A DNA stretch of 64,000 nucleotides, taken from contig CAIVDV010000058.1 in NCBI GenBank assembly GCA_903904755.1, positions 1 through 64,000 on the forward strand. Direction: 5' to 3'. The notes below the pieces were generated by a model, which did not search any database, was not told where the DNA came from, and saw only the letters and a program-made list of their open reading frames with translations. Positions 1 through 64,000 of the stretch are shown piece after piece; positions within the stretch are counted from its first letter, which is position 1; every line of letters starts with the position of its first letter. This stretch comes from an uncultured Acidobacteriaceae bacterium (GTDB lineage: Bacteria; Acidobacteriota; Terriglobia; Terriglobales; Acidobacteriaceae). A program made the translations under genes and the position numbers.

Positions 1-399
1 CACCTGCTCGCGAGCATCCTTGAGGGAAGATTGCGCGGCCAGCACGCCCGAGTGAGCGGCGCGGATGTACTCCGGCTGAGAGAAGCTGAGCACCAGTGAC
101 GAGGAGCTGACGCTGAAGATGGAAGGCTGACCCACCGGAAAACCGTACGAAGGGGGGCCAACGCTCGAGCCCAGAATCAGGTTGGGGATATACGCCTGCC
201 GGGTCTCAGCGTACTGGGCCGATGCCTTGTCAAGATCGGTGGCAGCAATGCGGACCGCCGTGCTGTTGGTGAGGGCGAGGTGGATGATCGTGGTGAGCGA
301 AACCGGAACGCCTGCCGGGGGAGCTGCGGAGGACTGCGCGCAAACCGGCAGGGCCGCAGCCAGAACAAGCGCCAGCATGAGCCTGTTGCGCATCGTCAT
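1..399 (-). CDS. TolC-like outer membrane efflux protein, N-terminal part (runs off left edge)
   Basis: I translated this stretch by hand on the minus strand; it is open from the ATG at 399 (or the ATG at 393) to the window edge. It begins with a signal peptide (MTMRNRLMLALVLAAALPVCAQ), then reads VSLTTIIHLALTNSTAVRIA and DLDKASAQYAETRQAYIPNL. That is the usual opening of TolC/OprM-type proteins: a helix with A/S/T-rich heptads, then an 'R.AY.P.L' turn into the beta-barrel part. The gene lies 50 bp after the TPR gene and third in an operon HlyD-TPR-TolC, so it should be the outer-membrane channel of a three-part exporter. A GGGG tract sits 6 nt before the ATG at 393, which may be the true start. 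The inner-membrane pump is not in view and could follow to the left. Confidence 0.75.
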   Translation of the reverse strand, partial: MTMRNRLMLALVLAAALPVCAQSSAAPPAGVPVSLTTIIHLALTNSTAVRIAATDLDKASAQYAETRQAYIPNLILGSSVGPPSYGFPVGQPSIFSVSSSSLVLSFSQPEYIRAAHSGVLAAQSSLKDAREQV

Positions 400-449
400 C
401 CCCAAGTTCCGTGCCATCCCCTGCATTGGTCTTCCCTTCCCCTTTGTTC

Positions 450-1430
450 CTACTTCAGCGCTTCCAGCGCCGGACGATAGTTGTGGGCGAGCGCGAGGGC
501 CTCGGATTGCGCCTTTTGCGCGCCGGCCTGGTCGCCAAGGCTGTGACGAAGCCGGGCCAGGCGGGCCAGCGCGTCAAACGCGGGCGCTTCCTCAGTCTTG
601 TCCGGCGATGCCGCGTAGGCCGCCAGCATCTTCACCGCCAGATCGGTCCGGCGATGGGTCTTTTCCAGCAGCGTTGCTCCGTTGTACAGGGCAACTGCGG
701 AGCGCCGGTCGCCCAAAGCAGCCTTGTAGCCGCTTTCGACGGCGGCTTCCATCTCTTCCCAGCGCTCGTGGCGGCGCAGAAAGCTGGCCAGCACAATCCA
801 CGCGTGGGCCGGGTGCGGGTTGTTCTGAATTGCGGCGCGGTACTCGCGCTCGGCTCCTGCGGTGTCTTTTTCGTGGTCCAGCAGCGAGCCGCGAAACTCG
901 CGGCCGCGCTCCGGGTCGACGGCTTCCAGTTTGGCTGCCAGCGTGCGGGCCTTGTCCATGCCGCCGCCAACCGCACCAGGAGCCTCGCGGTAGAACTCGC
1001 CCAGGTCGGCCATCGCCTCCCCGTCTTTCGGTGCGAGGTTGACGGCGGTCTCAAACTCTTCGCGGGTGCGCTTGGCCAGGCCGAAGGCGCTCATGAAGTT
1101 GGCGCGGCCGGCACGTTCGCCCAGCATTCGGCCAAGCCAGAGATGGTAGCGGCTTGAGGTTCCGTCAAGGCTGACGGCTTTCTCGCAGTGGGCCGAGGCG
1201 TGTTCGAGATCGCCCACGGTGTACTCCACCCGGCACAGCAGATTGTTGGCCTCAGCATTCTTGGGGTCAGCCCTCAGAATCTCCGTCAGCAGGGCGGTAG
1301 CCTCGTCAGCCTTGCCTGCCTGCAAGTCCGTGGAGGCCGTGGCCAGTGCCGCTGCCGCCCTAAGAGACGCAGGCGCGCACAAAACCGCTATCGCCAGCAG
1401 TGCTGCTAAACAATGGCCGGGGCGACTCAC
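450..1430 (-). CDS. Secreted tetratricopeptide-repeat protein
   Basis: 326 residues. An N-terminal signal peptide (about residues 1-25, ending ASLRAAAAL) is followed by alpha-solenoid repeats. Typical TPR consensus pieces are visible, such as ADPKNAEANNLLCRVEY near residues 55-70, DLEHASAHCEKAVSLD, and NPHPAHAWIVLASFLRRHERWEEMEAAVESGYKAAL near residues 205-240. A periplasmic scaffold role is likely. It overlaps the upstream hlyD stop by 4 bp and precedes the tolC-like gene, so the three genes are translated from one message. No catalytic motif is seen. What it does in an efflux operon is unknown; assembly or stabilisation of the exporter is a guess from the context. Confidence 0.85.
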   Translation of the reverse strand: MSRPGHCLAALLAIAVLCAPASLRAAAALATASTDLQAGKADEATALLTEILRADPKNAEANNLLCRVEYTVGDLEHASAHCEKAVSLDGTSSRYHLWLGRMLGERAGRANFMSAFGLAKRTREEFETAVNLAPKDGEAMADLGEFYREAPGAVGGGMDKARTLAAKLEAVDPERGREFRGSLLDHEKDTAGAEREYRAAIQNNPHPAHAWIVLASFLRRHERWEEMEAAVESGYKAALGDRRSAVALYNGATLLEKTHRRTDLAVKMLAAYAASPDKTEEAPAFDALARLARLRHSLGDQAGAQKAQSEALALAHNYRPALEALK

Positions 1431-2665
1431 TTGGCAACCTTCACCGCAGCGCCATCTTCCAGCGCCAGGCCATTCAGGGAGCCGGTGGCCACCTGTTCGC
1501 CGTCGGCAAGGCCGGACTGGACCGCTACCTGCGTCAGGTTGATGGTTCCCACCGTAATCGGAGTCTTCTTGAGTGCGCCGTTCAATACCCGGAAGACGTA
1601 AGGATGGCCGTTTTCGCTGTGCAGGGCTTCGCGGGGAACGGTAAGCTGGTTAGCCTCAGTCGCCGTGGTGGCGGTTACCGTCACGTGGGTCTCGGGCAGC
1701 AGGCCATCGTCCGCATCGTCAATGCCCACAAGCACTTCGCCCACGTTGCGGGTGCCGGCGGTGATGATCGTGGAGGGTACCTGCTCGATGTGGCCATGCC
1801 ATTCCTTGCCATGGCGGGCATCCCAGGTTATGCGGATGGCCTGACCGATGGCGAGCTTGCCAATCTCCGGCTCGTCAAAGTAAGCCCGCACACGGTCGTG
1901 GGCAAGGTCAGCCATCTGCAGCAGCAGACGGCCATCTTCCACAAAATCGGAGCGGCCCACGGGGATGGAGTAGACCGTGCCGCCGACCGTGGCGCGAATG
2001 GTGGACTGGGACAGAATCTGCTTTGCTGCGGTCAAGCCGGCCTCAGCCTCCGCCACCTGGGCCTGGGCGCGGGTCAGCTCTTCCGGGCCAAACCTCTGGT
2101 GCTGCCGGGCGACCAGGGTCGCCAGCGCTTCTTCCGCCGCGGTTTGCTGCTGCCGGGCAGAGGTGACCTCATTGGCAGAGGCGGCGCCGGTGGCTTGCAG
2201 CTTTTCAAGAGCATTCACTGAGCGCTTGGCCTGGTCGAGATCCATGCGGGCGTGGGAGATGTTCTGCGCAAGGGACTGACGCTCTTCGAGCGTTCCTCCT
2301 GCCTTGGTCTGCTCCAGGCTGGCCTGGGCCGCGCGCAGGGCGCTTTCCGCAGTAGCCACACGGGCGCGGGCGCTTACGTCGTCCAACTGCATCAGCAACG
2401 TTCCGGCCGCCACATGATCGCCCGCCTTGACGTAGACTTCCCTGACAGTGGTAGCCAAGGGAGCGTGAAATTCGTAGTTGGTCACCGGCTCAACCAGACC
2501 GTTGGTGCTGATGGTACTCACCAGGTCTGTGCGCGCAGCAGCCGCAGCTCGAACCGAGAGTTTGTCGCGCGTCATGCTGCGGGCGACGAAAAAGATAACG
2601 ACCAGCAGCACGGCCGAACCACGCCAGAACCACAAACGCCAGTTGAATTTCTTTTCTTCTGCCAT
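1427..2665 (-). CDS. HlyD/MacA-like membrane fusion protein (efflux adaptor)
   Basis: 412 residues. A single N-terminal membrane anchor (WFWRGSAVLLVVIFFVA, about 13-29) is followed by the first half of a biotinyl-lipoyl-like domain (TVREVYVKAGDHVAAGTLLMQLDD, about 73-95). Next comes a long coiled-coil hairpin (about 100-210, rich in A/E/Q), the second lipoyl half (STIRATVGGTVYSIPVGRSDFVEDG), a beta-barrel (about 245-320) and a membrane-proximal domain. This is the standard order of periplasmic adaptors for ABC (MacB) or RND pumps. It is the first gene of the operon; TPR and tolC-like genes follow. The pump partner is not in the window, so ABC and RND cannot be separated. Confidence 0.9.
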   Translation of the reverse strand: MAEEKKFNWRLWFWRGSAVLLVVIFFVARSMTRDKLSVRAAAAARTDLVSTISTNGLVEPVTNYEFHAPLATTVREVYVKAGDHVAAGTLLMQLDDVSARARVATAESALRAAQASLEQTKAGGTLEERQSLAQNISHARMDLDQAKRSVNALEKLQATGAASANEVTSARQQQTAAEEALATLVARQHQRFGPEELTRAQAQVAEAEAGLTAAKQILSQSTIRATVGGTVYSIPVGRSDFVEDGRLLLQMADLAHDRVRAYFDEPEIGKLAIGQAIRITWDARHGKEWHGHIEQVPSTIITAGTRNVGEVLVGIDDADDGLLPETHVTVTATTATEANQLTVPREALHSENGHPYVFRVLNGALKKTPITVGTINLTQVAVQSGLADGEQVATGSLNGLALEDGAAVKVAK

Positions 2666-2813
2666 GCTCTAAGCCGGTTTCCTTACTGCAGGTCTATCCT
2701 CTCGCGAGGCGAAGGGACCAAGGGTCAGTATATAAGACTCACCACTTCGCAATTCGACTCACGGATTGACGCAGAGGGCTGCGGAAAGGAAATGGCTGGG
2801 TTTCGGAGGTCGA

Positions 2814-2851
2814 TTGAACGCGCTTCAAGGAAAATCTGCACCGGATACAAT
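2814..2851 (+). promoter_or_regulatory. Candidate queF promoter, possibly giving a leaderless mRNA
   Basis: A TACAAT hexamer at 2846-2851 with TTCAAG 16 bp upstream (2824-2829) fits a sigma-70 type promoter. It lies only 6 bp before the queF ATG at 2858, which would put transcription start at or next to the start codon. No Shine-Dalgarno sequence precedes that ATG. Prediction only; a promoter further upstream is possible. Confidence 0.35.
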
Positions 2852-2857
2852 AATCCC

Positions 2858-3256
2858 ATGGCAACTGAAAAACGCTACACCGACGACCATGCCAAGTCTG
2901 GTCTTGACTTCCCTTTCCCGGCCATTGAGACCTGGCCCAACCAGTTCCCCGGCTACGAGATTCTGATCGACGACCCGGAATTCACCTCGGTCTGCCCCAA
3001 AACCAGCCTGCCGGATTTCGGCATCCTCACCATCCGCTACATGCCCCGCGAACGCTGCGCAGAGCTCAAGAGCCTCAAGGAATACCTCTTCTGCTACCGC
3101 AACCTGGGCATCTTCCAGGAGAACGTCGTCAACCAGGTCCTGGAAGACCTGGTGAAGGCCACTGACCCGGTCTGGGCGCATGTGAAGGGCGAATTCCGTC
3201 CGCGCGGGGGCATCGCCACCACGGTGGAAGCTCGCTGGCCGCGCCCACAGGCGTAA
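2858..3256 (+). CDS. queF: NADPH-dependent 7-cyano-7-deazaguanine (preQ0) reductase
   Basis: 132 residues, the short unimodular QueF form. The enzyme reduces the nitrile of preQ0 to preQ1 in queuosine tRNA modification. Visible hallmarks are FTSVCPKTSLPDFG with the catalytic Cys46 and Asp53, the QueF NADPH-binding motif ELKSLKEYLFCYRN (69-82), and Glu88 in FQENVVN, spaced 42 residues from the Cys as in the family. I chose ATG 2858 because the family starts close to this point and the longer frame upstream has no family-like sequence. No other queuosine genes are nearby. A hairpin terminator follows at 3282-3320. Confidence 0.96.
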   Translation: MATEKRYTDDHAKSGLDFPFPAIETWPNQFPGYEILIDDPEFTSVCPKTSLPDFGILTIRYMPRERCAELKSLKEYLFCYRNLGIFQENVVNQVLEDLVKATDPVWAHVKGEFRPRGGIATTVEARWPRPQA

Positions 3257-3281
3257 CCCGTTTCATGTCCTGGACTTCGTC

Positions 3282-3320
3282 TACCCCGGTTCGGCATTCC
3301 CCGGACCGGGGTAATCTTTT
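3282..3320 (+). terminator. Rho-independent terminator after queF
   Basis: TACCCCGGT (3282-3290) pairs with ACCGGGGTA (3305-3313) and is followed by a T-rich stretch (ATCTTTT). It lies 26 bp after the queF stop. Confidence 0.65.
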
Positions 3321-3432
3321 GGGCGCAAAGACAATACGATTGACGAGTTCGATGGGAGAGTGCGGCAAGGAATCGATGTTGCGATTGATTTCGGCTCCGG
3401 TACACTCGTAGGGAATTGTTTTCGACCTTGCC

Positions 3433-4737
3433 GTGAAAGGCCCGGACTTGGCCCAGATGCCCGCTTCCCCCGCTGAGACTTTTGCCGAACCCGGCCGCCG
3501 GCCGCACGGAATTGCCCGGCCCGCGCTGATTGCGCTTGTCCTGCTGACCGGCCTGAACCTGCTCAACTACCTCGACCGATACATCCTTCCCGGCGCGCAA
3601 CCGCTCATTCAGCAGGAGTTGCACGCCTCTGACGAGAGCATGGGCGCGCTCACGACCGCGCTGTTTGTCACCTACATGCTCACCGCGCCGCTCACCGGCT
3701 GGCTGGGCGACCGCTTCCGGCGCAAGCCGCTCATCGTCGCCGGGGCAACGCTGTGGAGCGTGGCGACGCTGTTCACCTTCTGGGTGCACAGCTATGACTC
3801 GCTCTACTTCCGCCACGCGCTGGTGGGGGTTGGAGAAGCTACTTTTGGGATTTTTGCGCCGGCCGTTATCTCCGACTTCTTCCCGCCGCGCGACCGCAAT
3901 CGCATCCTCAGCATCTTCTACCTCGCCATTCCGGTGGGCGCGGCGCTGGGTTACCTCGTCGGCGGGCAACTGGGGCAGCACTTTGGCTGGAGAATTCCTT
4001 TTGTCGTCGGCGCAGTGCCGGGGCTGCTGATTGCCGCAGCCTATGCCATCTGGGCCTCCGAGCCGAAGCGCGGCAACTCGGAAGCGCCTGTGCAGGCGAA
4101 GGCGGAAAAGACATCCGTGCTCGGGGGGTATGCGAACCTCTTCCGAAACCCTGGCTACCTATGCGCAACCCTGGGCATGGCCATGATGGTCTTCACCATG
4201 GGCGGCATCTCCAACTGGATGCCCACGTTTCTGCATCGCTTTGCCGGGATGGATGTGGCAAAGGCGGGAACGGTGCTGGGCGGCATTACCGTGGTGGACG
4301 GAGTTGCCGGCACCTGGCTGGGCGGATGGCTCGCCCAGCGCTGGCTCCGCACCAACCACCGGGCCCTCTATCTGCTGTCGGCCTGGAGCATGTTCCTGAC
4401 GCTGCCGCTGGCCGCGCTGGTCTTCTTCGGTCCGCCGGCGTGGGCGGTGCCTGCTCTCTTTGCCGCCGAGTTCTTCCTCTTCCTCAACACCGGTCCGCTG
4501 AACGCCGCAATTGTCAACTCGGTCTCAGCCCCGGTGCGTTCCACGGCGATTGCGCTCAATCTGTTTCTGATCCACCTGCTGGGCGATGCGCCCTCGCCAA
4601 AGATTATCGGGATGATCTCAGACCATGCGAACCTGCGGCTGGGGCTGGGTCTGACGCTGGTGACGCTGGTGCTGTCGGGCGTCCTGCTCTTCTTTGGAGC
4701 GCGGTTTGCCCCGGTGCTGGAGCCGGAGGCGCGCTAG
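3433..4737 (+). CDS. MFS transporter, spinster-like
   Basis: 434 residues with about 12 hydrophobic segments. TM1 ends in LNLLNYLDRYILPG, the 'NYxDR' signature of the spinster-like MFS branch. It is followed by the MFS loop motif GWLGDRFRRKPL between TM2 and TM3 and by GVGEATFGIFAPAVISDFFPPRDRNR in TM4-5. Later segments end at about residue 425. The substrate cannot be read from the sequence; eukaryotic relatives move lipids or organic acids, bacterial ones mostly are uncharacterised. The start may be the GTG at 3433 or the ATG at 3457; neither has a strong ribosome site. It stands alone between terminators. Confidence 0.85.
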   Translation: MKGPDLAQMPASPAETFAEPGRRPHGIARPALIALVLLTGLNLLNYLDRYILPGAQPLIQQELHASDESMGALTTALFVTYMLTAPLTGWLGDRFRRKPLIVAGATLWSVATLFTFWVHSYDSLYFRHALVGVGEATFGIFAPAVISDFFPPRDRNRILSIFYLAIPVGAALGYLVGGQLGQHFGWRIPFVVGAVPGLLIAAAYAIWASEPKRGNSEAPVQAKAEKTSVLGGYANLFRNPGYLCATLGMAMMVFTMGGISNWMPTFLHRFAGMDVAKAGTVLGGITVVDGVAGTWLGGWLAQRWLRTNHRALYLLSAWSMFLTLPLAALVFFGPPAWAVPALFAAEFFLFLNTGPLNAAIVNSVSAPVRSTAIALNLFLIHLLGDAPSPKIIGMISDHANLRLGLGLTLVTLVLSGVLLFFGARFAPVLEPEAR

Positions 4738-4839
4738 GCCGGCTGCATTGATTGTGAGCGGCGGACAGGATTTGGCGTCTATCAGCTAGAGGTATCGCGG
4801 CCGCCCTGCCCCTGAATCCCCAGTATGTGAGGCAAAACT

Positions 4840-5625
4840 ATGTTCTGCAGTTCCCTGAATTCCCTTGCCGGGCGAAGAAACTCGTTCCGCCTGGTTGCGC
4901 TCCTGGTTCTCTCTCTGCTTGCCGGCCGAGGCGCTTTGGCCCAGCCGGAGGCGAAAGTCGAAACCGCCCAGCAGAAGACGAGCGACGCTGCCGCGGGTGA
5001 AAGCTATGAGACCTTTACCCTGAACAACACCACCGACCAGGGCGATATCCGCGAGGTTGCCAACGACCTGCGCAATATGCTGCCGCAAGCGCGCATCTAC
5101 CAGATGTCTGCACAGGGAGCAATTTCGGTTGCGGGCACCGCGCGTGAAGTCCAACTGGCGCGCAGGATTGTGGCGGAGCTGGATCGCCCTCGGCGCAGCT
5201 ACCGGCTCACCTATTCGCTCTATGAGCTGGAGAACGGCAAGCGCGTCTCGAGCCGCAGCTTTACGCTGAACGTGGCCCCGGGGCAGCGCGCATATTTGCG
5301 CCAGGGCTCGCGGATTCCAATCCTGACAGGCGCCAGCCCAACAGCAGATAAGGGCGCACATGTGCAGTACATCGATATCGGGCTGAATCTGGAAGTCTCG
5401 ATTGAGGGCGCGCCGGGCAGCCTCCGCCTCCACACCAAGCTGGAGCAGACCAGCCTGGGAGACGAACCTTCCGGCTTGGGCGCGCAGGACCCGGTGATTC
5501 GCCAGTCCGTCTTTGAGGAAGCGAGCGTGCTGACGCCGGGCAAGGCGATTCTGCTGGGGGCGTTTGCGGCTGCCGGCGGCCCAAAGACTGCAGAGGTCGA
5601 AGTTGTCTCCGAAGTAATTCTTTAG
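4840..5625 (+). CDS. Secreted protein with secretin N-domain-like and C-terminal beta region
   Basis: 261 residues. The N-terminus has a signal peptide (LVALLVLSLLAGRGALAQ, ending about residue 35). Residues about 55-115 (ETFTLNNTTDQGDIREVANDLRNM, QGAISVAGTAREVQLARRIVAEL) look like the N1/NolW-type ring-building domain of secretins. The rest (YRLTYSLYELENGKRVSSRSFTL ... IDIGLNLEVSIEG ... EEASVLTPGKAILLGAF) resembles the beta-rich secretin-type C-terminal domain in miniature. It is much too short for a GspD/PilQ channel. It may be an envelope accessory protein; the role is unknown. No type II secretion genes lie nearby. Confidence 0.75.
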   Translation: MFCSSLNSLAGRRNSFRLVALLVLSLLAGRGALAQPEAKVETAQQKTSDAAAGESYETFTLNNTTDQGDIREVANDLRNMLPQARIYQMSAQGAISVAGTAREVQLARRIVAELDRPRRSYRLTYSLYELENGKRVSSRSFTLNVAPGQRAYLRQGSRIPILTGASPTADKGAHVQYIDIGLNLEVSIEGAPGSLRLHTKLEQTSLGDEPSGLGAQDPVIRQSVFEEASVLTPGKAILLGAFAAAGGPKTAEVEVVSEVIL

Positions 5626-5639
5626 CTGCAAACGCGGAA

Positions 5640-5677
5640 ATGCCCCATTCCCCGGTCGGTCACAGGGGATGGGGCAT
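5640..5677. terminator. Bidirectional hairpin terminator
   Basis: ATGCCCCATTCCCC (5640-5653) pairs with GGGGATGGGGCAT (5665-5677) with one bulge. It sits between the convergent genes ending at 5625 (plus) and 5723 (minus). A similar ATGGGG-closed hairpin occurs at 35039-35068. Confidence 0.65.
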
Positions 5678-5722
5678 CGACATTTCGGAACTCACTTTGA
5701 GCAGATGAAAACGGACTGGGGG

Positions 5723-5902
5723 TCAGGAAACCCGAGCCACCTGGGTCTGGCCCTGGGGCTTGGATTCGGCGGTCTGCAGGCCGGCATGCCAGCGCATCAG
5801 CCCGAAACCGGCCTTGAATGCGCCGTACGCCAACCACACGCCCAAACCCATCGACGCCAGAGAGGCGCATACCAGCATCACCAGATTTACGAAGTCCTGC
5901 AT
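5723..5902 (-). CDS. Small membrane protein, hypothetical
   Basis: 59 residues from the ATG at 5902, which has GGGAAG about 8 nt upstream; an in-frame TTG at 5908 is less likely. Residues 4-38 are strongly hydrophobic (FVNLVMLVCASLASMGLGVW then AYGAFKAGFGLMRW), giving one long or two short membrane segments. A polar tail rich in Q/T/K follows. The GC-skewed codon positions and the terminator immediately after it support a real gene. It is divergent from uvrA with a 235-bp shared upstream region. Function is unknown. Confidence 0.65.
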   Translation of the reverse strand: MQDFVNLVMLVCASLASMGLGVWLAYGAFKAGFGLMRWHAGLQTAESKPQGQTQVARVS

Positions 5903-6000
5903 CGTCAACTTCCCAGCTTTGAAATCGCAACCGACGGTTGAACCTGCGTCGCCGCCGGAGTACCGCGTTGCATTGGATTGTCTCAGAGAACAGGCCCGCG

Positions 6001-6030
6001 TTGACCCCCCTCTCTATTGGCAAATAGAAT
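6001..6030 (+). promoter_or_regulatory. Sigma-70 type promoter for uvrA
   Basis: TTGACC (6001-6006), an 18-bp spacer and TAGAAT (6025-6030) lie 108 bp before the uvrA ATG. No convincing LexA-type palindrome is seen in the 235-bp divergent region, so SOS control is not supported by sequence. Confidence 0.5.
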
Positions 6031-6137
6031 ACCCCCATGGGGTTGCGCCGCTTCTCACTATCCGAGAGGCCCTGTGCACAACTCACTATCGCGTCTCCGG
6101 AGCCTTTCCGGCAGCGATTCCCTTCCCCTGAATCCTT

Positions 6138-9115
<2,978 letters not shown>

Positions 9116-9119
<4 letters not shown>

Positions 9120-10078
9120 GCGGCGACGAAAACGAGTTGAGCCCGCAGGACCATCAGCCAACGCCGGAGCCGGCGCCCACGAGTGATTGGCTTGCAGCTC
9201 CTGGACAGGACATCAACCCGGAAGAAGAGGGCGCACTCCCGCTGCCCAACATCCCTGCCCCATGGCCTGAGCGCACGCCTTCCCCACTGGACGCTCTCTT
9301 CTTCCTCCTGTTTCTCTTTCTCGGCTTCCTGCTCAGCACAGCAGCGCTGGCGCTGGCGCTCCACTGGCACCTGTGGGGACTGAAGGATTTTGCCGCCGCG
9401 GCCACCGATACCCGCGTCGCGCTGGGCACGCAGTTGCTTCTCTATGCCAGCGCGCTGGCCGGGGCCGTTCCGGTACTGCGAACCTTGTGGGGCAAAGGAT
9501 TCTTCACCGGTCTGCACTGGAATGTACTCACGGCCGTGCGGCGCTGGGGATGGCTGGTAGCAATTGCCGTCGCCTGCAACCTGCTGGCCATTGCCAGCGA
9601 TTCCCTACTGCCGTTTCCCAAACACGCGGCCATCGACAAGATGTTTGCCACGCCGCGCGACGCATGGATGCTGTTTGTCTTTGGGGTAACGGTTGCTCCG
9701 TTTTTTGAAGAGATGATCTTCCGCGGATTTCTGCTGCCTGCCACCGCCTCGGCGCTGGACTGGTGCCGGCAGCGTCTTACCGGGACCGGGCCCATGGGTA
9801 CCGATGAGGCCGGCAACCCGATGTTCAGCCGTACCGCGATGGTGCTTGCCGCCATCCTGGTCAGCGCGCCATTTGCCGGAATGCACGCGGCACAGGTGAA
9901 CCAGTCGTGGGGACCGCTGCTGCTCCTGTACACGGTCTCGCTGGTGCTGTGCGCGGTGCGCCTCAAGGCCAGGTCACTGGCGGCGAGCACACTGGTCCAT
10001 GCGGTCTACAACTTCCTGCTGTTTTCGCTCATGCTGCTGCAAAGCGATGGCTTCCGCCATTTGGACAAGCTGCAGTAG
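9116..10078 (+). CDS. CPBP-family intramembrane glutamic/metallo endopeptidase (Abi)
   Basis: 320 residues. A proline/acid-rich cytoplasmic N-terminus (about 1-58) precedes 7-8 membrane segments. The CPBP (Rce1-like) motifs are present: EEMIFRG with Glu198, Glu199 and Arg203, FAGMHAAQ with the conserved His near residue 257, and HAVYNF near the C-terminus. Bacterial members cleave prenylated-like or membrane substrates, and some give self-immunity to bacteriocins; the substrate here is unknown. The ATG overlaps the uvrA stop (ATGA), so it is translationally coupled to uvrA, an unexplained pairing. Confidence 0.88.
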
Positions 10079-10136
10079 GCAGGCGCGTCGCTTGGAGCGG
10101 ATTGACAGCGGGTTGGGTTGGTCCTAACCTCGCACT

Positions 10137-10376
10137 ATGGATGTTTCGTTTCCCAGTGAACTCGATTTCAGGCTCTCTAAGCTTGCCGCCCAGCAGGGCC
10201 GTGACCGGTCTGCGCTGATTCTGGAGGCGGTTGAGCGGTTGGCTGATTACAACGAGTGGTTTGCCTGGGAGGTCGAAAGAGGCTTGGAAGAAGCTCGCAT
10301 GGGCCAAACCTTGCCCCACGAGGAAGTTGGCATCCAACTTCAAACCTATTTGGCTTCCAGGCTCTTCCACCTGTGA
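10137..10376 (+). CDS. Ribbon-helix-helix (ParD/CopG-like) protein, orphan antitoxin
   Basis: 79 residues. The start MDVSFPSELDFRLSKLAAQQGRDRSALILEAVERLADY is a standard RHH DNA-binding module: a beta strand, then two helices with a 'RDRSALI' turn. Next comes an acidic, amphipathic toxin-binding region (EWFAWEVERGLEEARMGQTLPHEEV). This architecture belongs to ParD/RelB-type antitoxins, which usually are followed directly by a ParE toxin. Here only 40 bp separate it from the convergent hydrolase gene, so no toxin gene is present. It is either a solitary remnant or a repressor reused for another role. Confidence 0.7.
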   Translation: MDVSFPSELDFRLSKLAAQQGRDRSALILEAVERLADYNEWFAWEVERGLEEARMGQTLPHEEVGIQLQTYLASRLFHL

Positions 10377-10416
10377 CCTGCTACCGAGTGCCTTTCTGAC
10401 AGTCCCGCAGATCCTA

Positions 10417-11694
10417 TTACCGAAACAGCCACGTCAGGTTGTCGTTATCCCAGTCCAGAACAAAAGCAATCGTGAAGGCTGCCGACCAGCCAAAGGCCTT
10501 CGCGCCTGCGCCTGCGCCGCTCTTTGAGTCGTAATACTCACGCAGCGACGGATCCCGCGCAACCCAGCCCAGCAGCGTCTCCCGCATCGCTGCGGCGGGG
10601 CCGGTGTGGCCGTACTGCTGCAGCCCTTTCAACGCGAAAAACGATGTGTTCAGCCACGCAGGCCCGCGCCAGTAGGCGCCGCTCTTGTACGCAGGCGTGT
10701 CATAGGCAGCGGTGGGCATTCCGGGAAAGAACTTCTCCGTGGACGCTGCCAGCTTCGCCATGCGCGCGGCGCGTTCGGGGCTGGCGATGCGGACAAACAA
10801 CGGCATGAATCCTGCCGGCGAGAGCGCAGGGCCGGGCTTGCCCGTCACCCGGTCGCGGTCTACGTAAAAGCCAATCTGCTCGTCCCACAGGCGGTCGTTG
10901 ATGCGTGCGGCAAGCTCGGTGGCCATCTGCTGCCAGTGCGCGGCATCTTCCGGCTTCTTCAGGCGCTGCGCAAGGTAGGCCATGGCGCGGTAGTGCGAAA
11001 CCATGTAGCAGTTCAGGTCGATGGCAAACAGGCGGTGGTCGTCTGTCTTCGCCTCACGATAACCGTTGTCGAACCGGATGGAATCATCCCACCCCGATTC
11101 CGCGCCAATATCGGAGCCGGAGTAGTAGAAGAGACCATCCGCCTTGCCGCCGTGCTGCAGGTACCAGTAGTCGCCCAACCGCTGCAAGCGAGGGTACATG
11201 GCGGCAATCCAGCGGTCATCCGGCGCGCGATGATCCACCACGGCCACCGCCCAGGCCATTACCGGCGGCTTGGTGATCGTGGTGACCATGCGGCCATCTT
11301 CGTAGATGACGTCAGGCAGGCTGCCGTCAGGCAATTGCTTGCTGAAGAGAATTTCCACCTGCTGGTGGGCCAGCTCCCCATCCCAGTGCGAGACGGCCAT
11401 GGCATGAAAGGCGGCGTCCCAGTTCCAGATGCCGCGATAGGTGCCCAGCGAGGGCATGATGCCGAGATAGGGGTCCCATGCCTTGCCGGAAACTTCATTG
11501 CCCAGCAGCGTTGCCTGCGCGCGAGCCACCAGTTGCGCATCCCTCGGGCTCACCCGATGCGTCACCTCGTTCAGCCAGGCGGATGCGGCCGCAGCCGGTG
11601 CCTTCAACGGCTGTGCCAGCCCGGTCCGGCCGGATGCCGCCGCCACTGCCACGAAAACAACCACCACACGAATCACTGAACGAAGAAACACCAT
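10417..11694 (-). CDS. Secreted trehalase/GH63-like (alpha/alpha)6 glycoside hydrolase
   Basis: About 425 residues from the ATG at 11694, chosen because a signal peptide (MVFLRSVIRVVVVFVAVAAASGRTGLAQ) follows it; a frame open to 11745 adds 17 polar residues. Motifs of the MGH1/GH63/trehalase (alpha/alpha)6 fold are visible: GIWNWDAAFHAMAVSHW, ESGWDDSIRFD (probable general acid Asp), YWRGPAWLNTSFFALKGL and REYYDSKSGAGAGAKAFGWS near the C-terminus. Such enzymes act on alpha-linked gluco- or manno-disaccharides, including mannosylglycerate. The exact substrate cannot be told. It is convergent with the RHH gene and divergent from the IQM-like gene. Confidence 0.85.
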   Translation of the reverse strand: MVFLRSVIRVVVVFVAVAAASGRTGLAQPLKAPAAAASAWLNEVTHRVSPRDAQLVARAQATLLGNEVSGKAWDPYLGIMPSLGTYRGIWNWDAAFHAMAVSHWDGELAHQQVEILFSKQLPDGSLPDVIYEDGRMVTTITKPPVMAWAVAVVDHRAPDDRWIAAMYPRLQRLGDYWYLQHGGKADGLFYYSGSDIGAESGWDDSIRFDNGYREAKTDDHRLFAIDLNCYMVSHYRAMAYLAQRLKKPEDAAHWQQMATELAARINDRLWDEQIGFYVDRDRVTGKPGPALSPAGFMPLFVRIASPERAARMAKLAASTEKFFPGMPTAAYDTPAYKSGAYWRGPAWLNTSFFALKGLQQYGHTGPAAAMRETLLGWVARDPSLREYYDSKSGAGAGAKAFGWSAAFTIAFVLDWDNDNLTWLFR

Positions 11695-11983
11695 TTGCAC
11701 CAACTGCACCCCCAAACGCCGCCTTCCCAGCATAGCTTCACACACCGCATCCTGGGCGCGTTTCTTCCCGAACTTCCGTCATTGGGCACTTCCCGGAATT
11801 GGCCACTCCACGGCTATGGCCGTGCTCCCCAGCGAACCCCGACGCGTCTGAAAACATGCAGAAAGCCTCTTTCCCTCCGCCCATCCTTGCGGATAGACTG
11901 TGCTCGGTCCCCTTTCCCATTCACTTCTTCCCTCAGCCGGACAACGCCTGAGTGACCCCCTCATTTCACCCCGTGGAGCAAGA

Positions 11984-13192
11984 ATGTCCTACCTCATCCT
12001 GCGCGAGATTGACTCCAACCCAAAATTCAGATCCAGGAATATCCTCGGCACCTACAGCGGAGAAGAAGGGGTCGAGTCGGATCTACGCCTGAATGTACTC
12101 AGCGGCCTGGTCGCTCGCCTCAAAAAATCCAACCTCGCTGCCGACGAGTTCAAACGCCAGCACATTGCCGGCTCCAACCAGGCTGTGGGCGTCGCCTGGT
12201 CGGCGTCTGACCGTACCGGCAAAGCCCCAGTCGTCGGCCCCGGTCAAAGTGGAGGCGGAACGGTCAAGGATCTGGTCGCATGGCATACCCAGGCACAACG
12301 GAATGTCGTCGAAGGAGACCTGCTCAACGCGGAAGTTATCCGCGTTCGCCGATGGATTACCCGCCAGGGCGCCAAGCTGACTCCCCAGGGACAGGTCATC
12401 TGGAGTGTCAGCCACCGCCAGGTGGAATATGACCACGACCTCGCCCGCCAGAACATGACCAAGGTGGAGTTCCGGGGCGGCAAAATGTACACCTCTGCGG
12501 GCAAGCTGCTCGATACCTCCGAAATGGTCACTGTCTTTTCCGGCCCGGGGTACGCCATCTACGTCCTCAGCAAGGAGGGCAATCTGCACGTCGGCTCGCA
12601 CGCCATCTCCAACCGCCACCACTCCTCCCTGCTGGCAGGTGCGGCCACCAACTGCGCCGGCGAAATGCGGGTCGTCAACGGCGAGCTCAAGCACCTCTCC
12701 AACAAAAGCGGCCATTACACGCCGGACGCCTTCAACCTGCTCAAGATGCTCCAGGTGCTTGAAGACGGCGGCATCCCGCAAACCTTCACGCTCGAGTCTC
12801 TTGGTGCAAACTTCACCTCGGTCCGCTATGCCAGCGTCGACGCCTTCATGCGCGAAAACCTCTTTGACGACAACAGCTATCTGCTCTCCAAAGCCGCCCT
12901 GGCCCGCACCGTCGTGGTTCCAGTTGTCGCTTCGGCGCCCCAGAATTCCAGCGGTGGGTATTACCAGCCCTACTCCCGCCCCAACTTCGCGTCGGCCCCG
13001 AACCAGAACGTCTACAGCAAGCCAAATCTTGCTCCCGATCCCGCCTCGGGCTACATGCACTACAGCAAGCCTGCGGATGTCTCAGGACCCGAGGCACCCG
13101 GCACATCCACGGTGACCTACTATGTAACCCAGGGCGTGGGTACTACGCCTGCCGGGTACAACAATGTTGACCTCGTCATCCGCTATGTCTGA
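11984..13192 (+). CDS. IQM-like module protein with Pro/Tyr/Ser-rich tail, function unknown
   Basis: 402 residues from ATG 11984, with GGAG 5-6 nt upstream. Residues about 184-275 (VFSGPGYAIYVLSKEGNLHVGS, HHSSLLAGAATNCAGEMRVVNG, LKHLSNKSGHYTPD) match, from memory, a module of plant IQM calmodulin-binding proteins and of assorted bacterial proteins: a 'HSSxLAG..xxAAGE...NG.....SGHY.P' pattern. Residues 318-402 are low-complexity and rich in P, S, Y and N (QPYSRPNFASAPNQNVYSKP). There is no signal peptide or membrane segment. The stop overlaps the next gene by 8 bp. Its biochemical role is unknown. Confidence 0.8.
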   Translation: MSYLILREIDSNPKFRSRNILGTYSGEEGVESDLRLNVLSGLVARLKKSNLAADEFKRQHIAGSNQAVGVAWSASDRTGKAPVVGPGQSGGGTVKDLVAWHTQAQRNVVEGDLLNAEVIRVRRWITRQGAKLTPQGQVIWSVSHRQVEYDHDLARQNMTKVEFRGGKMYTSAGKLLDTSEMVTVFSGPGYAIYVLSKEGNLHVGSHAISNRHHSSLLAGAATNCAGEMRVVNGELKHLSNKSGHYTPDAFNLLKMLQVLEDGGIPQTFTLESLGANFTSVRYASVDAFMRENLFDDNSYLLSKAALARTVVVPVVASAPQNSSGGYYQPYSRPNFASAPNQNVYSKPNLAPDPASGYMHYSKPADVSGPEAPGTSTVTYYVTQGVGTTPAGYNNVDLVIRYV

Positions 13193-14165
13193 CGTCTTCC
13201 GTCGCACTCTGGTTCGTATTGGATGCCTTATCGCGCTTCTGGCGCCGGTGCAGCCTCACGCCCAGCCGCAATCGCAAGCACCGTCCAGTCCGCTTGAATC
13301 CGCACTCGTGCAGCCCGATTGGTGCCGTGCTCTCCCACGCCCCGGCTACAAGACTCTGGAACGGGTCGCTGTCCGCGACCCCTGGCTTGAGGTATACCGC
13401 GTGTCGCCCGGTGTCTTTGCCATCTACGAGCCGCATCAGTGGCAGGAAGCAATCCAGTACCTCATCCTCGGATCTCGCCAAGCCGTCCTGCTTGACACCG
13501 GAATGGGCATCACCGACCTCAAATCCCTCGTCCGGGAACTCACCCCGCTCCCCATTCTGGTCGTCAACTCCCACACCCACATGGACCACACCGGCAACAA
13601 CTGGCAGTTTGACCAGGTCGCGACTCTCGACAGCGAATACTCCCGCCACAACTCGCTCGGTGCCGACAACCTGCGGGGCGAAGTCTCCCCGGAAAAACTC
13701 TGCGGAGCATTGCCCTCCCGCTTCGACGCTGCCGGCTACCGCACCCGCCCATGGAAGATCACTCGCACCATCCACGACGGCGAAAAGCTTGACCTTGGCG
13801 GACGCGTCCTGACCGTGATTGCAACGCCCGGACATGCGCCTGATTCGCTATGCCTCCTCGACCGGGCACACGGCCTCCTGTTTACCGGGGACACCTACTA
13901 CCCCGGCCCCATTTACGTCCTTGGCGAGGGCTCCAGCCCTTCGGCCTACCTGGCCTCGGTCCACCGTCTTGCCGCACTTGCACCCGCCGTCAAAACCGTC
14001 CTCGGCGGACACAACTTCCCTGTCGCCTCTTCAAACGTGCTCACCCACCTTGCCTCAGAGTTCGCCGCAACCCAATCGGGAGAGATCAAGGGCCAGCCCG
14101 TCGGCGAGGGAGCCTTGCAATTCCAGGGCCCAACCCTCACCTTTTTCATCACCGCCAGGCAATGA
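13185..14165 (+). CDS. Secreted metallo-beta-lactamase-fold hydrolase
   Basis: 326 residues from the ATG at 13185, which overlaps the previous stop by 8 bp. A signal peptide (about 1-29: IGCLIALLAPVQPHAQ) shows export. The MBL metal site is visible: HTHMDHTGN (HxHxDH), GHAPDSLCLLD (His ligand), FTGDTYYPGP (Asp ligand) and a final GGHNFPV. The overall pattern, with a long insertion after the HxHxDH motif, is of general MBL hydrolases; the substrate is not predictable. Coupling to the IQM-like gene suggests that the two are made together, although one lacks an export signal. Confidence 0.88.
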   Translation: MSDVFRRTLVRIGCLIALLAPVQPHAQPQSQAPSSPLESALVQPDWCRALPRPGYKTLERVAVRDPWLEVYRVSPGVFAIYEPHQWQEAIQYLILGSRQAVLLDTGMGITDLKSLVRELTPLPILVVNSHTHMDHTGNNWQFDQVATLDSEYSRHNSLGADNLRGEVSPEKLCGALPSRFDAAGYRTRPWKITRTIHDGEKLDLGGRVLTVIATPGHAPDSLCLLDRAHGLLFTGDTYYPGPIYVLGEGSSPSAYLASVHRLAALAPAVKTVLGGHNFPVASSNVLTHLASEFAATQSGEIKGQPVGEGALQFQGPTLTFFITARQ

Positions 14166-14234
14166 CAAACCTCCGCCTTCTCCTCGAGTTGCCCGGCAAA
14201 TCTCCGCTCCCTGCGTGATACCCTCTCAACATCC

Positions 14235-15632
14235 ATGAGCAAGCCAGCCATTGCCCGCAACCTGACCGCCCCTGACCTGCCCCGCGTTCTCGGCGCCAGC
14301 CATGCCACCGCCATCGTCGTGGGCACCATTATCGGCAGCGGCATTTTCCTCGTGCCGACTGAGATGATGCAGGCCGTTGGCTCCTCAAGCCTGGTCTACG
14401 CCGCATGGATTGTTGGCGGCCTGCTCTCACTCTTCGGCGCCATGACCTACGCCGAGCTCGGCGCCATGCTGCCCTACGCCGGCGGCGAGTACGTCTACCT
14501 CCGCGGCGCCTATGGCGACCGCACCGGCTTCCTCTATATGTGGACCTGGTTTGCGGTAGCCAAGCCGGCCTCCATCGCTTCGGTCACCAGCGGTCTCGCC
14601 CGCACCCTCGGCATCTTCGCCGCCTTCCACTGGCTCGACACCCAGGCCCTCGGCGGCCCCTACCCGGTCATGTGGTCGCAACTTTTCGCCATCGCCATGA
14701 CCTGGCTCATCACCGGGCTGAATTACCTCGGCATCAAGAAGGCCGGCGATTTCCAGGTTGTCTTCACGGTGCTGAAGGCCGTGCTGATTCTCGTAGTGGC
14801 CGGATTCTGCTTCAGCTCGGTCCTCGGCCACTGGGGCAACTTCGCCACCAGCGTCGTCCCCCATCCCGGCGGAATCAACGGCTTCATGATCGCCCTCATC
14901 GCCACGCTCTGGGCCTACGACGGATGGAACGACCTGACCATGGTGGCCGGCGAGGTCAAGCACCCTGAGCGGAACCTGCCCATCGCCCTCATCGGCGGCC
15001 TCTTCATCGTCGGTGTGCTTTTCATGGCCACCAACGCGGCCATCCAGTACATTCTGCCCGCCGCGCAAATCGCCGCCAGCCCCCGGCCCGCAGTCGCCGC
15101 GTTGTCCGTGGTCGCCGGCCCGGCCGGTGCGGCGCTGGTGGCGGCAGGCATGGCCCTCAGCATCTTTGTCACTCTCAACGGAACCATCATGAGCGGTGCG
15201 CGCATCCCCTTTGCCGCTGCGCGCGACCGCCTCTTCTTCCCGCGCTTTGCGTCGATTCACCCGAAGTTCCAGTCACCGTCGTATTCGCTTATCTTCCAGG
15301 CTTCGCTGTCGAGCGTTCTGCTGCTGGTGCTGGGGCGTTTCCAGCAGCTCTTTGAGCTCGCCGTCTTCTCAGAATGGCTCTTCTACATGCTCACCGCCAC
15401 CACGGTCTTCGTCTACCGGCGGCGGCAGCCGGAACTTGCGCGCCCCTATCGCGTATGGGGATACCCCGTACTGCCAGCAGTCTTTGTGCTCTGCTCGGGA
15501 GCGGTACTGGTATCGAGCTTTACCGGGAACCTTCGCGGCTCGCTGATGGGCTCCGCGCTCATTCTGCTGGGCCTGCCAATCTACGAGTGGATCAAGCGGA
15601 AATATGGAAACACACCAGAACTCGCGGCATAA
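14235..15632 (+). CDS. APC-family amino acid permease
   Basis: 465 residues with 12 predicted membrane segments. TM1 carries VVGTIIGSGIFLVP, the unwound 'GxG(I/S)GSGIF' substrate site typical of APC transporters. TM6 carries LIATLWAYDGWNDLTMVAGEVKHPERNLP, the APC motif around the second unwound helix. The C-terminus WIKRKYGN is cytoplasmic. It resembles bacterial LAT-like exchangers and basic amino acid/polyamine antiporters; the substrate is not known. It follows the MBL gene by 69 bp. Confidence 0.9.
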   Translation: MSKPAIARNLTAPDLPRVLGASHATAIVVGTIIGSGIFLVPTEMMQAVGSSSLVYAAWIVGGLLSLFGAMTYAELGAMLPYAGGEYVYLRGAYGDRTGFLYMWTWFAVAKPASIASVTSGLARTLGIFAAFHWLDTQALGGPYPVMWSQLFAIAMTWLITGLNYLGIKKAGDFQVVFTVLKAVLILVVAGFCFSSVLGHWGNFATSVVPHPGGINGFMIALIATLWAYDGWNDLTMVAGEVKHPERNLPIALIGGLFIVGVLFMATNAAIQYILPAAQIAASPRPAVAALSVVAGPAGAALVAAGMALSIFVTLNGTIMSGARIPFAAARDRLFFPRFASIHPKFQSPSYSLIFQASLSSVLLLVLGRFQQLFELAVFSEWLFYMLTATTVFVYRRRQPELARPYRVWGYPVLPAVFVLCSGAVLVSSFTGNLRGSLMGSALILLGLPIYEWIKRKYGNTPELAA

Positions 15633-15725
15633 CTCCTCCCCTCGATATTTTGCGGAAAAAATGATTCGCAACCTCATGCTCGTAACACTAGAATCATGTT
15701 CCCTGACAAAGGGACAGGAGGTTAC

Positions 15726-16001
15726 GTGCCAAAGTTTCTCATCGAACGGAATATTCCCGGTGCAGGCCAGTTGACGGCTGAGCAGTTGCAGGGAATCTCA
15801 CAAACATCGTGCGGCGTGCTGCGTTCGCTTGGACCACAGATCCAGTGGGTTCAGTCCTACGTGACGGCCGACAAGGTCACCTGCGTGTATATTGCGCCGG
15901 ATGCCGAACTGATTCGCGAACATGCCCGCCTCGGGGGCTTCCCCGCCGATGCCGTGCTGCAGGTCCACACCATCATCGATCCGACAACCAGCGAAGCATA
16001 A
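15726..16001 (+). CDS. DUF4242 small protein
   Basis: 91 residues from a GTG at 15726, chosen because an AGGAGG ribosome site lies 4-5 nt upstream; a frame open to 15696 lacks one. The sequence PKFLIERNIPGAGQLTAEQLQGISQTSCGVLRSL ... YVTADKVTCVYIAPDAELIREHARLGGFPADAVLQVHTIIDP is the compact ferredoxin-like DUF4242 family (nickel-responsive or SCO4226-like proteins). The biochemical role is not established. Its stop lies 27 bp before the xerC remnant. Confidence 0.88.
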   Translation: MPKFLIERNIPGAGQLTAEQLQGISQTSCGVLRSLGPQIQWVQSYVTADKVTCVYIAPDAELIREHARLGGFPADAVLQVHTIIDPTTSEA

Positions 16002-16027
16002 AGCCCCGCATATCCGGCGGGCTGGGA

Positions 16028-16144
16028 CTACCTGGCCCGCGGATGCGTACGGTCGTACACCTGTGTCAACTGCGACGTGGTCAGCTGCGTGTACCGCTGC
16101 GTCGTCGACAGCCGCTCGTGGCACAGCAACTCCTTGATTGACCG
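16028..16144 (-). pseudogene. Remnant: last 38 codons of a xerC-like recombinase
   Basis: Read on the minus strand, this encodes [18 protein letters not shown] then [20 protein letters not shown] and a stop. It aligns without gaps to residues 292-329 of the intact XerC encoded at 16973-17089. By hand count, 98 of 117 bases are identical; 15 of the 19 differences are synonymous and only 4 residues differ. The similarity stops sharply at 16145. It therefore comes from a once functional xerC relative and not from a recent copy of the neighbour. It lies 19 bp beyond the NYN gene's 3' end and, with the intact xerC end, brackets that gene. Confidence 0.8.
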
Positions 16145-16162
16145 ACCCCTCACGCAATCCCC

Positions 16163-16843
16163 TCATTGGGACGCCAGCCCCTTGCCTACAGCAGGATTCG
16201 GGCACGTCGAGCGAACTCCGTCTACGTGCTCATGCAAAGACGGGTGAACTGGGTGCCACATCGGGTCGAGAATGAAATCGGTTCCCTCACGGCGCGCCAA
16301 CTTGGCCGCAGGAACGAAATCGGAGTCTCCAGCTACAAGAACAATCTGGTCTACTTGCTTCTTGAAACATAGCGAAGCAATATCTAACCCGATGCGCATA
16401 TCCACGCCCTTCTGCGCAGCAACATACTCAAAATCCCCATCCTGCAACGCGTCAAACTGAAGAGTTCCGCCCAGCAGTTGCTTGAGTCGTCCCTCTTTCA
16501 GCTTCCACTCTGAGTTGTCCATCAGATGCCCAAGTCGCAACGCCACCTTACGCAACTTCCGAAGTTCGTCATGCAAGGCCAGCCGAAATATTGCCTGAGG
16601 CGTCTTGGCAAAATTCACTGACTTTCGAGTGATTGGGAAATGAGCCAGCTTCTGCAGCGGGGGACAGTCATAGAAGAAAATACGATATAAATCGTGGCGA
16701 TGGCTCTTCTCTTCCAAGTGCCCAAGCGCTAACTCAAATACTGTCTTGGCAACAACCTGGGGACTGGTACTGTCCTTGCCCGGATAGCAGGCTCTGAACC
16801 TGCGCAGCAGGAAACCTCCGTCGATGAGAATCGCAGTTGGCAT
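16163..16843 (-). CDS. NYN-domain (LabA/PIN-like) putative ribonuclease
   Basis: 226 residues. It has the NYN/DUF88 core: AILIDGGFLLRRF with Asp8, KGVDMRIGLDIASL with Asp148 and Asp154, and LVAGDSDFVPAAKLAR with Asp173 and Asp175. Together these make the acidic metal pocket of PIN-like RNases. The C-terminus (DPMWHPVHPSLHEHVDG) is as in LabA-type proteins. Codon third positions are less GC-rich than in neighbours (TTA, GTA, ACT, CAT are common). It lies between the xerC remnant and intact xerC, with its own 129-bp upstream region. This looks like an acquired gene; target RNA is unknown. Confidence 0.85.
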   Translation of the reverse strand: MPTAILIDGGFLLRRFRACYPGKDSTSPQVVAKTVFELALGHLEEKSHRHDLYRIFFYDCPPLQKLAHFPITRKSVNFAKTPQAIFRLALHDELRKLRKVALRLGHLMDNSEWKLKEGRLKQLLGGTLQFDALQDGDFEYVAAQKGVDMRIGLDIASLCFKKQVDQIVLVAGDSDFVPAAKLARREGTDFILDPMWHPVHPSLHEHVDGVRSTCPNPAVGKGLASQ

Positions 16844-16942
16844 GAAATGAAAAAGCCCTCGATTTCTGCCCCCACAGGATCGATTGTGGACGGCTTACTC
16901 TCGGGGCTTAATAACCTCATGCTTGCACAACTTCAGCTAGCA

Positions 16943-16962
16943 TGTCAACCAACTGGTTGACA
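16943..16962. promoter_or_regulatory. 20-bp perfect palindrome (operator or recombination site)
   Basis: TGTCAACCA-AC-TGGTTGACA is a perfect inverted repeat with 9-bp arms and a 2-bp centre. It lies 10 bp beyond the xerC stop and about 100 bp upstream of the NYN start. The arms contain TTGACA on both strands, so it could overlap the -35 region of the NYN promoter. A repressor operator, or a binding site of the recombinase that placed the NYN segment, are both possible. Confidence 0.5.
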
Positions 16963-16972
16963 AACGATGCCC

Positions 16973-17962
16973 CTACTTCGCCCTCGGATGCGTCCGGTCA
17001 TACACCTGCGTCAACTGCGTCGTCGTCAACTGCGTATACCGCTGCGTCGTCGATAACCGCTCATGGCCCAGTAACTCCTGAATCGAACGCAAGTCCGCTC
17101 CCTCTTCCAGCAGATGCGTGCCAAACGCGTGCCGCAGCGTATGCGGATGCACATCCGACGACAGCCCGCGCAGCACCGCAATATGCTTCACAATCCGCGC
17201 CACGCTCCGCGTCGACAGCCGCCCGTCTCCCCGCAAATGCAGATTCAGCAGCAGCGCCTGGCTCTCGCGCGCCGCAGCTGCCAGCTTGGCTTCGCGCTCG
17301 CCCATATACGCGCGGATGGCCTCGGCAGCCGCATCCCCCAGCGGAACATACCGCTGCTTCTGCCCCTTGCCGCGCACCAGTATCGCCTCATTGGCCCAGT
17401 GAATATCGCCCAGGTTCAGCCCGGTCAGCTCCGCGTTACGAATGCCGCAGCCATACAGCAGCTCAAAAATAACCGCATCCCGCGCTGGCCAGCTTGCGTT
17501 CTCTTCATCGATGGAGTCAACCACCTGGTTCATCTGCTCAATCGATGGAACACGTGGAAGATGCTTCGGCAGCTTCGGTGTCGAAACCAGTGACGCAACA
17601 TTCTGTTCCACGTGACCAAAACGCGCCAGCCACTTGAACCAACTGCGAATGGACGCCAGCGCACGCGCCGCCGATGCTTTCGAAAGACCGCGCTCATAGA
17701 GCGTGCCAAGGTACGCGCGGATGCGGGTGTGCTCGATGGCGCGGGGCTCAGTCTCTTCTCCCTGCACCTCACAAACCCACGCGGCAAAGGCCCGCAGCTC
17801 GCGCTCGTAGGCCCGGATGGTGTGCGGAGAGGAACCACGCTCGTTGGCCAAAACCGCAAGGTATGCCGTAACCAGTGCATCCAGCGACTGGCGCTGCCGG
17901 GGCATGGAGAGCGACTCGGCAGCGGGCCGCGACTGCGGTATCGGCTGGGTCAGGGCGCTCAT
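16973..17962 (-). CDS. xerC: Tyrosine recombinase XerC
   Basis: 329 residues. An N-terminal SAM-like core-binding domain (about 22-115) is followed by the catalytic domain. All catalytic residues are present: Arg175 ([12 protein letters not shown]), Lys200 ([13 protein letters not shown]), His274 and Arg277 ([12 protein letters not shown]), His300 ([10 protein letters not shown]) and nucleophile Tyr309. The length and the 'RGKGxKxRxVPLG' turn fit XerC of the chromosome-dimer resolution system, which acts at dif with XerD and FtsK. The start overlaps the upstream xerD stop by 4 bp. The last 117 bp are duplicated in diverged form at 16028-16144. Confidence 0.92.
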
Positions 17963-18966
17963 GAAGCTTCCTTCTCCAGCATGGGATGCAGATCACGCTC
18001 AACTTGCTCGTCTTCCAGAACAGAGCGCTCCAGGGCCAGGCTGCGGGCCTGCGCACGGGGATGGTGCATGCGGTGCACAGCCTTCAGCCGGCCAAGCGCA
18101 AGATGCGTGTAGACCTGCGTTGTGGAGATATCGGCGTGACCCAGCAGAATCTGGACGCTGCGCAGGTCGGCACCATGCTCCACCATGTGGGTCGCGCAAC
18201 TGTGGCGCAGCATGTGCGGGCTGGCGTTGGCGCCATAAACCTTCACCATCATCCACACGGCCTGGCGCGTCATGGGCATGCCGCGAAGCGACAGGAACAG
18301 CCGGGAGGCATCGGCCCTGTGGGCGCGAACCCCTGCCCGGGCCAAATGCGGCCGCCCCTGGCGAAGATACACATCCAGCGCATCCAGCGCGGCCTTGCCC
18401 AGTGGCACAATCCGCTCCTTGTCGCCCTTGCCGCGGACCATCACCCGGCCCAGGTCCAGCGCAAGATCGCTCACCGAAAGCCCCGTAACCTCACTCACCC
18501 GCAGTCCGCCGGCATACAGCAGCTCCAGAATCGCGGAGTCCCGCAACTCCGTGGCACGTGCCTGCGGATGATGCGCTGCCATCGAGGCCACCTGCAGCAT
18601 GGCGCTCACTTCGTTTTCAGCCAGCGACTTGGGCAGGACCTTCCAGGCTTTGGGGGATTCGATATTCAGCGTCGGATCGTGGTGGATGCGCCTGTCCAGC
18701 AGCAGCCACTTGTACAGCCCGCGCAGGCAGCTCAGCTTGCGGGCTGCCGAGCGGGAGTCGACGCCGTGAGCTCGCAGATGCTCCAGAAACCCGGCCACAT
18801 CCTGCTGCACTGCGGTCTGCAGCACCCCATGGCGGCCTTCCAGAAACTCGGCAAAGGTCCGCAGGTCACCAAGATAGGCCTCGCACGTGAGCGGCCGAAG
18901 ACCTTTCTCGACCCGCAGATAGGTCATGTACTCCCGCAGCAGGCCGAGATTGCCGGTATTCTCCAC
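17959..18966 (-). CDS. xerD: Tyrosine recombinase XerD
   Basis: 335 residues from a GTG at 18966. The frame stays open to 19140, but those 58 extra residues (basic, Cys-rich) do not look like the family, while the GTG start leaves the usual 10-12 residues before the [15 protein letters not shown] helix. Catalytic residues are Arg156 ([13 protein letters not shown]), Lys180 ([14 protein letters not shown]), His251 and Arg254 ([11 protein letters not shown]), His277 ([10 protein letters not shown]) and Tyr286. XerD partners XerC at dif. The C-terminus (after about residue 300) carries about 35 extra charged residues. Having xerD and xerC adjacent and overlapping is unusual compared with enterobacteria, where they are unlinked. 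Confidence 0.88.
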
Positions 18967-19283
18967 AGGCTTGATTATGGCCTTTTTCCGGACCCGCGGC
19001 GGCGACCATCGGCAGGTGTCGAACCACAGCGAACACGGAATCAAGAGGGTCACCGCCCGGCACTTGACGTGGCCCGGCTTCCGGCGTTGCGTCCGCTGGC
19101 CCTGGCACAGAACCCCCGAAGCCGGCATCCGGTTATTCATCCGGTGACAGTTTGCACAAGCTTCACACTGCCCGCATTTGCAAATCCGGGCTCATATCAG
19201 ACAATGAAATTGAGCCTAACGTTATTTCAATCGGGTTCGGTGATTTTGTCCCGGCCCGGGACGCACGTCCGGAAAGAACCACA
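18967..19283. other. Divergent intergenic region, xerD / HAD gene
   Basis: This 317-bp gap lies between divergent starts. The frame reading through it as an extension of xerD encodes an unlikely Cys/Arg-rich peptide. The right part near 19185-19250 is AT-richer and probably holds the promoter of the HAD gene; I could not assign hexamers with confidence. No RNA gene was recognised. Confidence 0.4.
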
Positions 19284-20030
19284 GTGAGCAATGCACATCT
19301 CGAACTTCCCCGTATCACCGCCGCACAACTGGAGCAGGCTGTTTTCGCCGCCAATCCCCGCACCGCCGTCTTCGACTGCGACGGCACCATCTGGTCCGGC
19401 GACTCCGGCCACGGTTTCATGATCTGGTCGATTGAGCAGGGTCTGGTCTCGCGCTCGGCCAGCGACTGGATTGACAACCGCTATCGCGCCTACCTTGCCG
19501 GGAATGTCAGCGAACTGACAATCTGCGGCGAAATGGTGCAACTGTATGAAGGGCTGCGCGAGCAGGAGCTGCTCACGGCGGCAGCCGAATACGTGGGCAG
19601 CTTTGTCCGTCAGCGGATATTCCCTGAAATTCAGCGCCTGCTTGACCGGCTGAACGAGCGTGGTGTGGAGATTTGGGCTGTCAGCTCCACCAACAAGTGG
19701 GTCGTTGCCGAGGGTGTGCGAACCTTCGGAATTCCCGGGAGCCGGGTGCTGGCCGCCGAGGTTCGCGTGGAAAGCGGTCTGGTCACGAACCAGTTGACCG
19801 ATGTGCCTACCGACGAGGGCAAGGCCGCCTCCCTCGTGCGTGTGGGCCTGGCGCGGCCGGATGCGGTCTTTGGCAACTCCATCCACGACTACGCGATGCT
19901 GGAGATTGCGGCCAACGCCTTCCCCATCAACCCGTCGCCTGCGCTCATTGAGGCCGCCACCCGCAAGGCCTGGAACTGGTTCCGCCCGGCTGCCGCTGAG
20001 GGCGTGCATGCTGGTGTCGCCGGCGAATAA
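19284..20030 (+). CDS. HAD-superfamily phosphatase, phosphoserine phosphatase-like
   Basis: 248 residues from a GTG at 19284, with GGAAAG 7 nt upstream. HAD motif I is VFDCDGTIWSGDSG, with the Asp nucleophile and the second Asp two positions on. Motif II is WAVSSTNKW, a Lys follows further on, and motif IV is FGNSIHDYAML. The helical cap between motifs I and II (about residues 45-130) is of the SerB/type I kind. The family hydrolyses small phosphomonoesters; phosphoserine is only one possibility. It is likely transcribed separately from the mutT-like gene, from which it is separated by a small hairpin at 20048-20071. Confidence 0.85.
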   Translation: MSNAHLELPRITAAQLEQAVFAANPRTAVFDCDGTIWSGDSGHGFMIWSIEQGLVSRSASDWIDNRYRAYLAGNVSELTICGEMVQLYEGLREQELLTAAAEYVGSFVRQRIFPEIQRLLDRLNERGVEIWAVSSTNKWVVAEGVRTFGIPGSRVLAAEVRVESGLVTNQLTDVPTDEGKAASLVRVGLARPDAVFGNSIHDYAMLEIAANAFPINPSPALIEAATRKAWNWFRPAAAEGVHAGVAGE

Positions 20031-20047
20031 GCCCGCATTTCCCCTAT

Positions 20048-20071
20048 GGAACCGGTAACCACTCCGGTTCC
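20048..20071 (+). terminator. Hairpin after HAD gene
   Basis: GGAACCGG (20048-20055) pairs with CCGGTTCC (20064-20071), 17 bp after the stop. No T tract follows, so it may stabilise the 3' end instead of terminating by itself. Confidence 0.35.
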
Positions 20072-20137
20072 GTGGGATGAAAGTATGTCATATCAATACC
20101 TTCCCGGCTGGGTACCGGTTGCGGCTACACTGTTGAG

Positions 20138-20626
20138 GTGACCGACGCGCCCCATCCTCAGGAAGCAGAACAGCCCGTTTCGCAACTGGCAGGACAGCCT
20201 GCGGGTACGGCTGCCACGCAGCGTCCAGGTGCCTTGCGCCTGGTGGTGGCGGCTCTCATGCTGCGCGGGGGCGAGATCCTGATCTGCCAGCGCCGGGCTG
20301 ACCAGCCCATGGCGCTGCAGTGGGAGTTTCCCGGCGGCAAAATAGAGCCCGGTGAAGGCCCCGAAGAAGCTCTGGCACGCGAACTGAACGAAGAACTCGG
20401 AATTACGGCCACCATCGGCAAGCGGGTGACGCATATCCGTCACAACTACCGGCACGGCGGGGCGGTGGATTTGCAGTTCTTTGCCGTGCACGCCTTTCAG
20501 GGCGAAATCGAAAACCGCATCTTCAAGGAAGTTCGCTGGGCGCGTCTGGAGGATTTGCCGGGCTACGACTTTCTGCCCGCCGACCGCGGCCTGATTCGGG
20601 ATTTGGCGAGCGGGAAGCTGCTGTAG
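20138..20626 (+). CDS. Nudix hydrolase, MutT/8-oxo-dGTP diphosphatase-like
   Basis: 162 residues; GTG start at 20138. The Nudix box is complete: GGKIEPGEGPEEALARELNEELGI (GxxxxxExxxxxxxREUxEExGU), about residues 67-90. The flanking ILICQRRADQPMALQWEFPGG is typical of MutT, which removes oxidised dGTP from the nucleotide pool, and the C-terminus has VRWARLEDLPGYDFLPADR as in the family. An extra 25-residue Q/A/P-rich N-terminus precedes the domain, so the true start may be internal. Confidence 0.9.
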   Translation: MTDAPHPQEAEQPVSQLAGQPAGTAATQRPGALRLVVAALMLRGGEILICQRRADQPMALQWEFPGGKIEPGEGPEEALARELNEELGITATIGKRVTHIRHNYRHGGAVDLQFFAVHAFQGEIENRIFKEVRWARLEDLPGYDFLPADRGLIRDLASGKLL

Positions 20627-20698
20627 GCGATTCTCTTCTCCCGGTTTTGCAACTTACTTCAGAACTGCTGCTTTTTATCCGCGTATTGGGATGTAGAT

Positions 20699-20899
20699 AT
20701 GACTGCAATTTCTAATCCTGCTGGACCCCTCGTTGATCTCTCTGCCAGTGAGTGCCGAGCCAAGGCTCTGGAATCTGCTTGCGCCAGATACTATGACAAG
20801 TTCACGGAAGGAGAACAAAGAGAACAAAACACTTGGGCCCCTTTCGTTGGCACAAATCTTGTTGGAATAGAAGTGCTAAACGAATCGACGTTCGAGTAG
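20699..20899 (+). CDS. Possible small hypothetical protein
   Basis: 66 codons from an ATG without a clear ribosome site. The predicted peptide (MTAISNPAGPLVDLSASECR...) is soluble and has no recognised motif. Third-position GC is about 40-45%, far below the neighbours, so this is either a recently acquired scrap or not coding. It ends 6 bp before the convergent transporter gene. Confidence 0.3.
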   Translation: MTAISNPAGPLVDLSASECRAKALESACARYYDKFTEGEQREQNTWAPFVGTNLVGIEVLNESTFE

Positions 20900-20904
20900 C
20901 CGCA

Positions 20905-22203
20905 TCACCCCTGATGCTTCGGAATCAGCCCGTACAGCATCACCAGCGTCAGGCCGATGACGATAATGCTGGTGGCCCAGGCCACGATGTTCCACAGCCG
21001 CGAGTTCACGTACTTCCCCATCAGGTCTTTGCGGTTGATAAGCACCAGCATCAGGATGATGACCACCGGCAGCAGCGCCCCGTTCAGCACCTGCGAGAGA
21101 ATCGCGACGTTGATGAGCTGCGAGTCCGGGACCACCAGCACGGCGGCTGCGCCACCCACAATCAGCAGCGTATACAGCCAGTAGAAGAAGGGCGCTTCCC
21201 GGAAGGTCTTGTCGACTCCCGACTCAACGCCAAGGCCCTCGCAGACCGTGTACGCCGTGGAAAGCGGCAGGATGCTGGCCGCGAAGAGTGAGGCGTTGAA
21301 GAGACCAAAGGCAAAGAGCAGGAAAGCGTAGTTGCCGGCCAGCGGCCGCATCGCTTCGGCCGCGTCTGCTGCCACCTGGATTGCGCCCAGACCGTGAACC
21401 CACAGGGTGGCCGCGCAGGCGACCACGATGAACCAGGCTACGATGTCGGTAAACAGGCTGCCGACGATGACATCGAGCCGGCTGGCGCCGTAGTCCTTCA
21501 CCCGGATGCCCTTCTCCACAATCGAGGATTGCAGGTAGAACTGCATCCACGGCGCAATGGTGGTGCCGACAATGCCGATGGCCATGTAGATGTAGTCGTT
21601 CGTCCAAACGCTGCGGTCGGGCATCCGTACGGTGGCCGAAATGGCGTCGTGCCAGTTGGGCTGCGAAAGCACGCCGGCAAAGATGTAAGCGATGTACACG
21701 ACCGAGGCGACGAGGAATATCTTCTCAACCCGCTTGTAGTCGCCCCGGACCACCAGGAACCACACCAGGAGCGCGCTCAGCGGCACAGAAATGAACTTGG
21801 AGATGTGGAACAGGTGCAGGCTGCCGGTAATTCCGATGAACTCTGTGATGACATTGGTGAAGTTCACAATGACCAGCACGGCCATGAGAATGACGGTGAG
21901 GCGCAGGCCAAATTCCTCGCGAATCAGGTCGCTGAGACCCTTGCCGGTGACCACGCCCATGCGGGCGCACATCTCCTGCACAACAATAAGAGCCAGGGTA
22001 ATCGGGAGCATCGTCCACAGCAGGGTGTAGCCATACTGCGCGCCGGCCTGGGAGTAGGTGAGAATGCCACCGGAGTCGTTATCCACATTGGCTGTAATGA
22101 ATCCCGGTCCCAGCACGGCCAGGAAGAGCATAATCCGGATTCGCCACCGCTTCCACATCCCCGCAGACCCTTTGTTCCCTTCAGAAGTTCCCCACCTGAA
22201 CAT
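20905..22203 (-). CDS. Nramp-related divalent metal transporter (NRMT-like)
   Basis: About 432 residues from the ATG at 22203; an ATG at 22158 (MWKRWRIRIMLFL) is an equally good start. About 11 membrane segments are present. TM1 reads VLGPGFITANVDNDSGGILTYSQAGAQYGY, where classical Nramp has a DPGN motif; TM6 reads IVGTTIAPWMQFYLQSSIVEKG where classical Nramp has an MPH motif. This pattern is that of the Nramp-related Mg/Mn transporter branch. The substrate could thus be Mg2+ or Mn2+. An MgtE-like sensor protein is encoded about 4 kb away (26005-27261). A TTGACA at 22219-22224 may be part of the promoter. Confidence 0.88.
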   Translation of the reverse strand: MFRWGTSEGNKGSAGMWKRWRIRIMLFLAVLGPGFITANVDNDSGGILTYSQAGAQYGYTLLWTMLPITLALIVVQEMCARMGVVTGKGLSDLIREEFGLRLTVILMAVLVIVNFTNVITEFIGITGSLHLFHISKFISVPLSALLVWFLVVRGDYKRVEKIFLVASVVYIAYIFAGVLSQPNWHDAISATVRMPDRSVWTNDYIYMAIGIVGTTIAPWMQFYLQSSIVEKGIRVKDYGASRLDVIVGSLFTDIVAWFIVVACAATLWVHGLGAIQVAADAAEAMRPLAGNYAFLLFAFGLFNASLFAASILPLSTAYTVCEGLGVESGVDKTFREAPFFYWLYTLLIVGGAAAVLVVPDSQLINVAILSQVLNGALLPVVIILMLVLINRKDLMGKYVNSRLWNIVAWATSIIVIGLTLVMLYGLIPKHQG

Positions 22204-22395
22204 ATCATTTGCCACCCTTGTCAAACCTCCACGGCTGGGTGGGAAATGGCGGGGTCGTCGAAGTTTTTTGTCGCCCCCGCAACTGCCTTCCAAGTGGGCT
22301 TCAGAACCACCAATCCTTCATGCGGGCATTTGCTTTCAGCCGCAATCCTCTGGCCGATTTACCAACCCTTTGCCGCGGCAACGGCAAAAGAAAAT

Positions 22396-22414
22396 GCCGG
22401 ACTTGTGGTCCGGC
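22396..22414 (-). terminator. Terminator after the nitronate monooxygenase-like gene
   Basis: GCCGGAC (22396-22402) pairs with GTCCGGC (22408-22414). On the minus strand it is followed by ATTTTCTTTT, 38 bp after that gene's stop. On the plus strand TTTT also follows. Confidence 0.7.
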
Positions 22415-22451
22415 TTTTCGTGGAAAAAGTGCGATTCAGACTGCCTGAGGG

Positions 22452-23912
22452 TTACGCGCTGGCCGCGCTGGTAGCCAGGGTCCGCGCTTCGGGCTTTTCG
22501 CCCAGCAAAATCTGAACCACGTCGGCTGCGGTGTAACGGTGCTGGCCCGGAGCCAGGAAGCGCGCGGCTTCGTTCAGTCCGTCGCCGGCGGTCAGCAGGG
22601 GTTGTTCCTGCCGGCCATCCGGTCGTACCTGACCATAACCCACGTTCGCCATCAGCGCATTGCACAGGCACTTGCGGCCGACGGTCTCTTCCACAGTGCC
22701 GCCCTTGGCCAGGAAAGCATCGATATTCTCGGCGGCGCAGCGGTATCCAATCGCGCCTTTGGGCGTGACATAGCCCTCGCGCAGGTATCCCAGGTCGCAA
22801 ACGCGCGTACGGGCCTCGTACTCTGCGTCACCGGAGAGCGTTCCCTCCAGCAGGGCCACCTTGAACGGGAAGCCGGTCGGGGAGGCCAGCGGATCCGTGA
22901 AGACCTTGGCTTTCTCTGCCACAACCTGGTCCAAAAGCTCCTGCTTCAGATCTTCCCGCAGGCCAGACTCGGCAGAGAGCGCGAACACGCTGCCAACCTG
23001 GATGCCCTGGGCACCGGCCGACTGCGCTTCCTTCAGCTTCTCGGGCGTGTTGTACCCGCCCGCCAGCCAGAATGGTACGCCCAACTCCGACAGCGCTTCC
23101 AGGTTCACCTGGTCGCGCTCGCCGTAGACAGGCTCGCCGGTCTCGGAAAACAGTGTCTTGCCCCGGGGCGGCGCGTTATGTCCGCCGGCGGTGTGCTTCT
23201 CCACCACAAATCCGTTGGTCTTGCCGGACCCGCGCTTCAGCATCGTCGTTGCCAGCGTGTTCGAGGAGATGATGGCCAGGAAGTTGGGCCGGTTCAGCGG
23301 AGCAAGCTCCGACTCCATGTAATCCCGGGGGTCAAAGCGAAGCTGCGTATCCAGGTCCGAAGGCGCACCGGCAACGCTCAGCTTGTACTCCACCGGCTGA
23401 TGCAGGGCCAGCTTGTCGAGGACGCCGGGAATGTGCAGCGGAATGCCCGCGCCCATCAGAACATACCCCGCACCAGCCAGCATCGCACCATACAGCGACG
23501 GCAGATGAACCACCTGCACCTTCTCCAGAAGATTGATTCCCACTGCGTTGTCGTGGCCAAGCCGGGCCAGCGCTACCTCAACAAAATTGCTCAGAATGCA
23601 CAGCTCCACCAGCTTCCGCGCATCGTTACGCGTATGCATCGGGGTTGCCTTGTAAGGCTCATCCGGAGCCTTGCCATCAGGCACAAAGTACTCACGCCAA
23701 ACCCGCTTGGCCATCTCCTGAAAAGGAAACATGTCGAAGCCAATCTTCATGTGCCCGTCAGGATCCCCGCCGCCGAGCCGACGTACGAGAATCTGGTCAA
23801 GTGCTGTGCTGGAGACGACGCCGAGCTGGCCCAGGCGCGAAACAGCCTGCGCCAGCCGCCAGTTGGAGACACCCGCTCCCATACCGCCCTGGATGATCTT
23901 AGGAAACTGCAT
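22452..23912 (-). CDS. Nitronate monooxygenase / 2-nitropropane dioxygenase-like flavoprotein
   Basis: 486 residues. It has a TIM-barrel FMN enzyme pattern: FPKIIQGGMGAGVSNWRLAQAVS at the N-terminus, EKHTAGGHNAPPRG in the middle (active-site HxxGGHxAPP type), and WLAGGYNTPEKLKEAQSAGAQGIQVGSVFAL near residues 285-315, which binds the flavin phosphate. At 486 residues it is longer than the usual 320-360 of nitronate monooxygenases. It has a Cys-containing C-terminal extension (GRKCLCNALMANVGYGQ) like the PfaD-type or larger relatives. The physiological substrate is unknown. Confidence 0.85.
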   Translation of the reverse strand: MQFPKIIQGGMGAGVSNWRLAQAVSRLGQLGVVSSTALDQILVRRLGGGDPDGHMKIGFDMFPFQEMAKRVWREYFVPDGKAPDEPYKATPMHTRNDARKLVELCILSNFVEVALARLGHDNAVGINLLEKVQVVHLPSLYGAMLAGAGYVLMGAGIPLHIPGVLDKLALHQPVEYKLSVAGAPSDLDTQLRFDPRDYMESELAPLNRPNFLAIISSNTLATTMLKRGSGKTNGFVVEKHTAGGHNAPPRGKTLFSETGEPVYGERDQVNLEALSELGVPFWLAGGYNTPEKLKEAQSAGAQGIQVGSVFALSAESGLREDLKQELLDQVVAEKAKVFTDPLASPTGFPFKVALLEGTLSGDAEYEARTRVCDLGYLREGYVTPKGAIGYRCAAENIDAFLAKGGTVEETVGRKCLCNALMANVGYGQVRPDGRQEQPLLTAGDGLNEAARFLAPGQHRYTAADVVQILLGEKPEARTLATSAASA

Positions 23913-23996
23913 AACGTCTTGATTGTTTCATAGAGAACGTTATTTCGCCCGAAATTTGTGAATGTCATGTTGCGGGGTAGCTGACTTGAAACCGGT

Positions 23997-24026
23997 TTGA
24001 CCGACCGGGGCGGCAAGTGATACTTT
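23997..24026 (+). promoter_or_regulatory. Promoter of the GH172 gene
   Basis: TTGACC (23997-24002), an 18-bp spacer and TACTTT (24021-24026) lie 30 bp before the ATG; a GGAGGA ribosome site follows at 24045-24050. Confidence 0.45.
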
Positions 24027-24055
24027 GGTGCCCGCAGACGACCCGGAGGAATGCC

Positions 24056-25318
24056 ATGCACGACGAAACACAAAACCCCGCGCCATCCACCACCCGCGCA
24101 CTTCCACGCCGCCAGATGCTCGGCATGCTGGCCCAGGGAGCAGCCGTAGCAGGCCTGGCCGGGACAGCCGCAGCCGTGGCCGCGCCCATGGCAGAGAAGC
24201 CCCACGCTCCTGCTTCCGCCGCACCTTCCGCGCCCAGCCCTAACGCCGGCAACGACGACCTCTTTTCCCTGGCCCGTCTGCGACGCTACAAAACCCGCCG
24301 CTCCTCCAGTTGGGACCGCACCGGCGGCAACGATGACTCCGTCTCAGTCGATGCGGGCAACTCTGCGGTGATTCTGGAAGCCCAGGGTGCAGGAGTCGTG
24401 ACGCACCTCTGGTTTACCGTGAACTCGCCAGACCCGAACCACCTGAAGAATCTTGTCCTGCGAGCCTGGTGGGATGGCGAAGCAAGCCCTTCGGTCGAGG
24501 TTCCCCTGGGCGACTTCTTCGGCCTCGGCCTGGGCGAGTACTTCGTCTACCAGTCAGAGCTGCTGGCCGTTGCGCCCATCAAGGCACTGAATTCGTACTT
24601 CCAGATGCCCTTCTCCAGCGGCGCGCGAATGTCCGTCACCAACGAGGGCTCCATCCGCACCGACAACCTCTACTTTGCCGTGGACTACGTGCTGCTGGAG
24701 GAACTGCCCGCCGACGTTGGCCGTTTCCATGCCCAGTACCGACAGGCCGCGCCGCTCAAGGGCGACCTGGACAACTGGACCAACGAGTACGAACCGCCGG
24801 CGGGCAACCGCAAAAATCTCGACGGAGCGACCAACTACGTCTTTCTCGAAGCCTCAGGCCGCGGACACTTTGTCGGCGTCACCCACTCGGTCCTGCAGTT
24901 GCAGGATGGCTGGTTCGGCGAGGGCGACGACATGATCTTCATCGACGGAGACACCCAGCCCACCATCAACGGCACCGGGACCGAGGACTACTACAACGGA
25001 GCCTGGGACTTCGGCAACGGGCAGGCATTCGCCTTCCAGCACAACGGAGCGCCTCAGATGACCGGCAGCGAGCGCCTCGCCAGCCGCTATGCGCTCTACC
25101 GCTGGCATACGGAGAGTCCCATCACCTTTGAGAAATCCATCAAGGTCACCATCGAGCATGGGCACGCCAATCACCGCGCCGACGATTTCTACTCCACCGC
25201 CTACTGGTACCAGACCGAGCCCCATGCGGCCTTCCCTGCCCTGCCGCCAGCACAGCGACGGATACCCAGGCTCTTCCACGTGGGCGGCGCGGGCGTTGTG
25301 GAGCCGCCAAAGGAGTAA
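24056..25318 (+). CDS. GH172 (DUF2961) glycoside hydrolase, Tat-exported
   Basis: 420 residues from the ATG at 24056, which has GGAGGA 5 nt upstream. The N-terminus has twin arginines and a hydrophobic stretch (PRRQMLGMLAQGAAVAGLAG, 17-36) as in Tat signals, with a Pro/Ala linker to about residue 65. The DUF2961 body contains GVVTHLWFTVNSPDPNHLKN, EVPLGDFFGLG and the hallmark TINGTGTEDYYNGAWDFGNG with the conserved Glu. GH172 enzymes act on fructofuranosides, arabinofuranosides and related exo-linkages. The probable substrate is an extracellular furanoside polymer. No partner sugar genes are adjacent. Confidence 0.92.
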   Translation: MHDETQNPAPSTTRALPRRQMLGMLAQGAAVAGLAGTAAAVAAPMAEKPHAPASAAPSAPSPNAGNDDLFSLARLRRYKTRRSSSWDRTGGNDDSVSVDAGNSAVILEAQGAGVVTHLWFTVNSPDPNHLKNLVLRAWWDGEASPSVEVPLGDFFGLGLGEYFVYQSELLAVAPIKALNSYFQMPFSSGARMSVTNEGSIRTDNLYFAVDYVLLEELPADVGRFHAQYRQAAPLKGDLDNWTNEYEPPAGNRKNLDGATNYVFLEASGRGHFVGVTHSVLQLQDGWFGEGDDMIFIDGDTQPTINGTGTEDYYNGAWDFGNGQAFAFQHNGAPQMTGSERLASRYALYRWHTESPITFEKSIKVTIEHGHANHRADDFYSTAYWYQTEPHAAFPALPPAQRRIPRLFHVGGAGVVEPPKE

Positions 25319-25339
25319 TCGAACGCGCATAATGGCACC

Positions 25340-26008
25340 ATGAGAGTTCTGATTTTCGGAGCGACGGGAATGGTGGGCCAGGGTGTGCTGCGCGAGTGCC
25401 TGGCCGCCCCCGATGTCAGCGAAGTTCTGGTAGTGGGTAGAACCCCGCTGGCAGCAGACCACCCCAGGCTCCGCCAGTTGATCGTGGCCGACCTCTTCGA
25501 TGTGGCGGCGTACCAGGACTCTCTTGCCGGCTTTGATGCCTGTTTCTTTTGCCTTGGGGTCTCCTCGACTGGAATGTCGGAGCAGGCCTACACCCGCATT
25601 ACCTACGACCTTGGCGTTGCCATCGCCTCCGCCCTTGTCCGCCTCAATCCCGCGTTGACGCTCACCTACGTCAGCGGGACCGGCACCGACAGCACGGAAA
25701 CGGGAAAAGTGATGTGGGCCAGGGTGAAGGGCAGGCTGGAGAACGCGCTGCTGGGCATGGGCTTTGCCGCGGCGTTCATGCTGCGCCCCGGGTTCATCGC
25801 CCCGCTCGACGGCATCCGCTCCAAAACCCGCGCATACCGCGTGCTCTACGCCATCCTTGCTCCGGTCACGCCACTGCTTCGCAGGCTCTTTCCCGGGCAA
25901 ATTCTCACCACGCGGGAGATGGGCCAGGCCATGCTGCAACTGGCGCGCCATGGATACGCAAAGAATGTCCTCGAAGCGCGCGATATTCGGGCAGTTTTGA
26001 CGGGCTAG
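25340..26008 (+). CDS. NAD(P)-binding Rossmann (atypical SDR) protein
   Basis: 222 residues. The Rossmann entry motif is MRVLIFGATGMVGQGVLREC (GxxGxxG, residues 7-13). FFCLGVSSTGMSEQAYTRITYDLGV and the TYVSGTGTDSTETGKVMWARVKGRLE segment hold the region where a short-chain dehydrogenase would have its Tyr-Lys pair. It resembles nucleoside-diphosphate-sugar epimerase-like proteins of the HTATIP2/YwnB type, for which no reaction is established. It starts 22 bp after the GH172 stop, and its end overlaps the convergent MgtE-like gene by 4 bp. Confidence 0.85.
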   Translation: MRVLIFGATGMVGQGVLRECLAAPDVSEVLVVGRTPLAADHPRLRQLIVADLFDVAAYQDSLAGFDACFFCLGVSSTGMSEQAYTRITYDLGVAIASALVRLNPALTLTYVSGTGTDSTETGKVMWARVKGRLENALLGMGFAAAFMLRPGFIAPLDGIRSKTRAYRVLYAILAPVTPLLRRLFPGQILTTREMGQAMLQLARHGYAKNVLEARDIRAVLTG

Positions 26009-27261
26009 AGCTTTTCCAGCAGCAGGCTGATAATCGACTCCGAGTGAACCACCCCGACCATCCTCTTTTGCGCGTCCACCACCGGCAGCGCGTGCAGGTT
26101 GTACTTGTCAAACAGCTCGGCCAGCTCGTTCTGGTGCAGGTCCACCTTGCAACTCACCACGCGGGGCTCGGCCAGCACTGAGAGCCGTGTACTGGGCTGC
26201 GCCAGAATCATCCGGGCCAACGGAGCCGCGCCCTTCAGCACGCCCTCCTTGTCCAGAAGGTACACCTCCGTCAGCAGCTCGGCATCGCCGTCAAACTCGC
26301 GCAGCGCAGCCACCGCATCGGCCACGGTGGCTTCATAGGCAACCTGCACAAAGTCCGTCGTCATGCGGCCCGCCGCCGTATCCTCGTCAAACTCCAGCAG
26401 CTCGGCAACTTCCTGCCGCTCCTCCGGATCCATCTCTTCGAGAATGGCTTCAGAGCGCTCGTCCGGCAGCTCGCTCAGCAGGTCGGCGGCGGCACCAGGA
26501 TCCATCTCCTCCACAATGTCCGCAATCCGCTCCTCATCCATGGAGGCCAGCAGCGACTTCTGCAGCTTCGGATCCACTTCTTCCAGCGCCTCTGCGGCCA
26601 CTTCCTCATCCAGCGTCGTAAAGATGGCTTCGCGCTCGGCGGGGGCCAGGTCGGCCAGAATCTCGGCCAGTTCGCTCGGATGCATCTCCGCCAGTCGCTC
26701 GTGCTCAATGCGCAGCTTCACGCGGCGGGCTGGGTCAACCTCAATCACATCCACAAATTCCCAGGGGATTCCCTTTGCAGCAAAGCGACGGGAGATGGTT
26801 TCCAGCGTTTGCCGCGGCAGCAGCCCCTTGAAGACGCGCTGCATCGCGCCGCGCAGGCCCACTTCCACTTCCGAAACGCGCAGCAGATGAACGCCGCCCT
26901 GGCCCATCCACTCCAGGTCCACGTCATTCACGCGGACCACCTTGCGGCCGTGGATATCGATGATCTGCCGGTCAATCAGGTCCTGTTGCAGGAAGAGGTA
27001 GTTTTCGTCGCCGTTCAGCGGCTGCAGTGCCGAGGGGTTGCGCAGTTCCAGCGTCCCGGCCGGCGTCTCCATCACCTGATTACTGGGCACAATCTGCAGG
27101 CCCTGGCGAGTCTTCAGGACAAGGCCGGCGACCTGACCGGCCTCGGCACCGGTGGCAACGGCAATGTCCTTCAGCTTGCCGCGCACATTGCCCTGCGCAT
27201 CGGTGACGGGGGTGCCCAGCATGGCCGTCAAACTCACACGGGTTGTGGTGCGCTTTGCCAC
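26005..27261 (-). CDS. Soluble PRC-barrel / MgtE N-domain / CBS protein
   Basis: 418 residues; GTG start. PRC-barrel-like repeats fill residues about 8-135 (LGTPVTDAQGNVRGKLKDIAV, IIDIHGRKVVRVNDVDLEW). The MgtE N-terminal superhelix follows (about 190-285: LAEILADLAPAEREAIFTTLDEEVAAEALEEVDPK and repeats). A pair of CBS domains ends the protein (about 300-418: AYEATVADAVAALREFDGDAELLTEVYLLDKEGVLKGA; HALPVVDAQKRMVGVVHSES). The five-helix Mg2+ channel of MgtE is missing, so this is only the sensory half. It probably senses Mg2+ and may gate the Nramp-related transporter at 20905-22203; that is inference. Confidence 0.9.
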   Translation of the reverse strand: MAKRTTTRVSLTAMLGTPVTDAQGNVRGKLKDIAVATGAEAGQVAGLVLKTRQGLQIVPSNQVMETPAGTLELRNPSALQPLNGDENYLFLQQDLIDRQIIDIHGRKVVRVNDVDLEWMGQGGVHLLRVSEVEVGLRGAMQRVFKGLLPRQTLETISRRFAAKGIPWEFVDVIEVDPARRVKLRIEHERLAEMHPSELAEILADLAPAEREAIFTTLDEEVAAEALEEVDPKLQKSLLASMDEERIADIVEEMDPGAAADLLSELPDERSEAILEEMDPEERQEVAELLEFDEDTAAGRMTTDFVQVAYEATVADAVAALREFDGDAELLTEVYLLDKEGVLKGAAPLARMILAQPSTRLSVLAEPRVVSCKVDLHQNELAELFDKYNLHALPVVDAQKRMVGVVHSESIISLLLEKL

Positions 27262-27374
27262 TGCAGGTTGAGTTTAGCTTGTCGCGCGCCCTCTGGTCGA
27301 ACCTCCACGCGGACTCACATATATTGAAACCAGGACCCTTCCCCGCACGGAATACTTCAGTCCCTGAGGCCACA

Positions 27375-27908
27375 ATGGAATCGCCCGCCGCCGCGACGTA
27401 TACACCAGATTCAACCCCGCAGACAGAGACCTCAACGCTCACCTTTTTCTGCCTGGAACCGGGCCAGGACAGCACGGCTTTCCGCGTGCTCAACGAGGAA
27501 TGGATTCAGCGATTCTTCACGCTCGAAGCGGTCGACCACGAAATCCTGAACCACCCTGAAGATTCAATTCTCGCAAAGGGCGGCCGCATCCTGCAGGTCG
27601 CCCAGGCTGGCGTCACGGTGGGCTGCTTGGCGCTCATTCCAAAGCAGCCCGGAGTCTGCGAGGTGGGCAAGATGGCGGTTGCGCCGGACCGGCGCGGGTT
27701 GGGCATTGGCCGAAAGCTCCTGGCGTTTGCGCTGGAGCAGGCCGCAGAGATGGGCCTTCGCAAACTCACCCTCAACAGCAGCACCAGGCTGCCGAATGCG
27801 GTCCACCTGTATGAGTCGGTCGGCTTCCATCATCTGCCGAAACAGCAGTGGCCGCCCAGCGAATACCTTCGCACGGATGTGGTGATGGAGATGGATCTGC
27901 CTCGCTGA
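27375..27908 (+). CDS. GNAT-family N-acetyltransferase
   Basis: 177 residues from the ATG at 27375; a longer open frame upstream overlaps the divergent gene. The acetyl-CoA motif A is present: VGKMAVAPDRRGLGIGRKLLAFALEQA (Q/RxxGxG/A type), followed by LTLNSSTRLPNAVHLYESVGF (motif B). An N-terminal segment (about 1-30) is disordered and rich in T/S/P. The substrate cannot be inferred. Confidence 0.85.
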   Translation: MESPAAATYTPDSTPQTETSTLTFFCLEPGQDSTAFRVLNEEWIQRFFTLEAVDHEILNHPEDSILAKGGRILQVAQAGVTVGCLALIPKQPGVCEVGKMAVAPDRRGLGIGRKLLAFALEQAAEMGLRKLTLNSSTRLPNAVHLYESVGFHHLPKQQWPPSEYLRTDVVMEMDLPR

Positions 27909-28073
27909 AGCTGGATGGGAATTGTCTCGCACAACCATTCCGCACACTCGGCTTGACACATTCAGGGCCAGCGATGAAACTGCCATGGAGGACGCTTGCG
28001 CCGCTGGTCGGTATTTCAGACTTCCCCAGGTTCAGGCTGCTTCGGGGTCAACTCCCTTACCCGTGAGGCTACT

Positions 28074-28517
28074 TTGTCGGCACCGGAAACCGGAAAACTG
28101 AGCTTTCGTCTGCCTTCCACCATGGACAGCGTGGCTGAAGTGGAACAGACTGTGGAAAAAATTGCCACGGAAGCGGGCCTGGATGAGGACGAATCCTTCC
28201 GCGTCACCATGGCCTCGCGTGAAGCTGCCGTGAATGCTGTCTTGCATGGCAACGCCTACGATCCCAACAAACAAATCAGCGTTTCGATTGAAAACAATGG
28301 AAAATCCCTGATTATCCGCATCTCCGATGAGGGCGAAGGCCTCGATCCAGACACGCTCCCGGATCCCCTTGCACCGGAAAATCTGCTGCGCGGCACTGGC
28401 CGCGGCATTCTCCTTATCCGTTCCTTCCTGGATGAGGTACACTTTCGTCAACTGCACCCTGGGACGGAACTCACACTTGTGAAACACCTGACCCCAGCTG
28501 CTGAAGCTAATTCCTGA
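28074..28517 (+). CDS. Anti-sigma factor serine kinase, RsbW/SpoIIAB-like
   Basis: 147 residues from a TTG at 28074, which has a GAGG ribosome site 7-8 nt upstream; the longer open frame lacks one. The GHKL ATPase boxes are present: N-box EAAVNAVLHGNAYDP (Glu50, Asn54), G1 SDEGEGLDP (Asp85), G2 GTGRGILLIRSF (108-119). Such kinases bind a sigma factor and phosphorylate a STAS antagonist in partner switching. The following gene encodes that antagonist. No sigma factor or RsbU phosphatase gene is in the window, so the sigma factor under control is unknown. Confidence 0.88.
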   Translation: MSAPETGKLSFRLPSTMDSVAEVEQTVEKIATEAGLDEDESFRVTMASREAAVNAVLHGNAYDPNKQISVSIENNGKSLIIRISDEGEGLDPDTLPDPLAPENLLRGTGRGILLIRSFLDEVHFRQLHPGTELTLVKHLTPAAEANS

Positions 28518-28568
28518 AGATTCAGGCTTAGAAACCAATCGAAAAAATCCCCTAAGGAGGGCAAGACT

Positions 28569-28913
28569 GTGGCACTGACAATTGCAACCCGGGAGCTGGA
28601 CGGAGTCACGATTCTCGATCTGAGCGGACGCATCACGCTCGGCGAAGGCGCCGTACAACTGCGTGAAGCCATTCGCGAACTCATCGGCAAGGGCCAAAAG
28701 AAGATTCTCGTAGGACTGGGCGATGTGAACTACATCGACAGCTCAGGCCTCGGCGAACTCGTCAGCTCCTACACCACCGCAAAGAACCAGGGCGCAGACC
28801 TCAAGCTCCTGAACCTGACCAAGAAGGTCAAGGACGTTCTGCAGGTCACCAAACTCTACACCGTTTTTGATATCTACGACGACGAAGCCAGCGCAATCGC
28901 CTCGTTCAAGTAG
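28569..28913 (+). CDS. STAS-domain anti-sigma factor antagonist (RsbV/SpoIIAA-like)
   Basis: 114 residues; GTG start with an AAGGAGG site about 9 nt upstream. The STAS fold is complete, with DGVTILDLSGRITLGEG and the phosphorylation loop NYIDSSGLGEL (Ser58/Ser59, one being the target Ser). In partner switching the unphosphorylated form binds the kinase and frees the sigma factor. It lies 51 bp after the rsbW-like gene, clearly as its partner. A strong terminator follows at 28946-28978. Confidence 0.93.
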   Translation: MALTIATRELDGVTILDLSGRITLGEGAVQLREAIRELIGKGQKKILVGLGDVNYIDSSGLGELVSSYTTAKNQGADLKLLNLTKKVKDVLQVTKLYTVFDIYDDEASAIASFK

Positions 28914-28945
28914 TCCATTCCCTGATTGCCAGCGTCCACACTTTG

Positions 28946-28978
28946 GAAGAGCCGCTCCGTGTCCCGGAGCGGCTCTTC
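28946..28978 (+). terminator. Rho-independent terminator after the STAS gene
   Basis: GAAGAGCCGCTCCG (28946-28959) pairs with CGGAGCGGCTCTTC (28965-28978) perfectly, with a 5-base loop. TGTTT follows. It is 33 bp after the stop. Confidence 0.85.
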
Positions 28979-29367
28979 TGTTTGGTGCGAAATTGGGGAA
29001 ATCGTCGAGCCCGACCTCGCACCCGAGCCGCCAGGGTTATCCCTCGAACCGGGACAACTTGAGCCCCCATATCTCCGGTCAAGCCCCCAAAACTCTCTGC
29101 CTTCTTAAAACCCAACAAAACAAACCACTTCAGCGGCAAACAATTCGCCGCGGCGTTGCCGGGAATTACTCCCTGAAAGTGCACAATCAAGGTAGCAGCC
29201 CCAAGGCCAAAATCCATGCCACAGTACCTCGATAGCATTACCCCGGATCTCAATGACGGACAAATACACGCAAAAAGCGCACAAAAACGCCCCAAAATAC
29301 ACCAGGTAACCTCCTGTTAACATCAATATTTTCAATAATATGGAATTCATTTCCCGCAAAAAACACA

Positions 29368-29386
29368 CCCCCCCCCCCCGGGGGGG
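29368..29386. repeat. C12G7 homopolymer tract
   Basis: Twelve C residues run straight into seven G residues. The tract lies 28 bp after the stop of the minus-strand glycoside hydrolase. It is a site of possible slippage, or a point of unreliable assembly. Confidence 0.8.
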
Positions 29387-29413
29387 AGAGGGGAAAAGCG
29401 CTGTCTCGGGCCC

Positions 29414-31276
29414 CTACGGCACCAGCTTCAGAAACGTGACTCCGTAGCCCGGAAGCGTAACGTTCACACGGGCCGCCGGAGTTACCCCGCTCCACGCCGG
29501 GGCCGTCGTTGCACTGCTGCCGGCATCAAAAGCAAGCTGCGAAGCCGAAGTGAAGCTCCCGAGCGTGGACAGGTCCAGCACCACCGTGCGGGGTGCCCCG
29601 GTGCCGTTGTTGTCGGCCGATGGATTGGCGATGGCGTGGTTGTCGACCATGATGACCACGGAGTTGTCAGCGTTGCGGGTGGCAAGCAACTCAATGTCGC
29701 TGGTCTCAGTAGCCGAGAGTTGCAGAATCTGCTGCCCCGGCGAACCAGGGGGTGCCGGGTAAATTGCCGCCAGTGCCTCATCCACCCAGTAGCTCAGGTA
29801 GGTGTTGCCGGTGGAGGAGTTCACTTCGCCGTATTGCGGGTCGGCAGCATAGGCCCAGTGGTAGAGCGCCTGGTTGCCGGCCTTGCCGAGCTGTGAGAAG
29901 ACGTAGGGCCGCCACGCTGCAAAGAACGCGCTGGTCCCCCGCGGATCGTCTACAAACGCCTGTGGCGGATTGCAGGCGCTGACGCCGTTGTTGCTCCAGT
30001 CCGCATTGACATTGTTTTCCGTCACCCAAACCTGAATCTTCCCCAGGTCCGGTCGCAGGGCAGCCTCCTGGCGGAAATACTCAATGTTCTGAGCAAATCC
30101 AGGCACGGCACTGAGCAAAGCCTGATCCAGGTCCTTCTGGTTGCAGGTGCTGTAGAAGTGAGTGGAGACAACGCTGACCGGCTCGCTGACGCCGCCGGAA
30201 GCCGCCGGGGCGAAGAAGGGCGGCAGAAAGACCTTTGGGTCGCCGCCGTCGCCCGTGCCCAGACCGTAGTCGGACAACTCCTGCGCAGAGAACTCGACGG
30301 TGGGGTCTGCGGCCAGCATGGCTGCGGTCACCTTGTTGTAGAGCGTCACGTACTGGGTGGCGTTAAGCCCGTTGCCGTTGTACTCGTTGAAGATGCCCCA
30401 CCAGTGGATAGGGTGCGCGGATGGGGACTGGAAGTGCTGGCCACCCCAGTTGAAGCCGCCCGTGTTGTAGTAGCGGACGACGTTGGCGCTGTAGGTGGCG
30501 AAGTCGTCAAGGTGATGGACGGTATCGAGGTGGCCGGCGCTGTCGTTCATCCAGGTGGGGGCGGTGCCGAGTTGCATCTCAGGGCTGTTGTCGCCGATGC
30601 CGAGGACGGGCTGTGTGAGGGAGTCGATGACGGCAAAGCTCCAGTCGGCAGAGGTGCCGGTGTTGCCGACCATCGGGGTGCCATCCCCGACGACCTGAAG
30701 GCGGGTGTGCTGGGCGCCGAGAGCGGCGAGAGTGGATTCGCGGGAGGTGGCGTTGGTGAGGAAGTAGCCGTCAGCGTAGGAGGCGACCTGGAAGCTGGTG
30801 GCCATGAACTGGCTGAGGACGCCGTGGATGCCGAGGGTTGTGTCCTGAGCTGCGGAGACGGTGGCAACGGGCGCGCTGATTACCTGGAGGCCGGCTGATG
30901 CGATGGATTCGCCGGACTTGACCACGACATTGGCCGCCGTGGTGCCGGCAGCAACGGCTGCACCGCCAGTGAGCTGGAGGGTGCCGGATGGGCCGCTGCC
31001 GGTGGGGGTGAATTTTGCCGTGACTCCGGTGGGCAAGTACTGGGTCAGGACAGCGGCCGTAGCGGGTGCATTGCCGACAGTCACCGTGACCGTTACCGGG
31101 GTGCCGTCCTGCGGAAGGGTAACGGTGGCAGCGGAAAGGCTGATGGTGATGGCCGGCGGAGGGGGTATGGAGGAACCGCCAACACCACCACAGCCGACCA
31201 CGGTCGCCAGCAGTGCCAACGGCAAAGCAGCACGCACGAAAGAAAGACAGAACCGGAAAACTCTGCGGGAAAGCAT
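29414..31276 (-). CDS. Secreted clan-A type glycoside hydrolase (lipoprotein)
   Basis: 620 residues. A lipoprotein signal peptide ends in LLATVVGCGG (Cys29 probable). A beta-sandwich domain rich in T/V (about 35-130) follows, then a TIM-barrel. The paired carboxylates of clan GH-A are visible as WWGIFNEYNGNG (acid/base Glu after Asn, about residue 295) and KIQVWVTENNVNADW (nucleophile Glu, about residue 420). The C-terminal part is a small beta-sandwich (ATRNADNSVVIMVDNH, about 540-620). It resembles GH39/GH30-like enzymes that act on plant or microbial polysaccharide; the subfamily is uncertain. Confidence 0.8.
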   Translation of the reverse strand: MLSRRVFRFCLSFVRAALPLALLATVVGCGGVGGSSIPPPPAITISLSAATVTLPQDGTPVTVTVTVGNAPATAAVLTQYLPTGVTAKFTPTGSGPSGTLQLTGGAAVAAGTTAANVVVKSGESIASAGLQVISAPVATVSAAQDTTLGIHGVLSQFMATSFQVASYADGYFLTNATSRESTLAALGAQHTRLQVVGDGTPMVGNTGTSADWSFAVIDSLTQPVLGIGDNSPEMQLGTAPTWMNDSAGHLDTVHHLDDFATYSANVVRYYNTGGFNWGGQHFQSPSAHPIHWWGIFNEYNGNGLNATQYVTLYNKVTAAMLAADPTVEFSAQELSDYGLGTGDGGDPKVFLPPFFAPAASGGVSEPVSVVSTHFYSTCNQKDLDQALLSAVPGFAQNIEYFRQEAALRPDLGKIQVWVTENNVNADWSNNGVSACNPPQAFVDDPRGTSAFFAAWRPYVFSQLGKAGNQALYHWAYAADPQYGEVNSSTGNTYLSYWVDEALAAIYPAPPGSPGQQILQLSATETSDIELLATRNADNSVVIMVDNHAIANPSADNNGTGAPRTVVLDLSTLGSFTSASQLAFDAGSSATTAPAWSGVTPAARVNVTLPGYGVTFLKLVP

Positions 31277-31357
31277 GGCAAAACGATACCATCTGCCATG
31301 TTTCCCGCGAGAGCTTCCCCGTAGTTCTTGCTCGCTTCCCTGCCCCTGGACGCTGGT

Positions 31358-31936
31358 CTAGAACTTGACCTGGGGAGCGGTGCGGGAGGCGGCGCTGGCC
31401 TCAAAGTACGCGCTGTTGGGGGCAAAGCCCAGCATCCCCGCCCATACGCTGTTGGGGAAGCTGCGGACGTAGGTGTTGTAGTCGCGGAGGGTGTCGTTGT
31501 AGCGGCGGCGCGCGACGGTGATGCGGTTTTCGGTGCCGGAGAGCTCGTCCTGCAGCCGCAGGAACTGCTCGTTGGACTTGAGCTGCGGGTAGTTTTCGCT
31601 GAGGGCCAGGAGGCGGCCGAAGGCGGAGTCGAGGCGGCCGTTGGCCTCAATCTTCTCCTGCGGGCCGCGGGCGTTCAACAGGCCAGCGCGGGCGTTGGCG
31701 ATGTCGCCGAATACGGTGCTTTCTTCCTTGGCAAAGCCCTTGACGGTCTCGACCAGGTTGGGGATGAGGTCGGCGCGGCGCTGCAGCTGAATATCCACAT
31801 CAGACCAGGCCGTCTTGACGGCTTCGTCCTTGTTGACGAGCGAGTTCTGGGCGCTCTTGAAGCTGCCAAAAACCATGAACGCCACCAGCAACAGAACCCC
31901 GAGAATGCCTAACAGAATTCCAAGTCCACGACTCAT
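31358..31936 (-). CDS. lemA: LemA family protein
   Basis: 192 residues; an AGGAGA site lies about 11 nt upstream. One N-terminal membrane segment (LGILLGILGVLLLVAFMVFG) is followed by the LemA helical bundle: NSLVNKDEAVKTAWSDVDIQLQRRADLIPNLVETVKGF, the usual first-helix signature, then LRDYNTYVRSFPN. Its role is not fixed; it is often paired with TPM/YgcG proteins, as here: the TPM gene starts 916 bp upstream and ends 109 bp upstream on the same strand. Confidence 0.93.
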   Translation of the reverse strand: MSRGLGILLGILGVLLLVAFMVFGSFKSAQNSLVNKDEAVKTAWSDVDIQLQRRADLIPNLVETVKGFAKEESTVFGDIANARAGLLNARGPQEKIEANGRLDSAFGRLLALSENYPQLKSNEQFLRLQDELSGTENRITVARRRYNDTLRDYNTYVRSFPNSVWAGMLGFAPNSAYFEASAASRTAPQVKF

Positions 31937-32045
31937 AACGAGCTTGTCTCCTTACTGCGGTTAATCCCTTGTCTACCCGCGGACGGGAAGCTTCCGCGGA
32001 AGAAACATCCTGGGAGGTTGCCGAGTTGCGGCGCTCCCAAACTTG

Positions 32046-32852
32046 CTAAAAATCGCCACCGGCTCCGCCGCCGCCGGAACTGCCGCCGTCAAAGCCACCG
32101 AAGCCGCCCCCGGAGTCGCCGGAGTCGCCACCGCCACCCCAGCCGCCACCGCCTCCACCCCAGCGACCGCCCCCGCCCAGGAACATGCCCAGGCCGAAGC
32201 CGAAGAGGCCGCGCACGCCGAAAAAGATGAGGACGAGGACGATGATGATGATGCGCACCAGGAGCCTGCCGCCGATGTGCTGCTCCGGCTGTGGGTGGTA
32301 GACGCGAACCTGCGGGTCGTCGCCCTGGTCGTCAAGGGTGACCTTGGCGTCTTCGGCGATGACCTGGGAAATCTGCTGCACGCCGGTGAGGATGCCGGAG
32401 TCGAAGTCCCTGGCGTGCAGGTAGGGCACCATGGCCCGGCCGATATCGCCCACCTTGCCGTCCGGCAGAATGCCTTCGAGGCCGTAGCCGACCTCGACCC
32501 AGTAATGGTGGTCGTCGGTGGATACCAGCACGAGGATGCCGCGGTCGGAGCCCTTCTTGCCGACCTTCCACTTCTCTTCCAGGCGATTGGCAAAGTCGGC
32601 CTTGTCGTCGCCGCCCAGGTCGTGCACGGTGACGATGGCAATCTGCGCGTTGGCCTTGCCGTGGTCGAGCTGGTCGCAGATGTGGTCCAGGCGGGCGACA
32701 GTTTCCGGCGCCAGCACATGGGCCAGGTCTGAGACGTAGTCGGTGGGCTTGGGCAGGTCTTCAACCCGCTCTGCAATGGCAAATGCGCCACAGGCGAGGA
32801 AGACCAGGGTGGGGAGCAGTACGCGTAAAGCCGGATGGAATCGGCGAGGTTT
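32046..32852 (-). CDS. TPM domain (YgcG-like) membrane protein
   Basis: 268 residues from the ATG at 32852 (signal peptide VLLPTLVFLACGAFAIAE); a longer frame to 32885 is less likely. The TPM domain (about 30-150) reads YVSDLAHVLAPETVARLD, QIAIVTVHDLGGD, DRGILVLVSTDDHHYWVEVGYGLEGILPDG. A single membrane segment (RIIIIVLVLIFFGVRGLFGFGLGMF, about 195-220) precedes a Gly/Ser-rich, Phe-containing tail. It acts at the cell envelope; it is paired with LemA in one operon. The function is unknown. Confidence 0.92.
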   Translation of the reverse strand, partial: KPRRFHPALRVLLPTLVFLACGAFAIAERVEDLPKPTDYVSDLAHVLAPETVARLDHICDQLDHGKANAQIAIVTVHDLGGDDKADFANRLEEKWKVGKKGSDRGILVLVSTDDHHYWVEVGYGLEGILPDGKVGDIGRAMVPYLHARDFDSGILTGVQQISQVIAEDAKVTLDDQGDDPQVRVYHPQPEQHIGGRLLVRIIIIVLVLIFFGVRGLFGFGLGMFLGGGGRWGGGGGGWGGGGDSGDSGGGFGGFDGGSSGGGGAGGDF

Positions 32853-32922
32853 CATCTCCCTGATTGTACGCGCGCGGCGGTGCAAAAGTTCCTTTACCGG
32901 CCGGCGGCAGCTATCCTAGTCA

Positions 32923-34992
32923 ATGATGACAACTGAAACCAAGCACACAGTAGCGCCCCCCGTTGCCCGCCGCCAGCCCCACCCCACCACCCTGCACGGC
33001 GTAACCCTGCAGGACGACTATGCCTGGCTGCGGGAAAAGGAGAGCCCGGAAGTTATCGCATACCTGGAGGCCGAGAACGCCTACGCCAACGCCAACATGG
33101 CCAAACTGGCGGGGCTGCGCGAAGAGCTGTACCAGGAGATGCTGAGCCACATGAAGCAGACCGACCAGAGCGCGCCCTACCGGGACCGGGGCCACTGGTA
33201 CTGGACCAGGACAGAGGAAGGGCTGCAGTACGCGACGAGCTGCCGCAGAGCCGACCGACCGAATGCCGAGGACGAGGTGATTCTGGACGGGAACCAGTTG
33301 GCCGAGGGCAAGCCCTTCATGGCGATTGGCGGGATGGATATCTCGGACGACGGGCGTTGGCTGGCGTATTCGGTGGACTACACGGGGTTCCGGCAGTATT
33401 CGCTGTTTGTGAAGGATCTGAGCACGGGCGAAGCCCAGCCGGAATTTGTTGAGCGGGTGGGCTCATTTACCTGGGCCGCAGACAACCGGACGCTGCTGTA
33501 CACCGTGGAAGACGAGGAGCAGAAGCGGCAGTTCCAACTGTGGCGGCACACCCTGGGCACCCCGCACGAGAGCGATGTGCTGGTGTTTGAGGAGCCGGAT
33601 GAGCGATTCAACCTGGCAGTAGGGCGCACTCGGGATGGCAAATATCTGGTGATGGAGGCGGCCAGCCACATTACCAGCGAGGCGCGGTTTCTGGCAGCGG
33701 AGACGCCGGATGGGACTTGGACGGTGGTGGAGGAGCGGCAGGATGACCACGAGTACTCGATCGACCACCGGAATGGGCTCTGGTACATCCGGACCAATGA
33801 CAAGGGGCGAAACTTCCGGCTGGTGACCGCGCCGGTGTCTGCGCCAGGGCAGGCGAACTGGACGGAGCTGATTGCGCACCGGGCCGAGGTGATGCTGGAA
33901 GAAATTGACCTGTTCCAGAGCTACTTTGTGGCTGCCGAGCGGGCGGATGGGCTGCCGCAGCTGTGCCTGTGGCGGTTTGGAGCCGGCGGGGTTCCGGTGG
34001 CCGGGGAGGAGATCCGCTTCCCGGAGCCCGTGTACAACGCCTACCCGGGGACGAATGCCGAGTTTGAGAGCGGCACGTTCCGCTACGGCTACACCTCGCT
34101 GGTGACGCCGAGCTCAGTCTTTGAGTATGACCTGGAGACGCGCGCCTCAACACTGCTGAAGCAGCAGGAGGTGCCCGGTGGATTTGACCGTACGCTGTAC
34201 GCGAGCGAGCGCACCTGGGCAACCTCGCATGACGGGGTGCGGGTGCCGGTGAGCTTGGTGTATCGCCGCGACAAGCGGGAAGTGGGCAGGAATCCGCTGT
34301 ATGTGTATGCGTACGGGTCGTACGGGTACTCGCTTCCGGTGGGCTTCAGCGCAAATCGGCTGAGTTTGCTGGATCGCGGCGTGGTGATGGCCTATGCGCA
34401 CATCCGCGGCGGGGGCGACCTGGGGACGCCGTGGCATGACGCCGGGAAGATGATGGAGAAGCGGAACACCTTCAACGACTTCCTCTCATGCGTGCAGCAC
34501 CTGACCAGGAGCGGCTATGGCGACCCGGAGCGGGTGGCGATTGAGGGCGGCTCGGCAGGCGGCTTGCTGATGGGCGCGGTGACGAATCTGCGGCCCGATA
34601 TCTTCCGCGCGGTGCTGTCGCACGTGCCGTTTGTGGACGTGATGAACACGATGCTGGATGCGAGCCTGCCGCTGACGGTGCCCGAGTACGAGGAGTGGGG
34701 CAACCCGAATCTGCAGGAGTACTTCCACTACATGCTGAGCTACTCGCCCTACGACAATCTGGTCGCGGGCGCGTACCCGGCGATTCTGGTAAAGACGAGC
34801 CTGAACGACAGCCAGGTGATGTATTGGGAACCGGCCAAATATGTGGCGAAGCTGCGAACGCTGAAGCGGGATAACACTCCGCTGCTGCTGGTGACGAACA
34901 TGAGCGCGGGCCATGGCGGGGCGAGCGGAAGGTACGACTACCTGAAGGAGATCGCGTTTGATTATGCGTTTTTGCTGAGGGAGTTGGCCTAG
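32923..34992 (+). CDS. ptrB: Oligopeptidase B (S9A serine peptidase)
   Basis: 689 residues. The enzyme cleaves after Arg/Lys in short peptides. The N-terminal part (70 residues, DDYAWLREKESPEVIAYLEAEN) and a seven-bladed propeller precede the alpha/beta-hydrolase domain. The catalytic triad is visible as Ser544 in EGGSAGGLL, Asp629 in LNDSQVMYWEP and His664 in MSAGHGGASGRYDY. GGGDLGTPWHDAGKMMEKRNTFNDF is the S9A signature region. There is no signal peptide, so it is cytoplasmic. It is preceded by the divergent TPM gene and followed by a hairpin terminator at 35039-35068. Confidence 0.95.
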   Translation: MMTTETKHTVAPPVARRQPHPTTLHGVTLQDDYAWLREKESPEVIAYLEAENAYANANMAKLAGLREELYQEMLSHMKQTDQSAPYRDRGHWYWTRTEEGLQYATSCRRADRPNAEDEVILDGNQLAEGKPFMAIGGMDISDDGRWLAYSVDYTGFRQYSLFVKDLSTGEAQPEFVERVGSFTWAADNRTLLYTVEDEEQKRQFQLWRHTLGTPHESDVLVFEEPDERFNLAVGRTRDGKYLVMEAASHITSEARFLAAETPDGTWTVVEERQDDHEYSIDHRNGLWYIRTNDKGRNFRLVTAPVSAPGQANWTELIAHRAEVMLEEIDLFQSYFVAAERADGLPQLCLWRFGAGGVPVAGEEIRFPEPVYNAYPGTNAEFESGTFRYGYTSLVTPSSVFEYDLETRASTLLKQQEVPGGFDRTLYASERTWATSHDGVRVPVSLVYRRDKREVGRNPLYVYAYGSYGYSLPVGFSANRLSLLDRGVVMAYAHIRGGGDLGTPWHDAGKMMEKRNTFNDFLSCVQHLTRSGYGDPERVAIEGGSAGGLLMGAVTNLRPDIFRAVLSHVPFVDVMNTMLDASLPLTVPEYEEWGNPNLQEYFHYMLSYSPYDNLVAGAYPAILVKTSLNDSQVMYWEPAKYVAKLRTLKRDNTPLLLVTNMSAGHGGASGRYDYLKEIAFDYAFLLRELA

Positions 34993-35038
34993 ATAAGTCG
35001 GTCCGGTCACTCCGCACCAAGTCTTCCGTCCAAAGGAA

Positions 35039-35068
35039 ATGGGGTATCGCATCTTCGCGATGCCCCAT
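35039..35068. terminator. Bidirectional hairpin terminator
   Basis: ATGGGGTATCGC (35039-35050) pairs with GCGATGCCCCAT (35057-35068) with one G-U pair. It separates the convergent ptrB and ABC exporter genes. The stem ends resemble those at 5640-5677. Confidence 0.65.
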
Positions 35069-35103
35069 TCTCTTGCACTCCAAAGCTCCGCCGATTGACC
35101 GGG

Positions 35104-36984
35104 TTATTCTGCCGCGTCGCCTTCGCCGGGGGCTAGGAAGAGGTTGGCTTCCAGGCCGTGCTGGCGAGTGTATAGGTCGTAGTAGCGGCCCTTCATGGCG
35201 TAGAGCTCGTCATGGTTGCCGCGCTCGACGATGAGGCCGCCTTCGACAACCAGAATCTGGTCGGCGCGACGGATTGTGGAGAGGCGGTGGGCGATGACGA
35301 AGGTGGTGCGGCCGACCATGAGCTGGTTGAGGCCGGCCTGGATCATGGCCTCGGACTCAGAGTCGAGCGAGCTGGTGGCTTCGTCGAGGATGAGGATGCG
35401 GGGCTGGGCCAGCAGTGCGCGGGCGATAGAGAGGCGCTGGCGCTGGCCGCCGGAGAGCTTGACGCCGCGCTCGCCGACGATGGTGTCGTAGGACTCAGGG
35501 AAGCGCAGGGCAAACTCGTCCACGCGGGCCGTGCTGCAGGCGCTGATGAACTCGTCTTCTGTGGCATCAGGGCGGGAGAAGAGGATGTTCTCGCGGATGG
35601 TGCCGTCGAAGAGGAACGAGTCCTGCAGGACGACGCCGAGTTGCGAGCGATAGCTGTTGAGGTCGATTGCGGCGAGGTCCTTGCCGTCGATGGTAACGCG
35701 GCCCGAGGTGGGGTTGTGGAAGGCGCAAACCAGGCTGATGATGGTGGATTTGCCGGAGCCTGAGGAGCCGACCAGCGCCGTGACGCTGCCGGGCTTGGCG
35801 ACAAAGCTGATGCCGTGAAGGACCGGCTTACCCTCTTCATACTCAAACTTGACGTCTTCAAAGGCGACGGTTCCGTCAATCGGCGGCAGCGAAAGGGTGC
35901 GGTTGGGGTCGGCGTTTTCTTCCAGCTCGGCGAGGATTTCCGTGGTGCGGTCGAGGCCGGCAAAGGCCTCAGTAAGCTGGGTGCCGATGTTCACAATCTG
36001 GAAAACCGGGGCGACCATAAAGGCGAGGAACATGTTGTAGCTGAAGTAGTCGCCGACGGTCCACTTGCCGGCGAGGACGGAGTGGCCGCCCAGCCACATG
36101 ACGATGGCAGAAACGAGTCCAAGGACGGCGGTAGAGGCTGCGCCGAGGCCGCTGGTCATAGTGAGGGAGCTGACGACATTGCGCAGGATGCGATCGACGC
36201 CGGCGCTGAAGACGGTGGATTCGCGATCTTCCGCATGGTAGCCCTTGATGACGCGCACCCCGCCCAGCGACTCGGTGAGGCGGCCGGTGACCTCGGCATT
36301 GATTTTGGCGCGTTCGCGGAAGATGGGGCGAATCTTCTTGAAGCCGTACTGGAGCACGATGACGAAAAGCCCGATGACTGTGAAGACCGTGGTGGTAACG
36401 GTTACGCTGCGGCTCATCAGGTAGATGAAGGCTAGGACAGCGGTCAACATGCCGCCGACGAATTCGACCAGGCCGGTGCCGATGAGGTTCCGGACGCCTT
36501 CCACGTCGTTCATGATGCGGGAGACGAGGGTACCAGTGCGGTTGGCGTCGTAGTAAGCGACGGGGAGGTGGCCAACGTGCTCTTGCACCTGCTTGCGCAA
36601 CTCGCTGATGAGCTTCTGGCCTTCCTTCGAAAGCAACTGGGTGAGCGAGAAGGAGCTGGCGGCCTGGATGATGGTGGCGGTGAAGACGGCTGCAATGAGC
36701 TTGGGGAGGAGGCCCATCTCGGGGTGAGCCACGTTGAGACCGCGATCGAGCAGGGGCTTGGCCAGGAAGGGCATGGTCAGGCCGGCCAGAGTCTTGATGG
36801 CCACCAGCACCAGGCCAACGGCAATCAGACCAAGACGCGGCTTGACCAGAGCCCAGATGGTCGGCCACAGCTTTTTGAGGCTGACCTTCTTCTTGACGGG
36901 ATCAGCCGCACCGCGGATAGCCTTGCCGTGGGGTCCACGCTCGGCGCGCATCGTCATTCCACCGCCACGCATGTGGCTGCCCAT
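35104..36984 (-). CDS. MsbA-like ABC exporter (fused permease-ATPase)
   Basis: About 626 residues from the ATG at 36984; the open frame to 37080 overlaps the upstream gene and starts with an Arg-rich piece. Six membrane segments occupy about residues 60-340. The ATPase has Walker A LVGSSGSGKST, the ABC signature LSGGQRQRLSIARAL, Walker B ILILDEATSSLDSESE and the His-loop VIAHRLSTI. A linker (GIDPxx none) is not needed. The type IV exporter layout is that of lipid A/lipid flippases and drug exporters; the substrate is not evident. A membrane protein gene (36996-37376) precedes it by 11 bp. Confidence 0.92.
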   Translation of the reverse strand: MGSHMRGGGMTMRAERGPHGKAIRGAADPVKKKVSLKKLWPTIWALVKPRLGLIAVGLVLVAIKTLAGLTMPFLAKPLLDRGLNVAHPEMGLLPKLIAAVFTATIIQAASSFSLTQLLSKEGQKLISELRKQVQEHVGHLPVAYYDANRTGTLVSRIMNDVEGVRNLIGTGLVEFVGGMLTAVLAFIYLMSRSVTVTTTVFTVIGLFVIVLQYGFKKIRPIFRERAKINAEVTGRLTESLGGVRVIKGYHAEDRESTVFSAGVDRILRNVVSSLTMTSGLGAASTAVLGLVSAIVMWLGGHSVLAGKWTVGDYFSYNMFLAFMVAPVFQIVNIGTQLTEAFAGLDRTTEILAELEENADPNRTLSLPPIDGTVAFEDVKFEYEEGKPVLHGISFVAKPGSVTALVGSSGSGKSTIISLVCAFHNPTSGRVTIDGKDLAAIDLNSYRSQLGVVLQDSFLFDGTIRENILFSRPDATEDEFISACSTARVDEFALRFPESYDTIVGERGVKLSGGQRQRLSIARALLAQPRILILDEATSSLDSESEAMIQAGLNQLMVGRTTFVIAHRLSTIRRADQILVVEGGLIVERGNHDELYAMKGRYYDLYTRQHGLEANLFLAPGEGDAAE

Positions 36985-36995
36985 TCCAGACACGC

Positions 36996-37376
36996 TTACA
37001 CCACTCCTTCGCGGCGGGCCGCGATAAAGGAGCGAACGCAGAGGCCGATGTAGACCAGCAGGAGACCGGCGAGCGACCACTTGGAGAGGATGGCGGCGGG
37101 CTGGGGGGCGATTCCGGTGGCAACCGCATGGAACCGTCCGCGGACAATCTCAGCCATGGAGCCAAGGAAGGCCAGCAGGGCGACGGTGACGTTGATGTGC
37201 ATGTACAGCTTGCGCTTGCCGGCGTCGGGAGAAAACGAGAGTGCGCCGAAGAGGCCTAGAATCAGCCCGATCCAGGTGGGAATGAGCGCCGTGGGGTGGT
37301 CGCTGCCGGTGCCTACATAACCCACCAGACCAAGCGCAATCAGCACAAGCGCAAACAAAACAGTAATCTTCGCCAT
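36996..37376 (-). CDS. Small integral membrane protein
   Basis: 126 residues from an ATG with a GAGGAAA site 6-7 nt upstream. Four hydrophobic segments are seen (ITVLFALVLIALGLVGYVG, LIPTWIGLILGLFGALSF, INVTVALLAFLGSMAEIV, KWSLAGLLLVYIGLCVRSF). No known motif is recognised. It is the first gene of a pair with the ABC exporter, so a helper role is possible. It is a conserved family in this phylum by memory, but no function is known. Confidence 0.8.
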   Translation of the reverse strand: MAKITVLFALVLIALGLVGYVGTGSDHPTALIPTWIGLILGLFGALSFSPDAGKRKLYMHINVTVALLAFLGSMAEIVRGRFHAVATGIAPQPAAILSKWSLAGLLLVYIGLCVRSFIAARREGVV

Positions 37377-37499
37377 CTCAGGTTTCCTCGCAAAATCTTC
37401 TTTGGGATTGGTTGAAGTCCAATCACGAGTCTAACCGAGTGGATGAGTGCCGGGGGTGCGGGGATTCAGAGTTATCCGGACGACACCGGAATGCGGCAG

Positions 37500-38408
37500 C
37501 TATCGGAGGAGCTTTTTGACGTCGCTGACGAGCTGGCCGGGGGTCCATTCGTTGCCGGGGTAAAACTGGACGACTTTGCCATCGGGCCCGATCAGGGTCG
37601 TGGAGAGGGTGTGGGTGATGGAGGAATCAGCTTCGCTGGTGAGGCCAAGGTCGAAGAATTTTGCCATCTCCGGCAGGTTCTGCTTGCTGGCGGCGGCAAA
37701 GTCCCAGTGCGCGAAGGCTGCTTTGGGAGCGGCCGAACCCATGTATTCGGCTCCGTAGGCTTTGAGGCGCTCCGGGGTGTCGTGCTCGGGGTCAAAACTG
37801 GCGCAGATAAGATGAGTTTTGCCGTAGAGGGCGGGGTCGGCGGCGAGCGCCTTTTCAACGGCGGCGAAGTTCTTGGTCACCCGAGGGCAGAAGTCCGGAA
37901 GTGGGCAACGCGTGTAGATGAAAGTGATGAGCAGCGCCTTGCCGCGGAAGTGGCTGAGCTTGATCGGCTTGCCGTCCTGGTTGGTGAGGGTGAACTCCGG
38001 CACGGCATCGCCGGCGGCGGGCACATGGTACTCGACCTTGGGGCGGTAGTCGGGCTTGGCCTGGCCGACGATGACAAAGTGGTCGAGGACAACGTCGGCG
38101 TCATCGTTTTGGCTGACAAGGACATCGGCAGTAATCACGTCGCCGGGGTGCAGTTCGCCCAGCATGCGGGTATCGCGCACCTTGTAGGGCATGGTCATCG
38201 CGTCCATGAAACCGGGGATGGCCTGGTGGTCTACGGTAACCTCGCCTTTGGCGGGGTTGGTGGAAACCACTTTGCCGCGCAGGGGGTAGGTTTTGTAGTT
38301 CTGCGCCTGGACACCGCCGTCGGGCTTGGGGGCGTCAGGATGGCAGCCGGTAATGGCGGCGGAGGCTACAAGCAGAGCAAGAAATAGGGCACTGGTTTTC
38401 ACAAACAC
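37500..38408 (-). CDS. CusF-SCO1 fusion lipoprotein
   Basis: 302 residues. The signal peptide ends in a lipobox with Cys22 (AAITGC). Residues about 42-112 resemble the CusF copper-binding fold (GKVVSTNPAKGEVTVDHQ, IPGFMDAMTMPYKV with the Met pair). Residues about 128-302 are SCO1/SenC-like, thioredoxin fold, with TRCPLPDFCPRV (Cys168 and Cys174) and His266 in SSITHTLST. The Cys pair has five intervening residues in place of the usual three. SCO proteins deliver copper to cytochrome oxidase. No oxidase genes are nearby. GTG start at 38408, or an in-frame GTG at 38402. Confidence 0.88.
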   Translation of the reverse strand: MFVKTSALFLALLVASAAITGCHPDAPKPDGGVQAQNYKTYPLRGKVVSTNPAKGEVTVDHQAIPGFMDAMTMPYKVRDTRMLGELHPGDVITADVLVSQNDDADVVLDHFVIVGQAKPDYRPKVEYHVPAAGDAVPEFTLTNQDGKPIKLSHFRGKALLITFIYTRCPLPDFCPRVTKNFAAVEKALAADPALYGKTHLICASFDPEHDTPERLKAYGAEYMGSAAPKAAFAHWDFAAASKQNLPEMAKFFDLGLTSEADSSITHTLSTTLIGPDGKVVQFYPGNEWTPGQLVSDVKKLLR

Positions 38409-38548
38409 AGTTTACAACTGAGGTGCTTTGGGAGTCCGGTTTTCCACGGTTGCGCCGAGCGCGAAAGCCGTGCAAGCTGGATGGGACTGGATGCGCGGTT
38501 GCGGGTCTGCTACAGGACCAATCTGCCCACGCGAACGTCAGGCGACCC

Positions 38549-41296
38549 ATGACCGTCCCCGGCAATCCGCGATCTCTCGAAATCGAAGCCTGGCTAGATG
38601 CCGGCGGGGTGGTGGTAGCCGCCAGTGAGCGCGCTGCCCGGGCACTGCGGGCCCAGTATTCCCAGGCCAGGCTGGCGGCTGGGCTGCGTGGCTGGCCGAC
38701 GCCGGCGATTTTCAGCTGGGAGACGTGGCTGCGGGAGGCGTGGATCGACCGCAATTCGAAGGGCTTGCTGCTGCTCAACGCCGACCAGGAGCGAGCGCTG
38801 TGGCAGCAGGTGCTTGAAGCCGCCAAACCTGATCTGCGGCCCACGCACCGGCTGGCAATGCAGGCGCAGAAGGCGTGGCAACTGCTGGCGGACTATGCAC
38901 CGGAGGCGGTGGGGCAACTGGACCAGCTGGGGTGGGTGGGGGAGTTTGCGGAGTTTGCCCAGTGGCTGGGCGATTTCCTCGCCCGATGCCGCCGGGACAA
39001 CCTGCTGAGTGCGGCGCTGCTGGCGGCTGCGCTGGCGGAGATTGTGGCCGAGGAAGCTACTGCCAATCGGCCGGCGCTGCTGCTGGTGGGCTTTGACCGG
39101 CTGCTGCCAGTGCAGGAACAACTGTTGGCAGCGTGGGGCGCGTGGCAACACGAGGCGCAGGCGGGGCCGGCTGTGGAAACGGCAGTGCTGGCCTGCGTGA
39201 GTGAAGAAGAGGAGCTGGCGGCATGCGTCCGTTGGCTGCGCGAGCGGTTGGCGGCGAATGCGAAGGCGCGGCTGCTGGTGGTGGCGCCCAACATCGCTGA
39301 CCGGCGGGGCGCCCTGGAGCGGGCGCTGCTGGAGACGCCTGCGGGCATGGAGCCAATCCGGTTTGAATTTTCGCTTGGCAAACCGCTGGAGCAGGTGGGC
39401 CTGGTGCACTCGGCGCTGCTGCTCCTGGGCTGGCTGACACCGCCGGATAGACGGAATTCCCAGGCACCTACGGTAACCGAGGTGGAGCTGGACTGGCTGG
39501 CCGGAGCGGGAGACTTCGCCAGGGATGCGGAGGAAGTCGCGGAGATGACGGCGGCGATGCTGCGCCAGCGCGACCTGGGCCAGCAGCGGGCGGAGTGGAC
39601 GCTGGCGGCATTTGTGGCGGCTGGTGGGGCGGCAGCGGAGCATGGCTGGGCGGCGCGGCTGAAGGCCGCTGAGCAGGCGCTCGGAGAGAAGCCGGCGTAT
39701 GCGAGCCCGATGGAGTGGGTGGCGGTGGCGGCGGAGTTGCTGACGCTGCTGGGCTGGCCGGGATACCGACCGCTCTCAAGCACCGCCTACCAGGCGCGCA
39801 AGCTTTGGGAGCGACTGCTGGACACGGCTGCGAGCCTGGGCTTCCAGGGAGCGGCGATGAGCTGGCAGGGGTTTGTTTCGGCGCTGAAGGAGATTGCCGC
39901 GGAGACGATTTTTGCGACTGAATCGCGTGAGCCGCAGGTGCTGCTTTCAGGGCCAGCGGAATCGGCTGGGTTGCAGGCGGAGGGCATCTGGTTCCTGGGG
40001 GCGGTGGAGACGGACTGGCCCATTCGGGGGGCGGCGAATCCGCTGCTGCCGATTGGCTGGCAGAAGCAGCATGGGCTCCCGCATGCTTCAGCTCAACTGG
40101 ACTGGGAGCTTGCCCACCAGACAACCCTGCGGCTGCTGGCGAGCGCGCCGGTGGTGGTCTTCAGCCATGCGCGGAGCGTGGCGGACGGGGATACGCGGCC
40201 CTCAAGGATGGTGGAGCGGCTGTCAGGGAAGGCCGCGGTTGCTGCCCCGCCGGAGCCCGAGAGGCAGAACGACGACGCGGCGGAGTGGATGGAAGATGCA
40301 ACGACGGTTCCCTTCCCGCTGCGGACGCTGCGGGATGGAGTGCGGACGCTGACGCGGCAGTCGCAGTGCCCATTCCAGGCCTTTGCGGTGGCCCGGCTGG
40401 GCGCCGGGGACTGGCAGGCTGCTGAGGCGGGGCTGGACGCACGCCAGCGGGGTACGCTGATGCACGCGGCGCTCGGGCGCATTTGGGGAGGGCCGGAGAA
40501 GGGTGGGCTGAAATCCCTGACTGAGTTGCGGGCGCTGAGCGAGGCTTCGGACCTGACGGGGTTTGTCCGCACACATGTGGATGCTGCGCTGCGGGACCGA
40601 ACCAGCGCGACACTGAGGGAGACGCTGCCGCCGGCGCTGCTGATGCTGGAGGCTGACCGGCTGACGACGCTGTTGACTTCGTGGCTTGGGTACGAGCTGA
40701 AGCGCGCGGAGTTCACGGTTTTTGACACAGAATTCAAGCGCTCACTGACGATTGCCGGGCTGACGATGCAGGTGCGACTCGACCGCGTGGACCTGGTGGG
40801 TGAGGACGGGGCTGGAGGCGCGCTGATTCTGGATTACAAGTCCGGCTCCCTGAAGGCGAGTGCGTGGCTGGGGGAGAGGCCGGACGACGTGCAACTGCCG
40901 CTGTATGCGGCGTACGCGCCTCTGTCGCAGGAGACGGGCTACGAGGACGCCGCGGTTGCGGGCATCCTCATTGCGACGACAAAGCCCGGCAAGGATATGG
41001 GCTTTTCCGGGCGGGTGCGGGATGCACAGGCGATGCTAAACCCAGGTCTTCATGCAAGCTCAGGTCTGGCGAAGAATCCGCTGGACGACGCGCAGTTGGA
41101 AGAGTGGCGCAGGATTCTGGACCGGCTGGCGGGAGAGTTCCTGGAGGGCCGCGCAGAAGTTGACCCGAAGGACGACGCCAAGACCTGCCAGAAGTGCCAC
41201 CTGCAGGCGGTATGCCGTGTGTATGAGAACCTGGGTGCCGCGGCCATGAGTGCGGATGAGGGCGGCGAGGACGGGGAGGGAGAGGCCGATGCGTGA
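38549..41296 (+). CDS. AddB-like PD-(D/E)XK nuclease with Fe-S cluster
   Basis: 915 residues from the ATG at 38549; the frame is open to 38423 but the extra piece does not look like protein of this family. An N-terminal helicase-like scaffold without an intact Walker A (EIEAWLDAGGVVVAASERAARALRA) leads to a C-terminal RecB/AddB nuclease domain. The latter has ILDYKSG preceded by VRLDRVDLVG (Asp and Lys of the active site) and four cysteines placed as in AddB-type Fe-S nucleases: one in QSQCPFQAFAVARL and three in CQKCHLQAVC. It fits the 'probable DNA repair protein' type that partners a UvrD-like helicase. It overlaps the following gene by 8 bp. Confidence 0.88.
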   Translation: MTVPGNPRSLEIEAWLDAGGVVVAASERAARALRAQYSQARLAAGLRGWPTPAIFSWETWLREAWIDRNSKGLLLLNADQERALWQQVLEAAKPDLRPTHRLAMQAQKAWQLLADYAPEAVGQLDQLGWVGEFAEFAQWLGDFLARCRRDNLLSAALLAAALAEIVAEEATANRPALLLVGFDRLLPVQEQLLAAWGAWQHEAQAGPAVETAVLACVSEEEELAACVRWLRERLAANAKARLLVVAPNIADRRGALERALLETPAGMEPIRFEFSLGKPLEQVGLVHSALLLLGWLTPPDRRNSQAPTVTEVELDWLAGAGDFARDAEEVAEMTAAMLRQRDLGQQRAEWTLAAFVAAGGAAAEHGWAARLKAAEQALGEKPAYASPMEWVAVAAELLTLLGWPGYRPLSSTAYQARKLWERLLDTAASLGFQGAAMSWQGFVSALKEIAAETIFATESREPQVLLSGPAESAGLQAEGIWFLGAVETDWPIRGAANPLLPIGWQKQHGLPHASAQLDWELAHQTTLRLLASAPVVVFSHARSVADGDTRPSRMVERLSGKAAVAAPPEPERQNDDAAEWMEDATTVPFPLRTLRDGVRTLTRQSQCPFQAFAVARLGAGDWQAAEAGLDARQRGTLMHAALGRIWGGPEKGGLKSLTELRALSEASDLTGFVRTHVDAALRDRTSATLRETLPPALLMLEADRLTTLLTSWLGYELKRAEFTVFDTEFKRSLTIAGLTMQVRLDRVDLVGEDGAGGALILDYKSGSLKASAWLGERPDDVQLPLYAAYAPLSQETGYEDAAVAGILIATTKPGKDMGFSGRVRDAQAMLNPGLHASSGLAKNPLDDAQLEEWRRILDRLAGEFLEGRAEVDPKDDAKTCQKCHLQAVCRVYENLGAAAMSADEGGEDGEGEADA

Positions 41297-44200
41297 GCCA
41301 CGGAAAGTGCCGGTTCCTCCGCCTGACGCGGCCGAGCGTGTTCGCGCGCTGGCGGTGGATCGTTCGATATTGGTGCAGGCGCCGGCGGGGTCGGGCAAAA
41401 CGACGCTGCTTACCCTGCGATATCTGCGCCTGCTGGCCCAGGCGGAAGACCCGGAAGAGATTGTCGCGATTACATTTACGCGCGCTGCGGCGGCGGAGAT
41501 GCGCAACCGCATTCTGGAAGCCCTGGAGGCGGCTGCGGAGAGCCTGGCGGCGAATCCTGATGCAGAGGAAACGGGCGCGCTGGATACGGAAACACTGGCG
41601 CTGGCGGCGATGCGCCATGCCGAAGCGATGGGATGGCAACTGCTGGACCAGCCCTCGCAACTGCGGGTAACTACGATTGACTCGTTTTGCCGGGCGCTGG
41701 CGCAACGGCGACCGCTGGAGTGGGGGTTGCTGTCGTCGCTGGGGGGGCAACTGGACCTGGCCGAGCAGGCGGATTTCTTGTACCGCCGCGCGGCACGGCA
41801 GATGATTGACCTGCTGTATACCCAGAGTGACGCGAGCCGCGCGCTGAAGGCGGTGCTGCTGTGGCGCGACAACAACTGGAAAGACACCGAAGACCTGATT
41901 GTCGAGATGCTGAAGAACCGCAGCCGGTGGTACGGGGGGCTGGTGTTTCACCGGGAGACCGAAGCGGAGGATTTGCGGGCGGGGTTGGAGGCACCGCTGG
42001 GGCGGATTGCGCGCAGGCAACTGGTCCGGCTGAGTGGCTTGTTGGAGAACGTGGCGGGAGCAGGCGCGCGGATTCTTGAACTTACCCGTTTTGCCTGCCA
42101 GACGCCGGGCAAGGATTCTCCGCTTGTGCTGGAGCACCTGGCGGAGCTGCCGGGAGCTCCGTTCCACGATATGCCCGGGGATATTCAGGTTTTCGGGGCT
42201 TTGGCGCGGTTTCTGCTGGCGCCCTCGACGAGGACGTGGCGGAAGAAAGTTGACAAGAATCAGGGGTTCCCGGCGGGCGGCAGTGCTGCCAATGCGAAGG
42301 CAGCATTTGAGTCGCTGATTCGGGATTTGGAGCAGGTTCCGGGGCTGCGCGAATCGCTGACGGCTTTCCTGAATGAACAGCCTCTGCGGTACAGCGAGGC
42401 GGAGTGGGAGATCGTGCTGCACTGCTTCACGCTGCTGCGCAGTGCTTACGCGCAACTGCAACTGCTGATGGCAGAAACGGGGACGGTGGATTTCTCCCAG
42501 GTGGCGCGTATTGCGCTGGATGTGCTGGCGACGGAGGGTGATGAGCCATCGGACTTTGCGATTGAGCTGGGCGAGGAAGTGACCCACCTGCTGATTGACG
42601 AGTTCCAGGACACGAGCCGCATCCAGTTGCAGTTGGTGGAGCGGATTCTGTCGGGCTGGCCGCAGCGGGAGGGGCGAACGGTGTTCTGCGTGGGCGACCC
42701 GATGCAGTCGATTTACGGCTTCCGCGATGCCGAGGTCGAGCTTTTCCAGCGGGTGGGCAACACAGGCATTGCGATGCACGGGCCGGATGACACGCCGCTG
42801 CCCCTGGAGAGGGTGCAACTGGCGGCCAACTTCCGTACGCAGGCAACGCTGGTTGCGGCCGTCAATGAGGACTTTCTGGCGATGGAGGCGGCGGAGCACG
42901 ACCCTGGCGGGATTGCGCTTGCGCCGGCGGTTGCAGTGCAGGATGCCACTGGACAGGCGACCACGCTGAGCTGTGCCTTCCACCTGGGGAAGAAGAGTCC
43001 CGTGCCGCCATATGCGCCGCAAGCTGTCCGGGAAGCGCAGTTGGCTGACATTGTGGCACGGATTCGGGAGACCGTGGAGCATCCTGAACGGGAGCAGAAG
43101 AAGTGGCGCGTGGCGGTGCTGGCCAGCAAGAAGAAGTCTCTGGTGGAGGTGGCAGAGGCGTTGCGCGGGGCTGCGATCCCGTACCGTGCGGTGGATATTG
43201 TGCCGCTCAGCGAGCGTCCGGAGGTGCTGGACGCGCTCTCTCTGGGTCGGGCGCTCCTGAATCCCAACGACCGCACCGCCTGGCTGGGCGTCTTGCGCGC
43301 CCCGTGGTGCGCTCTGACGCTGGCAGAGCTGCATCTGCTTACCAGCAGCGACGATGCGACGCAACTGGAGACTCCGATACCGGAGCTGCTGCGGATCCGC
43401 CTGCCGCAGATGAGCGGGATGACGCCGGAGGCAGCCCGTGCGGCGGCGCGACTGGCGAGGTTGCTGGAGGAGGCGCAGGCGGCGCGCGCAAGCCTGGCGA
43501 CAATGCAGCTGGGAACCTGGATGCAGATGATTTTCAATGCGCTGGGCGGGGATGCGGCGCTGGATGCCGAGGGGCGAGAGAATCTGCGGCTGCTGTGGCG
43601 ATGCCTGGACGGACTGCCGAACGGCGAGCAGGATTTGCTGGACCGGAGCGAAGATACCGGAATCCTGGCCGCGCTGAAGGAGCTGTTTGCGCAGCCTGAC
43701 CCCAACGTGAGCCCGGACCACGGCGTGCAGCTTATGACGATTCACAAGTCGAAGGGGCTGGAGTTTGAGGTTGTCCTGCTGGTGGACTTGGAGGCGCGTT
43801 CAAAGGGCTCTGACAAGACGCTGATTTCGTGGCTGGAGCGCGGCGTGGCCGAGCCGGAGCCCGGAGAGCCGGAGACGGAGTTCCTGATTGCGCCAATTTC
43901 GCCAAAGGGCGAGGAGTCGAGCAATGCCAAAAAACTTGTGGACGGTATCAAACGCGAACGGACCCGCCAGGAGCTGAGGCGGCTGCTGTACGTGGCCATG
44001 ACGCGTGCCCGGCGCGAGCTGCATCTGTTTGCGCGGGTGGCGTGCAGCTACAAGGATGGCGCGATAAGCCTGGGCAAGCCACAGGAGTCGCTGCTGGGAA
44101 CCGGGTGGCCGGCGTGGGAGGCGAGGGTTCAGGAGCAGTTCCAGCAGTGGACTCCGAAAGTCTACGCGGAGCTGGCGGTGCCTTCAGGAGCGATCGCGAT

Positions 44201-44978
44201 TGCTGCCGGAGCGGAGAGCAATCTGCTGCAGTTCCCTGCTCCGATTTCTGAGCCCGCCGCAGAAGCACCGCGCGTGACGCGGCTGCGTCGGATTCCGCTG
44301 GCGGCGTTGCCGGTGGGCAGGCTCAGCGCAGATCCGACCGGGGCGGCCTCCCTGGCGGCGGCGGACGAGCCGTTTACACGCACCCAGGGAGGGTTGGAGT
44401 CACGCATTGCCGGCAACGCCATCCACCTGCTGCTGGATGAGCTGAGCCGCCTGCGCCAGGCCCTTGACCCCGCCCAGGCCGCCGCTGCGCTGGACGAGAG
44501 CCTGCCGCGGCTGCTGGCTGAGATTCGTTCGGCGGGGGTTGCGCCGAAGGTCGCGCGTAACCTGGCCGGCCGCGCGCTGGAGACGGCACGGGCTGCGGCT
44601 GTTGACCCGACCGGCGCGTGGATTCTCGCACCCCATTCGGAGGCAGGCTCCGAAGCGCGCTGGACCGGCATGATTTCCCTGCCCGGCGGTGGAAGCCAGC
44701 TGCGCAATCTGCGGCCGGACCGCATCTTCCGCGCGGTGCCGCCGGATGCCCCGGATGGCCCGGAGATCTGGTGGATTATCGACTATAAGACGGCTACTGC
44801 GGGTGATCTTGCCGACCCGGAAGCCCGCAGCAAGTTCCTGGCCAGCCACCGCGCACAATACCAGCCACAGCTTGCCACATATGCCACCATCCTGCGGGAG
44901 TGGAAGGGGGCCGGGATTGCTATTCGAGCGGAACTTTTCTACCCTCGGCCGCTGCTTTTCGATGATTGGGAAATCTGA
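41289..44978 (+). CDS. AddA/RecB-like UvrD helicase-nuclease
   Basis: 1229 residues from the ATG at 41289, overlapping the previous stop by 8 bp. SF1 motifs are complete: Walker A QAPAGSGKTTLL, Ia ITFTRAAAAEMRNR, II LIDEFQDTSRIQ, III VGDPMQSIYGFRDAEVELF, V IHKSKGLEFEVVLLVD and VI RRLLYVAMTRARRELHLF. A RecB-family nuclease domain ends the protein (IAGNAIHLLLDEL, IWWIIDYKTATAGD, QYQPQLATYATIL). With the preceding gene it should form a two-subunit end-resecting complex for double-strand break repair, of AddAB type. Confidence 0.95.
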   Translation: MREPRKVPVPPPDAAERVRALAVDRSILVQAPAGSGKTTLLTLRYLRLLAQAEDPEEIVAITFTRAAAAEMRNRILEALEAAAESLAANPDAEETGALDTETLALAAMRHAEAMGWQLLDQPSQLRVTTIDSFCRALAQRRPLEWGLLSSLGGQLDLAEQADFLYRRAARQMIDLLYTQSDASRALKAVLLWRDNNWKDTEDLIVEMLKNRSRWYGGLVFHRETEAEDLRAGLEAPLGRIARRQLVRLSGLLENVAGAGARILELTRFACQTPGKDSPLVLEHLAELPGAPFHDMPGDIQVFGALARFLLAPSTRTWRKKVDKNQGFPAGGSAANAKAAFESLIRDLEQVPGLRESLTAFLNEQPLRYSEAEWEIVLHCFTLLRSAYAQLQLLMAETGTVDFSQVARIALDVLATEGDEPSDFAIELGEEVTHLLIDEFQDTSRIQLQLVERILSGWPQREGRTVFCVGDPMQSIYGFRDAEVELFQRVGNTGIAMHGPDDTPLPLERVQLAANFRTQATLVAAVNEDFLAMEAAEHDPGGIALAPAVAVQDATGQATTLSCAFHLGKKSPVPPYAPQAVREAQLADIVARIRETVEHPEREQKKWRVAVLASKKKSLVEVAEALRGAAIPYRAVDIVPLSERPEVLDALSLGRALLNPNDRTAWLGVLRAPWCALTLAELHLLTSSDDATQLETPIPELLRIRLPQMSGMTPEAARAAARLARLLEEAQAARASLATMQLGTWMQMIFNALGGDAALDAEGRENLRLLWRCLDGLPNGEQDLLDRSEDTGILAALKELFAQPDPNVSPDHGVQLMTIHKSKGLEFEVVLLVDLEARSKGSDKTLISWLERGVAEPEPGEPETEFLIAPISPKGEESSNAKKLVDGIKRERTRQELRRLLYVAMTRARRELHLFARVACSYKDGAISLGKPQESLLGTGWPAWEARVQEQFQQWTPKVYAELAVPSGAIAIAAGAESNLLQFPAPISEPAAEAPRVTRLRRIPLAALPVGRLSADPTGAASLAAADEPFTRTQGGLESRIAGNAIHLLLDELSRLRQALDPAQAAAALDESLPRLLAEIRSAGVAPKVARNLAGRALETARAAAVDPTGAWILAPHSEAGSEARWTGMISLPGGGSQLRNLRPDRIFRAVPPDAPDGPEIWWIIDYKTATAGDLADPEARSKFLASHRAQYQPQLATYATILREWKGAGIAIRAELFYPRPLLFDDWEI

Positions 44979-45282
44979 CAACTTCTTCAAGCCCGGCAGC
45001 ACAACCTTCGCGAGCCTTCGCAGTCTAACTTGTCGAGACCACCTTCGGATGCCGTCTGCCGGATTTGCATTCGGCATCCATTCACGGCATCGGGGGGCTC
45101 CGGTTTCACCCTGATTCCCTTCGCCCAACGGCTCCCCGCCTGTTGGCTTCTTTGCTTTCCATCTCTGCCAGCCAATACTATCGACCTGCGGCCATCGCAA
45201 CAGCCGCGGGCATTGCCCGACCGTTTTGCCGTGTTTGTTGTCTTGTGTTCTGACTCTTTCCACCAGGGATGGCCAAAAAACT
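44979..45282. other. 304-bp intergenic region before the sedolisin gene
   Basis: No gene is seen. A possible hairpin arms pair, GATGCCG (about 45046-45052) with CGGCATC (about 45072-45078), lies after the addA-like gene and may terminate it weakly. The last 60 bp are T-rich (TTGTTGTCTTGTG) and probably carry the sedolisin promoter. Nothing else is recognised. Confidence 0.4.
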
Positions 45283-48084
45283 ATGCGCTTGAAGAACTTT
45301 CTCCCCTCGCTCGCACTTCTCCTTGCAGCTTTTTCTGCCTCAGCCACGCTGTGCGCACAGTCCGCAGAGCCGGCTCAGCGCCTGACCGCGGAGATTTCTG
45401 ACTCCTCGCGCTCTACGCTTCCGGGCTCGCTGCATCCGCTGGCACAGGCTGGATACAGCACCGGCCGCCTGGCTGGGGTAACCCAGATCCACGGCATGAC
45501 GATCTTCTTCCAGCGCACGGCGGCACAGCAGGCCGAGCTGGAAACGCTGCTTGCCGACCAGCAGAATCCAGCCTCGCCGCATTTTCACCAGTGGCTGACA
45601 CCCGAGCAGTTTGCCGCGCGCTTCGGCATGAACAGCAGCGACATCGCCAGGGTGCAATCCTGGCTGGAGCAGCAGGGCTTCCGGGTGGACTCAGTCGCGC
45701 GCAGCCTCACCTTCATCACTTTCTCTGGCACGGCGGCCCAGGTGGAGCAGGCATTCTCCACCGAGATGCACAGCTATGCGGTGCCCTTCAACGGAACCGT
45801 AGAGCATCACATTGCCCCGGCCACAGAGCTGAGCCTGCCCGCTGCGCTGGCCCCGGTTGTGCTTGGAGTGCGCAACATGGACGACTTCCGCCCGCACCCG
45901 ATGAAGAAAGCCAGCCCCGAAGCGCTTGCCAACCCGGCCTTTACCTCGGCCACCAGCGGCAAGCACTTCGTTTCCCCCGGCGACATTGACGTTATCTACG
46001 ACATCAACACGCTGCACAATGCTGGCTACACTGGCACGGGACAAACCATCGCAATCATGGGCCAATCGAATGTGAACGTGGCCGACGTAACTGCTTTCCA
46101 GGCGGCTGCCGAAATGACCCCGAAGGCACCGACGCTGTTACTGGTTCCGGGCTCGGGCTCGGCATACTTCAGCTCTGGGGATCAAGGCGAGTCAGATCTG
46201 GATCTGGAGTGGTCCAGCACCATCGCGCCGGGTGCAAACATCCTGTTCGTCTACACCGGCAACAACACCACCAACTACAACGTCTTCGATTCCGTGCAGT
46301 ACACGGTCGACAACAAGCTGGCTCAGATCATCAGCTTCAGCTACGGCACCTGCGAGGCGAATGTCTCCACCGCAGCATTAAGTGCGATTGAAGCCATCAA
46401 CCAGCAGGCTGCAGCGCAGGGACAGTCGTTCCTGGCAGCCAGCGGCGACCAGGGTTCCACAGCATGCGCCACGACCACCTCCGGCTCCAAAGCACTGGCG
46501 GTGAGCTACCCGGCCAGCAGTCCCTATGCCACCGCTGTGGGTGGCACGGAGTTCAACGAAGGCTCGGGGAGCTACTGGCAGTCTGCCAGCGGCTCGGATG
46601 TCATCAATTCCGCCCTGTCATATATCCCCGAAGTCGTCTGGAACGACGACTCTGCCTCGATTGGTCTGGCGGCCACCGGTGGCGGCGTCAGCTCGCTTTT
46701 CACAACCAAGCCGAGCTGGCAGGCTGGCGTCCCTGGCATCCCGAGTGACGGCGCTCGCGATGTTCCGGACATCTCGCTGGATTCTTCCAATGGCCACGAA
46801 CCGCTCCTCTACTGCACCAGCGATACGGGCTCCTGGAGCAGCGGGCAGGTGGGAAGCTGCACCAACGGTTTCCGCGACTCCGGCGGGACGCTGACCGTAG
46901 CGGGCGGCACCAGCTTTGCCACGCCGATCTTTGCCGCAATTACCGCCTTGATCAACGAAAAAGCCGACTACAACACCGGACAGGGCCTGCTGAATCCCAA
47001 GCTGTACACGCTGGCTGCAGACGCCGCGACCTATGCCACGGCCTTCCACGATATCAAGCTGGGCAACAACAAGTGCAACGCCGGCTCCACCTACTGCACG
47101 GGCACCATCGGCTACTCCGCCGGCACGGGATACGACCTGACCACGGGCCTGGGATCGGTGGATGTAAACCTGCTGGCCGACGCTTGGACCCCGAGCGGTT
47201 CCACGCTGATTGGCACCACAACCGGTGTCACCGTCTCCAACTCCACACCGCAGGCCAATACCGCGGTGACCTTCACCATCACGGTTGCCTCCACAACGGG
47301 CAGCACGATTCCCACCGGCAGCCTGAACCTGAGCCTGGATGGGACCGCGCTCTCGCCGCTGACGTTGACCGCGAACGGCACGGCCACCTACCAGGCCACC
47401 TTCATCAGCGCCGGTGCTCACGCGCTGATTGCCGCGTATCAGGGCGACGCAACCCATGCCGCATCCACCGGGATAATCGGCGTGACGGTTCAGGGCACCA
47501 GTTCCGGGACGGGGACGTTTACCATCACCGCGCCCACGCTTACCGCAACCGACGGCTCGGTGGGTTCCTCCACCATTACTGTGACCCCGGCGAGCGGCTA
47601 CAAGGGCACAGTCAACTTCACCTTCTCCACCACGTCGAGCAAGCTGACCTATGTGTGCCCGGTGATCAGCAGCATAACGATTACAGGGACGGCAGCGGTC
47701 TCAACGACGCTGAGCATGGATACCAACGGGCAGAACTGCTATGCGACCGGGCAGAAGCGCGGGGCAAAGACGACACCGGCGATTCGGAAGTCGGGGGTTG
47801 GCAGCCTGGCTGGCCCCATCTCGTCAACGCTGGCGCTGCTCTCCCTGACCATGCTGGGCCTGGCTCGGCGCAAATCCGCAAGCATCCGCTCGCTGGCCGT
47901 ATTGATGATTCTGGCAGCCGGCGGAGTAGCGCTGACGGGCTGCGGCGGAGGCAGCAGCAGCAGCAGTGGCGGCGGCGGGATTGCCAACCCGCCCAAGGGC
48001 ACCTACCAGGTCACCATCACCGGAACTGACAGCGTCACGACCAGCATCACGTCATCGACAACCTTCAACCTGGTAATTCAGTAA
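45283..48084 (+). CDS. Secreted sedolisin (S53, kumamolisin-like) protease
   Basis: 933 residues from the ATG at 45283 (signal peptide LKNFLPSLALLLAAFSASATLCAQ). A pro-kumamolisin activation domain (about 40-190: SPHFHQWLTPEQFAARFG) precedes the peptidase. Catalytic Glu/Asp lie in GESDLDLEWSSTIAPGANI and the Ser in VAGGTSFATPIFAAITAL. Ca2+-site residues follow (TAFHDIKLGNNKC, YDLTTGLGSVD). After about residue 640 come two Ig-like beta domains, then a hydrophobic segment and SVTALTGCGGG-like sequence (VALTGCGGG, then poly-Ser/poly-Gly), then a further beta piece. Acid-active extracellular proteolysis is expected. Confidence 0.92.
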   Translation: MRLKNFLPSLALLLAAFSASATLCAQSAEPAQRLTAEISDSSRSTLPGSLHPLAQAGYSTGRLAGVTQIHGMTIFFQRTAAQQAELETLLADQQNPASPHFHQWLTPEQFAARFGMNSSDIARVQSWLEQQGFRVDSVARSLTFITFSGTAAQVEQAFSTEMHSYAVPFNGTVEHHIAPATELSLPAALAPVVLGVRNMDDFRPHPMKKASPEALANPAFTSATSGKHFVSPGDIDVIYDINTLHNAGYTGTGQTIAIMGQSNVNVADVTAFQAAAEMTPKAPTLLLVPGSGSAYFSSGDQGESDLDLEWSSTIAPGANILFVYTGNNTTNYNVFDSVQYTVDNKLAQIISFSYGTCEANVSTAALSAIEAINQQAAAQGQSFLAASGDQGSTACATTTSGSKALAVSYPASSPYATAVGGTEFNEGSGSYWQSASGSDVINSALSYIPEVVWNDDSASIGLAATGGGVSSLFTTKPSWQAGVPGIPSDGARDVPDISLDSSNGHEPLLYCTSDTGSWSSGQVGSCTNGFRDSGGTLTVAGGTSFATPIFAAITALINEKADYNTGQGLLNPKLYTLAADAATYATAFHDIKLGNNKCNAGSTYCTGTIGYSAGTGYDLTTGLGSVDVNLLADAWTPSGSTLIGTTTGVTVSNSTPQANTAVTFTITVASTTGSTIPTGSLNLSLDGTALSPLTLTANGTATYQATFISAGAHALIAAYQGDATHAASTGIIGVTVQGTSSGTGTFTITAPTLTATDGSVGSSTITVTPASGYKGTVNFTFSTTSSKLTYVCPVISSITITGTAAVSTTLSMDTNGQNCYATGQKRGAKTTPAIRKSGVGSLAGPISSTLALLSLTMLGLARRKSASIRSLAVLMILAAGGVALTGCGGGSSSSSGGGGIANPPKGTYQVTITGTDSVTTSITSSTTFNLVIQ

Positions 48085-48101
48085 TCGCGACGCAATAAGA
48101 G

Positions 48102-48137
48102 AATCGGGCGGAGGCTTGCATCAGCCTCCGCCCGATT
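48102..48137. terminator. Bidirectional terminator between sedolisin and phoU
   Basis: AATCGGGCGGAGGCT (48102-48116) pairs perfectly with AGCCTCCGCCCGATT (48123-48137), loop of 6. TTTTCTTT follows on the plus strand; CTCTTATT on the minus strand. Confidence 0.85.
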
Positions 48138-48153
48138 TTCTTTGTCCTTCAGA

Positions 48154-48852
48154 TTACTGCTGCAGTTTTGCCGCTGTCTTGGCTGCCGCTTCAATGCTGG
48201 CTTTGTGACGGACATCCGCACCCTTGACCCAGAAGATGACGTCTTCCGCGATGTTGGTGGCGTGGTCGGCAACCCGCTCAAGGCTGCGGCACACCATCAG
48301 CGCATTCAGCGCCTGCGGCGCGAGGTGGCTGTCGTTGGCCATCACTTCGGTCATGGTGCGGTGGGCGGCGCGGTTCATGGCGTCTACCGCGTCGTCCATG
48401 CTGAGGACGGACTGTGCGATTTCCGCATCGCCATCAATGAAGGCCTGCAGAGACTTGCGGACCATGTTGGCGGCCAGCGAAGCCATGCGCGGAATGTCCA
48501 CCGGCAGCTCAGCCTGGGCCATCGACTCCATGGTGCGGACGCGGTTGGAGATGCTTTTGGCGGCATCGCCCACGCGCTCAAGGTCAGAGTTGATCTTGAT
48601 GACGGCGAGGATGAAGCGCAGGTCGATGGCCATGGGCTGTTCCATGGCAAGCAGGTCCAGAGCCGCCTGGTCGATTTCGCGCTCCATGCGGTTAATGGCC
48701 ACTTCGCTGCGGTTGACGAGGTCGCAGATGGAGAGGTCGCGCACCCGGTAGGCTTCAATGGCGCGCTGAATCGCCTGCTCGGCAAGACCGGCCATGACGA
48801 GGAGCTTTTCCTTCAAATCGTCCAGACTGCGCTGGAATCGTATGCGTGTCAT
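48154..48852 (-). CDS. phoU: Phosphate signalling protein PhoU
   Basis: 232 residues. Two three-helix PhoU repeats are visible, each with the E/D-containing metal-binding helix (about 75-110: [37 protein letters not shown]; and the second copy [23 protein letters not shown]). It links the Pst transporter to PhoR, keeping the Pho regulon off when phosphate is high. The ATG overlaps the upstream pstB stop by 4 bp (ATGA). It is the last gene of the phosphate locus. Confidence 0.96.
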
Positions 48853-49607
48853 CCGAACCTTCCCGTGATGTAATCTTCGGTTCGCTTGTCGCTGGGATTC
48901 GTGAAGATCTTGTGCGTCGAATCGAATTCCACCATGCGGCCGTTCAGGAAGAATCCTGTCTTCTCGGCCACGCGCGCGGCCTGCTGCATGTTGTGGGTAA
49001 CAATCACAATCGTATACTGCGACTTCAGCTCGAAAATCAGGTCTTCAATCTTCGACGTCGAGACAGGATCGAGTGCCGACGCGGGCTCGTCCATCAGCAG
49101 GACTTCGGGGTCCACAGCCAGGGCGCGGGCAATGCACATACGCTGCTGCTGGCCACCGGAGAGGCTGGCGCCGGACTTCTTCTTCAGATCGTCCTTCACT
49201 TCGTCCCACAGCGCGGAGTTGCGCAGGGAGCGCTCGACAATCTCATCCAGATGCTTCTTGTTGCTGTAGCCGTTCAGCTTCAATCCGCTGGCGACGTTGT
49301 CGTAAATCGACATGGTCGGGAAGGGGTTGGGGCGCTGGAAGACCATGCCGACGCGGCGGCGGATTTCCACCGGCGAGGCATCCTGGTAGATGTCGATATC
49401 GCCAATCCGGACTGAGCCCGTCACCCGGGCAATGGGATTGGTTTCATGCATACGGTTGAGGCAACGCACAAAGGTGCTTTTGCCGCAGCCCGAGGGCCCG
49501 ATCAGCGCCGTGGCGTGATTGGCCGGGATATGCAGTTGAATATCCTGCAGCGTGTGGTTCGTGCCGTACCACGCATTCAGATTGGTGACCTCAATCCCTA
49601 CACCCAC
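48849..49607 (-). CDS. pstB: Phosphate ABC transporter ATPase PstB
   Basis: 252 residues from a GTG at 49607 that shares one base with the pstA stop, with GGGAG about 10 nt upstream. The frame is open further to 49718, but that would lie inside pstA. Walker A is [20 protein letters not shown], the ABC signature [15 protein letters not shown], Walker [15 protein letters not shown]-loop [28 protein letters not shown] and the last [11 protein letters not shown] are typical of PstB. It provides energy for PstSCA phosphate uptake. Confidence 0.97.
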
Positions 49608-50479
49608 TAGCTGGCTCCCTTCAAAATGCCGCGGCTGGTAACATAGCGCACCAGCGAGACGGCGAGAACAATGAGAATGATGAGTACGAGCGCACCGCCC
49701 CAGGCCAGCCGGTGCCATTCGTCGTACGGCGAAATTGCGTACACATAAATCTGCAGCGGCAGCGCGGCAATGGGCTCATTGAGGCTTGCGCTCCAGAACT
49801 GGTTGCCGAATGCGGTAAAGATGAGCGGCGCGGTCTCGCCGGCGACGCGGGCAAAGGCCAGCATACAACCAGTGATGACGCCGGGCGATGCGGTCTTCAG
49901 GGTGATGGAAAGCACCGATCGCCAGTTGGGAACGCCCAGGCCCAGAGCGGCTTCGCGAACAGAATTGGGAACCATCAGCAGCATTTCTTCGGTGGTACGG
50001 GTGACGGTGGGAATCATCATGATGCCGAGTGCCACACCGCCGGAGAAAGCCGAGAAGTGATGCTGCGGAATCACGATGAGCGAGTAGACCGCGATACCCA
50101 TGACGATGGAGGGGACGCCGTTGAGAACGTCGGCCGTGAAGCGGACGGCGTTCGCGAACTTGGTGCCGCGGCCATACTCGGCCAGATAGATGCCGCCACC
50201 GATGCCGATGGGGATGCCCAGGACGCTGGCCACACCCAGCAGCACCGCAGAGCCGACGATGGCGTTGGCCATCCCGCCGCCCGTTTCGCCTACTGGCTTC
50301 GGCACATGGGTGAAGAAGGCCAGGTTAAGCGAGCTTGCGCCCTTGAAGATGAGGTAGACGAAGATTGCCACCAGCGGAGCCACCACCAGCAGGGTGGCTG
50401 CCACGGCCAGCCCTGTCGCCAGTTGGTCCACCGCGCTGCGATATTTGCTGTGCAAGTTCGGCTTGGTTGCCATCTTCAT
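49607..50479 (-). CDS. pstA: Phosphate ABC transporter permease PstA
   Basis: 290 residues from the ATG at 50479, 2 bp after the pstC stop. Six membrane segments. The ABC-permease EAA loop is [25 protein letters not shown] and the family features [19 protein letters not shown], and [17 protein letters not shown] are present, as in PstA. It forms the channel with PstC. Confidence 0.97.
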
Positions 50480-50481
50480 GG

Positions 50482-51657
50482 TTAGTTCACCCGTGCTGGG
50501 ACGCCGCGCGTCACCATCCAAACCAGGAACCGCGCCAGCGCATTCACGATGATGGTCACAACAAACAGCGCGAGACCAATTTCAATGAGTGCGCTGAGGT
50601 ACAGGTTGTCGCTGGCCTCGCTGAATTCATTGGCAATCACGGCAGACATGGAGTGGCCCAGGCTGAGCAGCGATTTCGAAATCTCGGGCCGGTTGCCGAT
50701 GACCATGGCCACCGCCATGGTTTCGCCAAGCGCGCGGCCCAGACCGAGAATGATGGAGCCGACGATGCCGATTCGGGCGTTGCGGAGCACGCCCATGCGG
50801 ATCATCTCCCAGCGGGTTGCGCCCAGCGCCAGGGCAGCCTCGCGCTGCGAGTGCGGTACCGCGCTCATCACTTCGCGCGTCAGCGAGGAGATGATGGGCA
50901 GAATCATTACAGCCAGAATGACACCGGCAGCAAGCATGCCCAGCCCGTAGTTGACCCCGCCGAAGAGGCCGGTTTCGCCGACCAAGCCGGTCCAGCCCAG
51001 CGTTTTCACCGCAATCTCGCTGTTGAAGATCGACATCAGCACCGGATTGATGTGCTCACGAAGCAGAGGAACGAGGACGAAGACTGCCCACAGGCCGTAC
51101 ACCACGCTGGGGATGGCGGCCAGCAACTCGGTGACAAAGGCCAGGGGTCCGCGCAGAAGCTTGGGGCACATTTCCGTGAGGAAGATAGCAGAACCAACCG
51201 CCAGCGGAACCGCGATGACCAGCGCCACCAGCGAGGAAACCAGCGTGCCGTACAGGAAAGGCAGCGCGTAGAAGGTGCCGGCGACGGGGTCCCAGAAGGT
51301 GGGCAGGTGGGTGTCCGGGTCGACATTGAGCTTGTAGAAAAATTCCAGCCCGAACTTGTGCCAGCTCAACTGGGAACTGATGACCAGCTCAGAGGCAATC
51401 AGCACCACAATGCCGAAGATGCTGGCCGCGCAAATGGCCATCAGCGCCTTGAAGGATTTGTCCGCAATGGCGGAGTTTCCCCGCGAAAGCAGGTATTTCC
51501 GAACGACCGAGGCCTCAACGGGACGGGTCTGCTCCGGGGAAGTTGTCGTCTCCTCGGGAAGCGCCACTTCCATCGTGCGCATCTCAATGGAGACATCCGG
51601 TCTGGGAATATTGGTCTCGGACAAGGGAACAATCACCTTCTTGAGGCTACCGGGCAT
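50482..51657 (-). CDS. pstC: Phosphate ABC transporter permease PstC
   Basis: 391 residues from the ATG at 51657, chosen because a terminator hairpin lies further upstream (51711-51765). The N-terminal 55 residues are hydrophilic and longer than in E. coli. Six membrane segments follow. Family features: VFVLVPLLREHI, VPHSQREAALALGATRWEMIRMGVLRNARIGIVG (EAA loop), LGRALGETMAVAMVIGNRPE. It forms the channel with PstA. No good ribosome site is visible. Confidence 0.96.
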   Translation of the reverse strand: MPGSLKKVIVPLSETNIPRPDVSIEMRTMEVALPEETTTSPEQTRPVEASVVRKYLLSRGNSAIADKSFKALMAICAASIFGIVVLIASELVISSQLSWHKFGLEFFYKLNVDPDTHLPTFWDPVAGTFYALPFLYGTLVSSLVALVIAVPLAVGSAIFLTEMCPKLLRGPLAFVTELLAAIPSVVYGLWAVFVLVPLLREHINPVLMSIFNSEIAVKTLGWTGLVGETGLFGGVNYGLGMLAAGVILAVMILPIISSLTREVMSAVPHSQREAALALGATRWEMIRMGVLRNARIGIVGSIILGLGRALGETMAVAMVIGNRPEISKSLLSLGHSMSAVIANEFSEASDNLYLSALIEIGLALFVVTIIVNALARFLVWMVTRGVPARVN

Positions 51658-51710
51658 TTGTGAATGCAGTGTTAACACCCTGCAAAATGAACCACATGTT
51701 TGCGGATTTC

Positions 51711-51765
51711 CTGCCGGTGCGCCGTGCACCGGCAGAAAAAGAGCCTGGGCGTACCGCCCAGGCTC
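51711..51765 (-). terminator. Tandem hairpins, pstS intrinsic terminator
   Basis: Reading on the minus strand after the pstS stop: GAGCCTGGGC (pair 51756-51765 with 51741-51750, loop GGTAC) followed by five T (51736-51740), then a second hairpin CTGCCGGTGC/GCACCGGCAG (51726-51735 with 51711-51720). The first is a classic rho-independent terminator in the gap between pstS and pstC. Confidence 0.85.
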
Positions 51766-51785
51766 GGAGGATTCCCGCGAGTTAC

Positions 51786-52799
51786 TTACTGCAGGCTGTA
51801 AATCGACTTCAGCACCTTGTCCGCAACCACCTTCGGCAAGGGTGCGTAGTAGAGGTTCGAGACTTCACTCTGACCAGAGGTAATCATCCAGTTCAGGAAG
51901 TCCTTGAGCACCTTACCCTTGGCTGTATCCGGAGCCTTGATTGGCACCAGCAGCCAGGTGAAGCTGGAGATCGGATAGGCCTGCGCACCCGGAGCATTGG
52001 TGATGGAAACGCGGTAATCGGCGGGAATCTGCTTCACGCTGGCAGCCGCTTCCGTCACGCCCTCAATTGAGCCCTTGACCCAGTTGCCGGCGACATTCTT
52101 GACCGCGCCGAAGCTGATCTTGTTCTGCATCGCGTAAATGAGCTCGACGTAGCCGATGGATCCGGGAAGCTGGCGTACCAGGCCGGCAACGCCCTCATTG
52201 CCTTTGCCACCCAGGCCCTTGGGCCAGTTCAGCGCGGTGCCCTTGCCGGGGCCGTTTGCCCAGTCCTTGTTCACCTTGGTCAGATAGTCACTGAAGATGT
52301 ACGTGGTCCCGCTGCCGTCGGAACGGTGAATGACGTTGATGGTCTCGTTCGGCAGCTTCACGCCCGGGTTGTCCTTCTCAATGCGGGGATCGTTCCAGGA
52401 GGTGATTTTGCCCAGGAAGATATCGCCGAGGACGTCGGGAGAGAACCTTAGATCGCTGACGCCGGTTACGTTGAAAATCGGCACAACGGCGCCGAGAACC
52501 GTGGGAATGTGAATCAGCTTCAGCTTGGAAGCCGCGAGCTGTTCGTCGGTCATGGGGCCGTCGCTGGCGCCGAAGTCGACCAGACCGGTAGTAATCTGGC
52601 GAATGCCGCCGCCGGAACCGATCGACTGATAGTTGATTTCAACGCCCGGATGAGCAGCGCTGTACTCACTGAACCACTTGGAATATATCGGATACGGAAA
52701 CGTCGCTCCGGCACCAGTCAGTTTCTGCGCACCAGCATTTGCTGAGGCCAGCACCAGTCCGACCGCAAGACCCATCACTACAACAAGCTTCTTGATCAC
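51786..52799 (-). CDS. pstS: Phosphate-binding periplasmic protein PstS
   Basis: 337 residues from a GTG at 52799 with GGGGAG about 7 nt upstream. Signal peptide VVVMGLAVGLVLASANAGAQ. The phosphate site is visible: TGAGATFPYPIYSKWF, NYQSIGSGGGIRQI, VDFGASDGPMT, and IHRSDGSGTTYIFSDYL. It captures phosphate for PstCAB. A candidate Pho box lies at 52864-52887 upstream. The transcript probably ends mostly at the hairpins before pstC, which would give excess PstS over the permease. Confidence 0.98.
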   Translation of the reverse strand: MIKKLVVVMGLAVGLVLASANAGAQKLTGAGATFPYPIYSKWFSEYSAAHPGVEINYQSIGSGGGIRQITTGLVDFGASDGPMTDEQLAASKLKLIHIPTVLGAVVPIFNVTGVSDLRFSPDVLGDIFLGKITSWNDPRIEKDNPGVKLPNETINVIHRSDGSGTTYIFSDYLTKVNKDWANGPGKGTALNWPKGLGGKGNEGVAGLVRQLPGSIGYVELIYAMQNKISFGAVKNVAGNWVKGSIEGVTEAAASVKQIPADYRVSITNAPGAQAYPISSFTWLLVPIKAPDTAKGKVLKDFLNWMITSGQSEVSNLYYAPLPKVVADKVLKSIYSLQ

Positions 52800-52863
52800 A
52801 ATCCACTCCCCTGAAGAATCAGGCCCTTGCACGGATATCTCCCGGCAAGAATCCCTGCTTCTT

Positions 52864-52887
52864 ATTGTGAACAGCGATTGTTAACAG
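52864..52887 (-). promoter_or_regulatory. Candidate Pho box upstream of pstS
   Basis: The minus strand reads CTGTTAACAATCGCTGTTCACAAT, a direct repeat of CTGTTaACAAT with a 13-bp period. It resembles PhoB-type boxes (CTGTNA repeats) and lies 65 bp before the pstS start. The repeat period is 13 rather than the usual 11 bp, so it is a weak match. Confidence 0.4.
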
Positions 52888-52937
52888 AGATTGAAGATTC
52901 AGTTCTTTTCCGGGAAAACCTTGCTGCCGGCAGCGGT

Positions 52938-54335
52938 TCAGCAGCCCGAATCGACCTTGGGCAGCGTGAAAAGGAACGCCGCACCCTTGCCCAGTTCGCT
53001 TTCAGCGCGAATCTGCCCGCCCTGCGCCTGGACGATATGCTTCACAATCGCCAGCCCCAGCCCTGTGCCGCCTGACTCGCGGGAGCGTGCCTTGTCTACC
53101 CGGTAGAAACGCTCAAAGATGCGGTCCAGGTGCTCGAACGCGATTCCCTGCCCGAAGTCCCGGACAAAGAACTCCACCTCGGTTTCGAGTTCGTGCGCGC
53201 CCACCTCAATCTGCTTGCCGGCACGGCCGTACTTGAGCGCGTTCTCAATCAGATTGCCGAAGACCTGATTCATCGCGTCCGGGTCCGCGACAACACAGGC
53301 ATCGGGCGCGCCAGAAAACTCCAGCTTCAAACCGGCATCGGCGACCATCCCGGCAAGCGACTCAATGGCGTCCGCAACCATCGCCGAAGCCTTCATGGCC
53401 TGCCGGCTCAGCTTGTAGTCAGGGCTCTCCACGCTGGCCAGCGCCAGCAGGTCTTCGGTCAGGCGGCTCATGCGGTTGGAGTTTTTGAGGATAATTCCAA
53501 GGAATTCGCGGGTCGTATCCGGATTGGCGCCGGGCATCTCCATCAGCGTCTCAACATACCCTGAAATCGAGGTAAGCGGGGTGCGCAGTTCGTGGCTGAC
53601 GTTGGCAATAAAGTCGCGGCGCGACTTCTCGGCGGCCTCAATACGGGTGACGTCGTGCAGCACCACCACGGCTCCGCCGCCGGGCATCGGAGCGGCGTTA
53701 ATCTCAAAGATTCGCCCTGGAGCCACGGAGCTGGCGCGCCCATACCGCACTTCCCGGTCGCGTAAAGCACCTGCCACACAGGCGAGTAACTCGGGATCGC
53801 GGACAGAGTGAACCAGCGGACGGCCTTCACGGATGGAGGTTCCAGCCAGTCGCTGCATGACGGTATTTGACCAGCTCACATTGCCCTCAGGAGTGATGGC
53901 CACCACCCCTTCCTGCATGGAATCCAGCAGGGCAGCCAGTTCGCGCTGCCGGCTCTCCAGTTCGGCAAAGCTCCCTTCCAACCGTGCCGCCGTCGTATTC
54001 AGCACCTGCGCCATGGCGGAAAGCTCGTCCCGGTGCCCATCATCAAGGCGTGCTTTCAGGTTGCCGTCCGCGATTTGATTCGCAAAGCCCACCAGCCGCC
54101 GCAGTCGCCGCGATATGCTCAGGGCAAACCACGCCGCAAAGGGCAAAACGATGGCGAGGGCAATAAGGCCGGATACCAGCACTTCGGTCCCAAGCAGGCG
54201 GAAGGTTTCCCCGGCCGAAAGCTGCAGGACCCTGCTGCCCACGCGCGGCACAAACACCAGCTCCATGGCTGCGGCCTGCAGGGCCAGCAGCAGAGCAAAC
54301 AGCCCCAGCAGCTTGTAGAAGACTTTGCGATTCAC
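52938..54335 (-). CDS. phoR: Phosphate regulon sensor histidine kinase PhoR
   Basis: 465 residues. Two membrane segments (about 8-30 and 51-73) flank a short periplasmic loop. HAMP (about 75-125), PAS (about 130-230), HisKA with His248 in FIANVSHELRTPLTSI, and a HATPase domain with the N-box NLIENALKYGR and G boxes DFGQGI and GGTGLGLAIV. The architecture and position next to phoB and pstS identify PhoR. It senses phosphate through PstSCAB and PhoU. It lies 33 bp after phoB. Confidence 0.95.
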   Translation of the reverse strand: MNRKVFYKLLGLFALLLALQAAAMELVFVPRVGSRVLQLSAGETFRLLGTEVLVSGLIALAIVLPFAAWFALSISRRLRRLVGFANQIADGNLKARLDDGHRDELSAMAQVLNTTAARLEGSFAELESRQRELAALLDSMQEGVVAITPEGNVSWSNTVMQRLAGTSIREGRPLVHSVRDPELLACVAGALRDREVRYGRASSVAPGRIFEINAAPMPGGGAVVVLHDVTRIEAAEKSRRDFIANVSHELRTPLTSISGYVETLMEMPGANPDTTREFLGIILKNSNRMSRLTEDLLALASVESPDYKLSRQAMKASAMVADAIESLAGMVADAGLKLEFSGAPDACVVADPDAMNQVFGNLIENALKYGRAGKQIEVGAHELETEVEFFVRDFGQGIAFEHLDRIFERFYRVDKARSRESGGTGLGLAIVKHIVQAQGGQIRAESELGKGAAFLFTLPKVDSGC

Positions 54336-54368
54336 AAGATTTCCCTGCCCGCCGGGCCGGCCTTGAAG

Positions 54369-55067
54369 CTACTCGCCCTTGGGCAATTCAAAGCGGTAGC
54401 CGGCACCGCGCACCGTCTTAAGATACCGCGGATCTTCAGGATCCACCTCGATCTTCTCACGGATACGGCGCACATACACGTCCACCGAGCGCGGCGTGAC
54501 GAAGCGCGCATCGCCCCAGACGGCATCCAGCAGGTGGTCGCGGCTGAAAACCCTGCCGGGGTGGCGGGCCAGGTAGTCCAGCAGCCGGAACTCTGTGGCC
54601 GTGGTGGTAGTCAGCTCGCCCCGCACATGCAACTGCATGGCGTTGGCATCGATAATGATTTCTTCAAATCGGATGACAGAGGGGGTGGTGGGCCGCTCAA
54701 AGCGCCGCAGAACCGCCTTGACGCGGGCCACCAGCTCGCGGGTGGCAAAGGGCTTGGTGATGTAATCGTCCGCGCCCACTTCAAGGCCAAGCACGCGGTC
54801 ATTCTCAGCCGCACGTGCCGTCAGAAAGATAATCGGCGTGGTGGAGAGGCCGCTGTGGTTGCGCAAACGTCGGCAAACGTCGAGGCCGTCACCGCCGGGA
54901 ACCATGATGTCCAGCAGGAACAGCGCGGGGGTCTGGCGTTCAGCGTCGGGAATCAGATTTACAGGAGTGGCAAAAATCCGGGTGGAAAAACCCGCCGCCT
55001 CAAGGTGATGCTGCACCAGACGAGAGATATCCGTATCGTCTTCAAGCACAAAAATAAGTTGGCTCAA
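54369..55067 (-). CDS. phoB: Phosphate regulon response regulator PhoB
   Basis: 232 residues from a TTG at 55067, with GAGGACAGG about 8 nt upstream; the longer frame to 55118 adds a basic piece without family match. Receiver domain with Asp10/Asp11, phospho-acceptor Asp53 (LFLLDIMVPGGDG) and Lys in DDYITKPF. The winged-helix OmpR/PhoB output is FRLLDYLARHPGRVFSRDHLLDAVWGDARFVTPRSVDVYVRRIREKIE. It is first in a single-strand locus of phoB, phoR, pstSCAB, phoU. Confidence 0.95.
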   Translation of the reverse strand: MSQLIFVLEDDTDISRLVQHHLEAAGFSTRIFATPVNLIPDAERQTPALFLLDIMVPGGDGLDVCRRLRNHSGLSTTPIIFLTARAAENDRVLGLEVGADDYITKPFATRELVARVKAVLRRFERPTTPSVIRFEEIIIDANAMQLHVRGELTTTTATEFRLLDYLARHPGRVFSRDHLLDAVWGDARFVTPRSVDVYVRRIREKIEVDPEDPRYLKTVRGAGYRFELPKGE

Positions 55068-55275
55068 CCGACCTGTCCTCTTTCGCCGCGCTCCATACAG
55101 CTTCCCCCGGGGACACACGCGGCTTCCCCTTCAGGATATTCCAGCCACGCAAACAGTATGCTAACGTTCGATGAATTTCGCCCGGCTCGCAGATGGCGGA
55201 AGGCCCTCCCACCACTGCGATATCCTTGAAATCAGGCGTTTTGCACCATCCACGCCTCAAGGAGCGATCCTGACT

Positions 55276-55641
55276 ATGATTTGGCTGACTCTGCTGCTGG
55301 GCTTTGCCGTTGGCGTATTTTCTGGAATTGTGGGCATTGGGGGCGGCATTCTTCTGGTGCCGGCATTGATCTGGCTTTACGGAATGAGCCAGCATCGTGC
55401 CCAGGGAACCTCACTGGCGGCACTGCTGGCACCGGTGGGGATTCTGGCTTTCTGGAACTACTATCGGGCGGGCAACACAGACCTCAAGGTTGGCATGATT
55501 CTGGCGCTGGGCTTCACGGCGGGCGGCTATTTTGGCGGTTGGGGCGCCCAGTACATTCCGGAGCTGTGGCTGCGGCGCGCCTTTGCGACCACCCTGGTCC
55601 TGGTGGGCCTGCATATGTTCTGGACCAGGCAGGCACCCTGA
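55276..55641 (+). CDS. Half-size TauE/SafE-family membrane protein
   Basis: 121 residues from the ATG at 55276; GGAG lies about 12 nt upstream. Three to four membrane segments: MIWLTLLLGFAVGVFSGIVGIGGGILLVPALIWLYG, GTSLAALLAPVGILAFWNYYRAG, MILALGFTAGGYFGGWG, FATTLVLVGLHMFW. The GIVGIGGG and QGTSL motifs belong to TauE/SafE sulfite exporters, usually 240-280 residues made of two such halves. Here only one half exists, so it should act as a dimer, as do the half-size relatives. It is divergent from phoB. Confidence 0.85.
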   Translation: MIWLTLLLGFAVGVFSGIVGIGGGILLVPALIWLYGMSQHRAQGTSLAALLAPVGILAFWNYYRAGNTDLKVGMILALGFTAGGYFGGWGAQYIPELWLRRAFATTLVLVGLHMFWTRQAP

Positions 55642-55655
55642 GCGCGCACCTGCGG

Positions 55656-56450
55656 CTAAAACCAGTACCACGGAGCGATGACCCGCAGGATGGCGCGAAC
55701 AGCACTCACAACCGCTGCCCCTTGCCCCTGATAGCTGCGCCCTTTGAAGCCGGAATATCCCACCGGATCCACGTTGCAGGGGAAGCGCAGGAAGACGCCG
55801 GGCTTGCCCTTTTCCGCGACAACCTTGTGATAGACCAACTGCTCCAGCAGGCGCAGATTGGTCGAGTTCATCTCTTCCCTGCTGTCGCAGAGGACGCGGT
55901 CGTAGAAGCTGTGCGAGCAGACCCATAGCTGCACCGCACAGTCGTGACCGCGACGCGGAAAGCCCAGCTTGCGGCAGTCAACCATCAGCTCCGGAGCCTG
56001 GCCGCCATTACGGCGGACCGCCATGTCCAGCGCGCGGCCCACGGCGGGAAAGGTGAGCCGCCCGGTAACCTTTACCATGTGGGTGGTCTGCTGGCGAAGG
56101 CGGCTTTGCGCCAGCCCGTCATCCAGCATCTTCAGTTCGGTGTAGCCGTAGTTGCGCCCCTCCGGAATGACGTTGCCGGGGATGCTGAGGATTTCAACCC
56201 GCTTGCCCAGGGGATTTTCGACGCGGGAGATGGTGTGGAACTCGGTCAGGTCCGCGCCGGAGTTTTCCAGCAGCAGGATATTCGCTGCAACCGGGTGCGC
56301 CAGTCTCAACCAGAAGCGGAGGGCATCTTTGTAGTCTTCCAGGCGAGCGTTCGGATCGGCACGGCGCACACCGGCGGTGGCGGCGGGATGGATGGTTGCC
56401 GTCATCACCAGCAGAAACGCGTGACTCTCTTTCAATGTCCCTGCAGCCAT
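55656..56450 (-). CDS. Unrecognised conserved-looking protein
   Basis: 264 residues from the ATG at 56450; the frame open further up overlaps the methyltransferase gene. HAFLLVMTATIHPAATAGVRRADPNARLEDYKDALRFWLRL at the N-terminus, NILLLENSGADLTEFHTI (possible sugar or nucleotide-binding start), YGYTELKMLDDGLAQSRL and LWVCSHSFYDRVLC follow. This layout (strand-loop 'ENSG' and 'YTELKMLD' helix) recalls glycosyltransferases of capsule/LPS loci, but I am not sure. No membrane segments or signal peptide. It follows the methyltransferase gene by 16 bp. Confidence 0.7.
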   Translation of the reverse strand: MAAGTLKESHAFLLVMTATIHPAATAGVRRADPNARLEDYKDALRFWLRLAHPVAANILLLENSGADLTEFHTISRVENPLGKRVEILSIPGNVIPEGRNYGYTELKMLDDGLAQSRLRQQTTHMVKVTGRLTFPAVGRALDMAVRRNGGQAPELMVDCRKLGFPRRGHDCAVQLWVCSHSFYDRVLCDSREEMNSTNLRLLEQLVYHKVVAEKGKPGVFLRFPCNVDPVGYSGFKGRSYQGQGAAVVSAVRAILRVIAPWYWF

Positions 56451-56466
56451 AGCCCTGATTGTAGCC

Positions 56467-57213
56467 TCAGGCCTGGGCATGAAAGCGCAAGCGGACATAG
56501 TCTGCGGTCCAGTCTCCATTCTCGTCCGCCAGGACCGGCCGGAGCAGTTCAACCGTCTCGAAGACTATCCGGCTTCGCAGCTCGGTTGGCGCCGCGTCCA
56601 GCACCCCGCGCCGAAAAGTGTTCAACCAACCCTCCATTCCCGACTCCGGGAGTGGAGTGGGCCGAGGGATCAGTTCAATCAAATGCACTTTGAAACCATG
56701 AGCCTCCAGCCGCTTGCGGTAAGCCAGCGGTGTTGGAAAGTAGTTGGCAATATCCTCCAGTTGGCCGAGTTCATAGCGCATCAGGACCGCTCGCAACGCC
56801 ACCGAAATAGCCGCGATATTACCGTGCCCGCCCATCTCCGCCACGAATCGGCCGCCGGGCTTCAAAGCCCTGTGCACGCCGGAAAGCATGGCATCCTGCC
56901 CGCGGACCCAGTGCAGGCCTGCATTGGAGAACACGGCATCAAACTCTAGGGAAAAAGCCAGATCTTCTGCGGCACAGACACGAGCATCGATGCCACGCTC
57001 GCGGGCCGCAGCAATCATCGAGGCCGAAGCATCCACGCCCGTGACCCACGCTCCAGCGTCACAAATCTGCCTGGTCAGCATTCCGTCTCCGCAGCAAAGA
57101 TCCAGTATCCGCTCGCCTGGTTGCGGGCTAAGCAGTGCGAGCACATCCGTGCCGTAAGCCGGAACAAAGCTCCCATTGGCTTGATAGTTGGCAGCATTCC
57201 AGGTTTGGTTCAT
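56467..57213 (-). CDS. SAM-dependent methyltransferase, class I
   Basis: 248 residues from the ATG at 57213, with an AGGGGGG ribosome site 3-4 nt upstream. Rossmann motif I is ERILDLCCGDGMLTRQICDAG (GxGxG type), motif II VTGVDASASMIAAARERG, motif III FDAVFSNAGLHWV. It is close to trans-aconitate 2-methyltransferase-like and UbiE-like small-molecule enzymes. The substrate is unknown. The gene for an unrecognised protein follows 16 bp downstream. Confidence 0.88.
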   Translation of the reverse strand: MNQTWNAANYQANGSFVPAYGTDVLALLSPQPGERILDLCCGDGMLTRQICDAGAWVTGVDASASMIAAARERGIDARVCAAEDLAFSLEFDAVFSNAGLHWVRGQDAMLSGVHRALKPGGRFVAEMGGHGNIAAISVALRAVLMRYELGQLEDIANYFPTPLAYRKRLEAHGFKVHLIELIPRPTPLPESGMEGWLNTFRRGVLDAAPTELRSRIVFETVELLRPVLADENGDWTADYVRLRFHAQA

Positions 57214-57322
57214 AGCCCCCCTGATCTCGATTCTCTCGACCAATGGGCTATAAGTCCAATCTATTTTCTACTCTGCCTGCATAAGAAATTTTGATAATCA
57301 GTGACAATCGGCCTGCGTGCAT

Positions 57323-58069
57323 CTAAATCGACTGCACCGGGATGAGCGTCAGGTCATCCACCAGGCCGACCTCGCGCTGCACAAAGGGCTCTCCGTATTT
57401 GACCCCGGCAAGCAGCCCGTAGTGGCGCGCCTCGGCAAGCGTGCGCTCGCGAATCTCTTCCTCGGGAACAAAGAGGCCGCCGCCCTGCGCCTGGTTTGCG
57501 TACTGACTGCGATACGCCATTAGGGATGCCAGCCGCTGCTCGACAAAGTGGGTGATGTCGACGATGAAGCTGGGCCGCACATCGGCGTAGAGGCTGGCGT
57601 AGACAATCTTGAAAGGCCGGTGGGGAGCATGCTCCCCGAGATTCGCACCGGCCAGCTTCGACAACCCGGCGACGAAGCAGGCGTCATAGCCCAACAGGCC
57701 GCACATGGCGTGGTCCGGGTGGCGTGCCTCCCAATAGGGCAGGATGACCACCCTGGGACGCACTTCGCGGATGACCCGCGCGACTTTCAACCGGTTTTCC
57801 AGGGTGTTGCCGACGGCGCCATCGGGCAGGTCGAGCGCACGACGGGTGGTCACGCCGAGAATGCGTCCTGCCTCGGCGGCCTCGGCAGCGCGCTCCGCGG
57901 CGGAACCCCGCGTGCCGGATTCGCCCTGCGTGAGGTCGAGAATGCCGGTCCGCAGCCCGCGGGAGGCCATGCGCAGCAACGTCCCGCCACAGGTCTGCTC
58001 CACGTCATCACGATGCGCGGCAATTGCCAGCACATCCACAATCGCGGGGCTGGCAGTCACGTCGCTCAT
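57323..58069 (-). CDS. bshB1: Bacillithiol deacetylase BshB1-like (PIG-L family)
   Basis: 248 residues. PIG-L family deacetylase of the BshB1 type: AIAAHRDDVEQTCGGTL (zinc ligands His19 and Asp22), GESGTRGSAAERAAEAAEAGRILGVTTR, and VVILPYWEARHPDHAMCG (third zinc ligand in HPDH). It removes the acetyl group from N-acetylglucosaminyl malate in bacillithiol synthesis. The first motif is AHRDD, where most homologues have AHPDD. The ATG is 4 bp after the upstream lipoprotein stop. Other bsh genes are not in view. Confidence 0.9.
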   Translation of the reverse strand: MSDVTASPAIVDVLAIAAHRDDVEQTCGGTLLRMASRGLRTGILDLTQGESGTRGSAAERAAEAAEAGRILGVTTRRALDLPDGAVGNTLENRLKVARVIREVRPRVVILPYWEARHPDHAMCGLLGYDACFVAGLSKLAGANLGEHAPHRPFKIVYASLYADVRPSFIVDITHFVEQRLASLMAYRSQYANQAQGGGLFVPEEEIRERTLAEARHYGLLAGVKYGEPFVQREVGLVDDLTLIPVQSI

Positions 58070-58073
58070 GGCT

Positions 58074-59531
58074 TTAGTAGGTGGTGTTGTTGTTGTCGGT
58101 CAGGGCGTCCATGTAGGCCACGTCAGATGCCGTACCTTGCACCGTAACGTAGAAGTTGTTGATGGCCGAGCCGTCCTTGGTGGAGTAGATGTACACCTGA
58201 CCGCCCTGCGCCACATAAACCTTGTGCAGGCTGGTGACTGCGGCAATGCCGGTGAGGTCGCCCAGGAAGGGCTCCAGCATGGTCACCGCATCGGTGCTGG
58301 TGTTGTACATGGTCAGGCAGCCGTAGGGCTGCGCGTTGGCGTAGCGCTCGCCTTCCGTGCAGCGCACGCCGCCCACCCACAGGGTGTTGTCGTCCGCCAG
58401 AATCATCTTGGTGGTGGCACCCGGAACACTGTCGCTCACTGAGACCGCCGGACCAACCGTGTTGTTGGAAGTATCAATCTTCGTCAGGTGCCCCCCGAAT
58501 AAACCATCGGGCATCACTTGCTCGCCGTAGACGTACAACAGGGTCGAAGACACCAGCGCGTTGCTGGCCCCGCCGGGAACCGGAAGCACGGTCAGGTTTG
58601 CCTGGGTTGGCAAGGAACCGCTCTGCTGACCGCTCTGGATGTTCAGAGGAGCTACCGGGAGGATTGCCACCGAGGAAGTATTTCCGCCGCACTCCGGACC
58701 GCAGTTCAGGACATAGGCATAGCTGCCATCGGCCGACCATACAGCCTTGATCGGACGGTCAAAGCTGAGCGGAGCGCCGTAGTAGGTGTTGATGGTGGGG
58801 TTGAAGTTGTCCGGGCTCTGCAACTGCGCCAGGCACATCGCCGGCAGGGCCTTCGGCTCGCAGTCCTCATAGGGCTGCGGCCATGCGCCGTTGGCTTGGT
58901 AGTAGGCGGCGAGCGCGGTAGCTTCGCTGGCCTGCAGACGGCGAGGGTAGTAGGCATAGTTCGAGTTCTGCACAAACGCCAGAACCACAGTGCCGCCGGG
59001 GTTCATCGAGACACGGTACACACCTGGCAGACCCAGGGCGTAACTGCGGTTGTTCACCTTGTCCACAATCGTCAGCACATGAAGCTGCTGATTTGCTGCA
59101 ACGGCAAGCCGCCAGTTGCGCGAAATGAATGCGCTCGTTGAGATTCCGTTGAAGGCCGCCGCGTTGCCGGTGTTGTTTTCCTTGGTGTAGTCAATCTGGG
59201 CAAAGGTACCGTCGCCGACGGAGTATACGGCGCCAAGCCGCTCTTCCGGCAGGTTCTGGATGGAAACCGGAAGCGCGCCGGAGAAGCCAGCGATGCTGAA
59301 ACCGGGAATCTTGTCGTTGTAGCTCTGGCGAATATCGTAGTAGCCGTCGACAAAAACCAGCGCGCCCTTGGATGCGCTGGACGGGTTCTGCACCGCAATC
59401 AGCACGCGGTTGGCGATCCCGCTGGGAGGCAGAACACGCCCCGCAAAGTAATAGGTCGTGCCGCAGCCCGCCAGAACACCCGCGGTCACCATGGCCGCCA
59501 GGGCGCACAATACAAGATTGCTCTTCTTCAA
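58074..59531 (-). CDS. Lipoprotein, beta-propeller-like, unknown
   Basis: 485 residues; start is a TTG at 59531, with GAGG about 5-6 nt upstream. A lipobox Cys23 follows a hydrophobic segment (LVLCALAAMVTAGVLAGCGTT). The body is repeated beta blades: SMNPGGTVVLAFVQNSNYAYYP, AVWSADGSYAYVLNCGPECG, DDNTLWVGGVRCTEG, TSLHKVYVAQGGQVYIYSTKDG, as in YncE-like propellers. Cysteines (CEPKALPAMC, NCGPEC, RC...C) may form disulphides. It sits in one transcript with bshB1, 4 bp upstream. Function is unknown. Confidence 0.8.
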   Translation of the reverse strand: MKKSNLVLCALAAMVTAGVLAGCGTTYYFAGRVLPPSGIANRVLIAVQNPSSASKGALVFVDGYYDIRQSYNDKIPGFSIAGFSGALPVSIQNLPEERLGAVYSVGDGTFAQIDYTKENNTGNAAAFNGISTSAFISRNWRLAVAANQQLHVLTIVDKVNNRSYALGLPGVYRVSMNPGGTVVLAFVQNSNYAYYPRRLQASEATALAAYYQANGAWPQPYEDCEPKALPAMCLAQLQSPDNFNPTINTYYGAPLSFDRPIKAVWSADGSYAYVLNCGPECGGNTSSVAILPVAPLNIQSGQQSGSLPTQANLTVLPVPGGASNALVSSTLLYVYGEQVMPDGLFGGHLTKIDTSNNTVGPAVSVSDSVPGATTKMILADDNTLWVGGVRCTEGERYANAQPYGCLTMYNTSTDAVTMLEPFLGDLTGIAAVTSLHKVYVAQGGQVYIYSTKDGSAINNFYVTVQGTASDVAYMDALTDNNNTTY

Positions 59532-59565
59532 AATCCTCTACCTCGTGAAACGAGCTGACTCGCCA

Positions 59566-59574
59566 AGTATAACA
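59566..59574 (-). promoter_or_regulatory. Extended -10 promoter of the lipoprotein-bshB1 pair
   Basis: The minus strand reads TGTTATACT, an extended -10 (TGnTATACT), 35 bp before the TTG start. No good -35 is seen, which is allowed for extended -10 promoters. Confidence 0.5.
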
Positions 59575-59826
59575 AAGCAGGGCAAGGCTCCTGGCCCCGC
59601 AGCCCGCGGTTGCGCACCTTCTTTGCGACGCAGGGGCAAGGGTCCGCCTTGCCGCTTTACGGACGCTCTCCTTTTTGGACGCTCCGGCCGGTGTTCCGGG
59701 AGCAGTCCCCGGCGGAGGAAACCGATGTACCTTGCTTCAATTTCTCATTGCATCCCCGGCTTTCCCACCCCGAAAACTGGCAACCGGGCCGCTAACCGCG
59801 ATAGCATCACTGGTAACGTGTCTACC

Positions 59827-61704
59827 ATGCCTACCCTGAAGGAAATCTTCGGCGACCGCCCTGTGCTCTGTGATGGAGCCATGGGAACCGTCCTGTATGC
59901 GCGCGGCGTCTTCATCAATCGCTGCTACGACGAACTCAATCTTTCTGACCCCGCACTGATCCTCTCCGTTCACGAGGAGTACCTGCAGAGCGGCGCCGAA
60001 ATCCTTGAGACCAACACCTTCGGGGCCAACCGCTTCCGCCTCTCGCGCCACGGATTGGCCGACAAAACCGCAGAAATCAATATTGCAGGGGTCCAGCTTG
60101 CCCGCCAGGCCGCCGACCACCTGAAGGAAAAGCAGGCGGGTGATGCCTGGGTTGCCGGCTCGATTGGCCCGCTGGGTGTTCGCCTGGAGCCCCTGGGCAA
60201 GACCGGCCTGGACGAGGCGCGCGCGGCCTTTGCCGAGCAGATTGCCGCCCTGGCCTCTGCCGGGGTTGACCTGCTGATTGTGGAGACCATGCCGGCGCTG
60301 AATGAGGCTCACCAGGCCCTGCTCGCGGCTCGGGAAACTGCGCCGGATCTGCCGGTACTGATCATGGTAACGGTGGACGACGACGGCAACTGCCTCGACG
60401 GCTCCTCGCCGGTGCAGGCCGCAGCACTGCTGACGGAGTGGGGCGCGGACGGTATCGGCTGCAACTGCTCCACTGGCCCCTCGACCGTACTCACCGCCAT
60501 CGAAGCCATGCGTACCGCCACCCACCTGCCGCTGGTTGCCATGCCCAACGCCGGCATGCCCCGTGCCGTGGAAGGCCGCAATATCTACCTGGGCTCGCCG
60601 GAGTACATGGCCAGCTTTGCTCGCAAGGCAATCAAGGCGGGGGCACAGTTTGTGGGTGGCTGCTGCGGAACCACGCCGAACCACACCCGCGCCATGCGTT
60701 CGGCCATCCGCGCGCTGGACGCCCAGACCCACGTTGCCGTGGAAGGCAAGTCCACCGTGACCGCCGGCAAGGAAATTCCGCCGCTGCCGATCGGCGAGCG
60801 CTCGAAGATTGGCTCCCTGCTGGCCGCCGGAACTTTTGTGACGTTGGTGGAGATTGTGCCGCCCAAGGGCATTGACTGCAGCAAGGAACTGGAAGGCGCC
60901 GGTCTGCTGGCCTCGCTGGGCGTCCATGCCATCAACGTACCGGATTCCCCCCGCGCCTCAGCCCGCATGAGCGCGCAGAGCCTGTGCATCCAGATTCAGC
61001 AGCAGATTGGCATTGAGACCATCCTGCACTACACCTGCCGCGACAGGAATGTGCTGAGCATTCAGTCGGATTTGATCGGCGCGTCTTCCATTGGCCTGCG
61101 CAATATTCTTTGCCTCACCGGCGATCCGCCGAAGCTGGGCAACTATCCGGATGCGACGGCGGTCTTTGACGTGGACGCCATTGGCCTGGTCAACGTTGTC
61201 CGCCGGCTGAATCACGGGCTCGACATTGGGTCCAACTCCATCGGCGGTTCGACCAACTTCACTATTGGCGTGGCAGCCAACCCAGGGGTGCCGGATATTG
61301 AGCACGAGCTGCGCCGGTTTGCGTGGAAGGTCGAGGCTGGTGCCGAGTACGCCATTACCCAGCCCGTCTTTGACCTGCGCCTTCTGGATGCCTTCCTGAA
61401 GCGGATTGAGCAGTTCCGGATTCCTGTGATTGCGGGAATCTGGCCGCTGACCAGCCTGCGCAATGCCGAGTTCATGCGCAACGACCTGCGCGTTTCCATG
61501 CCGGAGAGCATTCTGCTGCGCATGGCCCAGGCGGACAGCCCGGAAGCCGCGCGCGAGGAAGGTATCCGCATTGCTCGGGAAATGCTGGAGGAAACCCGGC
61601 CGATGGTGCAGGGTGTTCAGGTATCTGCGCCGTTTGGCCGCTACGCGCTGGCCGCCGATGTCATCTCCAGCGTACTGCCCAAACCCACCCAGCCGGCCCG
61701 GTAG
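59827..61704 (+). CDS. Homocysteine S-methyltransferase / methylenetetrahydrofolate reductase fusion (YitJ-type)
   Basis: 625 residues from the ATG at 59827; the longer open frame upstream is non-coding-like. The N-terminal 300 residues are a zinc-dependent methyltransferase: RPVLCDGAMGTVLYARG, ETNTFGANRF, IGCNCSTGP and VGGCCGTTPNHT (Cys ligands, about 214 and 283-284). The C-terminal 290 residues are a MetF-type FAD barrel (EIVPPKGIDCSKELEGAG, LHYTCRDRNVLSIQSDLIGA, ITQPVFDLRLLDAFLKR). This joins reduction of methylene-THF and methylation of homocysteine. No S-box or other riboswitch is recognised upstream. Confidence 0.95.
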   Translation: MPTLKEIFGDRPVLCDGAMGTVLYARGVFINRCYDELNLSDPALILSVHEEYLQSGAEILETNTFGANRFRLSRHGLADKTAEINIAGVQLARQAADHLKEKQAGDAWVAGSIGPLGVRLEPLGKTGLDEARAAFAEQIAALASAGVDLLIVETMPALNEAHQALLAARETAPDLPVLIMVTVDDDGNCLDGSSPVQAAALLTEWGADGIGCNCSTGPSTVLTAIEAMRTATHLPLVAMPNAGMPRAVEGRNIYLGSPEYMASFARKAIKAGAQFVGGCCGTTPNHTRAMRSAIRALDAQTHVAVEGKSTVTAGKEIPPLPIGERSKIGSLLAAGTFVTLVEIVPPKGIDCSKELEGAGLLASLGVHAINVPDSPRASARMSAQSLCIQIQQQIGIETILHYTCRDRNVLSIQSDLIGASSIGLRNILCLTGDPPKLGNYPDATAVFDVDAIGLVNVVRRLNHGLDIGSNSIGGSTNFTIGVAANPGVPDIEHELRRFAWKVEAGAEYAITQPVFDLRLLDAFLKRIEQFRIPVIAGIWPLTSLRNAEFMRNDLRVSMPESILLRMAQADSPEAAREEGIRIAREMLEETRPMVQGVQVSAPFGRYALAADVISSVLPKPTQPAR

Positions 61705-61727
61705 CCGAGCACCGAGGAGCAAGCCCC

Positions 61728-61955
61728 ATGGCCAATTTTGAAGAGTCCCTCCGCAAGCTCGAAACCATTGTCGGCCAGCTCGAACAGGGCGACTTGGCGC
61801 TGGAGGAGTCGCTGAAGCTCTTTGAGCAGGGCGTCACGCTCTCCAGCGCGTGCAAGCAGGAGTTGGATGCTGCCGAGGGCAAGGTGCAGATGCTGGTGAA
61901 GCAGCGCGACGGTAGCATGAAGCCCGAGCCCTTCCTGACCGAGCCGCTGGGCTAA
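61728..61955 (+). CDS. xseB: Exodeoxyribonuclease VII small subunit
   Basis: 75 residues with a GAGGAGC site 6-7 nt upstream. FEESLRKLETIVGQLEQGDLALEESLKLFEQGV is the XseB two-helix hairpin and LSSACKQELDAAEGKVQMLV the family tail. It binds the large subunit XseA, which is not in the window. It lies 23 bp after the folate fusion gene and 3 bp before the ACT gene. Confidence 0.96.
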   Translation: MANFEESLRKLETIVGQLEQGDLALEESLKLFEQGVTLSSACKQELDAAEGKVQMLVKQRDGSMKPEPFLTEPLG

Positions 61956-61958
61956 GCG

Positions 61959-62378
61959 ATGGCAGGCCTTACGGATTTGAAGACAATTCTGAGGGAACTG
62001 GAGCCCGAGTTGCAGCTGGGCCAGTTTGTGTTTGCCGGGCTCAGGGCGGGCGGACAGGCCGATTTGGGAGCGCTGGCACCGGTAGGGATTTTTCGCGAGC
62101 CGGAGGGCGCTACCTTCATCGTGCGCAGGGAGGTTGCGGAAAAGTACGGGCTGGTGTACGACCAGCCGCTGCGCTGGATTGTGCTGCGGGTACATTCTTC
62201 GCTGGCTGCGGTGGGGCTGACGGCTGCGGTGGCCACCCGGTTGGCAGGGGAAGGCATTGCCGCGAACATCGTGGCGGGTAGGCTGCACGACCATCTCTTC
62301 GTCCCCGCCGGCGATGCGGAGCGGGCCCTGGCTGCGCTGCGGGCGCTGCAGCAGGAATCGGCGGGCGGGAACCGCTGA
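61959..62378 (+). CDS. ACT-domain protein (CASTOR-type)
   Basis: 139 residues. The repeat pattern of CASTOR/ACT proteins is seen: LQLGQFVFAGL, APVGIFREPEGATFIVRREVAEKYGL, LRWIVLRVHSSLAAVGLTAAVATRLAGEGIAANIVAGRLHDHLFVP. These bind small ligands such as amino acids; the ligand is unknown. It starts 3 bp after xseB. Its stop leaves 76 bp before the next gene. Confidence 0.85.
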   Translation: MAGLTDLKTILRELEPELQLGQFVFAGLRAGGQADLGALAPVGIFREPEGATFIVRREVAEKYGLVYDQPLRWIVLRVHSSLAAVGLTAAVATRLAGEGIAANIVAGRLHDHLFVPAGDAERALAALRALQQESAGGNR

Positions 62379-62454
62379 GGGCAAGCCTTTATGATGGTGT
62401 GTCCGGTGCGCGACGATTCCACGCCGAACTATTTCTGGGAAGTGAGCACCAATC

Positions 62455-63234
62455 ATGACAACGAAAGCTGACACCGCATTTTGCCTGAACGGACTGACCG
62501 CACTTGTGACGGGAGGTGCCAGCGGGATTGGCGAAGCCACCTGCCGCGAACTGGCCCGTGGCGGTGCAACGGTGTGGGTGGCGGACATCAACTTTCCGGC
62601 AGCGGAAGCGCTGGCGGCGGAGATTGTTGCGGCTGGGGGTTCGGCCAAGCCAGTAGCGATGGACGTGACCAACCCGGCCTCGATTGATACCGCTGTGGCG
62701 CAGGTGGGCACGCTGGATGTGCTGGTGAACAACGCCGGAATCGGCCACGTTGGCTCCATTGCCACCACGGAGGCAGAGGACTTTGACCGGCTGATGAATG
62801 TGAACGTGCGCTCGGTGTACCTGGTGACACGCGCCTTTCTGCCGCAGCTGCTGGCCAGTGCGCGGAAGGGGTCAATCGTCAATATCGCTTCGGTTGCCGG
62901 GCTGGTGGGTATTCGGCAGCGCTTTGCCTACTGCACGACGAAGGGCGCGATTGTGGCGATGACGCGGCAGCTTGCTGTGGACTACGCGAAGCAGCTGCGG
63001 GTGAACGCGATTTGCCCCGGCACTGTGCAGACCCCATTTGTGGAGGGCTACCTGGAGAAGTATCACAAGCACGAAAAGGAAAAAATTCGCGAAGAACTCA
63101 ACGCGCGCCAACCGATTGGCCGCCTGGGCCAGCCGGAGGAGATTGCCTCGATGGTGCGGTACCTGGCGAGTCCGGAGGCTGCGTTCATCACCGGATCCCT
63201 GCTGAACATTGACGGTGGGTGGACGGCGGCCTGA
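62455..63234 (+). CDS. Short-chain dehydrogenase/reductase
   Basis: 259 residues. NAD(P) motif TGGASGIG (19-26), NNAG at 92-95, catalytic Ser146, Tyr159 and Lys163 (FAYCTTKGA), and the C-terminal ITGSLLNIDGGWT. It is close to the 2-keto-3-deoxy-L-fuconate dehydrogenase type (FucDH/LRA5 branch); the Asp44 in WVADINF suggests NAD+ preference. A FucP-like transporter lies opposite and downstream, which supports sugar catabolism. A terminator separates them at 63261-63291. Confidence 0.92.
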   Translation: MTTKADTAFCLNGLTALVTGGASGIGEATCRELARGGATVWVADINFPAAEALAAEIVAAGGSAKPVAMDVTNPASIDTAVAQVGTLDVLVNNAGIGHVGSIATTEAEDFDRLMNVNVRSVYLVTRAFLPQLLASARKGSIVNIASVAGLVGIRQRFAYCTTKGAIVAMTRQLAVDYAKQLRVNAICPGTVQTPFVEGYLEKYHKHEKEKIREELNARQPIGRLGQPEEIASMVRYLASPEAAFITGSLLNIDGGWTAA

Positions 63235-63260
63235 GGGCTGCGACACTCGGGCAAGAAAAA

Positions 63261-63291
63261 ATGGGCGTCCGGCAAGCCGTCGGACGCCCAT
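63261..63291. terminator. Bidirectional terminator
   Basis: ATGGGCGTCCG (63261-63271) pairs with CGGACGCCCAT (63281-63291), between the convergent SDR and transporter genes. A run of A (TTTTT on the minus strand) is found at 63255-63260. Confidence 0.8.
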
Positions 63292-63312
63292 TCCTGCTTC
63301 TAAATCAAGCGT

Positions 63313-64000
63313 TCAGCCTTCGAGTTTGGCAGCCGCAGGGCGCGCCCCAAATTTGGCGTACAGTGCGATGCCAATGAAGCAGACCAGAGGCACGGAATAA
63401 GCCCGGCTTACGTTGAAAGCATCGGATAGCTTGCCCATCAGCGGAGTCAGAGTTGCCCCGCCGATAATCGCCATCACCATCAGCGATCCTCCGGTCTTGG
63501 TTCTGGAGCCCAGCCCGTGCAGCCCCAGCGCAAAGATTGTGGGGAACATCATGGACATGAAGAAACTGCTGGCCAGCAGGCAGATGACTCCCGCCCAGTT
63601 GGTTTCAGTAATCGCGACGGTTACCAGCACGATATTGCACGCGGCGAAGACTGCCAGCAAAGCATCAGCCTTTATAAACTTCAGCAGCCAGGCTGAGAGA
63701 AAGCGGCCCACGGCAAAGGCGGCCAGGGTGCCCGTCAACATGTACCCGGCGGTTCGCTCCGGCAAGCCGGCGTACTGCTGAACGTACTGGATAAAGTAGC
63801 TCCAGGTACCCACCTGAGCGCCAACATAGAGGAACTGCGCGAGAACCCCGAGCACAAAATGCCGGTGGAAGAGGACTCCAAGGCTGTCACCCTGCCCCTC
63901 GTTCTCATGGCCTTCCTCGGAGTCAATCGAGGGGAAGTGCGTGCGGGCGATCATCAGAGCCAGCACGAGCGCGACTGCGCCAAGCACGAGATAGGGCGTG
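63313..64000 (-). CDS. FucP-like MFS sugar transporter, C-terminal part (runs off right edge)
   Basis: About 229 residues of the C-terminal half are in the window; reading continues into TPYLVLGAV at 64000, so the gene is cut at the edge. The visible part has about six membrane segments. QFLYVGAQVGTWSYFIQYVQQ, MSMMFPTIFALGLHGLGSRTKTGGSLMVMAIIGGATLTPLMG and GKLSDAFNVSRAYSVPLVC are typical of FucP/GluP L-fucose or glucose/galactose symporters. With the divergent SDR it suggests a fucose-type sugar pathway. Confidence 0.92.
   Translation of the reverse strand, partial: TPYLVLGAVALVLALMIARTHFPSIDSEEGHENEGQGDSLGVLFHRHFVLGVLAQFLYVGAQVGTWSYFIQYVQQYAGLPERTAGYMLTGTLAAFAVGRFLSAWLLKFIKADALLAVFAACNIVLVTVAITETNWAGVICLLASSFFMSMMFPTIFALGLHGLGSRTKTGGSLMVMAIIGGATLTPLMGKLSDAFNVSRAYSVPLVCFIGIALYAKFGARPAAAKLEG

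Follow-up and report, generated by a model that had tools for sequence, protein, structure and literature searches.

A structured RNA and an NYN ribonuclease gene inserted at the 3' end of xerC in an Acidobacteriaceae genome

In the genome of an uncultured Acidobacteriaceae bacterium (G000; 4.22 Mb in 83 contigs), the gene xerC is followed by a second, diverged copy of its own 3' end, and this raises the question of how the DNA between the two copies arrived and what it carries. The window analyzed in this study is a stretch of 64,000 nucleotides from that genome. Its minus strand carries xerD (17959..19140; Pfam Phage_integrase, E 5e-41), which forms the left flank of the site and adjoins xerC in the genus relatives read, and then, in the same order as in those relatives, an intact xerC (16973..17962) encoding 329 aa with a Phage_integrase domain (E 1.1e-43) and a SAM-like N-terminal domain. 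On the same strand these genes are followed by a 62-bp gap after the xerC stop (16911..16972), which is the putative promoter of an RNA, by a 62-nt structured RNA with a U-run at its end (16849..16910), by an NYN-domain gene encoding 226 aa (16163..16843), of which the RNA forms the leader, and by a 38-codon fragment of xerC (16028..16144), which an 18-bp junction (16145..16162) separates from the NYN stop codon. A convergent gene on the plus strand (15696..16001; PF14026, SCO4226-like or DUF4242, E 3.1e-27) lies beyond the fragment.

The fragment had been described in a first-pass annotation of this DNA as an imperfect copy of the end of xerC, and this description was confirmed. Positions 16028-16144 and 16973-17089 form an ungapped direct repeat of 117 nt with 84% identity (98/117) and a spacing of 945, and in a letter comparison the similarity is gone at once past either edge. 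The 19 differences fall in 18 codons; 15 of them are synonymous, whereas random changes would be synonymous in 25% of cases (binomial p = 1.3e-6), and four amino acids are changed from xerC to the fragment (Q295K, G299C, T315S and K329R). A recent tandem duplication, against which the annotation had already argued from the divergence, was rejected on this synonymous bias. Apart from NYN, the 0.95 kb between the copies holds no ORF of more than 70 codons and none large enough for a recombinase. A tRNA was also considered as the target in the window and was rejected, no tRNA being found within the 64 kb.

The 38-residue xerC tail was used to survey 280 genomes of the family (E <= 1e-9) and was matched in 260 of them, with a double match in only three: G000 and two members of a different genus, G150 and G167. 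In the latter two the second tail is an orphan fragment on a contig other than that of xerC (L289, G150:C132:36008-36118; L291, G167:C67:244-354) and occupies the same position, adjoining a stress-protein-like gene according to a reading of the ORFs. No RNA match was found around these fragments, and the two genomes have no NYN match at E <= 1e-10. These tails were dropped as support for the case made here.

The genus sample comprised 15 genomes including G000, and a xerC match was obtained in 13. Comparison of the syntenic xerD-xerC-DUF4242 region, which the first-pass annotation had proposed as the way to recognize an insertion, revealed an empty site in five of the 12 other xerC-bearing relatives (G001, G002, G003, G011 and G013), in which xerC is followed directly by the convergent DUF4242-type gene without NYN; a search of these five loci for the RNA gave no match. 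The other seven have neither the DUF4242-type gene nor NYN within the stretch read, the contig of G014 stopping about 260 bp beyond xerC. In the window, the fragment ends 26 bp from the DUF4242-type gene, where xerC ends in the five relatives, and therefore the outer copy stands in the native place and NYN together with the inner end constitutes the insertion. Two codon positions at which 36 of 36 relatives agree are, moreover, changed in the fragment (Q295K and G299C), as expected of a relic. The lineage of G000 has thus acquired, at xerC, a block with the structured RNA and the NYN RNase gene. The native end of xerC was left behind, as the annotation had proposed, and decays at a distance of 945 bp downstream, while a different version of this end completes xerC.

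The assignment of the two ends was also approached through the bases themselves. At the 15 synonymous differences, the base of the genus majority (ten relatives) is carried by the fragment at nine sites, by the intact end at two and by neither at four (nine versus two, one-sided sign test 0.033). Plain distances over 114 bp gave no separation: the nearest relatives match the intact end and the fragment almost equally (91 and 90 of 114 in G011, 87 and 87 in G013). G134 agrees with the intact tail at 96/114 positions and with the fragment at 88/114, and the closest match to the intact tail is G211 (99/114), in which neither NYN nor the RNA was found. Codon use was likewise of no help in telling a native from a foreign end, since the entire xerC of the window is poor in C-ending codons and its tail is inconspicuous by composition. 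The view that the fragment is the native end accordingly stands on synteny, with moderate agreement from the site-by-site comparison, and draws nothing from the distances. That the inner end (16973..17089) is foreign and came with the insert is supported by the nine-to-two count of synonymous sites, though not proven, and is not seen in the distances to G011 and G013.

The gene between the copies was confirmed as NYN by Pfam (PF01936, E 4.5e-9). Its product matches the phrog_5783 profile over residues 2-213 (E 9.9e-87), a family annotated as 'unknown function', and its AlphaFold2 model (pLDDT 93) is most similar in Foldseek to VPA0982 (2qip, E 9.6e-6), with the NYN domain of MARF1 (5yaa) at E 3.1e-4. 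Asp 8, 148, 154, 173 and 175, among other residues, are invariant in 49 NYN sequences. At E <= 1, a sequence search with a profile of seven NYN members matched none of the solved structures, PADLOC gave only a weak match (best 6.5e-6 over about 44 residues), and the protein fell under the cut-offs of NCBIfam. The window protein thus shares a sequence-family match with PHROG 5783 and a fold match with NYN (LabA-like) RNases, and on its invariant acidic residues and modelled fold it is predicted to be an RNase.

The annotation had credited this gene with its own upstream region; such a region is present, but it is not merely a promoter, for it contains the 62-nt structured RNA, an element common to eight family loci ahead of NYN. 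The window RNA folds at -25.6 kcal/mol, compared with a mean of -15.4 for shuffles (z -3.7), and two other members folded singly gave z -2.3 and -0.75. Two models were employed: R1, built from the eight family sequences, and a later R2, trained on 54 sequences that include the window RNA, which R2 matches at 59.7 bits. In the 54 RNAs, 95.8% of cells are paired versus 75.2% in shuffles, and changes on both sides of a pair occupy 162 cells versus 37.6 in shuffles and at most 20 with the partner slid, being seen in 14 of 16 pairs; the sequences were aligned to the model, and such an alignment leans towards the structure. A terminator-like U-run (at least five T within 9 nt after the helix) is present in 45 of the 54, and a -10-like hexamer (at most one mismatch to TATAAT) lies upstream of 20, versus about five in letter shuffles.

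Between the two helices of the RNA, alignments A2 and A5 have an internal loop, AGUA/GA(A), that we take to resemble the bulged-G (sarcin-ricin type) motif. In the eight A2 sequences, the two bases that follow AGUA and precede GA co-vary (A/A in two, C/C in six), but in the wider set A with C also occurs at these positions, for example in L149. A shortened R2 match elsewhere in the window (51737-51766, minus strand; 20.3 bits, E 0.005) is probably due to chance.

A search of Rfam with the window RNA returned a single match, RF03535 (TEG147), at 20.5 bits and below the gathering score of 56.1. Teg147 is listed at 60 nt in the table of bona fide S. aureus HG003 sRNAs (PMC5826253), and its expression from a genomic island is recorded in PMC3053349; the passages on TEG147 in these two sources and in PMC7779021 make no link to an NYN gene or to other phyla. 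A pattern search with the TEG147 consensus matched one viral contig (L294), where TEG147 scores 80.9 bits at 13034-13093 and an NYN gene of the same family starts at 13115. By a reading of its ORFs, L294 encodes satellite-like genes and, at one of its ends, an integrase. R2, which was built without TEG147, recovers it at 26.8 bits with filters off; with default filters, TEG147 went unreported in L248, which is the same contig as L294. The two RNAs are alike in their size of about 60 nt, their fold, the AGUA...GAA internal loop, the U-run and the place directly before NYN (in L294), although the window RNA lies far under the gathering score.

The distribution of the pair was analyzed in the best 80 of 569 confirmed NYN relatives, which served as the genome loci, so that the rates refer to the closest homologues; the closest named relatives among these 80 are MAGs called Acidobacteriaceae. 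The RNA lies ahead of NYN in 55 of the 80 loci, from several phyla (53 by R1; R2 adds L102 and L105), and in the 53 R1 loci, five of which come from genomes also used to build R1, it is separated from NYN by 3-46 nt. The remaining 25, many of them from Rhodanobacter and Dyella, gave no RNA by R1 or R2. A total of 98 viral loci were fetched, and 83 were searched with R2 after exclusion of near-duplicates and the partial L283: the RNA precedes NYN in 49 (E <= 0.1), and no RNA was found by R2 in 34. It was found beside NYN in four of ten phage and plasmid loci and not in the other six, which include two lambdoid ones, and 20 distant NYN loci (L021-L037 and L039-L041) gave no RNA match. The loci without the RNA speak against a link that holds everywhere. 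Where the RNA was found, each locus has one clear match. The NYN family itself was detected in 15 of 50,697 phage records, in 146 confirmed IMG/VR stretches and in 162 of 72,556 plasmid records, Campylobacter accounting for 134 of the latter. The RNA and NYN thus form one module, which has stayed linked in many genomes from several phyla and occurs on phages, on a satellite-like element and on plasmids; the insert in the window is such a module, with a putative promoter, and is of a kind that travels on mobile elements. The first-pass annotation had called the use of xerC as a landing site unusual; what is unusual is the module rather than xerC as such. In the literature searched, chiefly open-access, no paper was found connecting an NYN RNase with a structured RNA.

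Several individual loci deserve mention. NYN adjoins the repressor gene in phage ev099 and Proteus phage Brookers, neither of which has an RNA match; this position is the place of rexAB in lambda. In the viral contig L205, an R2 match lies downstream of NYN and not upstream (5942-6000, plus strand). At a Paraburkholderia locus (L120, 5641-5838, minus strand), NYN adjoins a C4 antisense RNA and isrK, both above the Rfam gathering score, and these neighbours suggest a prophage setting.

Within the family, close NYN homologues (62-80%) are present in six other genomes of 398, with a contig-end piece in a further one (G270); a near-identical donor of the insert was not found in this search, the best NYN being 80%. 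R1 matched 12 of 300 family genomes, 11 of them clearly (the match in G015 scores 23 bits), and seven of the 11 clear matches lie directly behind xerC (G000, G134, G270, G075, G166, G218 and G229). The order is xerD-xerC-RNA-NYN-secA in G134 and xerC-RNA-NYN in G270, where the contig ends within NYN. G075, G166, G218 and G229, which belong to one genus, have xerC-RNA-secA without a close NYN, the RNA standing alone between the two genes (L083 1501-1562, plus strand; L086 1501-1562, minus; L088 1501-1562, minus; L089 1501-1562, plus), and two of these RNAs score near 80 bits and two about 61-63. G134 has no xerC fragment behind NYN. In G094, a congener of G134, secA follows xerC with no module in between, and the module is located elsewhere in the genome; it is thus mobile in that genus too. 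Since RNA-NYN stands behind xerC in two genera of the family besides that of the window, the family may plausibly have supplied a chromosomal donor with this arrangement.

These arrangements underlie the account that we favour. The donor of the block would be a member of the family that had the module behind xerC beforehand. The block would have entered on one side by homologous recombination inside xerC and on the other by illegitimate joining next to the stop codon of NYN, an outcome that would keep xerC whole and strand the old end behind NYN. Homologous recombination at xerC would suffice because RNA-NYN is already found behind xerC in G134 and G270, and recombination inside the gene is regarded as the likeliest route. 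The first-pass proposal of an integrase-type element using xerC as its landing site is not supported by the insert, in which NYN is the only ORF above 70 codons, and recombination offers an alternative. Taken as a whole, insertion of the RNA-NYN module by recombination within xerC, with an RNase cargo restrained by its own RNA, is the best explanation, and we give it an even chance of being correct.

The main rival, which we hold to be possible if somewhat doubtful, is that the locus is the remnant of a prophage or island that carried RNA-NYN by its attachment site, integrated at the 3' end of xerC and supplied a replacement end, everything being lost later except RNA-NYN and the two attachment copies. 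Of the 83 viral loci, 30 have a tyrosine recombinase, detected with a home-made profile, no more than 600 bp from NYN, directly downstream on the same strand in 27; within that distance it occurs in only four of the 80 genome loci, one of them being xerC itself, so that an integrase other than xerC is present in three. Same-strand tRNAs end 178-521 bp before NYN in eight of the 80 genome loci (L129 and L134 being near-identical), and an integrase follows NYN in three of these eight; in two further genome loci tRNAs lie within 1.5 kb on the other strand. In L142, an exact 45-bp copy of the tRNA end, which is not a second tRNA gene, lies 5.4 kb further on, and in L127 the module stands alone between tRNA-Arg and a copy of the tRNA-Arg 3' end, while gene 3' ends are repeated in L115 (321 bp at 92%) and L147 (164 bp at 91%). 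Such repeat-bracketed modules at unrelated genes and a tRNA fit an integrative origin at least as well. Against a remnant stand the want of a second sizeable ORF between the window copies and the fact that no integrase-bearing element was seen at xerC, second tail copies being present in only two other of the 280 family genomes, without RNA nearby; the low number of genome loci with an integrase other than xerC (three of 80) also counts against it. L142 itself (4722-11274), with tRNA-Phe, the RNA, NYN, an opposing integrase and then the tRNA-end copy, looks like a complete small integrative element.

It is improbable that the module is instead an insertion unit with defined ends, the left just after a gene end and the right at the stop codon of NYN. 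Such a unit would be mobilized by an activity, trans-acting or unknown, that makes a second copy of the target's 3' end, in the manner of insertion with long target duplication. The presence of the module alone between xerC and secA in G134, compared with G094, would agree with such a unit, as would a test of direct repeats in the 168 of 177 modules that had enough flank. Repeats bracket nine of the 168 (within about 500 bp) versus ten of 914 shifted control segments from the same loci (Fisher p = 0.001; 8/167, p = 0.003, excluding the window, which was chosen for its repeat), but the p-values are optimistic, because the distances and the E-value limit were chosen once these loci had been given a first inspection. 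In six of the nine, the window counted by its full repeat, the second copy starts at most 25 bp from the NYN stop codon; in L143, where 56 identical bp follow a gene, and in L222 and L210 it starts 79, 83 and 262 bp away. The other 159 modules have no such repeat. The four viral bracketed modules have repeats of 22-52 bp, and three of these (L203, L214 and L222) reach only 22-38 bp, two being terminator-like by eye. A rule that the module sits behind co-directional genes found no support, as the neighbours have no strand preference (upstream, 40 plus versus 34 minus, and four without a call, of 78). Finally, had the xerC 3' end been duplicated in tandem, with NYN captured later and the copies diverging where they stood, two direct-orientation copies 945 bp apart would be accounted for, but this history is highly improbable, because the differences are mostly synonymous though one copy is a non-functional fragment and, among the 280 family genomes, only G000 was found with a copy beside xerC.

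Two known classes bear on the locus. Elements with tyrosine integrases use the 3' ends of genes or tRNAs and restore them. The window resembles them in having a whole target on one side and the old end on the other, and several modules elsewhere lie beside integrases or tRNAs, but the window insert is without an integrase and is less than 1 kb in total. Insertion with long target duplication is reportedly due to Nobusato et al. 2000 (Gene 259:99). The window shares with this class direct repeats (117 bp, 84%) and an empty site in relatives (five genomes). In the passages of PMC1643837 and PMC3031569 that describe the class for restriction-modification genes, a conflict-type gene likewise lies between long direct target repeats, as seen against a related genome. 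In contrast, the window copies differ by 16%, mostly synonymously, where near-identical copies, arising as the insertion takes place, are expected of the class as understood; what is repeated in the window is the 3' end of a gene, and an RNA with an NYN RNase takes the place of restriction-modification genes as cargo.

NYN would be an RNase cargo of mobile elements that probably protects against other phages, its production or activity being held in check by its own RNA. The RNA forms a terminator-like hairpin ahead of the NYN gene. This hairpin might limit read-through by attenuation, perhaps through an action of the enzyme on the leader of its own gene; alternatively, the RNA in free form might bind and restrain the enzyme, by analogy with type III toxin-antitoxin systems. 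Those systems (ToxIN-like), in which the RNA neutralizes a toxic protein, consist of a promoter, a structured RNA with a terminator and an RNase gene, are carried on phages and plasmids, and have tandem RNA repeats and a ToxN-like fold. The RNA-NYN module is similar in its order, in the U-run (45/54) and in the placement of the RNA 3-46 nt before the gene (53 loci), but it has a single 60-nt RNA without tandem repeats and an NYN fold.

All these observations may be joined in a more ambitious reading, which we put forward tentatively as rather unlikely to hold in every part. The pair would be a hitherto undescribed conflict module of two parts, a 60-nt RNA, with S. aureus TEG147 as a member, and an NYN RNase that this RNA controls by direct binding or attenuation; it would be carried by phages, satellites and plasmids across phyla and placed repeatedly, as a cassette of about 1 kb, behind the 3' ends of genes or tRNAs with a copy of the target end, xerC being one target. 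The repeated end of xerC in this acidobacterial genome leads to a conserved RNA-RNase pair. Through it, the S. aureus sRNA TEG147 gains a candidate genomic partner and a testable role, a likely conflict gene is added to those on temperate phages, and a natural case becomes available of how integrase-less modules of about 1 kb move between chromosomes.
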